Part shown: piece by piece, positions 1-42,503 of the stretch
Layout: each line of letters starts with the position of its first letter
How positions within the stretch are numbered: position 1 is the first letter of the stretch
NCBI GenBank assembly: GCA_003162875.1
Contig: PLUT01000108.1
Span: forward strand, 2,215-44,717
Source: Granulicella sp.
Lineage (GTDB): Bacteria > Acidobacteriota > Terriglobia > Terriglobales > Acidobacteriaceae
Reading direction: 5' to 3'
DNA length: 42,503 nt
Translations under genes and position numbers: made by a program
The notes under the pieces: model-generated
Database searches by the model: none
Told to the model about the DNA's origin: nothing
The model's input: the letters and a program-made list of their open reading frames with translations, nothing else

Positions 1-408
1 CGCCTGTTCGCGCACCCGCGCCTCCATCAGCACCGCATGGATATGCCCCTCCAGGTGGTTCACCGCAATCAGCGGCAGGCTCCGGCCCAGCGCCAGCGCT
101 TTGGCATACGTGATGCCCACCAGCAGCGCCCCGGCCAGCCCCGGTCCCTCGGTGACGGCGATCGCATCCAAGTCAGCGAACCCGGCGCCCGCCTGCACCA
201 TCGCCGCCCGCACCACCGGGACGATGTTGCGCAGGTGCTCGCGGCTGGCCAGCTCCGGTACGACGCCACCATAGTTCGCGTGCAGTGCCATCTGCGACGC
301 CACCACGTTGGCCAGCACCTCGCGCCCGCCGCGCACCACTGCCGCCGCCGTCTCGTCGCACGAGCTTTCAATGCCTAAGATCAACCCACGCCCAGCGCTG
401 TTGGCCAC
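1..408 (-). CDS. tsaD: tRNA N6-adenosine threonylcarbamoyltransferase TsaD, N-terminal part (3' end beyond window)
   Basis: Minus-strand translation from GTG at 408 reads [25 protein letters not shown]...[10 protein letters not shown]...[14 protein letters not shown]...NHLEGH, typical Kae1/TsaD motifs. Open to the window edge. Confidence 0.93.
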
Positions 409-423
409 CCGTCTATCTTATGC

Positions 424-497
424 GTTCTACGTTGTACGTTCTCCGTTGTACGATGCAGCCGCCGCTCTCGTAGAACGGACAGCGCAGAACGTACAAC
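424..497. repeat. Nested inverted/direct repeats: GTTGTACGTTCT (431-442) / AGAACGTACAAC (486-497); GTTCTACG (424-431) / CGTAGAAC (469-476)
   Basis: Read directly; perfect 12-bp and 8-bp arms in the tsaD/TraB-family intergenic region. Confidence 0.8.
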
Positions 498-501
498 TGC
501 C

Positions 502-1491
502 CTACTCCCGCTGTATCTTCCAGCCGTCCTTCTCCAGCATCTTCAGCACGCTGTCCGGCCCGGCCAGGTGCCCTGCGCCCACCACCACAAACACCGTGCC
601 TGTACTCGGGTCCTTCAGCACGCTGTCCAGCGTCGCCGCCCATCTGGTGTTGCGGTCCACCACCATCCGCTTGTATTCGGCCGGATGCTTCACCGCCAGT
701 TCGCGGTTGTCGATGCCGGCGATCTTCTCCACGTCACCGCGCTCCCACGCCGCGACCAACTCGTTCATGTCCGCGGCTGACTTGTCCAGCTCGGTCAGTT
801 GTTCGTGGAGCATGGTCACCTGCTCGGCCTGGGGAACATCGGCCATCATGTGCAGCTGGTCGGACATGGTCTCGAAGCCGAGGATCCGCTTCTGCTCGCG
901 CTTGCTTTCGGCCAGCAGCTTCAGGTCGATGCCGCTGGCCGGATCGTATCCATCCTTCAGCATCGGCACCATCTCCAGCGTGGCCGAGACAAACCACGGT
1001 TGCATCGGCTCCAGCATTGCCTCGCCCGGCAGCCCAATGCCCTTGGCCACGGTATCCAGCAGCGCCACGTCATCCTTCGAAAGCTTGCTGGAAAGCGGAT
1101 GGTCCATGTCCATTCCGAACTGCAGCGCCAGCGGCGCCATGGCCGCGGAGTCGTCCGCATTCGCAATCTCCAGATACAATTCGTCGCTCGCGTCGAGCGC
1201 AGCCTTCAGCCTGGGGCTCTCCCACTGGACGTTCGGCTTCATCACATGCACCGACCCCAGCAGGTACACCGTTCCGTGCACACCCTTCACCTGCCACCAG
1301 GCCGGGTTTACAGCCGCCGGCGTCTCACCCGCCTTCGCCACAGCTCCATCCGCCGCAACTGCCGCGGCCTTGCCCGCACCTCCGCCCGGTCCCGCTGGCG
1401 CGGCCTGCTGGGCGGCGACGATTCCGATGCCCGTCCCCAGCCCGCATCCCCACGCTGCCAATATTGCAGCCACCCGCACCAGCTTCTTCAT
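502..1491 (-). CDS. TraB/GumN family protein, exported
   Basis: Signal-like N-terminus; WWQVKGVHGTVYLLGSVHVMKPN and C-terminal VFVVVGAGHLAGPDSVLKMLEKDGW carry the two GX2H motifs of the family. Confidence 0.85.
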   Translation of the reverse strand: MKKLVRVAAILAAWGCGLGTGIGIVAAQQAAPAGPGGGAGKAAAVAADGAVAKAGETPAAVNPAWWQVKGVHGTVYLLGSVHVMKPNVQWESPRLKAALDASDELYLEIANADDSAAMAPLALQFGMDMDHPLSSKLSKDDVALLDTVAKGIGLPGEAMLEPMQPWFVSATLEMVPMLKDGYDPASGIDLKLLAESKREQKRILGFETMSDQLHMMADVPQAEQVTMLHEQLTELDKSAADMNELVAAWERGDVEKIAGIDNRELAVKHPAEYKRMVVDRNTRWAATLDSVLKDPSTGTVFVVVGAGHLAGPDSVLKMLEKDGWKIQRE

Positions 1492-1599
1492 CCTTACCCT
1501 CCGTCAGGAACCCTTCCCTATGAATCTATCCGCTTTCATCCCTTCGGTTGTCGATAGAATCCGTTTAGAGATTCGATACGGGGCAGTGGTACCCGCAGA

Positions 1600-3027
1600 A
1601 TGGCGCCGTCAGACCCAAAATACCGAGCCGCTCTGGCCATCGCGCAAACGCTGCGTGACGCCGGTGCTCAGGCGTTCTTCGCCGGCGGCTGCGTGCGCGA
1701 TCTGCTGCTCGGCGTCAGCCCCAAGGACTACGACATCGCGACCTCCGCCACGCCGGACCAGGTGGTTGGGCTGTTCCCGAAGACGGTTGCTGTGGGTGCC
1801 CACTTCGGCGTCAGTCTGGTCGGCCAGACCGTTTCGGACGGGACCGCAGTTGGCGCAGGTATCGAGATCGCCACCGAAGTTGCCACGTTCCGCAACGATG
1901 GCGCCTACTCCGACGGCCGCCGCCCGGACGCGGTTCGCTTTTCAACCGACGCGCGCGAAGACGTCCTGCGCCGCGACTTCACCATCAACGGGATGCTGCT
2001 GGACCCGCTCGCGTATGAGGCGACCGCCGGCGACGCCGCTGCGGCCGTAATCGACTATGTCCACGGTCGCGAGGACCTCGCCGCCGGCATCGTCCGCGCC
2101 ATCGGCGATGCCAAGCTTCGCTTCGCCGAGGACAAGCTGCGTATGCTGCGTGCCGCCCGGTTCGCCGCGCGCCTGAACTACCGCATCGATGACAGCACGG
2201 CCGCTGCCATCCACTGCCACGCCGCGGACATCCACCAGGTCAGTCACGAGCGCGTGCGCGACGAATTGACCCGCATCCTCACCGAGGGCGGTGCAAGCCG
2301 CGGCTTCGAGTTGCTGTATTCGCTCGGCCTGCTGGCGCGGGTGCTGCCCGAAGTCGTGCGCCTGCGCGGCGTTGCCCAGCCGCCCGAATTCCACCCCGAG
2401 GGCGACGTCTGGATTCACACCATGCTGCTGCTGGAGAAGCTGCCGCCGGGCTGCAGCGCGACGCTTGCCTGGGGCGCGCTGCTGCACGACATCGGCAAGC
2501 CGGCCACCTATCAGCCGCCCAACCCCAGGGTCCCGGGCGACCGCATCCGCTTCAACGGCCACGTCGAAGTTGGCGTCCGCATCGCCGAAGAGATTCTTGC
2601 CCGCCTGCGCTTCTCGAACGAGGACACCGCCCAGATCGTCGCCCTGGTAAAGAACCACATGCGCTTCGGCGACCTGCTGGAGATGCGCGAGTCGACGCGG
2701 AAACGCTTCCTGCGCCTGCCACGCTTCGACGAGCATCTGGAACTGCATCGCCTCGATGTCGAGTCTGCTCACGGCGACCTTACCCTTTATAACTTCGCCT
2801 GCCAGCAGTGCGGAGCCGACCCAGCCGAGGAGCTTCGCCCTGCGCCGCTGCTGACCGGTCGCGATCTGATCGCCGCCGGATACCGGCCATCGCCGCAGTT
2901 CAAAGTAATGCTCACGCTCGCCGAGGACGCCCAACTCGAGCATGCGGCAACCACCCGCGAAGAAGCGCTGGCGCTGGTCCAGGAGCGGTTCCCACTCATC
3001 CCGGCTGTTCCCAAAGCGGCGTCATGA
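1600..3027 (+). CDS. cca: CCA tRNA nucleotidyltransferase / poly(A) polymerase family with HD domain
   Basis: FFAGGCVRDLLLGVSPKDYDIATSATPDQV, RRDFTINGMLLDP, HDIGKP motif. Confidence 0.9.
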   Translation: MAPSDPKYRAALAIAQTLRDAGAQAFFAGGCVRDLLLGVSPKDYDIATSATPDQVVGLFPKTVAVGAHFGVSLVGQTVSDGTAVGAGIEIATEVATFRNDGAYSDGRRPDAVRFSTDAREDVLRRDFTINGMLLDPLAYEATAGDAAAAVIDYVHGREDLAAGIVRAIGDAKLRFAEDKLRMLRAARFAARLNYRIDDSTAAAIHCHAADIHQVSHERVRDELTRILTEGGASRGFELLYSLGLLARVLPEVVRLRGVAQPPEFHPEGDVWIHTMLLLEKLPPGCSATLAWGALLHDIGKPATYQPPNPRVPGDRIRFNGHVEVGVRIAEEILARLRFSNEDTAQIVALVKNHMRFGDLLEMRESTRKRFLRLPRFDEHLELHRLDVESAHGDLTLYNFACQQCGADPAEELRPAPLLTGRDLIAAGYRPSPQFKVMLTLAEDAQLEHAATTREEALALVQERFPLIPAVPKAAS

Positions 3028-3073
3028 CCCTGGGCCAGACAACTTCTCCCATCGTCGTGTATTGTTTTTCACA

Positions 3074-4402
3074 ATGAAATTCCGTCCAAATCACTCCGAT
3101 GTGTGCATTCTGACCCTGGCGCTGGGCTTGGCCGTCCCGCAGCTCCAGGCCAAGGTGATTGGTAACAATGTGCCCGCGCAGTCGCTCACACAGGAGCGTA
3201 TCGACAAGCTGCCCAAGAAAGAGCGCGCGGCCTGGGCCGCCTATCTGAAGCGCTCGGAAGAGCAGATGCGGGTGGACCGCGCGACGCTTGCCGCCGAGTT
3301 GAAGCCCGGCGAGGTCGCCCCACCGCAGCCTGCAGAAGGCCGCGGAGCGTTCGGCCAGGGAATGTCGCTGCGCCACGAGGACGCGTACTTCGGGACTGCG
3401 CCGGCAAGGCACATCGCCGACGTGATTGTCAGCTTTCAGACTCCGGCGGCCGGGTGGAGCAAGAACATGGGGTTTTCAGGGGCGCTGCGGCTGCCGGGCC
3501 AACCCTACGCGGCCAACAATCTGAACGCGTTCCCCGACCCGAGCGACTTCGATAAGCCCAGGGACCCCAAGTGGAACTACGTGAGTACGCTGGACAACGA
3601 CGCGACCAACACCGAGTTGCACTTCCTGGCGAAGGTCCAGGCGCAGACTCCGGGCAAGGATGGGGATGCGTACCGGGCGAGTTTCATCAAGGGCATCCAC
3701 TATCTGCTGGCCGCGCAGTACCCCAATGGCGGATTTCCGCAGGTCTATCCGCTGGAGGGTGGATACCACGACGCAATTACCTTCAACGACGACGCCGTCT
3801 CCGAGTCCGCGGAGACACTGACGGATGTCGCCGGGGGCAAAGGCGAGTACGCGTTTGCACCCGCAGATTTGCGCAAGCAGGCAGGCGAGGCAGCCGATCG
3901 GGCGCTGGCCTGCATTCTGAAGTCGCAGATTGTGATTGACGGCAAGAAGACGATCTGGGCGCAGCAGGAGGACATGCTCACCCTGGCTCCGGTTTCGGCG
4001 AGAAACTACGAGCCGGGAGCGCTGGCGGCGTCGGAGAGCGCGGACATGCTGGACTACATGATGTCGCTGCCGAATCCTTCCAAGGAGCTGATCGCCTCGA
4101 TCCAGGCAGCGGTGACCTGGCTGAAGGGTGCGGCCGTTAGCGGATTCGCGTATACCGGAAACCGCACCGACGGCCGGAAGCTTGTGGCCACCCCTGGCGC
4201 GGGCGCGCTTTGGTCGCGCTACTACAGTATTCCGGCGCAGAAACCGATCTTCGGCGATCGCGACAAGACGCTGCATGACGATGTGAACGATCTTTCGCTC
4301 GAGCGCCGGAACGGATACTCCTGGTGGAGCAATGGCGAGCAGAAGACCGTCGACCACTATGCGGACTGGGCCAAGGCGAACGGAGTTGCGATCGGCGGCT
4401 AG
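3074..4402 (+). CDS. Pectate lyase, PL10-like (PelA)
   Basis: VSTLDNDATNTELHFLAKV, GIHYLLAAQYPNGGFPQVYPLEGGYHDAITFNDDA; signal peptide at MKFRPNHSDVCILTLALGLAVPQLQA. Track ORF starts earlier (2942), inside cca. Confidence 0.88.
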   Translation: MKFRPNHSDVCILTLALGLAVPQLQAKVIGNNVPAQSLTQERIDKLPKKERAAWAAYLKRSEEQMRVDRATLAAELKPGEVAPPQPAEGRGAFGQGMSLRHEDAYFGTAPARHIADVIVSFQTPAAGWSKNMGFSGALRLPGQPYAANNLNAFPDPSDFDKPRDPKWNYVSTLDNDATNTELHFLAKVQAQTPGKDGDAYRASFIKGIHYLLAAQYPNGGFPQVYPLEGGYHDAITFNDDAVSESAETLTDVAGGKGEYAFAPADLRKQAGEAADRALACILKSQIVIDGKKTIWAQQEDMLTLAPVSARNYEPGALAASESADMLDYMMSLPNPSKELIASIQAAVTWLKGAAVSGFAYTGNRTDGRKLVATPGAGALWSRYYSIPAQKPIFGDRDKTLHDDVNDLSLERRNGYSWWSNGEQKTVDHYADWAKANGVAIGG

Positions 4403-4458
4403 CAGCCAAGAGCAAGCCCGCCGATGCGCGGACGCATAGAGATGGGCGGACGCATAGA

Positions 4459-5328
4459 ATGGTTCTCGTGACTCATCAAAACCACTCCTTCGACATTGGT
4501 CCCGTGCACGTCGGCGGCGGCCGCCTCTTCCTGATTGCCGGACCTTGCGTCATCGAGTCGGAGACGCACGCTCGCACGCTCGCTGAGGCCATCCAGCGCA
4601 TCGCCGCCGACCTGCATATTCCCTATATTTTCAAGGCCAGTTACGACAAGGCGAACCGGACCAGCATCCGCAGCTTTCGCGGCCCGGGCCTGATCGAGGG
4701 CGCGCGCATCCTTCGCGCCATCGCACAAGGCACCGCCCTCCCAATTCTCACCGATGTGCACACGCCGGAGGATTGTCTGCGGCTCACCCGGGCGCTGGGC
4801 GACGTCGAAGCGGTGCTGCAAATTCCGGCCTTCCTCTGCCGACAGACCGATCTGCTGATTGCCGCGGCGCACACGGGCCGGGCGATCAACATCAAGAAGG
4901 GGCAGTTCGCGGCTCCCCACGACATGAAGCACGCGGTTGAGAAGGTGCGCGACTCAGCGCCGGCCCGGAGTGACGGCAAGCCGGCCCGCATCTTCGTTAC
5001 CGAGCGCGGAGCAAGCTTTGGCTACAACAATCTCGTCGTGGATATGCGTTCGCTGCCGATCATGCGCGGTTTCGCTCCAGTCGTCTTCGATGGGACCCAC
5101 TCGGTGCAGACGCCGTCGGCTGAGGGCGCGGTCTCCGGCGGGGAGCCGGAGTTTATTTCCGTGCTGGCGCGTGCCGCGGTGGCTGCCGGCGTAGACGGCG
5201 TCTTTCTGGAGGTCCACGACGATCCCGCCCACGCCAGGTCCGACGGCGCGAATGCGCTGCGTCTGGACAAGCTGAAAGGCGTGCTGGAAGAACTGCTGGC
5301 CGTGCAGGCGGCCGTCTCAGGCAAATGA
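4459..5328 (+). CDS. kdsA: 3-deoxy-8-phosphooctulonate synthase
   Basis: LFLIAGPCVIESE, FKASYDKANRTSIRSFRGPG, KKGQFAAPHDM, FDGTHSVQTP motifs. Confidence 0.95.
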   Translation: MVLVTHQNHSFDIGPVHVGGGRLFLIAGPCVIESETHARTLAEAIQRIAADLHIPYIFKASYDKANRTSIRSFRGPGLIEGARILRAIAQGTALPILTDVHTPEDCLRLTRALGDVEAVLQIPAFLCRQTDLLIAAAHTGRAINIKKGQFAAPHDMKHAVEKVRDSAPARSDGKPARIFVTERGASFGYNNLVVDMRSLPIMRGFAPVVFDGTHSVQTPSAEGAVSGGEPEFISVLARAAVAAGVDGVFLEVHDDPAHARSDGANALRLDKLKGVLEELLAVQAAVSGK

Positions 5329-5441
5329 AACAGGCAGAATGACCCGCGGCTTGCTCGAAGCACGCCGGCAGAGTCTATTCATCCATCCGCGCTAGAACTG
5401 GTTGAATCAATGCTGGTCGACCAGCGGCGAAATATCCCTCA

Positions 5442-5495
5442 GGGGCTAAAGCCCCAGATTTTATGCGCCTGTTACGGCACGACTAAAGTCGTGCC
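5442..5495. repeat. Two palindromes with a shared CTAAAG core: GGGGCTAAAGCCCC (5442-5455) and GGCACGACTAAAGTCGTGCC (5476-5495)
   Basis: Perfect palindromes read directly. Confidence 0.85.
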
Positions 5496-5504
5496 CTTTC
5501 AAAA

Positions 5505-5546
5505 CCCAGTCTACGCAAACCAGCACCCAGTTTATGCAAACCAGCG
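5505..5546. repeat. Tandem 21-bp repeat, two copies: CCCAGTCTACGCAAACCAGCA / CCCAGTTTATGCAAACCAGCG
   Basis: Adjacent imperfect copies abutting the stop codon of the next minus-strand gene. Confidence 0.85.
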
Positions 5547-6647
5547 CTACTGGTTGAAGTTGTCCTCTTCGTCCGGTTGCATGCCGTAGCGGCGCAGCAG
5601 GTTGGGCAGATTCTGCGAGAAGGCGGCGCGCGGGATTACTGCATCGCAACCTGCCTCGACCGCTTTGGCCTTCAGCTCTCCCTGCAGGTGAGAGAGGAAG
5701 CCGATGATCGAGGTGCTCTTCTTCAGCTTCGCCTTAAGCTTCGGAATCAGGGTCAGCGGCTTGACATTCGCATTGTTCAGGTCGAAGACAATCAGGCCGG
5801 GCCGGTCAGCTTCCTCGCCGGCGGTCAGCTCAGCGATAGCGTCTTTGTCATTCTTGACGAAGGCGACCTTGACCCCGAGCTTGCGCGCGGTCTCGGTGAT
5901 TTTGGCATTGAAAAAGAGATCTTCGATGAAGAAGAAGATCTTGGTCGGCGCGTCATCCGGGATTGGAACCGGCCGGCCAATCGAATAGTCGATCGGCTGC
6001 GAGTCGCTGACGTAGCTGCGTCCGCCGCCGTTGCTGCGGCCCTGGTAGTTGCCCTGCGCCTCGATGGTGGAAGGCGGCGTATCGGCGAAATTGCCGTTGA
6101 CCGCGCGGTAGCTGTGGTCCATCGGTCCGACAAAGCTTCTCGGCCCGCGCTCTCGCTGCTTGCCCTTGCGTTTAAATCCACCGGCGCTATTGCCCGGCTG
6201 ATGCGAATCCTTGTCGCGATACCCCGCTCCATTGCCATTGGCGAATCCGTTTGCCGTGGCCTGGTTGCCGGGATTCTCACTGGGGCGCTGACGGTCGCGA
6301 TCGCGGAACTTTTTCTTCCACCGCTTGGTCGACGGACCACCGCCCGCCTGCTGCTGCGGCGCGCCTGCCTGGGGATTCTGCGTCTGGGTGACGGGCGCGG
6401 CAAAACCCTGGCCGCCCTGAATCTCGCCTACAAACTGGCCGGCGCCCTGTTGGCCTGCATCCGGGCCTTTATTCTTGCGCTTGCGGCGGCGCCGGCGACT
6501 GCTCTTGGACTGCCCCATGCCATGGGGTATGCCGTGAGCTGCATCCTGGGAAAAGTCGGCTTGATCGATCTGGCCACCCGTTTGCTCGGGCGCCGGTGGC
6601 GGACCCTGGTGCTCTTGCACCTCGGGCACATTCTGCTCTGAACTCAT
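5547..6647 (-). CDS. Disordered basic N-terminus plus degenerate receiver-like C-terminal domain protein
   Basis: Gln/Gly/Arg-rich first ~220 aa (SRRRRRKRKNKG); C-terminal TKIFFFIEDLFFNAKI...LIVFDLNNANVKPLTLIPKLK...IIGFLSHLQGELKAKAVEAGCDAVIPR has CheY-like periodicity. Confidence 0.75.
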   Translation of the reverse strand: MSSEQNVPEVQEHQGPPPAPEQTGGQIDQADFSQDAAHGIPHGMGQSKSSRRRRRKRKNKGPDAGQQGAGQFVGEIQGGQGFAAPVTQTQNPQAGAPQQQAGGGPSTKRWKKKFRDRDRQRPSENPGNQATANGFANGNGAGYRDKDSHQPGNSAGGFKRKGKQRERGPRSFVGPMDHSYRAVNGNFADTPPSTIEAQGNYQGRSNGGGRSYVSDSQPIDYSIGRPVPIPDDAPTKIFFFIEDLFFNAKITETARKLGVKVAFVKNDKDAIAELTAGEEADRPGLIVFDLNNANVKPLTLIPKLKAKLKKSTSIIGFLSHLQGELKAKAVEAGCDAVIPRAAFSQNLPNLLRRYGMQPDEEDNFNQ

Positions 6648-7332
6648 GTATCCACTTCCTATTGCTGGTTAGCGATTCGCGTTTCTTCCCCACGCCGCAG
6701 GTCTCGTTTCTCCCCACAGCGTTCGTGGAGATGGAACCAAACCGGATTTTGAAGCGTCGGTGGAAACGGTATCAAGTTGTACTCGAACCTGCGTTCCAAT
6801 GCATCGATTAGGATGCGACCAGTCGGCAAACTGCTCCTGCGCCACCTGAATTGCCAAAGCCACCTGGATTGTCACAAGCCACCGGGCTTGCCAAGAGCCA
6901 CCCCGGATAATGCCAAAGTGTCGTCGCCAGTTATGGCAATCTCATTCACCCTTGCTGCTGGTTTTCGGACGCGTGCGGAACTCCTGGCGGACCCGACCCT
7001 CCGGCGCGTCCCAATTCCGACACATCGAATCCAGTAAGAGTTTGCCGAAATCCAGGAAATTAAGATGCAATCCGCAGCCTCAGAAACGCTAGCGATCGCA
7101 TGGTCGTCGGCACCCACAGCCGGTTCACAAGGCAACTCCAATAATACGCCGAAAGCCATGCCATGGCAAGAGAAACCTTTGCTTGGGACGCTTTTGCGCC
7201 GGCGCGCCAGTTCTCCGCGTGGGCGCTCCGCAGGGCTGCACGTGGGGCCGTTTTCTTCTCTCCGAGACCGGCAACGTCCGACGGGACGAACTGCGGATGC
7301 GGCTTGAAGGAAACTACCGGCCAAGACTGCAA

Positions 7333-7359
7333 GAGCCGCTCCCCGTGAGGGAACGGCTC
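7333..7359. repeat. Imperfect hairpin GAGCCGCTCCC-cgtga-GGGAACGGCTC
   Basis: GAGCCG/CGGCTC and TCCC/GGGA pair, one mismatch. Confidence 0.6.
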
Positions 7360-7810
7360 GCTACAGAATGGCCAGTCAAAGGCCTCCTGAATGGGCTCCC
7401 TTGCGGGAGTGGAATCTGGATCATCCGGGGCGCACCTGCTGTGGATGCATCTTCTTCCGGCTCGGACATCGCGAGTGATCGCGCTACCCCTGCTGGCAAT
7501 GCTGCAATCCGAATGCCAAATCCGGCTTAGCAAGGCTTGCGGCAAATCCCCGATTCTTCCTCCGCTCCCCGAGGAGGGTTCACCATAAACCGGAGAACCG
7601 GCATGATTTGCTCCAGATTTCGGTAGATGGGTTTGACCCTCCACGATGGGAACCATATAATGGAGCCGTTGTGGCAGCCCTCCAGCTGCTATGTGATTCG
7701 TTGCCGATTGAGCGAAGCGATAGGGATTGGTTGCGCGCGAGCGTGGCCTTGGGTGGAGTGGATGCAGGACATGAAGGCGGGTTTATAGCCTGCCTCGATG
7801 ATAGGGACGA

Positions 7811-7830
7811 TCCCGAAGGATCCCGAAGGA
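7811..7830. repeat. Tandem 10-mer TCCCGAAGGA x2 in the leader of the first ompH
   Basis: Exact duplication containing the candidate Shine-Dalgarno sequence. Confidence 0.85.
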
Positions 7831-7844
7831 GCACCACACCTCAC

Positions 7845-8540
7845 ATGAACGTTAAGTCAGTACTCGTCTCCGCCCTGGTTGCGGGAGCAATGACCACCGC
7901 AGGCATGGCCCAGACGGCAGCACCCCAGGCCCCAGCAACTCCAGCGGCGACAGAGCCCAAAGCTCCGCCCCCACCCCAGGCCTTTAATGCAAGGATTGCA
8001 ATTATCGAGTTTGATGAGGTGGCCGCCGCGACCAACGAGGGCCAGAAGGCCGCCGCGGACATGCAGAAGAAATACGAGCCGAAGCGGACAGAGTTGGAGA
8101 CAGCGCAGACAGAGATCGACTCGTTGACCAAGCAACTGCAAAACGCGCCGGCCAGCATGACCGACGAGGAGAAGGCTTCGCGCGCCAGAACGATCGACAC
8201 CAAGCAAAAGCAACTGCAGCGCGATGCCGATGATGCGCAGAGTTCGTTTGCCGCCGACATGCAGGAAGTGATCGCGAAGATCGAGCCGAAACTTGGGCCG
8301 GTGGTGATGAAGTATGTGCAGCAGAACGGATTCACCATGCTGCTGAACAATACAGGCCCGCCGCAACAGGGCGGACTGGGGTTCCTATGGGCCCCGGGAA
8401 CGGACATCTCGGCGGCAGTGGTCGACGCCTACAACGCCACCACTCCAGGGATTGCGGCACCGACAGCGTCGCGTCCGGCCGCTGCAAAACCGGCCGCTGC
8501 AAAGCCGGCGGTTCCGAAGCCGGCCGCCCCGAAGCAGTAA
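7845..8540 (+). CDS. OmpH/Skp family periplasmic chaperone, copy 1
   Basis: Signal peptide; IAIIEFDEVAAATNEGQKAAADMQKKYEPKRTELETAQTEIDSLTKQLQ; VMKYVQQNGFTMLLN; AAKPAAAKPAVPKP tail. Confidence 0.85.
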   Translation: MNVKSVLVSALVAGAMTTAGMAQTAAPQAPATPAATEPKAPPPPQAFNARIAIIEFDEVAAATNEGQKAAADMQKKYEPKRTELETAQTEIDSLTKQLQNAPASMTDEEKASRARTIDTKQKQLQRDADDAQSSFAADMQEVIAKIEPKLGPVVMKYVQQNGFTMLLNNTGPPQQGGLGFLWAPGTDISAAVVDAYNATTPGIAAPTASRPAAAKPAAAKPAVPKPAAPKQ

Positions 8541-8654
8541 GGTTACTGAGCCGCTGAATCGAAATTTGGGAGAAAGAAGCGGACCGTTCCGTATTGCTGG
8601 TGCGGTCGCCAACGTCGAAGAATCCAACCATTCTCCAAGGAGCTTTACCACCGC

Positions 8655-9395
8655 ATGAATCACAAGTCACTACTTCTCGCCGCGTTCATCGCGGGTCTCC
8701 TCCCCTTAGCTGCAGTTGCGCAGGCAGCTCCTGCCGCACCTCAACCGGCGGCCGCGGCCGCACCAGCCGCACCAGCCGCATCCGCCCCGGCTGAACAACC
8801 TCCGCCCGCCCCGGCGGCTTATCCTGCCAAGATCGCGCTGATTGCCTTTGAGCAGGCTGTACTTCAGACCAATGAAGGCCAACAGACCCTGGCGGAAGTG
8901 CAGAAGAAGTACGTGGGGAAGAAGCAGCAGCTCGACGCCCTGGCCGCCGAGATCGATACGCTGAAGAAGCAGTTGCAGGCCGCGCCGGCGACGCTCTCCG
9001 ATGCGGAACGCGCCGCGCGTCTGAAGACCATCGACACCAAGGACAAACAGTACCAGCGCGATGCGGACGACGCTTCGACCGCCTACAACGCAGACGTTCA
9101 GGAGGCCCTGAGCAAGGTGATGCAGAAGGTGGATGTTGTGCTGAGGGCGTACGTCCAGAAGAACGGCTATACCCTGCTGCTCGATGTGGGCGGCCAGCAG
9201 AGCCCAGTCATGTGGACCTCGCCCAATCCCAATGCAGATATAACCGATGCAGTGATCGCGGCTTATAACGTTGCTTCCGGTGTGGCGCCACCGCCGCCGG
9301 CAGCGCCAACGCCGACTGCCGCACCGAAGCCGGCAGCCACCCAGCCGAAACCGCCGGCAACGCATACCCCAGCGACGAAGCCCCCCGCCAAGTAG
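8655..9395 (+). CDS. OmpH/Skp family periplasmic chaperone, copy 2 (tandem paralog)
   Basis: Signal peptide; IALIAFEQAVLQTNEGQQTLAEVQKKYVGKKQQLDALAAEIDTLKKQLQ; aligns along its length to copy 1. Confidence 0.85.
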   Translation: MNHKSLLLAAFIAGLLPLAAVAQAAPAAPQPAAAAAPAAPAASAPAEQPPPAPAAYPAKIALIAFEQAVLQTNEGQQTLAEVQKKYVGKKQQLDALAAEIDTLKKQLQAAPATLSDAERAARLKTIDTKDKQYQRDADDASTAYNADVQEALSKVMQKVDVVLRAYVQKNGYTLLLDVGGQQSPVMWTSPNPNADITDAVIAAYNVASGVAPPPPAAPTPTAAPKPAATQPKPPATHTPATKPPAK

Positions 9396-9414
9396 CGCAA
9401 GCCGCATTTCCAGT

Positions 9415-9444
9415 AAAGGAGGCCCAATTTGGGCCTCCTTTTTG
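9415..9444 (+). terminator. Rho-independent terminator after the ompH pair
   Basis: AAAGGAGGCCC-aattt-GGGCCTCCTTTTT. Confidence 0.88.
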
Positions 9445-9485
9445 CGCTTGTCTGAAAAGTCTTATAGCAATTCCGAGTCCGTTTA

Positions 9486-9683
9486 TTCCTGTGGAAAACT
9501 TTGTGGATTCCCGGAAGCGGAAAATTCACAAACCGGACAAAACGCCGCCAAGTCGACCGGAGCCGCATCTGCCCGGCCTTCCAAGTTGCATGTTTTCATG
9601 TGCTTGGAAGGGTTTTGCGAAAATTCACCGAATTCGTTGCAAGTGCCCTGCAACTACTGGAAATAAAAGGCTTTCCACAGGAA
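9486..9683. repeat. Inverted repeat TTCCTGTGGAAA (9486-9497) / TTTCCACAGGAA (9672-9683) enclosing a strong hairpin (9577-9611)
   Basis: Exact 12-bp arms; inner CCTTCCAAG...CATG-TTTT-CATG...CTTGGAAGG. Confidence 0.75.
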
Positions 9684-9742
9684 CCGGAAATCGGCGGAAC
9701 GCATCCGGCTGCGGTTTGGCCGCATCCGGGTGAAAGCTCCGG

Positions 9743-11545
9743 CTATTCTTCGCCAACCTTCAGGACAGCCAGAAAGGCCTCCTGCGGGATGTCGACTTTG
9801 CCGATGCGCTTCATCCGTTTCTTGCCTTCCTTCTGTTTTTCCAGCAGCTTGCGCTTGCGGCTGATGTCTCCGCCATAGCATTTGGCGATGACGTTCTTGC
9901 GGATGGCCGTGATCGTCTCGCGGGCAATCACCTTGGCGCCGATGGCGGCCTGGATGGCGACCTCGAACATCTGCCGGGGGATGAGCTGGCGCATCTTGGA
10001 GACCAGGGCACGGCCGCGGTCGTAGGCAAAGTCGCGGTGCACGATGATGGAGAGCGCGTCGACCGGCTCGCCGCCGATCAGGATATCGAGCTTCACCATG
10101 GGCGACACCCAGCTCCCGGAGAGGACGTAGTCGAGCGATGCGTAGCCGCGGGAGACTGACTTGAGGCGATCGTAAAAGTCGAGGACGATCTCGTTCAGCG
10201 GAAGCTCATAGGTAATCATGACACGGGTGGAAGTGACGTACTCGAAGTTCTTCTGGCGGCCGCGTTTTTCCTCAACCAGTTTCAGGATGCCGCCGACAAA
10301 CTCCTCGTTGGTGAGAATCTTCGCAGTGATGACCGGCTCCTCGATGCTCTCGATGTTGGAAGGATCGGGCCAGCGCGAGGGGTTGTCGACTTCCAGCACT
10401 GAGCCGTCCGTCATGGTGAGCTTGTAACGCACGCCCGGCGCAGTGATGATCAGGTCGAGGTCGTACTCGCGCTCCAACCGCTCCTGGATGATCTCCAGGT
10501 GCAGCAGGCCGAGGAAGCCACAGCGGAAGCCGAAGCCGAGGGCGACCGAGGACTCGGGCTCAAACGTGAAACTCGAATCGTTGAGGCGCAGTTTTTCCAG
10601 CGCATCGCGCAGCAACGCGTGCTCGTGGGTGTCGACCGTATAGAGTCCGGCGAAGACCATGCTCTTGATGTCTTCAAAGCCCGGCAGGGCTTCCGCGCAG
10701 GGGCGGGCAACGTCGGTGATGGTGTCGCCGACCTTGGTATCCGCGACGTTCTTGATGTTGGCGACGAAGAAGCCGACCTCGCCGGCCGAGAGTTCCGCGA
10801 GCGGGACGGGCTTGGGCGTCATGACGCCCATACTCTCCACGTCGAACGTCTTGCCGTTCGACATGATCTTGATCTTCATGCCCTGGCGCAGGCGCCCGTT
10901 GATGATGCGCGCGAGCACGATGACGCCGCGATAGGGGTCGAACCAGGAATCGAATATGAGCGCCTGTAGCGGCGCGTCCGCGTCTCCATGCGGCGGAGGC
11001 AGGCGATGCACGACCGCTTCCAGGATTTCGGCGACGCCTTCGCCAGTCTTTGCGGAGACGGCCAGAGCATCGTCGGCAGGCAGACCCACAGCCTTCTCGA
11101 TCATCTCGCGGGTGCGCTCGATGTCAGCCGAGGGCAGATCGATCTTGTTGATGACGGGAATGACCTCGAGCCCGTGGTTGATGGCGAGATAGGCGTTGGC
11201 CAGGGTCTGTGCCTCGACCCCCTGGGACGCGTCCACCACCAGCAGCGCGCCCTCGCAGGAAGCCAGCGAGCGCGACACCTCGTAGCTAAAGTCGACGTGG
11301 CCGGGGGTGTCGATCAGGTTGAGCTGGTAGGTTTCGCCGTCGTGCGCCTTGTAGATCATGCGCACGGTGTGGGCTTTGATGGTGATGCCGCGCTCGCGCT
11401 CCAGGTCCATGGCATCGAGCACCTGGGCCTGCATCTCGCGCGCGGTCAGCGAGCCGGTAAGCTCCAGCAATCGGTCGGAGAGCGTGGACTTGCCGTGGTC
11501 AATGTGCGCGATGATCGCGAAGTTGCGGATGTGGCCTGGATCCAT
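9743..11545 (-). CDS. lepA: Elongation factor 4
   Basis: [77 protein letters not shown]. Confidence 0.97.
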
Positions 11546-11776
11546 GCGGAGTGAGAACTGCCTCAATCATCGATGCTATCACTGTGCCGCGGGGCGCCGG
11601 TGTCCGCGGACGCGACGCTGACGGCGTATCGAAGCAGTCGCGAAACGTCTTACAATGAGCAGGGCTGCCACCAGCGAATTGCGCGGGACGGCTGCGACCG
11701 CGCCTGCGCGGCAAGAATGAGCGGGATTGGAAAACCGGTGCGGCAAACGCAGGCGAATGAGGGGACCAGAGTATTG

Positions 11777-13642
11777 ATGAAGAAAGCCAGCGGGTGCAGC
11801 GCGAACCGGTTGCGGCGGTGGATGACGGCGATTGCGTGCCTGCCACTGGCGATGCTGACGGGCTGCCCGCAGCAGCAGGCGGGCGCCCCGGGCCGGAGCG
11901 CGCCACAGGCCACTGCGCCTGTGATGGCCGCTCCCGCGCCGGAGCCTCCGATTTCGGCGGCGGCACAAGCGCAGGCGGACGAGGCTGCGGCAAAGGCGCG
12001 CAAGACGCAGCGGCTGATCGGTCAGGTTGAAAGCGCTTACAACAGCGGCGTCAACAACTACCGCGGCGGACGGCTGGAGGCCGCGCGAGCCGACTTCGAT
12101 CTGGCAGTGGACACGATGTTGACCAGCGGGATGGATTTGAAGACCGACCCGCAGCTTTCCGATGAATTCGAGCACCTGCTGAATTCGATTAACTCGCTGG
12201 AGATGGCTGCACTCAAGCAGGGATCGGGATTCTCAGAGCCCATCGAAGCCGCGCCGCTCGATGCGGCCGATGAGGTGACTTTTCCGGCCAACCCGGAGTT
12301 GAAGGCGCAGGTTGCGGCGGAGTTGAAGACGACGCAATCGGACTTTCCCCTGGTGGTGAACGATTATGTCGCCGGATTCATCAACTACTTTTCGAACTCG
12401 AAGAAGGGCCACGCCACCCTGATGCACTCGCTGGCGCGCGCCGGCAAGTACAAGGAAATGATCCAGCGCGACCTCACCGATGCGGGTGTCCCGCAGGACC
12501 TGATCTATCTTGCCGTGGCGGAGTCGGGATTTCAGACGCAGGCGGTCAACCCGCATAGCGGCGCGGGCGGGATGTGGCAGTTCATGCCCTTCCAGGGTGC
12601 CTACGGGCTGGCGAGAAACGGATGGGTCGACGAGCGCTTCGATCCGGAGAAGTCGTCGCTCGCCTACGCCCGGTACATGAAATTCCTGTACGAGCAGTTC
12701 GGCGACTGGTACCTCGCGATGGCTGCATACAACTGGGGACCGGGGAATGTGCAGCGCGCGGTGATGCGAACGGGATACGCTGATTTTTGGGAGTTGTACA
12801 AGAGGAATTCGCTGCCAACGGCGACCAAGAACTATGTGCCCGGCATCATCGCCGCGATCATCATGGCGAAGAATCCACAGCAGTATGGTTTGGAAGGACT
12901 CGTCCCCGACCTGCCGGTGGTCTCCGACACCGTGAGCGTCGATTACCCGGTCGATCTGCGGCTGGTGGCGGATGTGACCGACGCTTCGCTGGGAGAGATT
13001 GTCGAGTTGAACCCAAGTCTGCTGCACATGACGACGCCGCAGGATACGGACTTCGATCTCCATCTTCCGCCGGGCACGCGCGATGTCTATCTCAAGCGCA
13101 TCAAGGATATTCCAGAAGACAAACGGACGAGCTGGCGCTTCCACGTGGTGCGCGCGGGCGAGACGCTGGACAACATTGCGAGCAGTTTTCATGATCGCCC
13201 TGCGGAGATTGCCATCGCCAATGGCCTCGCCCCCGACGCTTTGCTTAACGCAGGCGATGAGTTGGCGGTTCCGGTGGCGATTGCCCTGGCGATGCCGCAC
13301 CCGCTGCACTACATCACGCGAGTGGGAGATACGCTGGTTACGGTTGCCGACCGGTTCAATGTTTCAGTGGAAGACCTAAGGCGCTGGAACCATCTTTCGT
13401 CGAGCAAGATCCAGCCGCGCCGGTCGCTGTATGTTTCTCAGCCAATCCATCTCGCACCGGTGGCCCGCGGGCATTCGAAGAGTTCCCGCGCGAAAGCCGG
13501 TGCCAAGGCGAAACAGCCCGCCGCGCCTGCGAAGTCCGCAGCGAAGTTGTCTTCGCTAAAGACGACCGCAGCGAAGCCGCCATTGCGCGGCGCGGCGGCG
13601 AAGAAACCCCCTCGCTCGAAGCAACATGGCTCGACTCCGTGA
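11777..13642 (+). CDS. Membrane-bound lytic murein transglycosylase (MltD-like) with LysM domains, lipoprotein
   Basis: Lipobox LPLAMLTGC; ESGFQTQAVNPHSGAGGMWQFMPFQGAYGL; AAYNWGPGNVQRA; LysM stretches HVVRAGETLDNIA and YITRVGDTLVTVADRFNV. Confidence 0.92.
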   Translation: MKKASGCSANRLRRWMTAIACLPLAMLTGCPQQQAGAPGRSAPQATAPVMAAPAPEPPISAAAQAQADEAAAKARKTQRLIGQVESAYNSGVNNYRGGRLEAARADFDLAVDTMLTSGMDLKTDPQLSDEFEHLLNSINSLEMAALKQGSGFSEPIEAAPLDAADEVTFPANPELKAQVAAELKTTQSDFPLVVNDYVAGFINYFSNSKKGHATLMHSLARAGKYKEMIQRDLTDAGVPQDLIYLAVAESGFQTQAVNPHSGAGGMWQFMPFQGAYGLARNGWVDERFDPEKSSLAYARYMKFLYEQFGDWYLAMAAYNWGPGNVQRAVMRTGYADFWELYKRNSLPTATKNYVPGIIAAIIMAKNPQQYGLEGLVPDLPVVSDTVSVDYPVDLRLVADVTDASLGEIVELNPSLLHMTTPQDTDFDLHLPPGTRDVYLKRIKDIPEDKRTSWRFHVVRAGETLDNIASSFHDRPAEIAIANGLAPDALLNAGDELAVPVAIALAMPHPLHYITRVGDTLVTVADRFNVSVEDLRRWNHLSSSKIQPRRSLYVSQPIHLAPVARGHSKSSRAKAGAKAKQPAAPAKSAAKLSSLKTTAAKPPLRGAAAKKPPRSKQHGSTP

Positions 13643-13784
13643 GGCGCGATAGCTGCCGCACTAGCTACCTCGGCAAAAAGAGTGCTTGCTATTGCTGGCG
13701 TGGAGTTGCATTCTGTTGCTAGAATCCGTGCCGTGATGCAATTGCTTTTTTCGTTGCAGCGAATTAACGTTCAGAGGTAGTATC

Positions 13785-13804
13785 GCGATCAAGTGCGATC
13801 AAGA
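13785..13804. repeat. Tandem 10-mer GCGATCAAGT/GCGATCAAGA directly 5' of the SD of the next gene
   Basis: Read directly; followed by GAGGATGCGACG-ATG. Confidence 0.8.
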
Positions 13805-13814
13805 GGATGCGACG

Positions 13815-14612
13815 ATGACGTTCAATGAGCATGGTGGATTCGACGGACTCGATGAGAACATCAGGACCTATTCGGCTGCAGCCAATGGTGACGACCCTGC
13901 GGATGGATATGGCAACAGCCCCTTCGACGATGATGAGGAAGAAGAGGAGGTCGTCGTGGCGATGACCTCGGATGACGACGAGGATCTCGATCAGCTGGAG
14001 GATGAAGTCGACGACCTGCTGCGAAGCGCGTCTCATATTGAGGCGGCAATCATCGTGGCGGCTCCGCCGTCGCCGGCAGCAGGCTATACGCCCGCGGCGA
14101 AGCCTTCGAAGGTTCCCGAGAAGAGCACTGCGCCTCCCGCGCCAAAGAAGGCTGCGAAGAAAGCGTCGCCCGCGAAGAAAGCTCCAGCGAAGAAGGTTCC
14201 TGCGAAGAAAGCAAAGAAGGCCAAGAAGAAGGTAGCGATTAAGGCGGTTGCCAAGAAGGCCGTCAAGAAAGTGGCCAGGAAGGCCGCCAAGAAAGTGGTC
14301 AGGAAGGCCGCCAAGAAAGTGGTCAGGAAGGCCGCCAAGAAGGTGGTCAAGAAGGTTGCCAGGAAGGCGGCCAAGAAAGCTGCCAAGAAAAAGACATTGA
14401 AATCTGCCGCGAAGAAGGCGAGTGCTCGGCGCGGCGGTAAGGCCGCTTTGAAGAAAGCGGTCGGCAAGAAGAGCACTTCAAGAAGCAAAAAACCCAATAC
14501 GAGAGGTACTACCTTGGCAACTAAGAAAGCAGCAAAGAAGGCAGTCAAGAAGGCAGTCAAGAAGGCCCCAGCAAAGAAGGCTGCAAAGAAAGTCGCGAAG
14601 AAGAAGAAGTAG
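13815..14612 (+). CDS. Histone H1-like Lys/Ala repeat protein with acidic N-terminal segment
   Basis: FDDDEEEEEVVV...DDDEDLDQLEDEVDDLL followed by ~150 aa of KKAAKK/VVRKAAKK repeats. Confidence 0.85.
   Translation: MTFNEHGGFDGLDENIRTYSAAANGDDPADGYGNSPFDDDEEEEEVVVAMTSDDDEDLDQLEDEVDDLLRSASHIEAAIIVAAPPSPAAGYTPAAKPSKVPEKSTAPPAPKKAAKKASPAKKAPAKKVPAKKAKKAKKKVAIKAVAKKAVKKVARKAAKKVVRKAAKKVVRKAAKKVVKKVARKAAKKAAKKKTLKSAAKKASARRGGKAALKKAVGKKSTSRSKKPNTRGTTLATKKAAKKAVKKAVKKAPAKKAAKKVAKKKK
14271..14342 (+). repeat. 24-bp coding tandem repeat, three copies (GTGG[C/T]CAGGAAGGCCGCCAAGAA[A/G])
   Basis: Copies at 14271, 14295 and 14319 with 1-2 nt differences; a degenerate fourth follows. Confidence 0.9.
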
Positions 14613-14634
14613 TCACCGGTAGCAACCAGGCAAG

Positions 14635-14676
14635 CAAAAGGGCCCGGACTCCTCTCGAGAGGTCCGGGCCTTTTTG
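14635..14676 (+). terminator. Rho-independent terminator after the H1-like gene
   Basis: AAAAGGGCCCGGACtcctctcgagaGGTCCGGGCCTTTTT. Confidence 0.87.
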
Positions 14677-14689
14677 CGTCTGCTCGCAG

Positions 14690-15283
14690 CTAGAACGGCT
14701 TGGGTTCTACCTTCTGATCTCCATTCAAGCCTGCGATGGCGGCGAGAACGTCGTCGCTGTGAGTGTTCGGGTTGACTCCGGTCCAGACTTTTACGATCTT
14801 GCCGGCGGGCGAGATGAGGAAAGTGTCGCGGTTCGCGAACTTGACGGGGCCCATCCCGGAGATCGGCACACCGTACGCGTCGATGACCTTGTGGTCGGGG
14901 TCGGCGAGCAGCTTGAAGGTGAGCGAGTCCTTGGTGCAGAAGGTCTTGTGGCTCTCGACGGTGTCGAGCGAGACGCCGAGGACGACGGCGTTGAGCGCGT
15001 TGAACTTGGGCAGGTCGCGCTGGAAGTTGTGCGCCTCAATGGTGCAGCCGGTGGTCATGTCCTTGGGATAGAAGTAGAGGACGACCCACTTGCCCTTGTA
15101 CTGCGAGAGCGACACCGACGCGTCTTCCTGCGAGGGCAGGCTGAAGTCAGGGGCGGTTACGCCCGCCGCGAGGATGTCGCCGGCAGCGTGCGCTCTAATC
15201 CCGGCGCCGCATGCGGCTACGATGCCGATGATGACTGCGATCCATACACCTTTGCGAACCATCGTCTTCTCCTTGTCGTCCAA
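14690..15283 (-). CDS. Peroxiredoxin (Bcp/AhpC-TSA family), exported
   Basis: APDFSLPSQEDASVSLSQYKGKWVVLYFYPKDMTTGCTIEAHNFQRD; N-terminal hydrophobic segment. Confidence 0.9.
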   Translation of the reverse strand: MDDKEKTMVRKGVWIAVIIGIVAACGAGIRAHAAGDILAAGVTAPDFSLPSQEDASVSLSQYKGKWVVLYFYPKDMTTGCTIEAHNFQRDLPKFNALNAVVLGVSLDTVESHKTFCTKDSLTFKLLADPDHKVIDAYGVPISGMGPVKFANRDTFLISPAGKIVKVWTGVNPNTHSDDVLAAIAGLNGDQKVEPKPF

Positions 15284-15364
15284 AATGTGAGTTGTGGCGA
15301 ACTTTTGGCGGCCCGTTCACGCCTTCGCGTATGGCTATAGTACCCTTTCGCGCTTAAGCGCGTG

Positions 15365-16342
15365 TCACAGAGATGTCTCAGCGGATTCCGCAACGACGGC
15401 GATGCCGACGCGGTCGGCAGCCGCGATGATGGCCGCGGCGTCGAACAGCAGCGTTGCGCCGGCCTGGACGGCGAGGCAGGTGGCGCCCGCCCGCGCCATG
15501 GCTTCAATGGTCGCGACGCCGATGACGGGCACGTCGAAGCGCATGTCCTGGTTTGGCTTGGCCACTTTGACGACGGTGAGCGAGCGGCTGAGGGTGGAAG
15601 CCGGGTCATTCAGGCGGCGCATCAGCGCGCCGGCACGTTCGATGGTGGCGTCGGTGCCTTCCATGGCTTCGACGGCAACGCAGGCCTGCGCGGCGATGAC
15701 GACGGTTTGACCGAGATCGTACTTCGCCAGGGCACGAGCAACCGTCTGACCGTAGGCGATGTCGTTGCGCTCATCTTCGGTGGGCGCGCGCTGGGTGAGG
15801 ACGCCGGGTTTGGCCAGCAGCGGCTCGAGGTAGTGGGTGGAGGAGATGAGTTCGATGCCTTCGTCCGCGAGGACTTTGGCGACCGCGCCGAGCAGCATGT
15901 CGGTATTCCGCGTGCGCAGGTTGAGGAGCAGTTTTGCGAGGCACCAGTCGGGGCGGATGGAGGAGAATATCTGGGTGTGCTTGACCTGGCCGGCCATTAC
16001 GGCTCGGGTGACGCCTTCGGCCTGGAAGGTTTCGATGAGGCGGGAGAGTTCGCCGAGCGACAACCAGTGGACCTGGATGGAGGAGTCGGCGGCGGCGCGG
16101 GCGTCGATCTCGGGGTCGGTCTCTTCCTTGATGGCGGCAACGACGACCGAAAGACCGTGGGCGCGAGCGGCGTCGAGCAGCAGGAACGGGAAGCGCCCGT
16201 TGCCGGCGATGAGGCCCAGGCGTTTTGCGCTGTCCTCGACCGCCTCGCGGTGAGAGTTGCCGGGTTGTGGGGATGGTTCCGGGGGGGGGAGGGGGTGGTA
16301 CCCCCCTATGATCTTGCGGGGAACTGATTGAGAATCAGTCAT
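15365..16342 (-). CDS. lpxI: LpxI family UDP-2,3-diacylglucosamine hydrolase; N-terminus overlaps a dispersed repeat
   Basis: LGLIAGNGRFPFLLLDAAR...HWLSLGELSRLIETFQAEGVTRAVMAGQVKH...ALMRRLNDPASTLSRSLTVVKVAKPNQDMRFDVPVIGVATIEAM. Confidence 0.9.
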   Translation of the reverse strand: MTDSQSVPRKIIGGYHPLPPPEPSPQPGNSHREAVEDSAKRLGLIAGNGRFPFLLLDAARAHGLSVVVAAIKEETDPEIDARAAADSSIQVHWLSLGELSRLIETFQAEGVTRAVMAGQVKHTQIFSSIRPDWCLAKLLLNLRTRNTDMLLGAVAKVLADEGIELISSTHYLEPLLAKPGVLTQRAPTEDERNDIAYGQTVARALAKYDLGQTVVIAAQACVAVEAMEGTDATIERAGALMRRLNDPASTLSRSLTVVKVAKPNQDMRFDVPVIGVATIEAMARAGATCLAVQAGATLLFDAAAIIAAADRVGIAVVAESAETSL

Positions 16343-16415
16343 TTGTCGGCACCGCCTGTACCCAAATATAAGAATGCAAATGGGTTAGTCGCAAAATCGA
16401 GAAAACAAAGGGGTT
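16281..16415. repeat. Composite dispersed element copy A: G/C tract (16281-16306) plus 25-bp units at 16362-16386 and 16391-16415
   Basis: Units CCAAATATAAGAATGCAAATGGGTT and GCAAAATCGAGAAAACAAAGGGGTT; matches copy B at 23405-23490. Confidence 0.7.
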
Positions 16416-16801
16416 CGCGGGAGCGGGCGTGGCTGCGAAGCGAACTTGTTTAGAGCCAGTTGTTCGGAATCTGCCCATCCGGCTGCTCTCCAGGTAAAAT
16501 GCAGAAACTAAATTTCTTATTGCTTCAAGCGCGACGTCGACGCGGCGTCGCGGGCATACTTCCCCTACTCTTTAAATTGTACGCTTTTTGAATAACTCGA
16601 CTGACACCTCTATTTCTTTTTGATTCAGTTAGATAGGCTATTTGGGGGCTTGACATGCGAATTTGCTGGGTCTTTTGGAAATATATTCTATAAGTGGCTG
16701 TTACGAAATTGTTTAGCAAGGGTGGGCGGAGCCCCGTCGCGTTTGAACCGTCGAACCAAGAACCGGAGATGTGGGGCACCCGGCGATTCGTTATTGCGGT
16801 A

Positions 16802-17200
16802 TCAGTAAATCGACCAGACTCCCGGCGTGGCAACCTCGATGAGATGCCGGTCTGGATCTCTGAAATAGAGGCTGTGACCCCCGAGCTCCCAGGCACGTCG
16901 TTCTTCCACGGCGATTCCGCTTTCGGCCAGCCACGCTTCCCAACGCGTCAATTCGCCGGCGGCGATCGCGAAGGCAAGATGAAGCTCGCCATCGCCGTCG
17001 TGCGACGATACGATGTCGCGGGATCCACCCCTCTTGAACAGCAGCAAAACCTGGCGGACCCCAGCCTTCATGGCGCAGCTGCGCTCTCCGAAATCGCTGA
17101 TGACGCGAAAGCCGAAGATTGTCTCGTAAAACTCAACAGAATGGGCAACGTCGGCTACGTACAGCGAGGACTCCAGGATTCCCTCAGTGTTCGGATGCAT
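16802..17200 (-). CDS. VOC family (glyoxalase/bleomycin-resistance-like) protein
   Basis: ESSLYVADVAHSVEFYETIFGFRVISD...LHLAFAI...HSLYFRDPDRHLIEVATPGVW. Confidence 0.9.
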   Translation of the reverse strand: MHPNTEGILESSLYVADVAHSVEFYETIFGFRVISDFGERSCAMKAGVRQVLLLFKRGGSRDIVSSHDGDGELHLAFAIAAGELTRWEAWLAESGIAVEERRAWELGGHSLYFRDPDRHLIEVATPGVWSIY

Positions 17201-17225
17201 ATTTGATCGCCACGATACAGGCTTT

Positions 17226-17354
17226 TCAAATCCTAACGCACCCTCTAGTTTGGGGGCGGGTCAGGGATTTGGCTGGTGACGCGGATTCGCGGCAGGCCAT
17301 TGTCGAGGCGAAGAGCAGGATTGAGACAACCGCGGCGAACGAACCGGTGCGCAT
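17226..17354 (-). CDS. Candidate 42-aa small lipoprotein (or 5' remnant of one)
   Basis: MRTGSFAAVVSILLFASTMACRESASPAKSLTRPQTRGCVRI*; signal peptide with lipobox-like Cys; below the ORF-track cutoff; 17 nt after the upstream stop. No clear SD. Confidence 0.4.
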   Translation of the reverse strand: MRTGSFAAVVSILLFASTMACRESASPAKSLTRPQTRGCVRI

Positions 17355-17371
17355 GGATGTCGATTCGATCG

Positions 17372-18250
17372 CTAGAGGTTTAGCTTGCGCAGGTAGGCTC
17401 TGTTGACGGCCAGGCTCTGCGGAATGGGGAGGGAGGTCTCATCCTGGTCGACGAAGGCATATTTGACGCCTTCGGCGCGGGCCTGGACAAGAATAGAGGG
17501 CCAGTCGATTGTGCCTTTACCGAGTTCGGTGAAGTACTGCGGCGGGTCCATGGTGTAGCCGGTTTTGGCTCCAGCGAGGCGGTCTTTGAGATGGATGAGC
17601 CGGACGCGGCCTGCGTACTTCTTAAGCATGGCCATGGGATCCTGTCCGCCCTGAGTGAGCCAGTAGATGTCGAACTCAAGCTTCACCAGCGCGGGATCGG
17701 TGTGTTGCATGAGGTGGGCGAAGCCGGTGGTTCCGTCGATGGGACGAAATTCGTAACAGTGGTTGTGGAAGACGAACTCCATGCCCTGGGACTGCGCCTG
17801 CCGGCCGGCGCGGTTAAAGAGATCCGCAGCTTTGGAGAAGCCTTCGAGCGAGGTCCATTGATCTTTCGGAATCATGGGACAGACAACATAGGTGAGGCCG
17901 AGCTGATGGGCGAATTCAAGCTTGTCTTCGAGGCCAGCATAATCGAAGTGGCCTGCGACAGCTTCGATGCCTGCATCCTGCATCATGCGGCGAATCTCCG
18001 CGGCGGAATGGCTGTAGGCGATCGGGTAAAGCTCGACCTGGGGAAAGCCTGCATCGTGAATGGTGCGGAAGACGCCGGCAAGATCGGTCTGCGCCTGGCG
18101 GCGGAGCATGAAGAGCTGGACGCCGAAGGTGATTCCGGCGACATCGGCGAAGGCGCGGGCAGGCCGCAAGAGGCAGCCAGCCGCGGCTGCGGCGAGTGAG
18201 GCCTTCATGAAGTTTCGTCTCGAGGGAGTGGGGATGAGGGGTGTCTTCAT
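17372..18250 (-). CDS. Sugar phosphate isomerase/epimerase (AP-endonuclease-2-like TIM barrel), Tat-type signal
   Basis: SRRNFMKASLAAAAAG; DAGFPQVELYP, GMEFVFHNHCYEFRP, VKLEFDIYWLTQGGQDP, LIHLKDR. Confidence 0.88.
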   Translation of the reverse strand: MKTPLIPTPSRRNFMKASLAAAAAGCLLRPARAFADVAGITFGVQLFMLRRQAQTDLAGVFRTIHDAGFPQVELYPIAYSHSAAEIRRMMQDAGIEAVAGHFDYAGLEDKLEFAHQLGLTYVVCPMIPKDQWTSLEGFSKAADLFNRAGRQAQSQGMEFVFHNHCYEFRPIDGTTGFAHLMQHTDPALVKLEFDIYWLTQGGQDPMAMLKKYAGRVRLIHLKDRLAGAKTGYTMDPPQYFTELGKGTIDWPSILVQARAEGVKYAFVDQDETSLPIPQSLAVNRAYLRKLNL

Positions 18251-18328
18251 CGCAAATGCTTACCTATCTTCTCTTTTTCTTTGTTGGGCTGCTTGCCGAA
18301 AGGAAGGCATGCTTCATGGACTGCAACT

Positions 18329-19258
18329 CTACTGCATTGGGCTGCCAGGGTCAAAGCATCGCAAGACCTGCTCGCGCGCGCTACGCAGGGTCGTAACGAC
18401 GTCGCCGGTTGGATAGAACTCCATCGCGATGGTGCCGGTGTAGTTCAGCTGGGCCAGCGTGCGATAGATGTTGCCGTAGTCCAACTCGCCGGTTCCGGGC
18501 TGATGGCGTCCCGGAACGTCTGCGACATGGATGAGACCAACAAGCGCGATGTTCTGTTGGAGCTTTTCGATCAGATTCCCGTGAGCACGCTGCTCATGGT
18601 AGAGATCGTAGAGGACGCGGAGACTGGGGCTGGAGACCGTCTTCACAATGGCGAAAGCTTCGGTGATGCCGTCGAGATAGATGGTGGGGTTCTCGAGGCG
18701 ATCGATGGGCTCGATGACGCCCTGGAGACTTGCAGCGCTAAGGAGTTCGGCTGCGCGCTTGAGGGTCTCGATGGACGCGGAGTGCTGAGCTGGATTCTCG
18801 TTTGCGCCTCCAGAGTCCGCGGTAGGGGCGGCTATTCGCTTTCCTGAGAGAAGGATGATCTGCCGACAAGCGAGCCGGTTAGCTATGGGGATCAGGGTCT
18901 TCAGTTCCGAGATGAAGGCATCGCTACCAGCGGGATCCGCGAAGCCAAGCGTCATCCCAGCCATCGCATCGACGCTGATCCCGAGTGCCTGCATGCGAGC
19001 GAGAATGCGCGCCATGTCCGACTGAGACCAGTTCTTGAACTCGCTGACAAGCTCAACCTGGTGGTATCCCGCCTGTGCGACGCGCTCCAGGTTTTGCTCG
19101 AAGGTTCCAGTTTTATTCAGCGTCCACATCATCACGGACGTCTTAGGTTTGGCTGCACGAGATTGGGACGGCAAAGTCTGGCCGTTCATGCGGCTGCCGA
19201 TCTGAGGGAAGGCGAGCGCGGCCGTGACGAGGCCGGTGAAGTCTCTACGAGTCAACAT
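18329..19258 (-). CDS. Hydroxypyruvate isomerase-like TIM barrel, Tat-type signal
   Basis: TRRDFTGLVTAALAFP; AGYHQVELVSEF, VIEPIDRLENP, VLYDLYHEQRAHGNLIEKLQQNIALVGLIHVADVPGRHQPGTGELDYGNIYRTL. Confidence 0.87.
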   Translation of the reverse strand: MLTRRDFTGLVTAALAFPQIGSRMNGQTLPSQSRAAKPKTSVMMWTLNKTGTFEQNLERVAQAGYHQVELVSEFKNWSQSDMARILARMQALGISVDAMAGMTLGFADPAGSDAFISELKTLIPIANRLACRQIILLSGKRIAAPTADSGGANENPAQHSASIETLKRAAELLSAASLQGVIEPIDRLENPTIYLDGITEAFAIVKTVSSPSLRVLYDLYHEQRAHGNLIEKLQQNIALVGLIHVADVPGRHQPGTGELDYGNIYRTLAQLNYTGTIAMEFYPTGDVVTTLRSAREQVLRCFDPGSPMQ

Positions 19259-19326
19259 GCCGAGAATGGTAGCAAAAGGAGGGTTCGGCGATCCTGAGAA
19301 TCGAGAATCGGCAGATTCACTGTCTT

Positions 19327-20181
19327 TTAGTTTGCTGGCGGCTTGGGGGATTTGGCGGTGGTGACGCGGATGACCTGGTAGGAGGCGGGGGTGGCGCCGA
19401 GGTTGCGCAGCGAGCGCTTGTCGTCGGCGGCCCAGAACATGACGGAGCCGGCATGCATGCGGGAGGAGACGCCGTTGACCTTGACCTCGACCGAGCCGGA
19501 CTTGATGAGGACGAACTCGTCGTTGTGGTCGATCATTTCCGCGGCGGTGCTCTGGCCGGCGCTGAGGGTGGTGATGTGGCTTTCGAGCGTGAGGAAGGTG
19601 AGGGTGGGCGAGTTGAGGACGCTGACGCGCGAGCCGGTGGGGGTGGGCGTTTGCGGGAGCGCGTTGCAGTCGATGACGGTGGAGGCGAGCTTGCCGGGGA
19701 CGGCGCGCTCGGCGGCGGAGGGGGCGGACTCGTTGTGCGAGAGGTCGCTGACGAAGTTGATGACGTAGTAGGTGGCGGGCGTGAGGCCGACGTTGGTGGC
19801 GTTGTGGGGATCGTTGGCGGCGAAGAAGACCAGCGAGCCGGGGCCGGCGTGCTGCTTGCGTCCGTTGATGGAGACTTCGAAGTCGCCCTGCGTGACGAGG
19901 AGGATCTCTTCCCAGGAGTGGCGATGGATGGGGTGCGACTGCATGCCGGGATTGAGGGTGGTGACGTGGACTTCGAGCTTGTCGAGGGTGCGGGTGGGGT
20001 TGTCGAAGATTTGGCGCACCTCGCCGGCGGGTGTGGGTTTGGCGGTGAGGGAGTCCCAGTCGACGAAGGTGCTGGCGAGGATGGTGGGATCCTTGGGCGG
20101 GGCGTAGGTGTTGAGGGCGATGGTCTGCGCCGAGGCCAGCGCGAGCGGAGCGAAGAGGAGGGTGAGCAGGAGAGGCTTCAT
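19327..20181 (-). CDS. Exported bicupin-domain protein
   Basis: Signal peptide; two cupin halves: SHPIHRHSWEEILLVTQGDFEVSINGRKQHAGPGSLVFFAANDPH and TAAEMIDHNDEFVLIKSGSVEVKVNG. Confidence 0.85.
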   Translation of the reverse strand: MKPLLLTLLFAPLALASAQTIALNTYAPPKDPTILASTFVDWDSLTAKPTPAGEVRQIFDNPTRTLDKLEVHVTTLNPGMQSHPIHRHSWEEILLVTQGDFEVSINGRKQHAGPGSLVFFAANDPHNATNVGLTPATYYVINFVSDLSHNESAPSAAERAVPGKLASTVIDCNALPQTPTPTGSRVSVLNSPTLTFLTLESHITTLSAGQSTAAEMIDHNDEFVLIKSGSVEVKVNGVSSRMHAGSVMFWAADDKRSLRNLGATPASYQVIRVTTAKSPKPPAN

Positions 20182-20235
20182 GGAGCGGAACTATAGCAGG
20201 GTGAGGTGACCGCTGGGTACCGTGGTCGCCGGGCG

Positions 20236-20514
20236 CTAGGCCGCTTTCAGTTTGAGTTGGACTTTCCGGCCGAGGGCGGTGGCAATATTGACGAGCGCGT
20301 CGAGGGAGAAGCGATCGATGCGGCCGCGCAGGAGGTCGTTCATGCGGGGCTGGGTGACGCGGCAGCGTTTCGCCGCCTCCACCTGGGTCCAGCCACTCTT
20401 CTTGACGATTCGGGTGATTTGCATCATGAGCTCGGAGCGGGCGGTGAGGTTGGCGGCCTCTTCAGGGGTGTCGCATAGAGCGTCCCAGACGTTTGCGAAT
20501 CGTTTGCTTTTCAC
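20236..20514 (-). CDS. XRE-family HTH antitoxin
   Basis: SGWTQVEAAKRCRVTQPRMNDLLRGRIDRFSLDALVNIATALG; overlaps the upstream toxin by 4 nt (ATGA). Confidence 0.85.
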   Translation of the reverse strand: MKSKRFANVWDALCDTPEEAANLTARSELMMQITRIVKKSGWTQVEAAKRCRVTQPRMNDLLRGRIDRFSLDALVNIATALGRKVQLKLKAA

Positions 20515-20852
20515 AGCTTTGTCCTCGCGTCGATGAGTGCTTTCAATCGCTTTCGTGCAATTTCAATGTCGCGCTGCGCCGTTGCCTGCGTCTTCTTCTG
20601 GAAGGCGCGAAGAACGTAGACCGCATCTTGCAGACGGGCAATGTACAAGATGCGAAAAGTTCCATCACTATCCCAGATTCGCAATTCCTGAACGCCGGCG
20701 CCGACGGCAGGTATTGGCTTGCTGTCGCTCGGTTCAAGCCCCTGCTGCACCTGCCATAGCTCGAAACCAGCCTTTCGGCGAGCATTTTCTGGAAAGTCCT
20801 GGAGTTCCTTCAAGGAGTTTCCCAAGAATTCGACTTCTTTCATCGGAGCCAA
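20511..20852 (-). CDS. RelE/HigB-like (Gp49-type) toxin
   Basis: VEFLGNSLKELQDFPENARRKAGFELWQVQQG...GVQELRIWDSDGTFRILYIARLQDAVYVLRAFQKKTQAT. Confidence 0.87.
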   Translation of the reverse strand: MAPMKEVEFLGNSLKELQDFPENARRKAGFELWQVQQGLEPSDSKPIPAVGAGVQELRIWDSDGTFRILYIARLQDAVYVLRAFQKKTQATAQRDIEIARKRLKALIDARTKL

Positions 20853-20906
20853 TCTTATATCAATTCCAATATAAGAGCAAGAGCCCGACGCTGGGTATGT
20901 CTCAGA

Positions 20907-21722
20907 TTACTTGATGATGCCGCGGGCGGCGGAGGCGATGAAGTCGGCGAGGTAGCGGACGTGTTCGGTGTCGGCGGGGTCCGGTGCGGGGGCGGATGAA
21001 TCGGAGGGGGCGAGGAGCGTGGCGCGGATGGCGGCGAGGGCGTCGGTGGTGTTGAGCTTGGAGGCCTGGAGCAGGCGGTAGGCCTGGCGCAGGGACTTGA
21101 GTTGGGCGGGGGTGAAGCCGCGGCGTTCCAGGCCGACCTTGTTGAGGCCGTAGGCGTGGTTGTTGCGCTCGATCGAGGTGAGCGAGTAAGGGAGGACATC
21201 CTGGGTGATGGTGGTTCCTCCGCCGATGTAGGCGTAGCGGCCAATGCGGCAGTGCTGGTGCACGGGACAGAGCGCGCCGACGACCGCGTAGTCCTCGACG
21301 GTGACGTGTCCGGCGAGCGTGGCGGCGTTGGCGAGGATGCAGCCGTTGCCGATGTGGGAGTCGTGGCCGATGTGTACATAGGCCATGATGAGGCAGCCGG
21401 AGCCGACCGTGGTGATGCCGCCGCCGCCAACGGTTCCGCGGGAGATGGTGACGTACTCGCGGACGGTGGTGTCGGCGCCAATGGTGCAGCGGGTGGGCTC
21501 GCCAGCGTACTTCAGGTCCTGGGGCGCGACGCCGAGGCAGGCGAACGGATGGACGGCGGCGCCGGAGCCAAGAGTGAGATGGCCGTCGAGAACGACGTGC
21601 GAGATGAGGCGGCAGTTCTCGCCGAGGACGACATTGGCGCCGATGGTGCACCACGGGCCGACGGTGCAGGATGCGGGGATTTCCGCGCCGGGGGAGACGA
21701 TGGCGGTGGGATGGATGGGCAT
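20907..21722 (-). CDS. lpxA: Acyl-ACP--UDP-N-acetylglucosamine O-acyltransferase
   Basis: MPIHPTAIVSPGAEIPASCTVGPWCTIG hexapeptide repeats; QDLKYAGEPTRCTIG; AYVHIGHDSHIGN. Confidence 0.95.
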   Translation of the reverse strand: MPIHPTAIVSPGAEIPASCTVGPWCTIGANVVLGENCRLISHVVLDGHLTLGSGAAVHPFACLGVAPQDLKYAGEPTRCTIGADTTVREYVTISRGTVGGGGITTVGSGCLIMAYVHIGHDSHIGNGCILANAATLAGHVTVEDYAVVGALCPVHQHCRIGRYAYIGGGTTITQDVLPYSLTSIERNNHAYGLNKVGLERRGFTPAQLKSLRQAYRLLQASKLNTTDALAAIRATLLAPSDSSAPAPDPADTEHVRYLADFIASAARGIIK

Positions 21723-21748
21723 AGCTAGGCGTGCGGGAACGAAATGCG

Positions 21749-21777
21749 GGGATTCTTCACTGCGTTCAGAATGACAA
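21749..21777. repeat. Degenerate dispersed repeat GGGATTCTTCACTGCGTTCAGAATGACAA
   Basis: Shares the TTCAGAATGAC end with the elements at 22394 and 25006. Confidence 0.55.
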
Positions 21778-21798
21778 CATCAAACTGTGATGACACCA

Positions 21799-22326
21799 TC
21801 ATAATGCGGGCGGCTCGGGAGCGAGTGCGGGTTCGGGAGTGGGGGCGGCCTTGGGCTTGTTGCGGTTGGTGAGGGCGCACATCACGGTGGCTTCGCAGGC
21901 GACCTTGCCTTCGACGGTGGCAACGCCCTTCATGCGGACGGCGTTGGAACGCCAGTTGAGGACGGTGACTTCGATGCGGAGCTGATCGCCGGGAACGACG
22001 GGGCGACGAAACCTGGCGGAGTCGATGCCGGCGAAGACCGTCAGCTTGGAGTCGCGCTCTTCGGCAGTGTATTCAGTGAGCAGGAGCGCCGCGCCAGCCT
22101 GCGCGATGGCTTCCACCATCAGAACGGCGGGCATGATGGGAAAGTCGGGAAAGTGGCCGGCGAAATACGGCTCGTTGATGGTGACGTTCTTGAGGGCGAC
22201 GACGCGGGTTTTGCGCTCCATTTCGACGATGCGGTCGATGAGGAGAAATGGATAGCGGTGAGGCAGGACGGACATGATTTCGAGGATGTCCATCGTGTTG
22301 GCGGTTGGATTTGGCTGATCAGTCAT
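21799..22326 (-). CDS. fabZ: 3-hydroxyacyl-ACP dehydratase FabZ
   Basis: LPHRYPFLLIDRIVEMERKTRVVALKNVTINEPYFAGHFPDFPIMPAVLMVEAIAQAGAALL. Confidence 0.95.
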   Translation of the reverse strand: MTDQPNPTANTMDILEIMSVLPHRYPFLLIDRIVEMERKTRVVALKNVTINEPYFAGHFPDFPIMPAVLMVEAIAQAGAALLLTEYTAEERDSKLTVFAGIDSARFRRPVVPGDQLRIEVTVLNWRSNAVRMKGVATVEGKVACEATVMCALTNRNKPKAAPTPEPALAPEPPAL

Positions 22327-22393
22327 GCAGGGATGAGTATAAACAAGTTGCTAGTTGCTAGTTGTCAGTTGAGAAGCAAGGACAAATACCGAG

Positions 22394-22416
22394 ATTCTGA
22401 CCCTTCGGGTCAGAAT
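22394..22416. repeat. Perfect hairpin ATTCTGACCC-TTC-GGGTCAGAAT
   Basis: 10-bp stem, 3-nt loop; homologous to 25006-25028. Confidence 0.9.
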
Positions 22417-22437
22417 GACGAACGATTTGGTTGGGAG

Positions 22438-23283
22438 TCATTTCTTCTTCAACACGGCGGCAGGGTCGAACAAGGAGGGGTCGGCGGGGACGTTGTAGAT
22501 GATCTTGGTGAGGTAGCGCTGGCCGACCATGTCGCCGTTTTTGTAGCTGGTGACGGTGATGGCAGTGGGCAGGTTCTGGATGGTCTGGTAGTCGTCATAC
22601 TCCTCGACGTACTCGTCGAAGTCCTTGAACTGGGGGTTGCGCCACTGGAAGGTGCGGCGCATGGGGAGGTGCGAGTTGACGTCGAGTTCGAGGGTGACAG
22701 CGTCGTTGTTTGCGGTGAGGACAGTGACTTTGTCGGCGAGGCGGCGGCCGACCATGCTGGTGCCTTCGGCGACGATCATGACGCCGGGCGCATTGATCCA
22801 GTTGCGCACGACCTCTTCGATGGAGTGGGCGCGGCGGAGGTAGAACTCGTCGACCTGGTCCTTAGGCAGGTCGGTGGCGCCTTTGTAGGTGACCTCGTAG
22901 CCGTGGCCGTCCTTCCATATCTGGACGACGTCGATCTTCTTGCCGGGCATGATCATGCCGCGCGGGGTGAGGAAGCCGACGCGCTGGGCCCAGGGCTGGC
23001 CCGAACCGGGGAGGCGCTCGGTCTGCTGAAACTCGATGATGTAGGGGTCGGGTTCGTTGTGGAAGAAGACGGAGCCGTGGCCTTCGGTCTCGATGCTGGC
23101 GCGGTTGAGCCAGAGGTCGCCGCCAAGCGCGGCGATCATCTGGTCGATGAGCGCTCGGCCGCGCTGGTCAGGAGTTCCGGCGACGGTGGGCGGCGCGCCG
23201 CTGGGGATGTCCGCCGCCTGGGAGCGGGCGAGTTGCGGCGCGAGGAGAGTGGCGGCGAGGGTGACGAGAGCGAGGCGCTTCAT
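22438..23283 (-). CDS. Exported protein of unknown function (outer-membrane lipoprotein-sorting-like)
   Basis: MKRLALVTLAATLLAPQLARSQA signal peptide; GDLWLNRASIETEGHGSVFFHNEPDPYIIEFQQTERLPG; C-terminal LTKIIYNVPADPSLFDP. Confidence 0.65.
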   Translation of the reverse strand: MKRLALVTLAATLLAPQLARSQAADIPSGAPPTVAGTPDQRGRALIDQMIAALGGDLWLNRASIETEGHGSVFFHNEPDPYIIEFQQTERLPGSGQPWAQRVGFLTPRGMIMPGKKIDVVQIWKDGHGYEVTYKGATDLPKDQVDEFYLRRAHSIEEVVRNWINAPGVMIVAEGTSMVGRRLADKVTVLTANNDAVTLELDVNSHLPMRRTFQWRNPQFKDFDEYVEEYDDYQTIQNLPTAITVTSYKNGDMVGQRYLTKIIYNVPADPSLFDPAAVLKKK

Positions 23284-23404
23284 GCGGGATTTATTTTTCG
23301 GGTGCGGCGGATGCAGCAGAGGTCCGGTGGTTGGACGTTGGCGGCGGGCCGGTTGGGTGCAGCGGCGGCGCGGTTTGTCTGCCTGGATCGCTGCTATCGG
23401 CATG

Positions 23405-23490
23405 TACCCCCTCCCCCCTAAATGCGCATAATCTTCAAAACAAATGACTTAGGATGCAATATCTTGTAAACACATGGGTTACCTGCAAAG
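23405..23490. repeat. Composite dispersed element copy B: C tract plus 25-bp units at 23426-23450 and 23456-23480
   Basis: TACCCCCTCCCCCCTA then GCATAATCTTCAAAACAAATGACTT and GCAATATCTTGTAAACACATGGGTT, period 30 bp. Confidence 0.75.
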
Positions 23491-23641
23491 CGCTCCATCC
23501 ATTGCAGTTAGACGCGGCGGCGGGTGCAGACGCGACTGATGCGTGGTGGAAATGTTTTGTGGAAGCCCCTGTATCTATTGTAGTCGGGGTGTCAAGGGGA
23601 ATGGGGGAAATGGGGGTTGGGCGCGTCGAACCCTCGAGGGG

Positions 23642-24784
23642 TCAGATTGCGATGCCCTTCTTTTCGAACATCGTCAGAAACATCAGTCCGTATTCAATGG
23701 ACATATTCCTGAGCAGGCGTGCGAACTCACGTTCGGCGATTAGAGGATGCACGCCTTCGTCGCTCAAAAGCGCATAGAGGCCTCGTGCAAATTTGTTCTG
23801 CTGCTCCGTCAGAAACCCGCAGTTTCTCAAGAAGGTGAGGGTTGGGTCCCATTTATCAACGACGGTCTGGCTCGTGCTCTTCGCAATCGCCGCTCCGGAG
23901 TCAATGTGGAGGTGCTCTACGAAGCTGCGTATGTGGCCGATGCAGCTCTTGAGGTCGAACGCATCAGACGAGACGGCATACAGCTCATCGGCTTTTTTCA
24001 GTGCCGCAGTAAGCAGTGGGTTGAACCCGAGGGTGTCGAGGAAGCCCTCGACTCTCAGTTTGTCGCTGTCTATTTCGAGGTTCGGCAGTTCCTGCAGGAT
24101 TCCTTTAAGATAAAAATAGCGGCCCTTGCGGCATTCTTCCGTTATTCCGTCGATTGCTTCGACGATTTCTTTCCCGGTCTCCGAGTATCCCGGACGATAG
24201 TGCGGGTTTTCCTCCTTCGGCCCAGTGCGGAATCCACGCGTGTAACGAGCTTGCCAGGTTTGCCTTGCGGCTATCTCGCGGAGGTTGGCTAGTCGCTCAG
24301 GTATCAACACTAGTTCGCTATCGCTGAACAGATTGAAGTTAAGCGCGATCATCTCTTCGATCTCGATGAGCAGGTTCCCGAGAGCTGCGGTCGGCATCGT
24401 CGGAACGGTAGTTGCATCGAGCAGATTCTTTAGGTGGCCCGTGCGGATCATGAATTCGGTCAGAAGGGCAAGCGCCTTCGCGGAAGCGTGGTTTGGTTTG
24501 CGGACCAATTCCAGGAGTCGGTCGATGAGGATAAGACGGGAGTCCTCGGGAACTTGGCTCAGTATTCGAATAAGCAGGTCGAAATTAGTGCTTCGGAGCG
24601 CAAATTGCTTCGGGTCTTCATTGACGTGCCTTGGGCGGCGTTTCCGGTCGTCAAGCAGATTCCTTTGCGCAGCGACTCCGTCTGCGTGCCCGGCCTTCCA
24701 AACGTACGTATAACTTAGGGTCGGCGCGGCCTGTTCCTCCGCCAGGATCCTTGTGGCTTTCTCTAGCGCCTCATTTACGTCCAT
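23642..24784 (-). CDS. Orphan 380-aa cytoplasmic protein; possible defence/abortive-infection-type C-terminus
   Basis: Long intact ORF with plausible composition; no family recognised by eye. C-terminal LRNMSIEYGLMFLTMFEKKG faintly resembles Abi/HEPN-like tails. Confidence 0.7.
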   Translation of the reverse strand: MDVNEALEKATRILAEEQAAPTLSYTYVWKAGHADGVAAQRNLLDDRKRRPRHVNEDPKQFALRSTNFDLLIRILSQVPEDSRLILIDRLLELVRKPNHASAKALALLTEFMIRTGHLKNLLDATTVPTMPTAALGNLLIEIEEMIALNFNLFSDSELVLIPERLANLREIAARQTWQARYTRGFRTGPKEENPHYRPGYSETGKEIVEAIDGITEECRKGRYFYLKGILQELPNLEIDSDKLRVEGFLDTLGFNPLLTAALKKADELYAVSSDAFDLKSCIGHIRSFVEHLHIDSGAAIAKSTSQTVVDKWDPTLTFLRNCGFLTEQQNKFARGLYALLSDEGVHPLIAEREFARLLRNMSIEYGLMFLTMFEKKGIAI

Positions 24785-24843
24785 GAGCGGAAGGATATCA
24801 GTTGGCTCATGAAGAGGGCGGTCAAGCGGGGTTGATACTCCAC

Positions 24844-24870
24844 CTTAGCGACGATGGGGCCGTCGCTAAG
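24844..24870. repeat. Perfect hairpin CTTAGCGACG-atggggc-CGTCGCTAAG
   Basis: 10-bp perfect arms 5' of the orphan gene. Confidence 0.9.
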
Positions 24871-24942
24871 ATGGGGCACCCGGATTGTGGCGATGCTGCG
24901 GAAGAAAGGGCCCAGATGTTGAGGTGATGCCGGCTTCGTCGG

Positions 24943-24976
24943 GGTCCTTCGACTGCGCGCTACGCTCAGGATGACG
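24943..24976. repeat. Dispersed repeat GTCCTTCGACTGCGCGCTACGCTCAGGATGACGG
   Basis: Homologous to 28779-28816. Confidence 0.8.
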
Positions 24977-25005
24977 GCGATAAAAAGGGCAAGGCAACTA
25001 CGGAG

Positions 25006-25028
25006 ATTCTGACTCTTCGAGTCAGAAT
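25006..25028. repeat. Perfect hairpin ATTCTGACTC-TTC-GAGTCAGAAT
   Basis: Compensatory C:G to T:A change relative to 22394-22416. Confidence 0.9.
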
Positions 25029-25046
25029 GACGAGCAATGAGGCGGG

Positions 25047-25913
25047 TCAGCCGGTGAGGACGGCGCCGCCGTTGACGTTGAAGATTTCGCCGGAGATGAA
25101 GCCGGCGAGCGGAGTGCAGAGGAAGAGGATGGGGCCGGCGATCTCCGAGACGTGGGCGGGGCGCTGCAGCGGGATGGTGGGATTGGTGCGGGCGGCGACG
25201 GCGGGATCGTCGAAGACGGAGGCGGTCATCTCAGTGTGGGTCCAGCCGGGGGCGACGCAGTTGGCGTAGATGGCGTGCGGGGCTAGTTCGGAGGAGAGCG
25301 ACTTGGTGAGGGCGATGATGGCGCCCTTGGTAGTGGCGTAGTCGGCGTGAAAGCCTTCGCCGCGCTGGCCGGCCGCGGAGGCGATGAGGACGATGTGGCC
25401 GCGAGCGGTGGGTGCGGTGGGATAGGGAGAGCCAAGCGCGGTGCAGACGGGCGCGGGCGCGGGACGGGTGAGCATGTGGGCGGCGGCGGCGTGAACCAGG
25501 CCGAAGACGCTATCGAGGTTGGTGGCGATGGTGCGTTGCCACTGGGCGGAGGTCATTTGGGCGACGGCGGTGGGGGTGGGCGGCCAGATGCCGTGGTTGG
25601 CGATGAGGATGTCTAAATCTCCAAAGGCATTCAGAGTGCGAGAGACGAGGGCTTCGCCGTCCTCAGGCGTTTCCAGCGACTGCTGGATGGGAAGGCAGAG
25701 GTAGGGACCTCCGCAGGCGGCGGAGAGCGCGTTGGCCTGGCCGGCAGCCTGGCGATAGCTGAAGGCGACGCGGGCTCCGGCCTGGCGGAAGAGGCGGACC
25801 GTGGCGGCGCCGATGCCGCGCGAGCCGCCGGTGATGAGCGCGGTGCGGCCGGCAAGAGAGAGGGTGACGCCTGAGGTGGCGAAGGATGGGGCCTGCATGG
25901 ATTCATTTTGCAC
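25047..25913 (-). CDS. SDR family oxidoreductase (FabG-like)
   Basis: ALITGGSRGIGAATVRLF, DILIANHGIWP, YATTKGAIIALTKSLSSELAP, GPILFLCTPLAGFISGEIFNVNGG. Confidence 0.93.
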   Translation of the reverse strand: MQNESMQAPSFATSGVTLSLAGRTALITGGSRGIGAATVRLFRQAGARVAFSYRQAAGQANALSAACGGPYLCLPIQQSLETPEDGEALVSRTLNAFGDLDILIANHGIWPPTPTAVAQMTSAQWQRTIATNLDSVFGLVHAAAAHMLTRPAPAPVCTALGSPYPTAPTARGHIVLIASAAGQRGEGFHADYATTKGAIIALTKSLSSELAPHAIYANCVAPGWTHTEMTASVFDDPAVAARTNPTIPLQRPAHVSEIAGPILFLCTPLAGFISGEIFNVNGGAVLTG

Positions 25914-25972
25914 CCTGCGGACGCTGCCTTACATCCGATGGGTGACATTCCAAGAGATTCCGGGAGGCACGA

Positions 25973-26380
25973 ATGGCAAACGCAGCGGGAACGAAGGAAA
26001 AACCGTGGAAACTTAAGACACCGCCGGGCACGGCCGAGTTTGAGGCGTATCGGGACGCGGCGGCTGACCCGCCCGCGCTGGTGGTGCAGGTAGGCAAGAC
26101 GCAGTTGAAGTATCAGCTACGGTGTATTGAGGACCTCCATGCGATGCTGAAGGCGCACGGCGACTGGATGCTGCTGGGCAGCGCGGACGAGCAGAAACCC
26201 GCGGCGGAGGGGACGGTCGAGGCGTGGGGACGGTCGGAGAAGAACCCGGTGGGCGGGTGGTATGGGTTGAAGAAGGGGCTGCGCGGACGGTTTGGGATGT
26301 ACGTTCCGCCGGTACTGAAGGAACTGGGGCTGGCCGAGGTGGAGGCGAATCCGAAGAGTAACCGGATGCGTGCGAAGTAG
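25973..26380 (+). CDS. Conserved-looking hypothetical protein (135 aa)
   Basis: Compact ORF: KPWKLKTPPGTAEFEAYRD...CIEDLHAMLKAHGDWMLLGSADEQ...NPVGGWYGLKKGLRGRFGMYVPPVLKELGLAEVEANPKSNRMRAK. Confidence 0.75.
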   Translation: MANAAGTKEKPWKLKTPPGTAEFEAYRDAAADPPALVVQVGKTQLKYQLRCIEDLHAMLKAHGDWMLLGSADEQKPAAEGTVEAWGRSEKNPVGGWYGLKKGLRGRFGMYVPPVLKELGLAEVEANPKSNRMRAK

Positions 26381-26529
26381 GCGGGAAGTTGCGAGTTGTC
26401 AGTTGAGGGCGATGCTGCTTCTTCGATCTGGCCGCGAGGATGAGGGGTGGGCGGCGCGGACTTCGCGCTGTCAAGCGGAAACGTCGGCTTCGATTTGGCG
26501 TTGGCGGCGAATGCGCGTAGAAGGGACAC

Positions 26530-28209
26530 ATGGAAATATTGACCTCGGCGGAGATGGGTGCGGCGGACCGGCGGACAGCGGAGGAGTTTGGCGTGCCGCT
26601 GGAGACGCTGATGGAGAACGCGGGCGCTGCCGTGGCGGGGTTCTGCCTGAGACGGTATTCGGCGGCGGAGCGGGTGGTGGTGCTGTGCGGCAAAGGCAAC
26701 AACGGCGGCGACGGGTTGGTGGCGGCGCGGGGGCTGGCGGCCGCGGGCGTTGCGGTTGCGGTTGTGCTGCTGGGCCGCGAGGACGAGGTGAAGGGAGACG
26801 CGGACCACCCCAGCGAGCAAGCTCGCCGGGGACCCCGGGCGGGAGCGCTGCGACGGTTGCGCGCGGAGGCTCCGGAGGTTTTGCTGCGGGTGGTCGTCGA
26901 TGAGGCTGGGCTGGCAGCCGCGAAGCAGGCTATGGATTCTGCGGACCTGCTGATCGATGCGGTGTTGGGAACGGGATTCAAGCCGCCGTTGCCACCCCAG
27001 CGAGCGGAAGCTCGCCGGGGGCCCGGTCTGCGCGGGCTGGCGGTGGCGCTGCGCGAGCTGGTGGCGCAGACGAGTGCACCGGTGGTGGCGGTCGATCTGC
27101 CGAGCGGGTGGGACGCGGACTCGATGGCACAGACGGCGGAGGGAGCGTATCGCGCGGATGCGGTGGTAACGTTTACGCGGCCGAAGATGGCGCACGTGTT
27201 TGGCAACTTGACGGCAGGGCCGGTGGTGGTGGCGGAGATTGGGTCGCCGGCGGAGGCGGTGACTTCGGCGAGCGGGCTGCGCTGGGCAGGGGCGTCGAAG
27301 GCAATTGCCGAGCGGCCGCGGGATGTGAACTCGAACAAGGGAATGTACGGGCACGTGCTGGTGGTAGGCGGAAGCTATGGGACTTCGGGTGCGCCGGCGA
27401 TGACGAGCGTGGCGGCGCTGCGGGCAGGCGCGGGGCTAGTGACGGCGGCGGTGCCGAGGAGCATTGTGGACGCGGTCGCGGGAGTTGCGCCCGAGTTGAT
27501 GATGGCGGCGCTCGAGCAGGGGCGAGAGGGCGCGATATTGCTGCAGAACCTGGCGAGCGGCGGCCTGGAGAGGCTGATGCAGGAAAAGCACATCAGCGTG
27601 GCGGCGCTGGGGCCGGGACTTTCGACACGGGGCGAGGCGAGCGAGTTTGCGCGGGAGTTTGTGGCGAGGGTGAAGCTGCCGATGGTGGTGGATGCAGATG
27701 CGTTGAATGCGTTCGCAGGGCGCGCTGCGGAATTGAATGGCGAGGGGCGAGTGCTGGTGCTGACGCCGCATCCGGGAGAGATGGCGCGGCTGGCGGGGAT
27801 GACCGTGAAGGAGGTTGAGGCGGACCGGGTGGGGCTGGCGCGGAAGTTTGCGACCGAGCACCAGGTGACGCTGGTGCTGAAGGGATGGCGGACACTGGTG
27901 GCGCATCCGGATGGGCAAATCGCGGTGAATACGAGCGGGAACCCGGCGATGGCGAAGGGCGGGAGCGGGGACATCCTGACCGGGATTGTGGCTGCGATGC
28001 TGGCTCAGTTTCCGGATGATGTGGCGCGGGCGGTGGAGGCGGCGGTTTATCTGCATGGGCTGGCGGGGGATTTTGCGGCGCAGGCAATGGACGAGCATAC
28101 GGTGCTGGCGACGGATACGGTGATGCATTTGTCGGACGCGTTTCGCTACCGGGTGAAGGATGCGGGTGGAATGACGTGGATTTGTGGGTTGAACGAGACA
28201 AAGGCATAA
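26530..28209 (+). CDS. nnr: Bifunctional NAD(P)H-hydrate repair enzyme (epimerase/dehydratase), with two in-frame palindromic insertions
   Basis: CGKGNNGGDGLVAARGL; APVVAVDLPSGWDAD; KGMYGHVLVVGGSYGTSGAPAM; LTPHPGEMARL; NTSGNPAMAKGGSGDILTGI. Confidence 0.92.
   Translation: MEILTSAEMGAADRRTAEEFGVPLETLMENAGAAVAGFCLRRYSAAERVVVLCGKGNNGGDGLVAARGLAAAGVAVAVVLLGREDEVKGDADHPSEQARRGPRAGALRRLRAEAPEVLLRVVVDEAGLAAAKQAMDSADLLIDAVLGTGFKPPLPPQRAEARRGPGLRGLAVALRELVAQTSAPVVAVDLPSGWDADSMAQTAEGAYRADAVVTFTRPKMAHVFGNLTAGPVVVAEIGSPAEAVTSASGLRWAGASKAIAERPRDVNSNKGMYGHVLVVGGSYGTSGAPAMTSVAALRAGAGLVTAAVPRSIVDAVAGVAPELMMAALEQGREGAILLQNLASGGLERLMQEKHISVAALGPGLSTRGEASEFAREFVARVKLPMVVDADALNAFAGRAAELNGEGRVLVLTPHPGEMARLAGMTVKEVEADRVGLARKFATEHQVTLVLKGWRTLVAHPDGQIAVNTSGNPAMAKGGSGDILTGIVAAMLAQFPDDVARAVEAAVYLHGLAGDFAAQAMDEHTVLATDTVMHLSDAFRYRVKDAGGMTWICGLNETKA
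26806..26839. repeat. In-CDS palindromic element copy 1
   Basis: CACCCCAGCGAGC-AA-GCTCGCCGGGGACCCCGGG; inside nnr, encoding HPSEQARRGPR. Confidence 0.85.
26993..27026. repeat. In-CDS palindromic element copy 2
   Basis: CACCCCAGCGAGC-GGAA-GCTCGCCGGGGGCCCGG; inside nnr, encoding PPQRAEARRGPG. Confidence 0.85.
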
Positions 28210-28264
28210 CACCGATTTGCGCCGACGGGCACCGATTTTATTTAGGGAAAGATGAAGGAGAGGA

Positions 28265-28702
28265 ATGAGGGAGCGGCGGTTCAGGACACGGTCGGTGGAG
28301 GGGACGCTGGAGTTGGGTGAGCGGATTGCGGAGATGCTGCAGCCGCCAATGGTGGTGATCCTGCGCGGCGAAGTGGGCGCAGGCAAGACGACGCTGGTGA
28401 AAGGGATTGCGGCGGCGCTGGGTGCGGCGGCCGAGGACGAGGTGACCAGCCCGACATTTACGATCGTCCACGAATACGTTGGGACTTCAGTGCGGCTGTT
28501 TCATCTGGACCTGTATCGGCTGGAGACGGAGGAGCAGGTTGCGGTGCTGGGGCTCGATGAGATGGCGGGATATCCGGACTCGCTGGTGCTGGTGGAGTGG
28601 GGCGAGCGGTTCGAGAGCATCGTGAAGCGGGCGGCCGCGGAGATTTACATGGAGCACGGCGAAGGCGATGAACGCGGGCTGATGGTGAGGTTGAAGGAGT
28701 AA
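28265..28702 (+). CDS. tsaE: tRNA threonylcarbamoyladenosine biosynthesis ATPase TsaE
   Basis: VVILRGEVGAGKTTLVKGIAAALG, EVTSPTFTIVHEY, LFHLDLYRLETEEQ, LVLVEWGERF. Confidence 0.94.
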   Translation: MRERRFRTRSVEGTLELGERIAEMLQPPMVVILRGEVGAGKTTLVKGIAAALGAAAEDEVTSPTFTIVHEYVGTSVRLFHLDLYRLETEEQVAVLGLDEMAGYPDSLVLVEWGERFESIVKRAAAEIYMEHGEGDERGLMVRLKE

Positions 28703-28778
28703 GGCGGGCAAATGGTTTACCTCCCGCATCAGGAGCGATGGGCCGCGCATGGCGAGCAGCCGCGCGGAGGAAACCGCA

Positions 28779-28816
28779 GGTCCTTCGACTCCGCTGCGCT
28801 CCGCTCAGGATGACAA
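28779..28816. repeat. Dispersed repeat GGTCCTTCGACTCCGCTGCGCTCCGCTCAGGATGACAA
   Basis: Homologous to 24943-24976. Confidence 0.8.
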
Positions 28817-28852
28817 ATATTTTGGGAGTCGAGATCGTCCATCACCCACGGA

Positions 28853-29731
28853 TTATGCGGCGGGGGTGAAGATGAGGCTTTTGGCGCGGCCGGTATAGCG
28901 GTAGATGGCGCACTCTTCGTCGCCGGTGGAACCGTATTCGCGCTGGCGGGCGATGGCATCCAGGTCGGCGGCGTGGTCCTCCGGGGACATCTTGACGTTG
29001 TCGAGGAAGAGCTGGACGAAGGCCGGGTTGCGATCGAGGACGCTGGCGCATTCCGCGTTGACGTAGATGAGGTCTAATGCGGGCTCGCGGGCCTGCACCC
29101 CAGCGAGCAAAGACCGCTCGCCGGGGGCCCGGGATTTGGGGCGGGCGGCGAACTGGGTCTCGATGCGGCGCAGGAGTTGGCGGAGGACGGGCGCTTCGAA
29201 CGGGTGGAACAGGAAAAGGAGTGTGGGCGTGGCGGGGAGATCGAAGTCGAGCGCGTCGCCCTCGACGATCTGGATGGGTGCGAGGCGCGGTGAGGTTGGG
29301 TCTTCGGCGTGGGATGCGGTCCAGTGGGCGACGTTCTGACGAGCGATGGCGGCGAGCGAGGGGTTGAGTTCGATACCGACGACTTTGCGGAAGCGGAATT
29401 CGCTGGCGACGAGCAGGCCTCGGCCTTTGCCGGCGCCGACGTCGATGAAGGTGTAGCTGGAGATGGGGTGGGGCGGGATGGTCTCGCGCCAGTGGCCGAT
29501 GAGCGCGCGCAGGATGGAGGGCGCGACACCATAGTAGGCGGTGACGTGCTCGTCGTTGGCGTGACCGGTGATGAGGTGCCTGGCGGGGACCAGGCCGCTG
29601 GTGTCGACGCCGTGCGCCTGGTCGAAGGGATGGATCGGGAAGTCGGTGAGTTGGAGCCGGTCGCGCGGGCGGGTGGGCGCCGCGACGAGACTAGGTTTTT
29701 GCGCGATGGTCTTTGATCTGGACGAGGGCAT
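28853..29731 (-). CDS. SAM-dependent methyltransferase, class I
   Basis: SSYTFIDVGAGKGRGLLVASEFRFRKVVGIELNPSLAAIARQN. Confidence 0.85.
   Translation of the reverse strand: MPSSRSKTIAQKPSLVAAPTRPRDRLQLTDFPIHPFDQAHGVDTSGLVPARHLITGHANDEHVTAYYGVAPSILRALIGHWRETIPPHPISSYTFIDVGAGKGRGLLVASEFRFRKVVGIELNPSLAAIARQNVAHWTASHAEDPTSPRLAPIQIVEGDALDFDLPATPTLLFLFHPFEAPVLRQLLRRIETQFAARPKSRAPGERSLLAGVQAREPALDLIYVNAECASVLDRNPAFVQLFLDNVKMSPEDHAADLDAIARQREYGSTGDEECAIYRYTGRAKSLIFTPAA
29096..29133. repeat. In-CDS palindromic element copy 3
   Basis: CACCCCAGCGAGC-AAAGACC-GCTCGCCGGGGGCCCGGG; inside the methyltransferase, antisense to copies 1-2 relative to coding direction. Confidence 0.85.
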
Positions 29732-30125
29732 TCGGGGGCCGTTTCGATGTTAGATGATGGGCAAGGCGGGCGTAGCCCTCGGGCGAGATGCGATCGGGCG
29801 TCCAGACGGGATGGTTGAGCAGGGAGACTTCAGTGCGGTGGATGGTCTCGAACGCGGCGAGGCGGTTTTGAATCTGGGCGATGAGGGGGGCGGCGTCGGA
29901 TTCGGTGTCAGCGAGCCGGAGCGGAGTGAGGGCAATGCGGACGCGCTGGCGCGGCGGAACGCCGGGGATGCCCGCGCCGGGAGCGTCGGGGTCGGGCACG
30001 ATGGCGATGCTGTAGACGAGGCCGAGGTCGACGATGTTGAGGGGGCTTCCTGGGTCGTAGCAGTCGCGCAGCGCGGCGAGGACGTCGGCTTCGGTGAGGG
30101 GCGCGGCTGGGACGGCTGGGTGCAT
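29691..30125 (-). CDS. Metal-sulfur cluster assembly factor (DUF59/MIP18/SufT-like)
   Basis: TEADVLAALRDCYDPGSPLNIVDLGLVYSIAI; start moved to MHPAVPAAP. Overlaps the methyltransferase start by 41 nt. Confidence 0.85.
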   Translation of the reverse strand: MHPAVPAAPLTEADVLAALRDCYDPGSPLNIVDLGLVYSIAIVPDPDAPGAGIPGVPPRQRVRIALTPLRLADTESDAAPLIAQIQNRLAAFETIHRTEVSLLNHPVWTPDRISPEGYARLAHHLTSKRPPNALVQIKDHRAKT

Positions 30126-30231
30126 GGGCTGCCTGGTTCGATGGTACAAGGGCGGTGAGGTGCGCGGGGAAATGATGTTCCAGTGGCAGAATAAGTGCGT
30201 ATAGCGTAGCGTTGCGGTATACGATGGTTGC

Positions 30232-30510
30232 GTGATCAAGAGTTTCCGGCATAAGGGCCTCGAGAAGTTCTTCCTTACGAAGTCGAAGGCGGGTATTCAG
30301 GCGCATCACGCCAAGAAACTGACGATCCAGCTCGGCGTGCTCCATACCATGGAGACCATTGATGAAATGGACGTATCGGGGTGGGGATTGCATCCACTGC
30401 ATGGCGACCTGGAGCATCACTGGGCTGTCAAGGTAAATGGAAACTGGCGATTGACCTTCAAGTTTGAAGGCCGGAACGTGTACCTCATCGATTATCAGGA
30501 CTATCACTAG
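30232..30510 (+). CDS. higB: HigB/RelE family toxin
   Basis: MIKSFRHKGLEKFFLTKSKAGIQAHHAKKL...MSGWGLHPLHGD-type motif (DVSGWGLHPLHGDLEHHWAVKVNGNWRLTFKFEGRNVYLIDYQDYH). Confidence 0.93.
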   Translation: MIKSFRHKGLEKFFLTKSKAGIQAHHAKKLTIQLGVLHTMETIDEMDVSGWGLHPLHGDLEHHWAVKVNGNWRLTFKFEGRNVYLIDYQDYH

Positions 30511-30520
30511 GAGAACCACC

Positions 30521-30832
30521 ATGCAGATGTATGATCCGCCGCACCCCGGAATGCTGATCGCAGACGTTTTGGAGAATGGAAACCTGAGAACAGGGAGCTC
30601 TGTGACCGCGTTGGCGAAGCATATGGGAGTTACGCGGGCGGCGCTGTCGCGCGTGATCAATGGGAAGGCTGGGATCTCGGCGGAGATGGCGCTGCGTCTA
30701 CAGGACGCGCTTGGTGTGAAGGCCGACTTGTGGTTGCGCCTTCAGATTCAGCGCGACTTATGGGTGGCTTCGCGGAAGAGGCGAAAGAAGGTGCGGAGCG
30801 TGGTGCTGCCGGAGCGGCGGAAGGCGGCTTAG
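30521..30832 (+). CDS. higA: HigA family antitoxin
   Basis: DPPHPGMLIADVL...VTALAKHMGVTRAALSRVINGKAGISAEMALRLQDALG. Confidence 0.93.
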   Translation: MQMYDPPHPGMLIADVLENGNLRTGSSVTALAKHMGVTRAALSRVINGKAGISAEMALRLQDALGVKADLWLRLQIQRDLWVASRKRRKKVRSVVLPERRKAA

Positions 30833-30847
30833 GGAGGCTGGTGGTAA

Positions 30848-31450
30848 ATGCTGCACCTCATTGGAGTGAATCACCGCGCTCAGGTCCGCGAACGAGGCTA
30901 TGAGGATACCCATTGCCAGAGGGAACTCGCTCGACGATTGCGTAGGGCCGTCAGCGATTTTAAGCTGAGCTTCGTTGCTGAGGAATACTACGAAGAGTTG
31001 CTGGTACAGCGGGGCGAGGAGTCCATCGCCAAGGAGATTGCGTTGGAAATTGGAATCGAACACAGGTTCTGCAATCCAAACAACGAAGAGCTATGCGAGA
31101 TCGGTTGTCTCGATCTCAACACGATTTATTGGATGCTAAGAAGGCCCAATAACGGGTGCCTTTCCCTTAGCGAGATTAAGGTTCAGGCGCAGGCCATTTT
31201 AACGGCCCGATATTCTCCTATACGGGAGCGGTTTTGGTTCGATCGGTTGGGGGAATTGCGTGGCCGCGACGGAGTATTCGTTTGCGGTGATGCGCATGTC
31301 GAAAGTTTTGCTCGCTTTCTTGGTGCCAACCAAATTGCCACGAACGTCGTGGCGCGTGGAATTGGATTTGTGCCGGGCGAGGGCGAGGAAACTCGAGAAA
31401 CGATGAAGTACCTATCGGAGCATCCTGAGCTCGCGAATTGGGAAGCGTGA
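30848..31450 (+). CDS. Hypothetical protein, possibly divergent TraB/Tiki-like
   Basis: N-terminal HLIGVNHRAQ and C-terminal VFVCGDAHVESFARFL carry GX2H motifs as in TraB/Tiki; starts 15 nt after higA. Confidence 0.65.
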   Translation: MLHLIGVNHRAQVRERGYEDTHCQRELARRLRRAVSDFKLSFVAEEYYEELLVQRGEESIAKEIALEIGIEHRFCNPNNEELCEIGCLDLNTIYWMLRRPNNGCLSLSEIKVQAQAILTARYSPIRERFWFDRLGELRGRDGVFVCGDAHVESFARFLGANQIATNVVARGIGFVPGEGEETRETMKYLSEHPELANWEA

Positions 31451-31487
31451 GGCACCCGACTTTGGTAGGGTGCCCGGATTGGTGGCG

Positions 31488-32864
31488 CTAGACGCCTAGT
31501 TCGGAGCGGATGGCGTTGGCGATGGTGTTGGCGTGGTGTTGCATGAGGGGTTCGGATTCGGCTTCGATCATGACGCGGGCGAGGGCTTCGGTGCCGGAGT
31601 AGCGGATGACGACGCGGCCGGAGTCGGCGAGTTCGGCTTCAGCGGCGGCGATGGCGGCGGCGACGGCGGGGAACTGGTCGAGCGGGCGCTTCTCGCGGAC
31701 ATGCACGTTGACGATGGTCTGAGGGAAGGTCTTGAGGTCGGCGGTGAGCTCGCCGAGGGTGCGGCCGGAGCGGTGGACGATGTCCAGCAGCAGCAGCGCG
31801 GTGAGCAGACCGTCGCCGGTGGTGCTTCGACCGCTGAAAATAATATGGCCGGATTGCTCGCCGCCGAGGGCTGCGCCGGTGGCGAGCATCTGCTCGAGGA
31901 CGTACTTGTCGCCGACCGGGGCGCGGAGCATTTTGATGTTGCTGCGCTTGAGCGCGGCTTCCAGGCCCATGTTGGACATGGTGGTGGCGACCACGGTCGA
32001 GTTCGAGAGCAGGCCGCGCTCGGCCAGGTCGCGGGCGGCGAGCAGCAGGACGGCGTCGCCGTTGACGACGCGGCCGCGTTCGTCGGCGAAGAGGGCGCGG
32101 TCGGCGTCGCCGTCGAAGGTGATGCCCATGGACGCGTGGCGGGCGAGAACTTCGGCGGCAACCACCTCAGGGTGGAGCGCGCCGCAGTTTTCATTGATGT
32201 TGCGGCCGTTGGGGCTGGAGTGGGTGAGGATGACGGTGCCGCCACCACGGCCGTTGAGCTGGTCGAAGAGCTCTGGTGCGATGGCGCTGGCGGCGCCGTT
32301 GGCGCAGTCGATGACAATGGTGCGGCCGTCGAGCGAGAGGCCGGGGACGGCGGCGAGGAGAAAGAGGACGTACTCCACGCGGGCGGCTTCGTTGACGAAG
32401 GGCGGAGTGGCCTCGGTGGTGAGCCGATGGCGGCGGTTGGCTTCCGATTCGAGGTGGCGGAAGATCTCGTCTTCGATGGCGAGTTCGGTGGAGTCGGGGA
32501 GTTTGTAGCCGTCGGGGCCGAAGAGCTTGATGCCGTTGTCGGCCCAGGGATTGTGCGAGGCGGAGATGACAATGCCGGCACTGCAGTTGTGAGCGCGCGC
32601 GAGGAAGGCGACCGCGGGGGTGGTGATGACGCCGGCGCTCTCGACCATGGCGCGACCGGCGGTAAGGCCGGCGGTGAGGGCGGCGTCGATCCAGCTTGAG
32701 GATTCGCGTGTGTCCTGCCCGATGATGACGCGGGGAGCCAGGTCCGGGGCGATCGGCGCCAGATGATGGGCGAGCGCCAGGCCTACGGCGTGGACGGTGG
32801 TGAGGTCGAGCGGGAACTGGCCGGCGACGCCGCGAATGCCGTCGGTGCCGAAGAGCTTCTTCAT
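31488..32864 (-). CDS. glmM: Phosphoglucosamine mutase
   Basis: KKLFGTDGIRGVAGQFPLD; GIVISASHNPWADNGIKLFGPDGYKL; FDGDADRALFADERG; RYSGTEALARVMIE. Confidence 0.97.
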   Translation of the reverse strand: MKKLFGTDGIRGVAGQFPLDLTTVHAVGLALAHHLAPIAPDLAPRVIIGQDTRESSSWIDAALTAGLTAGRAMVESAGVITTPAVAFLARAHNCSAGIVISASHNPWADNGIKLFGPDGYKLPDSTELAIEDEIFRHLESEANRRHRLTTEATPPFVNEAARVEYVLFLLAAVPGLSLDGRTIVIDCANGAASAIAPELFDQLNGRGGGTVILTHSSPNGRNINENCGALHPEVVAAEVLARHASMGITFDGDADRALFADERGRVVNGDAVLLLAARDLAERGLLSNSTVVATTMSNMGLEAALKRSNIKMLRAPVGDKYVLEQMLATGAALGGEQSGHIIFSGRSTTGDGLLTALLLLDIVHRSGRTLGELTADLKTFPQTIVNVHVREKRPLDQFPAVAAAIAAAEAELADSGRVVIRYSGTEALARVMIEAESEPLMQHHANTIANAIRSELGV

Positions 32865-32932
32865 ATAGGTACAGGGTACGAGGTTCGAGGGATGAGGGGC
32901 AAGGCGAGTGACTCGAATGCGGTACCTCGAAC

Positions 32933-34549
32933 CTAAGGTTCGGTTTTTGTGACCTCGGCTTCGAGGGCGCCTTTGGCTAGGCGGGCACGGATGGTGGAGC
33001 CGGGGTTGGTGCCGACGGAGCTGTGCAGGAGTTGGCCGGAGGAGTTGTAGACCAGGGCGTAGCCGCGATTGAGGACGGCGAGGGGCGAGAGCGCGCCCAG
33101 ACGGGCGGTGGCGCGGTCGAGGCGCGTGGCGCGGGCGGCGATGGCTCCGGCAGCGAGGCGGCTGAGGGACTGGTGCGCGGCGTCGAGCCGGCGGCCGACG
33201 AGAGCAAGGCGGACGGCGGGGTGGAGGCGCTCCAGGCGGACGGCGAGGGCGGCGAGTTGCGCGACGGGGGTGCGCAGGCGGCGGTTGGCGGTGACCTCGA
33301 TGCGGTGGTGGAGGTGGTCGAGGCGCTGGGCACGGCGGCCGATGAGAGTTTGTAACCGATTCTGGATTTGGCCGGTGGAGAGTGCGGCAAAGTGCTGGCG
33401 AACCAGCATGAGTTGGTACCGGATTGCCCGCCGGACGCGGGCGTCGAGGGCCTGCACGCGGTCCTCGATGCGGTGCTGGGCCGCGGTGATGAGTTCGGCG
33501 GCGGCGGAGGGGGTGGGGGCGCGCAGGTCGGCGACGAAGTCCGCAATGGTGAAGTCGGTCTGGTGGCCAATGGCGGAGACGACCGGGAGCGCGGAGGCGG
33601 CGATGGCGCGGGCGAGGGCCTCGTCGTTGAAGCCGGCGAGGTCTTCAATGGAACCGCCGCCGCGGGCGATGAGGATGAGATCGACCGGGGCGGCGTTCGC
33701 GTTGGGCTGGCGCCGATTGGGCTGGCGCTGATTGAACCAGCGAATGCCGGCGGCGACAGAGGCTGCGCATCCCGGACCCTGGACCGTGGCAGGATAGACC
33801 AGCAGATTGAGGCGCGCGTGACGGCGGCGGACGACCTTGACGATGTCGTGCAGGACCGCGCCCGCGGTGGAGGTGATGACGCCGACCGAGCGAGGGAATG
33901 CGGGCAGCGGGCGCTTGCGGGCCGGATCGAAGAGGCCTTCGGCGAGCAGGCGCGCCTTGAGCAGCTCGAAGGCGAGTTGCAGTGCGCCGGAGCCACGCGG
34001 CTCAAGGGTTTCCGCGATGAGCTGAAGCTGGCCGCGAGGTTCGTAGACGGAGACGCGGCCACGCGCGAGGACGGCAAGGCCATCCTGCGGGCGGAAGCGG
34101 AGGAGCTGGGCCTGGCTGCGGAAGAGCACCACCGCAAGCTGGGCGTCACCGTCCTTAAGCGTGAAGTAGGTGTGGCCGGAGGGCGCGTGACGGCAGTTGG
34201 AGATTTCGCCTTCGACCCAGATGTCCTGGTGTTCGCGCTCGAGTTGGAGGCGGATGCCGGTGACGAGGTCGCGGATGGTCCAGATGCGGCGTTCGATGGG
34301 CGGCGGAAAGGGCGCGTCCGGCAAATCGGCGGCGACAGCCTTGCGGCGTTTGCGGACAGGCGGACGCGGGGACGGCGCTGAGCCGGAGGATTGCGAGGAA
34401 AAGAGCAGATCCAACTGGGATTCGGACGGGGGATGTTTTGCCGCGGAGGTCGCGGGCTGCGGTTCGGGGTTCGCGGGCCGCGCGGGTTTGGATTTCAGCC
34501 AGAGGCCGGCCAGGGTCGCCGGTGCAGGATTGTCGTCGCGCTCGGCCAT
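32933..34549 (-). CDS. xseA: Exodeoxyribonuclease VII large subunit
   Basis: IWVEGEISNCRHAPSGHTYFTLKDGDAQLAVVLFRSQA; PRSVGVITSTAGAVLHDI; LIARGGGSIEDLAGFNDEALARAI; ALPVVSAIGHQTDFTIADFVADLRAPTPSAAAEL. Confidence 0.95.
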   Translation of the reverse strand: MAERDDNPAPATLAGLWLKSKPARPANPEPQPATSAAKHPPSESQLDLLFSSQSSGSAPSPRPPVRKRRKAVAADLPDAPFPPPIERRIWTIRDLVTGIRLQLEREHQDIWVEGEISNCRHAPSGHTYFTLKDGDAQLAVVLFRSQAQLLRFRPQDGLAVLARGRVSVYEPRGQLQLIAETLEPRGSGALQLAFELLKARLLAEGLFDPARKRPLPAFPRSVGVITSTAGAVLHDIVKVVRRRHARLNLLVYPATVQGPGCAASVAAGIRWFNQRQPNRRQPNANAAPVDLILIARGGGSIEDLAGFNDEALARAIAASALPVVSAIGHQTDFTIADFVADLRAPTPSAAAELITAAQHRIEDRVQALDARVRRAIRYQLMLVRQHFAALSTGQIQNRLQTLIGRRAQRLDHLHHRIEVTANRRLRTPVAQLAALAVRLERLHPAVRLALVGRRLDAAHQSLSRLAAGAIAARATRLDRATARLGALSPLAVLNRGYALVYNSSGQLLHSSVGTNPGSTIRARLAKGALEAEVTKTEP

Positions 34550-34568
34550 ATCGGATGAGTGTAGAGCA

Positions 34569-35186
34569 TCAGCGGTAGAGGCGATGGGTCTGGATGTAGT
34601 CGGCGACGGCAGGGGGAAGCAGGCCGGGGCATGGATCTCCGGCGTGCAGGCGTTGGCGGAGTTCGGTGGCAGAGACGTCCTCGTGCACGGTGGTGAGGAG
34701 GTGGACGCGGCTGCGCTGTGCGGCGGTGAGGGCGAACTCGGGGCGTGTGAGGAACTCGGGCTTGAGGGGGAAGTCGGGGCGGCTGACGACGATCCATTCG
34801 GCAAGCTCGAGCAGGCGGTCGGGCGAGTGCCAGTTGCGCAGGCTGAGGAAGCTGTCGGCGCCGGTGAGGACGAAGAGGGTTGCGGCGGGAGCCTCGCGGG
34901 CAAGCGCGGCGAGAGTGTCGACGGTGTAGTTGGGGGCGCCGTCGGGGCGGGGCGCGTCGACGCTGGACACGGCGAAGCGGGGGTCGGCTGCGGAGGCGAC
35001 GGCGAGCATGGTCATCGCAAGGCGGTCGGCGAAGGTGGCGGGGGGGGACTCGGCCTTTAAGGGCTGGCGGCCAACCGGGGCGAAGAGGACGCGGTCGAGC
35101 GCGAAGGCACTGGCCGCCGCGGAAGCCAGTGCCAGATGGCCGCGATGAATGGGGTCGAATGTGCCGCCGAAGAGGGCTACGCGCAT
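34569..35186 (-). CDS. nadD: Nicotinate-nucleotide adenylyltransferase
   Basis: MRVALFGGTFDPIHRGHLALA; GAPNYTVDTL; VLTGADSFLSLRNWH; DVSATELRQRL. Confidence 0.94.
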   Translation of the reverse strand: MRVALFGGTFDPIHRGHLALASAAASAFALDRVLFAPVGRQPLKAESPPATFADRLAMTMLAVASAADPRFAVSSVDAPRPDGAPNYTVDTLAALAREAPAATLFVLTGADSFLSLRNWHSPDRLLELAEWIVVSRPDFPLKPEFLTRPEFALTAAQRSRVHLLTTVHEDVSATELRQRLHAGDPCPGLLPPAVADYIQTHRLYR

Positions 35187-35205
35187 TCTGGTTATGCTAC
35201 GGCAT

Positions 35206-35907
35206 CTACCGGCTGTGGAAGTCGAAGCGGTAGGCGAGGCCGGTACGCAGCGTGATCAGGTAGTTGCTGGACTGGGAGTTTGGATTGGCTACGCATGGGA
35301 TGGCTACTCCGGCAAGGGTGTAACCACAGATAGCGCCTACCGGGCTGACAATGGTACCCGAATTGGAGTACATGCCCGCGCCGTAGTTGGCGAGGAAGCC
35401 GACGTTGACTTCCACCACGCGCCAGTCAAAGCTCTTGGAAATCTTGCGGTCTGCGCCGATGCCGAACTGATAGACGAAGTTGTTGGAGTAGTGGGTTGCG
35501 AAGGGAATCCTGGTGTGACCGATGCCGAATCCGCCCTCGACGAAGGGTGTGGTCTGCCAGAAGGCCCTTTTGCTGGCAACGCGAAGGCTGAAGATGCCGT
35601 CCTCGCGGTCAATCTGAGACCCGTAAATGTTGTCGCGGTAGACGTCTCCGCGGGCGTCGATGCCGACGACGATGGGGCCGGTGTTGAGCTTGCCGAGCCG
35701 GGGCAGATGAGTAACGTCATAGTAAACGCCATAGCTGGGCCCAAAGAGAAATGGACTGTCGACGTTGCCATGAGGCCCGGGATTTGCGTAGATGCCCGTC
35801 CGAGTGAATCGCTGGGCATCGAAGGTGACATAGACTCCGGATTGGGCATAAGCAGCGGCGGAAGCGAGGGCGATGGCGAGAACAGTAGCAATGGATCGCA
35901 GTTTCAT
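35206..35907 (-). CDS. Outer-membrane beta-barrel protein, copy 1
   Basis: MKLRSIATVLAIALASAAAYAQ signal; alternating aromatic strands; terminal RTGLAYRFDF. Confidence 0.75.
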   Translation of the reverse strand: MKLRSIATVLAIALASAAAYAQSGVYVTFDAQRFTRTGIYANPGPHGNVDSPFLFGPSYGVYYDVTHLPRLGKLNTGPIVVGIDARGDVYRDNIYGSQIDREDGIFSLRVASKRAFWQTTPFVEGGFGIGHTRIPFATHYSNNFVYQFGIGADRKISKSFDWRVVEVNVGFLANYGAGMYSNSGTIVSPVGAICGYTLAGVAIPCVANPNSQSSNYLITLRTGLAYRFDFHSR

Positions 35908-36227
35908 CGGTGTTCCTTTTGCGAAGAGTTTGGGGCACCGATGAGCATATAGAACTAGAAGGGCAATGTCAGCAACAAATTTCTATAGCGGAAAGATTTC
36001 CGCGGCGGAAAATGGGCGGGGGGCCAGTTGTGGCGCGGCCTCCAACCGCTCCTTGCAGGAGTTTTCCGTTCTCCCGGGGCAGGATTCAAGCAGGCCCGAG
36101 GAGGCTCCTTTTCGGGGTCGGGGACGTGATGCCCGACCGGGCTTGCGGACGGGCCGAGACCCCGGCAATCTCCGAAGCGGGGCGATCGAACTGGTTGCCG
36201 GCTGCGCCCGCAGCCAGATTTGGAAGG

Positions 36228-36836
36228 CTAAAAGCGGAAGACGAGGCCGGTGCTGAAGTTAACCAGCTTCGACGGGGGGATGGCAACGGTTCCCCCGGCG
36301 CCCACTGTGGCGCTGGAGACCGTCGTCAGAGCGCCGTAGCCGATCTCCGCCACGCGCCACTCGACATGCTTCGCGATGGTGTAATCGACCCCGCCGAAAA
36401 AGGCATAGTCGACTTTGCTGATGTGCAGGGTTGCGCTGGGGGGCTTGGTGACACCTTCGCCGATGGTGGCCTCGAGGTAAGGCCGGAAGGGCCGGCTGAA
36501 CGGCTTGCCGGAGACGCGCAGGCCTACCAGGAAGTTGCGCAGCATGGCGTTGTTGGCGTGCAGGTCGGAGAAGCGCACATCGAAGCCGGTGTCGAGCTTG
36601 CCGGAATGAAGGAAATCGTAGTATCCGCCCAGGTTATAGCCATAGAACACATTGGAGGTCGAGTTTTGGCCGAGGAAGGCATAGCTGTTGCCGTTGCCGT
36701 TGAGGTTGTCTCCGGTGTCGACGACCGAGTTGCTGACGCGAATGGCAATGGGGTTGAAGTAGAGGCCAACCTGGGCGTGGAGGGCGACCGTCGTCAAGGC
36801 GAACGCGACGACAGTGGCAAGGTACCGAAGCTTCAT
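36228..36836 (-). CDS. Outer-membrane beta-barrel protein, copy 2
   Basis: MKLRYLATVVAFALTTVALHAQ signal nearly identical in layout to copy 1; terminal FSTGLVFRF. Confidence 0.75.
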   Translation of the reverse strand: MKLRYLATVVAFALTTVALHAQVGLYFNPIAIRVSNSVVDTGDNLNGNGNSYAFLGQNSTSNVFYGYNLGGYYDFLHSGKLDTGFDVRFSDLHANNAMLRNFLVGLRVSGKPFSRPFRPYLEATIGEGVTKPPSATLHISKVDYAFFGGVDYTIAKHVEWRVAEIGYGALTTVSSATVGAGGTVAIPPSKLVNFSTGLVFRF

Positions 36837-37101
36837 TAGGAATCCTCAAAAAGATTACGCTGACGCCGCCCACAGGACGGCACAGATACAAGTCTATAGA
36901 AAGATTTGCGAAAGCATGAGCGACTCCGGACGGAATCGCAGTTTACGGGCGGGGACAGGCGGATCAGGGCAGACGAAGAACGATGCCGGAACTGACCACG
37001 GCGCAGGCACAACGCGCGCGGGTCGCCGGGGCGCCAATTCATTGCCGGTGTCACGTGGGATGCGGCGCGCGACTCGAAGGGAGGCTTGCCTGCGCAGGAT
37101 T

Positions 37102-38235
37102 TTATCGGGCGCGGCCGCGGGCGTTGGGTCTGGGCGGGGGATAGGCAGGTTTGCGCTTGGCTGGCTTAACCGAGGCGGCTCGGGGTTCGTCGAGGTCGAC
37201 GGGCTTTGGGCGATGCACGGCGACCAAGTCGGCGATGGCGAACTTGAGCGGGTCGATGCCCTGGCCGGTGACGGCCGAGATAGGAAAGAACGGGAGCTTG
37301 CGGCGCTTGGCGAAGGCGGCGAGCTTCTTGAGCTTCGCCGGGTCGGCGACGTCTATCTTGGCGGCGACCAGCAGGGTGGGTTTGGCGGCCAGCGCCGGAT
37401 CGAAGGACTTCAGTTCGGCGGTGATGATGCGGAAGTCGGCGACGGGGTCAGGGCGGGCATTTCCTTCGGCCCCGGCGCTTGAGTCGGAGACATCGACCAG
37501 GTGGACGATAACCGAGGTGCGTTCGATGTGTTTGAGGAACTGGATGCCGAGGCCGTGGCCGAGGTGCGCGCCCTCGATGAGGCCCGGGAGGTCGGCGACG
37601 GTGAAGGACTCGGTGTGAGGAAAGTCGCCAACCTGGACGACGCCGAGGTTGGGTTCGAGGGTGGTGAAGGCGTAGTTGGCGACCTTGGGGCGGGCGGCGG
37701 AGAGGCGGGAGATGAGGGTTGACTTTCCGACGTTTGGATAGCCGACCAGGCCGGCATCGGCAAGCAGACGAAGTTCGAGGCGGTAGCTGCGCTCCTCGCC
37801 GGGGCGGCCGAGCTCGTGTTCGCGGGGGGCCTGGTGGGTGGGCGTGGCGAAGTGCTGGTTTCCGCGTCCGCCGCGTCCGCCGCGGGCGATGAGGATGGTC
37901 TCGCCGGGGTGGGCGAAGTCGTGGACCAGCTCGCCGGTCTGGTCGTCGTAGAGCATGGTTCCAACCGGGACATTGAGGATGGTGGGCTCACCGGACTGGC
38001 CGGAGCAGTTGGAGCCGAGTCCGTGTCCTCCGCGCTGGGCTTTGTGCTCGGGATTGAAACGAAAGTGGATGAGGGTGTTGTGGGAAAGTGAGGACGACAT
38101 GAGGATATCTCCGCCGTGGCCACCGTCCCCCCCGGAGGGTCCGCCGCGGGGAACGAACTTTTCCCTGCGAAATGCCATACATCCGTTGCCGCCGTCGCCG
38201 GCTTTGACGCGAATTCGAGCTTCATCGAGGAACAT
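37102..38235 (-). CDS. obgE: GTPase ObgE/CgtA
   Basis: [95 protein letters not shown]. Confidence 0.96.
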
Positions 38236-38466
38236 TGTTTTCTTTCCAGTGTAACGGAAGCAGGATAGGCTTAGCGCATACCTTGATTTGCTGCAGCGTA
38301 ACCGGCGGGAACCTGTCCGCGAGGTGCGTATTTCCAATTTGGGCGATTTGAGCTCGATCGTAACCTCCTGTTGATTTGTAGATGCGAACATGGGATGCGA
38401 ATTGAGACAGCGAGTTACGAAGCAGTGTTGTTGAAGACGAGTCGAATGGAAGTTTTGGAGGAAGCG

Positions 38467-41400
38467 ATGCGAAAGAGTCTGTTGTTGTTGGTGTTCTCCG
38501 GTTTGTGTTTGTTCACGGTTTTAGCGAGGGGCCAGGCGACATTGGGCTCGCTCAATGGAACTGTTCTCGATCCTTCCGGAGCGGCCGTTCCCGCTGCCAC
38601 AATCACCGTTACGGACGCCGACATCAATGTGAGTCGAACCACAAAGTCGCAGGGCGACGGGTTCTTCCAGGTCTTCAACCTTCCTGTTGGCACCTACTCG
38701 GTTCAGGCTAGTCATGATGGATTCGAAACCCTCGATTTGATTGGTATTAGCGTGCAGGAGTCGCATGCGAGCACGGTGGCGGTCAATCTGAGGGTGGGCA
38801 AGACCACGACTTCCATCGAGGTTACGGCCAATCCCATGCTCAACGCGACCGATACCACCAACGGCTACACGCTGGACTCGCAACAGATCGGACTGACCCC
38901 CTTGGCGACGGGCAGCTTTACGCAGCTTGCGGTGCTGTCGCCGGGCGCTAACGCTGAATTACTGAGCGGTGTCGACACCAACGCGGGCCTGGGCAATCAA
39001 CCCATCTGGGCCAACGGCCAGCGCGACACGTCGAACACTTTTCAGGTGGATGGCGTGGATGCCAGCAACATCTTCAACGGCAAGACCTCCAGCAACGCAA
39101 GCTCGCAGCGCTACCAGTTCAACATCGGCCAGAGCACTGCGATCGGGGGCGAAACGCAGACCGGCACCTCGGCATACGGCTCGAACGGAAACAGTCTGCC
39201 GACACCTCCGCCGGAGTTCCTCCAGGAGTTGCGCGTCAACACCTCGATGTACGACGCCCAGCAGGGGGCAACCAGCGGGGCGCAGATCGATGCCAACACC
39301 GCAACCGGGACGAACAAGTTCCACGGCTCGGTCTATGGCGGATTCGCCAACAACTCGCTCAATGCCGACCCTATTTTCTTCAAGCAGGACGCCCTCCTCG
39401 CCCAGCAGGGTGTGGGCGCTTTTCCAAGCTATCTGGCGAACCCCGCGCTCCATCGTTGGAGCACGGGTGCCACGCTGGGCGGCCCGGTGCTGAGGGACAA
39501 GTTGTTTTTCTTTGTGGCCTATCAGCACCTCTACAACTCGGACCAGTCCACCGGCCTGAGCCAGATGAACGTTCCGATCGGCCTGACCAACGACCGCTCG
39601 GCCGCGGGTCTGACGGCAATGGAGAGCAATTACTACACCGAAAATGGGGCGTTGTATCCGCTTGGGACGCTGCCGAGCGGCTTCACATTGGACCCAACGG
39701 CGGCGGCGTTATTTCAGGCGACCCTGCCCAACGGCCAGTACCTGATTCCCACGGCTCAATCCACCGCGCTGTATGGGTACGGCGTTCCCGACGTCACGTT
39801 GGTCGGCACCTCTACGCTGGTCGGCGACCAGGCAACTGCGGCCTTGGATTACAACCTGTCCAAGACGGACCGTCTCTCATTCAAGTACTACTATCAGAAC
39901 GATCCGCTCAGTAAGCCCTTTGGCGTTTCCTCCTACGTCGGCGGATTTCCAGGCAGCACCTACAACGGCTCCAAAGTGGGCGCTATCGACAATACCATCT
40001 CCATCGGTCCGCGCCTGAACTGGGAGCAGCGGCTGGGCTATATCCGCATGGCAACCTACAGCTATTACAACCAGACGATCACCAACCCCGCCGGCACCGG
40101 ACCCACCTTCGGAATAACCAACCCGGTTCCCGGCGCACCCGCGCTCCTGCCAGCCTTTACCGTTTCCGAATTTGAGACCCCGGTCTCCGGCACGCCGACT
40201 ATGCGCATCGGACCCTACAGTAACTTCGCCAACACGGGGTATTACCAGAACCGCCTGAATCCCTCCACCAACGTGATCTTCACAATTGGACAGCACACCA
40301 TCGTTGCCGGGGGCGGATACAGCTATACGCAGATGAACGTCGAGAACAACCGCAACGGCATCATTCAGACTTCGGAATCCAACCTGACCAGTTTCCTCGA
40401 AGGGTCAGTGAAAAGTTCCAGTGTCCTGGAGACGATCGGCAGCGGACACAACCTTGCAGACCGCTACTATCGGACCAATGAGGGCGCGGCCTATGTGCAG
40501 GACAAATGGCAGGCAATGTCGAACCTGAGCATTACCGCCGGCGTTCGCTGGGACTATCACGGTGGATTTACCGAGAAGTATGGCAACTTCTTCAACTTCG
40601 ATCCCAGCGCCTATAGCGTCACCGGGACGGACCCGGGAGTGGGCGGCAGCGGCTTCACCGTGGTCAACGATGGTCTGGTGGTAGCCGGCAACAACCCAAC
40701 CGCTCCCACGCCCGGCACGAGTGCCTCCACCCTGAGCGGCCGCCAGTGGGGCATCTCGCCCCGCGTCGGGTTTGCCTGGTCGCCGGTGCGAGACCATGGA
40801 ACCGTCGTCATTCGTGGCGGCGCGGGCATTTACTACGACCGTGGGGAGTATTTCACCTACCTCTCGCCCCCGGCGGGCTCGGGTGTCGGCGGGCCGTTTG
40901 GCGTCACGCAACAATCTCCGCTGGTTGCCGCAGTTACTGGAGCCGGTACCAAGACGCTGGAGAATCCCCTGGGGACGGCTGGCGTTCTCACCTCCTCAAC
41001 AACCCCTCCCGCACCTGGAGTCAACCCAGCGATCCAACAGACTGCGCTGCAGAACGAGCTGAACTACATGACTCGAAGCGTAATCGTGAACCACAACAGC
41101 ATCCTGGGCTGCGGCGGCCCCGGAAACCTTGAGGACGATTGCACACAGACGCCGCTCTACCTGGGCGCGTACGACAAGAACAACGTCCTGCCCTACACCA
41201 TCAACTACACCCTGAACTTCCAGTGGCAGCCCAGGAATGACTTGGCGGTGACCATCGGTTGGACCGGAAACCGCGGGCGCCACGCTGTAATTCCGATTCC
41301 TTTCAACGAACCGCAGACCGCTACGCCCACCAATCCCGCGATGATTCAGGGAGCGCACCCGTACTCCAGCAACGAGACGTCGAGCTATGGCTATGACGTA

Positions 41401-42503
41401 CTGAACGGTACCACCACCTGCACCGGGTCGTATCACGACCCGTGCTCCATCCAGTCGGAACCCTGGTCGACCTACGACGGCGGCAACTCGGACTTCCGCG
41501 CCCCCTATGTCGGCTATAGCCCGTACTCCGCGCTGTTCGAGACGGTGGGCAACTCCGCCTACGACGCGCTGGAAACGCACGTGGACAAACGCATGTCCCA
41601 CAACTTCCTGGTGGGCGCGAGTTACACCTGGGGCCACTCTCTCGATGAACAAAGCGACCTCGGGATATTCTTCACCGGCAACGATCCGGCCCATTTGCGG
41701 AACTCATGGGCGTCCTCCGACTTTGACCGCAGTCAGGTGTTCTCAGCCAACTTCCAGGCGTTGATGCCCAACGTAATTCACGACCACTCGTGGATGTCCT
41801 ACGTAGCCAACGACTGGAGCTTGACCGGCATCGCCATTCTGCAGAGCGGCGAACCGTTCTCGCTGTATGAGTTCAACGGCGCCGTTGCGAGTGCTCAACT
41901 CGGCTACTATCCCAGCCTGGTCAATCCGATTCTTCCAATCAAGAATCCCAGCAATCCGAAGTCGGCTTTGACCGGAAACCCAGGCAGGTTCCGCGGGACA
42001 GGCGGTGCCTATATCCCGGCGATCGACCCGAACCAGATTGCCATTCAGTACCTTACTCCGGGGCAGAATGGCGTTCCTACCGCAGCCATGGGTGGGGCAA
42101 CCGATCCTGTTGACGCGTACGAGACGGCCTTTGCACCCGGCGACCAACGCAACATCTTCCGCCAGGCCGCGCAAAAGCGGGTAGATATCTCGGTCCGGAA
42201 GCAGTTCAAGGTTTCGGACAGGCTCAACCTGCAGTATGGCTTCAACGTCTTCAACCTGTTCAATACCACTAGCATGGATGTTCCCCAGAACAATACCCAG
42301 CTCGGTCAAGGAGGGGCGTGCGGGAACAATTACTTGACCGGAGGGTCTACGCCCAACGGGGACTGCACCGGTGGCTACGAGAAGTACGGCATGGTGGTTA
42401 CCGACCAGACCGATCAGACCAAGGCGACGCTGGGACCGGTCGGTAGCGGAACTGCCGGTACGAATCTGTACCAGTTGCCGTACACCAATGGAACTTCAGG
42501 CAA
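38467..42503 (+). CDS. TonB-dependent receptor (Oar-like, carboxypeptidase-regulatory N-terminal domain), truncated by window end
   Basis: [52 protein letters not shown]...; [25 protein letters not shown]; frame stays open to the edge ([15 protein letters not shown]). Confidence 0.9.

Follow-up and report, generated by a model that had tools for sequence, protein, structure and literature searches.

A dispersed composite intergenic element of Acidobacteriaceae and its probable diverged copies in a Granulicella contig

Two sites with similar short repeats lie in the window, the whole stretch of 42,503 nucleotides from Granulicella sp. that was analysed. Inspection of the sequence revealed two 25-bp units at 16362-16386 and 16391-16415 with a pitch of 29 bp, followed on their lpxI side by GGTACCCCCC and then by a G9AG5 tract, exactly where the sequence-only reading had located them. 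The matching arrangement it had described at 23405 is real as well and consists of a C5TC6 tract with boxes starting at 23427 and 23456. With up to three mismatches, the consensus of the 25-mers was found twice in the window compared to 0.00 matches expected from shuffled sequences, and the family profile gave E=2.9e-9 at 16302-16427 and E=2.4e-7 at 23454-23525. Each site also contains a third box, inverted in copy 1 and direct and degenerate in copy 2 (~23485-23511), and both copies reach rightward to a TGTCAAG motif (~16650-16676 and 23586-23597, respectively). A sigma-70 scan of the window showed no promoter at the expected place. The window copies may be decayed, given that a terminator-like hairpin was not found in either of them. 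Their parts are collected in Table 1.

Table 1. Parts of the two element copies, in window coordinates.
Feature	Position	Strand	Remark
Copy 1, whole element	16281-~16676		beside lpxI
Copy 1, G9AG5 tract, outer part of G/C-tract end	16281-16295	.	CCCCCTCCCCCC on - strand at 16284-16295
Copy 1, GGTACCCCCC, inner part of G/C-tract end	16298-16307	+	profile match starts at 16302
Copy 1, box I (inverted box)	16320-16346	-	profile alignment; 42 bp before box D1, spacing kept in relatives
Copy 1, box D1	16361-16387	+	sequence and profile alignment
Copy 1, box D2	16390-16416	+	29 bp after D1; same spacing in 94 copies of five other genomes
Copy 1, promoter-like AGTTATT..GCGTACAAT	~16578-16600 (approximate)	-	reads toward boxes and lpxI; layout common to most relatives' copies
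Copy 1, promoter-side end with TGTCAAGCCCC	16609-16676	-	common to another copy of the source genome (L110)
Copy 2, whole element	23405-23597	+	86% identity over 193 bp to L115:1446-1638
Copy 2, C-tract CCCCCTCCCCCC	23407-23418	+	motif search
Copy 2, first box, direct orientation	23426-23452	+	sequence and profile alignment
Copy 2, second box	23455-23481	+	consensus match and profile alignment
Copy 2, third, degenerate box	23484-23511	+	inside profile match 23454-23525
Copy 2, promoter-side end CCTTGACA-N7-TACAAT	23577-23597	-	same motif in L009 and L105

Some copies (window 23577-23595, L009 and L105) end with TTGACA-N7-TANAAT, a motif recurrent in the source genome; it resembles a −35/−10 pair whose two halves are much too close for sigma-70.

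The mechanical open reading frame of lpxI (window 15365-16342) has its ATG within the element, at 16342, and continues across the C-tract with its C9 run. Homology to LpxI starts at residue 41 of this frame, and the alignment to relatives begins no earlier than residues 26-41; their start lies just before the LGLIAGNG motif. The proposed overlap of the repeat with the start of lpxI thus holds for the mechanical frame but not for the region of LpxI homology. No in-frame ATG, GTG or TTG was found between the first codon of the frame and the LGLIAGNG motif. Since the frame crosses the C9 run, the length of this run decides whether lpxI is in frame with the ATG at 16342. Either the start lies inside the element, or another codon is used, or the G9 run contains a length error of the draft.

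The element is non-coding, ~200-400 bp long and built in a fixed order. From the promoter side to the tract side it consists of a TGTCAAG end with TGTCAAGCCCC, the pair TGGCRT-N20-TANAAT, a terminator-like hairpin, three 27-bp boxes and the G/C tract. In 60 upstream regions of three genomes TGTCAAGCCCC occurred 54 times and AGTTA-N-TANANT 51 times, compared to 0.1-0.24 per 20 in shuffles for either motif. The −35-like TGGCRT at 20 bp does not have the standard sigma-70 spacing. The first two boxes follow each other at a pitch of 29 bp, shared by 94 of the 96 copies compared in five genomes; the other interval is 40-42 bp and leads to the third box, which can be inverted or direct. Most copies of the window's genus have it inverted, those of G151 have it direct, and both orientations occur in G088. 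The boxes exhibit only weak dyad symmetry, and the hairpin between promoter part and boxes is variable. In G151 the copies are highly alike and the layout is legible by eye: TTGGCAT-N20-TAAAAT, a GC-rich hairpin and three boxes ending with GACGATTTT, then GGGGGGAGGGGGG. An extra partial box match was observed ~130 bp past one element of G021 (L181:2270-2325). In the source genome, L105:1290-1467, L108 and L114 carry a second C-tract with box-like sequence ~170 bp leftward, resulting in a larger tandem composite.

Copies were counted with R1, a sequence-only profile built from relatives; as a limited number of candidates was scored, all counts per genome are lower bounds. The source genome, a draft of 4.8 Mb, contains at least 26 matches, at least 15 of them at E<1e-3, and its relatives at least 89 (G002), 89 (G014), 58 (G007) and 45 (G021). 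The genome-wide excess, whose absence had been set as refutation of the sequence-only reading, is present, and the repeat itself lies far above chance. A strict pattern without mismatches gave zero matches in the source genome, because it is too demanding for the diverged boxes of this lineage. Relatives carry the same 25-mer in the same surroundings. Within Acidobacteriaceae the profile detected the element in 51 of 150 genomes and 32 of 79 sampled genera, and it also occurs in 30 sampled genomes of the window's genus. One genome each of three other families (f2, f3, f4) gave no match. In a scan of named genomes, repeated matches were confined to Granulicella, Edaphobacter and other Acidobacteriaceae, and single chance-like matches were found elsewhere. 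A search for plasmid carriage gave no match; that for viral carriage gave four single-box matches and no whole element. Such an element in Acidobacteria is not described in the open-access papers searched, so it is apparently new to the literature.

All copies examined lie between genes, and the genes beside them share no common function. Neighbour directions were obtained from a simple codon-based gene caller. Among codirectional neighbours one orientation is favoured 38 to 8 (p=9e-6). Each of the 20 copies classified in G014 and G002 points to the start of the gene that follows, with the G/C tract often 10-60 nt before the start codon. The fixed polarity toward gene starts proposed earlier is thus true of these two genomes and fails in the source genome, where polarity is mixed and the gene on the tract side was called in either direction. 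In G021 at least six copies are placed directly after the stop codon of an opposing gene (Pfam-supported), a position from which that gene cannot be driven. The genes ending near the tract there encode glutamate synthase, Nramp, GH88, M48 peptidase, SDR and ATP synthase c; promoter action on the next gene is therefore not a general rule.

The element has been copied to new places. The paralogue of copy 2 (L115:1446-1638) matches it over 193 bp at 86% identity, and as the flanks are unrelated the ends are sharp, with TACCCCC on one side and TGTCAAGG on the other. A second paralogue pair extends over 359 bp at 82% identity. Between the genes of the DUF202-DUF503 pair the element is present in seven genomes, and in G216, itself rich in copies, the two genes are only 7 bp apart. 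The earlier suggestion of a structural repeat or degenerate mobile element came close: profile counts and paralogues describe a dispersed, copied, composite intergenic element.

These data bring to mind a purely selfish, MITE-like dispersed repeat without host function, whose conservation would reflect nothing but spread and family consensus. Filled and empty orthologous sites, copies beside unrelated genes and the copies at 3' ends in G021 speak for it. However, neither of the two marks of a transposon end was found in 76 copies. Comparison of one end with the reverse complement of the other gave a local score of 5.53 versus 5.71 for shuffled sequences, and the longest word shared by the flanks was 3.26 versus 3.31 with swapped flanks. 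With terminal inverted repeats and target duplication both tested and not found, the element is not a MITE by definition. The strong orientation bias argues against mere selfish spread as well, as does conservation. Six orthologous pairs were found between samples of 20 copies each from G014 and G002, in which the promoter part (69-84% identity, five pairs) and the boxes (64-82%, six pairs) are conserved, compared to 35-57% for the hairpin letters and 23-35% for the upstream flank. Orthologous copies are thus kept between species and are more alike (0.71-0.78) than paralogues (0.59), though their flanks cannot be aligned. We consider the selfish reading improbable. Judged from these pairs, many copies are old, and the best reading of the alignments is that the element is partly kept by selection. 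In G049 the element upstream of the DUF503 gene (L280:1164-1303) is reversed and farther off than in other genomes.

Somewhat less probable still is a regulon, in which a global regulator would bind the boxes as its operators and its target genes would have the element in common as promoter-leader, moved by nothing but ordinary rearrangement. The fixed box pitch, the genome-wide box consensus and the position of the tract shortly before start codons in G014 and G002 fit well. At the DUF503 gene the element persists in 13 of 30 loci, even where the upstream gene differs. In contrast, neighbours without a common function, copies after stop codons in G021, paralogues with sharp ends and the restriction of the lpxI copy to the source genome are not expected from such a regulon.

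A structured RNA, either a riboswitch-like leader or a small RNA with pairing between inverted and direct boxes, is very improbable. In its favour, an inverted box faces a direct one, a hairpin is conserved before the boxes, and the G-tract could form pairs with C-runs in the boxes. Pairing would predict that a box fits those of its own copy better than those of other copies; this is not so, pairing within copies not exceeding that between copies of the same genome, and an RNA stem of inverted and direct boxes was therefore rejected. RNAalifold agrees, with a covariation term of +0.2 for the consensus fold and two-sided changes almost only in the small hairpin. Further, G151 and part of G088 have the third box in direct orientation, and no match to 4227 Rfam families was obtained for the window and 21 element loci.

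An iteron-like operator of lpxI, as proposed from the sequence, or a replication-type array is suggested by direct repeats of fixed pitch adjoining this gene and can practically be dismissed, since copies adjoin unrelated genes, the element occurs at 1 of 30 lpxI loci, that of the source genome, and copies are evenly spread over two complete chromosomes without origin or strand bias, which also rules out a chromosome-structure or replication signal.

We therefore favour, with fair but not high confidence, the reading that a non-coding composite element is dispersed in Acidobacteriaceae, with the two window sites as diverged copies; it would carry a transcription module with a shared box-binding protein and be copied in trans. 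RNA polymerase would start at the TANAAT motif and proceed across the hairpin and the boxes in the direction of the tract. For a next gene of the same sense, the usual case in G014 and G002, the element would supply both the promoter and the 5' leader. Transcripts arriving from the other side would be ended by the hairpin and its T-run, potentially resulting in a one-way transcription module. Because the boxes do not covary within copies, they are probably bound by protein and not paired in an RNA stem. One protein binding all copies would be the simpler reason for the fixed pitch and the genome-wide consensus; if this shared protein co-evolves with the boxes in each lineage, box sequences would be alike within a genome and different between genera. 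Copying in trans would require an agent leaving neither terminal inverted repeats nor target duplication. Several results speak against this reading: the spacing of TGGCRT and the sigma-70 scan of the window, the G021 copies behind opposing genes, the mixed polarity in the source genome and the hairpin missing from both window copies. Neither a transposase nor any other gene recurs next to 96 copies, and an autonomous partner adjoining them was therefore rejected.

A more far-reaching proposal can be made only tentatively, namely a family-wide class of element that contains a complete one-way transcription module, spreads with neither terminal repeats nor target duplication and is recognised by its own box-binding protein. 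In Acidobacteriaceae the copies would then make up a hidden regulon spanning the genome. Members of this family are abundant soil bacteria whose gene control is little known, and a conserved element of fixed build in dozens of copies, all of which one protein may bind, offers a concrete handle; some copies are kept upstream of central genes (fabF, serA and the DUF503 gene). The element also represents a dispersed bacterial repeat with a mode of copying at odds with the usual transposon ends.

Several known systems can be compared. BOX elements of Streptococcus pneumoniae are modular interspersed intergenic repeats of distinct boxes, with many copies and no association with gene function (PMC3049150). 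The modular boxes, intergenic position, copy number and missing link to gene function are shared, whereas here box number and pitch are fixed, a promoter-like part and a G/C tract are added, and the phylum is different. A stem-loop through the outer modules is predicted in BOX, in contrast to the element, where no fold through the boxes is supported. The likeness is one of architecture alone and implies no sequence relationship. Correia elements of Neisseria belong, with other MITEs that bear promoters, to the short non-autonomous repeats; they contain promoter motifs and frequently lie immediately upstream of genes. Correia elements can carry a binding site for the protein IHF, and terminal inverted repeats and target duplications are the distinguishing marks of MITEs (PMC10969869). 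The promoter motifs are common to both, and so is the MITE feature of dispersal with filled and empty orthologous sites (paralogues with unrelated flanks; DUF202-DUF503), but the terminal inverted repeats and target duplications searched for here were not found. BOX and Correia elements thus resemble it in kind, without its being a member of either group (PMC3049150, PMC10969869). REP and BIME sequences are extragenic and of high copy number as well, REPs being palindromes of 20-40 bp (PMC3733652), compared to a composite of 200-400 bp with weakly dyad-symmetric boxes. RNA families in Rfam share the non-coding, intergenic nature.

Two further features of the window were observed. A protein of 265 aa without Pfam match (window 13815-14612) is acidic at its start and has a long tail of Lys/Ala repeats similar to the DNA-binding tail of histone H1-like proteins. 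Short stretches at 24991-25033, 28772-28816 and 21737-21776, e.g. GATTCTGACTCTTCGAGTCAGAATGACGA, recur at 92-98% identity in other contigs of the source genome and apparently represent another dispersed repeat family.

Follow-up and report, generated by a model that had tools for sequence, protein, structure and literature searches.

The DNA analysed here, a stretch of 42,503 nt from Granulicella sp. that we call the window, carries an nnr gene on the plus strand whose reading frame runs through two nearly identical palindromes, and this raises the question of how the same hairpin came to be translated twice within one enzyme. The initial annotation had proposed that a short mobile palindrome inserted into the gene and was tolerated as protein. 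Both palindromes were found exactly where that annotation had placed them, with the stems, loops and tails that it had described (Table 1), and the reading frame is unbroken across the two of them, giving the peptides DHPSEQARRGPR and PPQRAEARRGPG. The gene product matched Pfam PF03853 and PF01256 as well as PDB 2ax3 (TM0922 Nnr, E 6.7e-68).

Table 1. Hairpin copies, their host genes and other repeats in the window
Feature	Coordinates	Strand	Remarks
nnr, bifunctional NAD(P)H-hydrate epimerase/dehydratase	26530..28209	+	Host of copies 1 and 2; YjeF_N and Carb_kinase domains
Copy 1, palindrome	26806..26839	+
Copy 1, hairpin core	26808..26836	+	Loop AA
Copy 1 with insertion footprint	26803..26838	+	36 nt, 12 aa (DHPSEQARRGPR), missing in orthologues
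Copy 2, palindrome	26993..27026	+
Copy 2, hairpin core	26995..27025	+	Loop GGAA; tail GCCCG
Copy 2 with insertion footprint	26989..27027	+	39 nt, 13 aa (LPPQRAEARRGPG, placement ±1 codon), missing in orthologues
Copy 3, long-loop form	29096..29131	+	7-nt loop AAAGACC; absent from the initial annotation
Weakly methyltransferase-like ORF, host of copy 3	28856..29749	−	Coordinates are those of the open frame, not of a start codon
Intergenic copy of the widespread TCCTTCGACTCCGCTGCGCTCCGCTCAGGATGAC repeat	28779..28815		Between the tsaE-like and methyltransferase-like genes
Tandem 12-nt repeats	14205..14600		Encode a tract rich in lysine and alanine, of histone H1-like character

The sequence blocks that flank the palindromes had been expected to run together in other Nnr proteins, and this was borne out by the homologues with a readable alignment, which lack both insertions. 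About 10 wrong-frame rows were left out of a first alignment; a second one was clean and comprised 18 homologues, of which one, from another group, shares 46% identity. Where the frame was correctly extracted, KGDA or KGEA joins the AxAL block directly and GTGFKPP joins LRGL directly, and among the homologues with a readable alignment only this genome has 12 and 13 extra residues at those two junctions. The homologues without insertions come from Edaphobacter and other Acidobacteriaceae, and the closest relatives of the window protein are Edaphobacter and Granulicella among the named ones, together with unnamed Acidobacteriaceae, by which the source appears to be an Edaphobacter-like acidobacterium. 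Orthologues from distant genera with the same residues at both sites were not found. In the AlphaFold model of Nnr, with a mean pLDDT of 86.7, only two long segments fall below 50, residues 89–99 and 149–165, which cover most of the insertions (residues 92–103 and 154–166) and lie between secondary-structure elements, so that the predicted structure agrees with the proposal that both insertions occupy loops. The nnr gene of Granulicella sp. bog_210, a metagenome genome, carries an independent in-frame hairpin (locus L096, around position 3243; residues RPNEERRSSGTPL) at a third site, a few residues upstream of the first.

A scan of the window with the 11-mer GCTCGCCGGGG, allowing up to one mismatch, gave 14 matches against 4.0 expected and exposed a third full copy. 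Its host, two genes downstream of nnr, has a match to Pfam PF13649 (E 4.9e-4) that falls under the Pfam cut-off and orthologues that are 47–77% identical. Copy 3 is read in frame on the minus strand, within an 18-aa stretch of which up to all 18 residues are missing from syntenic relatives. Orthologous sites without the insertion were therefore seen for copies 1 and 2 among Nnr homologues and for copy 3 among syntenic relatives; these empty sites were drawn from proteins mostly 65–82% identical, not from strains, and no pair of filled and empty sites was seen at the strain level. None of the window copies lies next to N bases, and some copies elsewhere in the same genome adjoin them. A search of Rfam with positions 26400–29500 gave no match at E values up to 1. 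As single strands, the nnr copies fold with energies that are unremarkable for their composition (z −0.6 and −1.6), so that the evidence for them lies in their repetition and not in energy.

The palindromes are a dispersed repeat family of Acidobacteriaceae with the consensus YCA-CCCC-A-GCGAGC-loop-GCTCGC-C-GGGG-A-CCCC-G, and the general unit can be written as YCA-CCCC-N-stem-loop(2–8 nt)-stem-N-GGGG-A-CCCC, about 32–39 nt long. The strict hairpin CCCCAGCGAGC-N(0–20)-GCTCGC occurred 31 times in this genome (84.6% complete, 394 contigs) and not once as the reversed control, which settles that the sequence recurs beyond chance; the same form occurred 24 times in genome G017, five times in G010 and zero to two times in the other sampled members of the genus. 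With up to two mismatches, the right half gave 125 matches genome-wide against 11 in the control; with one mismatch, the six highest counts among 60 genus genomes were 64, 36, 26, 26, 25 and 17. In a phylum sample of 396 genomes, a stricter pattern was present in 12, all of them from the family of this genome, and none was found outside it. Changes in the stem are compensated (GCGAGC/GCTCGC, GCCAGC/GCTGGC, ACGAGC/GCTCGT and GCGATC/GATCGC), and the generic form CCCC-N-stem-loop-stem-N-GGGGACCCC matched 115 times, mainly with AA or AAAGACC-like loops, against once for the reversed control. From the loci of this genome and its relatives we pooled 131 distinct copies after removal of reverse-strand duplicates; because copies were collected by pattern, the rarer stem types are under-counted. 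These copy counts refute the reading in which the two nnr stretches are ordinary loop-length variation and palindromic by chance. Loop length at the nnr sites does vary among some orthologues, but the same DNA recurs many times against near-zero controls, in different frames and also between genes, and we regard the probability of that reading as negligible. The three window copies, every one in coding sequence, lie inside 2.3 kb (26806–29131), as compared with 31 strict copies in 4.8 Mb.

Direct repeats flank the copies more often than expected. In the 107 copies outside tandem arrays, which were left out of the statistics, flanking repeats of at least 5 nt were found for 21 (2.9 expected) and of at least 6 nt for 17 (1.5 expected, with a permutation maximum of 7); outside recognisable host repeats, duplications of at least 6 nt were found in 9 of 49 copies against 0.57 expected. 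The duplication varies in length from 4 to 9 nt and usually starts right after ...ACCCC on the right side, while on the left side its other copy is followed by 2–5 nt, mostly ending in YCA, and then by CCCC; the insertion point lies before G, usually GG or GA. Clear examples are GGCGGGATT (locus L185), GGGATTT (L021), GACGCT (L177, in purD) and GCCTGC (L183). For the window copies themselves, the best candidate is a weak GCGG duplication at copy 1, and no clear one accompanies copies 2 and 3. At locus L182 one copy sits in the loop of another, and in tandem arrays (L116, L123, L112, L163 and L175) the element and a short flanking duplication repeat as one, which suggests later amplification via slippage or re-insertion at the duplicated target. 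The duplications and the nesting, in other repeats and in each other, indicate at the level of sequence that the element family moves or has moved, in keeping with the mobility first claimed for it. We consider it very likely that the copies belong to a family of very small non-autonomous mobile DNA hairpins that are moved in trans and tolerated where they fall in frame in loops.

Copies were present both inside and outside coding sequences, and 66 of the 131 were within recognisable repeats: 37 adjoin GGGGCAC-type palindromes, 10 lie in GGAATGAC palindromes, eight in CAGGATGAC repeats, seven in GGGAACA tandem repeats and four in CCTGGGGC hairpins. A rule by which intergenic copies always occupy the loop of a host palindrome was rejected, as folding of the flanks gave 10.9 cross pairs against 9.6 for mismatched flanks; many copies do sit in REP-like palindromes, though not as a rule. 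GGGGCAC motifs stand in opposite orientation on the two sides of Y1 genes at loci L184, L193, L198, L205, L208, L209 and L210; these genes are RAYT/TIRYT-like, and the motifs are probably their cognate REP/TIR repeats. The GGGGCAC palindromes appear to resemble the transposase-associated repeats of Acidobacteria reported by Di Nocera et al. (PMC3733652).

The outer bases on the left of the element, YC, can pair with GR, the two bases at which the target begins. The combinations of element end and target were CCA-GG in 52 cases and TCA-GA in 27, against five for the crossed CCA-GA and seven for TCA-GG; the outer position matched at a rate of 0.69 (permutation 0.45, SD 0.04), and at 0.71 outside known repeats (permutation 0.49, SD 0.05). 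This co-variation recalls the guide–target pairing of single-strand transposases, although the same table would result from two subfamilies of the element that prefer different targets. The element could be a palindrome of the REP type, with a resident Y1/HUH tyrosine transposase (RAYT/TIRYT, IS200/IS605-like) as its mobiliser; this would amount to the mobile-hairpin explanation with a named enzyme. Such transposases handle single-stranded hairpins and find their targets by base pairing. Besides the co-variation and the many copies in the palindromes that flank several Y1 genes, Y1 transposases were found in all six copy-rich genomes and in 50 of the 60 from the genus overall; however, no element was seen at the flanks of Y1 genes in the loci examined, copy number is weakly correlated with Y1 number (rho 0.24, p 0.06), and a GTAG tag lies near the hairpin ends in just five of 131 copies. 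Target duplications are not known from IS200/IS605 insertion, and the duplications seen here do not fit that mechanism as it is generally known. Overall, we regard a Y1 transposase as a possible but doubtful mobiliser.

The target duplications and inverted arms would also suit a minimal MITE derived from a classical insertion sequence with a DDE transposase, whose full-length parent would be lost or lie outside the examined loci. We judge this origin unlikely, as the duplication length varies, the ends are asymmetric, with an extra ACCCC on one side only, and no left and right halves split by gene-sized DNA were present in the loci examined. The precise right end, the more variable left end and the variable duplication length are what spread as RNA might leave, with a reverse transcriptase copying the hairpin into DNA at nicked targets. 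No reverse transcriptase domain (PF00078) was found, however, in the three copy-rich and nearly complete genomes G010 (99% complete, 25 copies), G017 (96%, 36 copies) and G057 (97%, 17 copies), and the correlation with copy number was rho −0.10, which largely refutes such an enzyme as the mobiliser and makes this route extremely improbable. No mobilising enzyme has been found so far, and there was no full-length parent element in the loci examined. Tentatively, and with odds that we place well short of even, the hairpins may form a distinct mobile class. The two outer bases would pair with the two that open the target, the duplication would vary between 4 and 9 nt, and the enzyme would belong neither to the known REP-associated transposases nor to the reverse transcriptases.

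Copies inside genes were called by Pfam, orthologues and alignment to solved structures; codon-bias scoring was abandoned for this purpose because it gives negative scores to real genes, the host of copy 3 among them. The set of coding copies was found through open ORFs and is biased to open frames. Copies were found within the conserved domains of PurD, of PrmC in two species and of a CocE-type peptidase, and within the head domain of tRNA nucleotidyltransferase/poly(A) polymerase; FtsQ probably has an in-frame copy, and a copy in the PHP domain of error-prone DNA polymerase and a tandem pair in an agmatine deiminase-like protein are less certain. Others are N-terminal or lie in linkers, as in GrpE of two species. 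The element is translated in different frames and on both strands. Its CCA form has no stop in six frames and its TCA form has a stop in one; a special design for stop-free frames was dismissed, since about 70% of sequences shuffled at this composition lack stops in all six. Retention of the peptides or hairpins for some help to the host protein or mRNA would be in line with prmC and grpE, where the same insertion is common to two species and some copies thus persist, but the different frames, both strands and unrelated host proteins, with the majority of copies lying between genes, make such domestication very unlikely. In purD of genome G003 (locus L219), the PurD loop that elsewhere holds the hairpin, before PMVLEFN, is occupied by another insert, ...AVILSAAKDPR..., whose sequence resembles a translated CAGGATGAC-type repeat, so that a second repeat family may enter genes in frame.

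The element had been likened to the Rickettsia palindromic elements (RPE), and on comparison with their published description the likeness holds for behaviour and fails for size and terminal tags, and probably for sequence. In both cases dispersed palindromes lie in frame within conserved protein genes as well as between genes and are tolerated rather than evidently useful, and one gene can take two elements, as nnr does here and as uvrB of R. conorii, interrupted by two RPE, does (PMC3733652). In contrast, RPE are 105–146 bp long (Ogata et al. 2000; PMC2229807), and target duplications are marked as unknown for them (PMC2229807); the acidobacterial unit falls well below that length, is GC-rich, has no CGTC end tag and has statistically supported duplications. 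The GTAG/CGTC REPs (Di Nocera et al. 2013, PMC3733652) are likewise palindromes of 20–40 nt in many copies, between and inside genes, with tandem groups, compensated stem variation and some genes with two insertions, but the present element has no constant GTAG or CGTC tag (for 20 of the 131 copies CGTC lies at varying positions within about 10 nt of the hairpin ends) and is not next to the examined Y1 genes; target duplications are not discussed for these REPs in PMC3733652. The TIRs and TIRtrons of acidobacterial tyrosine transposases (PMC3733652) come from the same phylum, and their G-rich repeats flank Y1 genes and often host the element, which is itself nested in them as a second layer and was absent from the flanks of the examined Y1 genes. 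The NEMIS, ERIC and RUP MITEs are also non-autonomous, with target duplications and sometimes in-frame gene fusions, but they measure about 70–300 bp and have terminal inverted repeats, often with TA ends (PMC2229807), whereas the element is about one-third of that size and has C runs at both ends; target site duplication itself is a trait that it has. Judged by these descriptions, it behaves like RPE and intragenic REPs but is neither an RPE nor a GTAG/CGTC REP. Very small cyanobacterial repeats, a few tens of nucleotides long, dispersed, apparently mobile and with no known enzyme, were reportedly described by Elhai et al. in 2008; likened by description only, they are similar in size, dispersal and apparent mobility and belong to a different phylum. 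No earlier description of the element in Acidobacteria was found in the open-licence literature, which is weak evidence of novelty.

For a mobile hairpin of this kind, we propose that movement would occur as DNA, through a staggered cut by a trans-acting enzyme, with insertion before G and duplication of 4–9 nt of target. Most insertions would persist between genes, often within other palindromic repeats, and an insertion in a gene would survive only if its full length is divisible by three and it falls in a tolerant loop; a GC-rich unit with few or no stops in any frame would help this survival, and a benefit to the host protein would not be required for persistence. Proteins would thus hold short stretches of selfish-DNA origin because hairpins landed in working genes and the frame was kept. 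In-frame palindromic insertions were first known from Rickettsia, which are intracellular and have reduced genomes, and the same phenomenon is now seen in Acidobacteria with genomes of roughly 3–6 Mb, produced by a different and much smaller element. With target duplications and many relatives with and without copies, the movement of tiny palindromes becomes testable, and since the hosts include core enzymes such as PurD, PrmC, tRNA nucleotidyltransferase and Nnr, the cost of selfish peptides becomes measurable.

Follow-up and report, generated by a model that had tools for sequence, protein, structure and literature searches.

A palindrome inside a methyltransferase gene as a probable copy of a dispersed mobile hairpin in an Acidobacteriaceae genome

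Introduction

How does a palindrome come to lie within the reading frame of a methyltransferase gene, and is it the hairpin or the encoded peptide that is kept there? The question arises from a 42,503-nucleotide stretch of DNA (hereafter the window), which is part of contig C260 of a Granulicella-like (Acidobacteriaceae) metagenome-assembled genome (4.84 Mb, 394 contigs, 85% complete). A first-pass annotation of the window, made from the sequence alone, described the palindrome as one of three copies with invariant arms and proposed that the element is tolerated as coding sequence in both orientations, its structure rather than its peptide being conserved. Here, we followed these claims through the genome, through homologous genes and across the Acidobacteriota. 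In our reading, the palindrome very probably belongs to a REP/MITE-like family of non-autonomous mobile hairpins, 33-39 bp long, that has multiplied in this Acidobacteriaceae genome and whose in-frame copies survive selection.

Results

The palindrome reads CACCCCAGCGAGC-AAAGACC-GCTCGCCGGGGGCCCGGG and is translated in the minus-strand open reading frame as KSRAPGERSLLAGV, so that location, loop length and translation are as first annotated (Table 1). The R1 match to this element spans positions 29095-29132 (58.6 bits). The pattern GCGAGC-N{2,12}-GCTCGC occurs at three sites in the window, with loops of 2, 4 and 7 nt, as compared to 0.33 expected in shuffles, and three sites were reached by 1 of 100 shuffled windows. 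Together with genome-wide counts of the pattern against its reversed version (see below), these shuffles rule out a chance palindrome.

Table 1. Position of the palindromes, their host genes and neighbouring features (window coordinates, except where a locus is named)
Feature	Position	Strand	Description
Class I SAM-dependent methyltransferase-like host gene	28853-29731	-	292 codons
In-frame insertion that includes the element	29081-29134	-	18 codons, 54 bp, from homologue alignment; ends uncertain by a few codons
Element in the methyltransferase gene	29096-29133	+	CACCCC box, inner stem GCGAGC/GCTCGC, 7-nt loop, GGGGGCCCGGG box
Bifunctional NAD(P)H-hydrate epimerase/dehydratase gene, host of the two other copies	26530-28209	+	YjeF_N and Carb_kinase
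Second copy	26805-26837	+	2-nt loop; in-frame reading DHPSEQARRGPR; insertion about 26803-26838, 36 bp
Third copy	26992-27026	+	4-nt loop; in-frame reading LPPQRAEARRGPG; insertion about 26989-27027, 39 bp
Common acidobacterial intergenic repeat	28779-28820		GGTCCTTCGACTCCGCTGCGCTCCGCTCAGGATGACAAATA; just downstream of the methyltransferase gene
Other hairpin repeat, two copies	22383-22426 and 24995-25038		GATTCTGAC...GTCAGAATGACGA
Lysine/alanine-rich ORF	13815-14612		Degenerate KK-containing tandem repeats; histone H1-like tail
Acido-Lenti-1 RNA (RF01687)	L017, 1766-1810	-	Near a copy-bearing dnaE; sole Rfam match in ten loci

Pfam support for the methyltransferase is weak (Methyltransf_25, 21.3 bits, under the cut-off of 27), and its named relatives come from metagenome genomes of Granulicella and other Acidobacteriaceae. 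Nevertheless, the comparison with 19 homologues was clear-cut: all 19 lack the 18-residue insertion, the alignment passing from residue 199 to residue 218 with nothing in between and with no other gaps in the flanking residues. The peptide is thus absent from, rather than conserved in, homologues without the palindrome, and the site is empty in each of them. Likewise, the NAD(P)H-hydrate repair gene carries insertions of 12 and 13 residues at its two palindromes, and both sites were empty in 9/9 orthologous genomes. The three window insertions (54, 36 and 39 bp) are each a multiple of three and free of stop codons. As to where the methyltransferase insert may lie in the protein, the predicted structure is poor (mean pLDDT 50.7); residues 196-218 join a helix and a strand in it, by which a tolerant loop is only suggested.

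The window contains further repeats. The palindrome sits, elsewhere in the genome, inside repeats of the same kind as the intergenic copy just downstream of the methyltransferase gene, and the other hairpin repeat, present twice in the window, is a host repeat in its empty state, of which versions with the palindrome inside lie elsewhere (C3, C392).

In the whole genome, the pattern with fixed inner arms returned 36 matches, against nine for the reversed pattern. A covariance model was built from 28 of the 36; five others (L009, L012, L018, L027 and one in L041) were chance matches in which the outer boxes are missing, and the alignment also omitted L014 and L042 (both with Ns) as well as one copy at a contig end. 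Searching the genome with this model yielded at least 93 copies at E<=0.1 and at least 88 at E<=0.01, both being lower bounds, with 150 of 5668 candidates scored. The further copies that the first-pass annotation had left to a genome-wide search therefore exist in their dozens. They are dispersed, several of them are identical across 38 bp, and inside genes they occur in both orientations; in a bin as fragmented as this one, the context of some copies is incomplete. When only the outer boxes were specified, with 13-30 free bases between them, 62 sites matched, as compared to one for the reversed pattern.

These copies define a unit of 33-39 bp with the consensus Y-C-A-CCCC-A-[6-nt arm]-[2-9 nt]-[arm']-C-GGGG-ACCCC-G. 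Among copies, the outer boxes (YCACCCC ... GGGGACCCCG) hardly change, while the inner stem varies yet remains paired. Invariance of the arms, as first annotated, consequently holds among the three window copies but not genome-wide, where the inner arm takes other forms (GCCAGC, GCGAAC, GCGATC, GCGACG and others). No curated Rfam family matched the element, either in ten element loci or in the window, and a known RNA family was accordingly dismissed.

The outer-box search made no demand on the stem, which frees a test of pairing on these copies from that bias. Its 62 matches, less two overlapping shorter or degenerate readings and three with Ns, left 57 copies, 41 of them distinct. All 41 keep at least five of the six inner pairs and 30 keep all six, whereas shuffling the right arms gave perfect stems in 12.3 copies on average and in 19 at most (2000 shuffles, which ignore the relatedness of copies). 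Where the left arm is changed (22 copies), 14 are perfectly paired, as opposed to two if the right arm were consensus. Copies from other genomes, taken once per genome (n = 29), show 14 versions of the left arm, and 21 of them have a perfect stem, against a mean of 6.1 and a maximum of 13 in 2000 shuffles; these copies were found with the covariance model and hence carry its bias, and relatedness was again ignored. That structure rather than peptide is conserved, as first proposed, is borne out by this covariation and by peptides that differ with the reading frame (see below).

At the junction of outer and inner stem, an A faces a C in 25 of the 29 copies from other genomes and in 26 of the 41 own copies. 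Read on the other strand, the two bases pair as G-T, which leaves the stem unbroken. Folded as RNA, the window copy reaches -24.3 kcal/mol on the G-T strand and -20.2 kcal/mol on the other. The 38-nt element alone folds exceptionally on both its strands (RNA z -2.2 and -2.6), and the local 71-nt DNA fold is unexceptional (z -0.45). Because its stem is continuous via the G-T pair and it folds better, we infer that the G-T strand is the one recognised.

How commonly, then, does the hairpin lie within a protein gene? We located 27 copies in 20 genes supported by homology, i.e. by Pfam matches spanning or flanking the element or by orthologs: dnaE, polA (2), mnmG (2), mnmE, lhr, hemN-like (2), ftsQ, tilS, molybdopterin oxidoreductase, PMT-type transferase (2), queA, agmatine deiminase (2), GFO/IDH oxidoreductase, purD, rlmN (2), aroB, serine dehydratase, M20 peptidase (E 0.049, a weak match to the model), the hydrate-repair gene (2) and the methyltransferase. 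From 51 rows of element-spanning ORFs, 30 ORFs were compared with Pfam, and 25 of the 30 had a match. In 17 of the 20 genes, Pfam matches extend across the element or lie beside it; the other three are aroB, supported by its ortholog, and the two host genes of the window. (Calling coding status from codon usage, which had sorted 93 copies into 15 coding in the same frame, 44 non-coding, 33 mixed and one with differing frames, was too crude and has been superseded by homology.)

Eighteen of the 27 copies lie on the same strand as their gene (10, 6 and 2 in the three frames) and nine on the opposite strand (5, 4 and 0), in line with the proposed tolerance of the element as coding sequence in both orientations. 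Five of the six reading frames are thus used, which argues that the hairpin, and not a peptide, is kept. Insert peptides predicted for MnmE, MnmG, DnaE or alanine racemase include HPSEQRPLAGDP and GERSLLAGV. That most of the 27 copies are in frame is partly by construction, given that open ORFs were chosen; the ortholog comparison alone is free of this selection. In 0.8 Mb of a same-genus genome, ten copies had homologous sequence on both sides, eight in genes and two intergenic; 8/8 in-gene copies were in frame, and no frame-shifted copy was found among the ten compared.

MnmG is a widely conserved tRNA-modification enzyme. Relative to PDB 2zxh, the protein at L129 has a 71-residue insertion spanning two copies plus other repeats, and QueA has about 38 extra residues around its copy as compared to a solved structure. 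Since the element is embedded in other acidobacterial repeats, several insertions exceed its length.

Beyond this genome, the element showed a patchy distribution. It was present in 35 of 100 Acidobacteriaceae genomes (E<=1e-4), 34 besides our own, and in 12 of 119 genomes sampled across the phylum (E<=1e-5), eight of the 12 being Acidobacteriaceae; E-values from the covariance model are rough. Copies per genome outside our own ranged from 1 to 39. With the same filters, two same-genus genomes had 2 and 10 copies versus 63 in our own, which points to recent multiplication in the latter. Besides, among ten element-spanning ORFs examined with Pfam in a more complete assembly (G064; 10 contigs, 99% complete), copies lay inside alanine racemase and a P-type ATPase.

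Discussion

The mobile hairpin that we favour would have reached the methyltransferase gene in the following way. Insertions would land in coding and non-coding DNA alike, with selection removing those that shift the frame or break the fold, so that the survivors would be multiples of three bases in tolerant loops. Survival within genes may be helped by the near-absence of stop codons in any frame of the element. The hairpin itself would be conserved because it is recognised by a putative mobilising machinery, probably on the strand reading CGGGGT-CCCC...GGGGTG, whose stem is continuous through the conserved G-T pair. The 18 inserted residues of the methyltransferase would then be translated as neutral decoration, devoid of a function of their own.

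Three readings would make the insert something other than an inserted, translated hairpin. The first, a segment conserved in the methyltransferase whose palindrome arose by an accident of codons, is refuted by its presence in 0/19 homologues and by identical DNA in unrelated genes elsewhere, and we give it practically no credence. The RNA of the insert might also remain untranslated, being skipped by ribosomes or removed as are the byp elements of yeast mitochondria, and a short, stable hairpin amid essential genes would suit such a scheme; yet skipping would not require that the three window insertions be stop-free multiples of three, and we regard this as highly improbable. An artefact of metagenome assembly or binning might be suspected from the 394 contigs, from several copies near contig ends and from the Ns in some of them. 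However, the element is present in 34 other family genomes and, also inside genes, in the 10-contig assembly G064, so that no flaw of a single metagenome bin explains the phenomenon; the odds of such an artefact appear very slim. A separate concern regards the covariation, which template switching, by perfecting palindromes, could produce without selection, although such a process should have erased the A-C mismatch that is kept at the stem junction.

More difficult to judge is how the hairpin moves. It may be an ordinary REP with nothing unusual but its tag, its spread being due to a RAYT (REP-associated tyrosine transposase, Y1_Tnp/PF01797) encoded by the host. Y1_Tnp genes are at hand (nine in our genome, and present in 80 of 100 family genomes), the combination of tag, hairpin and conserved G-T pair is REP-like in its anatomy, and in element-bearing genomes 4 of 20 Y1_Tnp loci have an R1 match (E<=0.01) within about 1 kb, which exceeds what copy density alone would suggest (20 Y1_Tnp loci in genomes without matches have zero copies, necessarily). 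On the other hand, the tag at the hairpin foot is neither GTAG/GTGG nor CGTC, one genome (G035) holds 39 copies yet no Y1_Tnp at E<=1e-6, and among the eight Y1_Tnp loci read in our genome there is one with a strong copy, at a distance of about 0.9 kb. In another genome (G050), the nearby copy sits in a hairpin repeat of another kind, and an empty version of that repeat is present about 230 bp off; for this reason the copy looks inserted rather than like the transposase's own flank. Some copies also have short flanking direct repeats, which to our knowledge are not expected of the RAYT/Y1 enzyme class. We consider a RAYT-driven spread possible but rather doubtful.

These same repeats would fit a miniature element mobilised in trans, its transposase or integrase making a staggered cut by which about 5-6 bp of target are duplicated. 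Of 87 non-redundant copies, 13 have direct repeats of 5 nt or more at their flanks, as compared to 1.9 expected and a maximum of six in 1000 permutations; tandem copies share a 4-5 nt spacing; and some copies lie within another copy, in its loop or arm (L115 on C155, L039 on C340 and L128 on C28), with short repeated junction bases (GCT/GCTC). Yet 74 of the 87 copies have no flanking direct repeat, a test for target duplications at a fixed offset was weaker (7/57 versus 1.7), and the ends, CCACCCC and GGGGACCCCG, are not symmetric terminal inverted repeats. No longer or autonomous version with separated ends was noticed by eye among 59 right and 50 left boxes of this 85% complete genome, nearly all of the right boxes having a partner or lying at a contig end. 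We regard staggered-cut movement as a tentative option. As for the choice of target, flanking stems of at least 7 bp surround 4 of 51 non-redundant copies (0.7 expected), a minority, and hairpin loops as a general target were therefore rejected.

At its broadest, the favoured mobile hairpin might represent a new superfamily in the Acidobacteriota, with fixed C/G boxes and a freely evolving stem. Its mover would be neither a RAYT nor a classical insertion-sequence transposase, would read the fold of one strand and often land in hairpins, including its own copies, and its hosts would bear extra loops in essential enzymes. We advance this as speculation that is rather unlikely to hold in full. 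The in-gene copies amount to a natural library in which short peptides are inserted into essential enzymes, and the recognition rules of a covarying hairpin could lead to the mobilising enzyme.

In the literature searched for coding palindromes of Acidobacteria, which left most subscription journals outside, we found no prior description of this family. The accessible parts of the reports on Rickettsia palindromic elements describe units of about 105-150 bp that encode a conserved peptide (PMC2229807, PMC10969869). Like these and the Wolbachia palindromic elements, as far as the same parts go, the hairpin lies in frame in conserved protein genes and also between genes, the ORF staying open across the insert (PMC2229807, PMC10969869); unlike the Rickettsia elements, its unit measures 33-39 bp, uses five of six frames and is unrelated in host and sequence. 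Closer in size are the intragenic GTAG- and CGTC-tagged REPs, which, in the part of that paper available, are 20-40 bp palindromes in polA, dnaE and uvrA of several bacteria, single or grouped (Di Nocera et al. 2013, PMC3733652). With 33-39 bp and at least 88 dispersed copies, our family qualifies as a 20-40 bp imperfect palindrome of this sort, but the bases 5' of its hairpin foot are YCA or, on the opposite strand, CGGGGT, its fixed C/G boxes surround a covarying stem, and a transposase gene flanked by it is at most putative. Rules for REP tags and classes of Y1 enzymes, among them a class that contains Acidobacteria and has atypical structures, are set out in the accessible text of one study (PMC6006769), and that of another lists Granulicella aggregans among genomes with predicted REPs but does not give their sequences (PMC12306157). 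MITEs such as Correia, ERIC and RUP are, according to the partial accounts at hand, likewise short, non-autonomous, dispersed and at times fused in frame to genes; the present element differs in being much shorter, in lacking symmetric terminal inverted repeats and in having direct repeats at a minority of copies. Mobile palindromes that persist in essential protein genes have been described for the most part in reduced, intracellular bacteria and in a small number of genomes rich in REPs; those reported here belong to a free-living soil phylum, and a single genome holds tens of them, in both orientations and in five frames.
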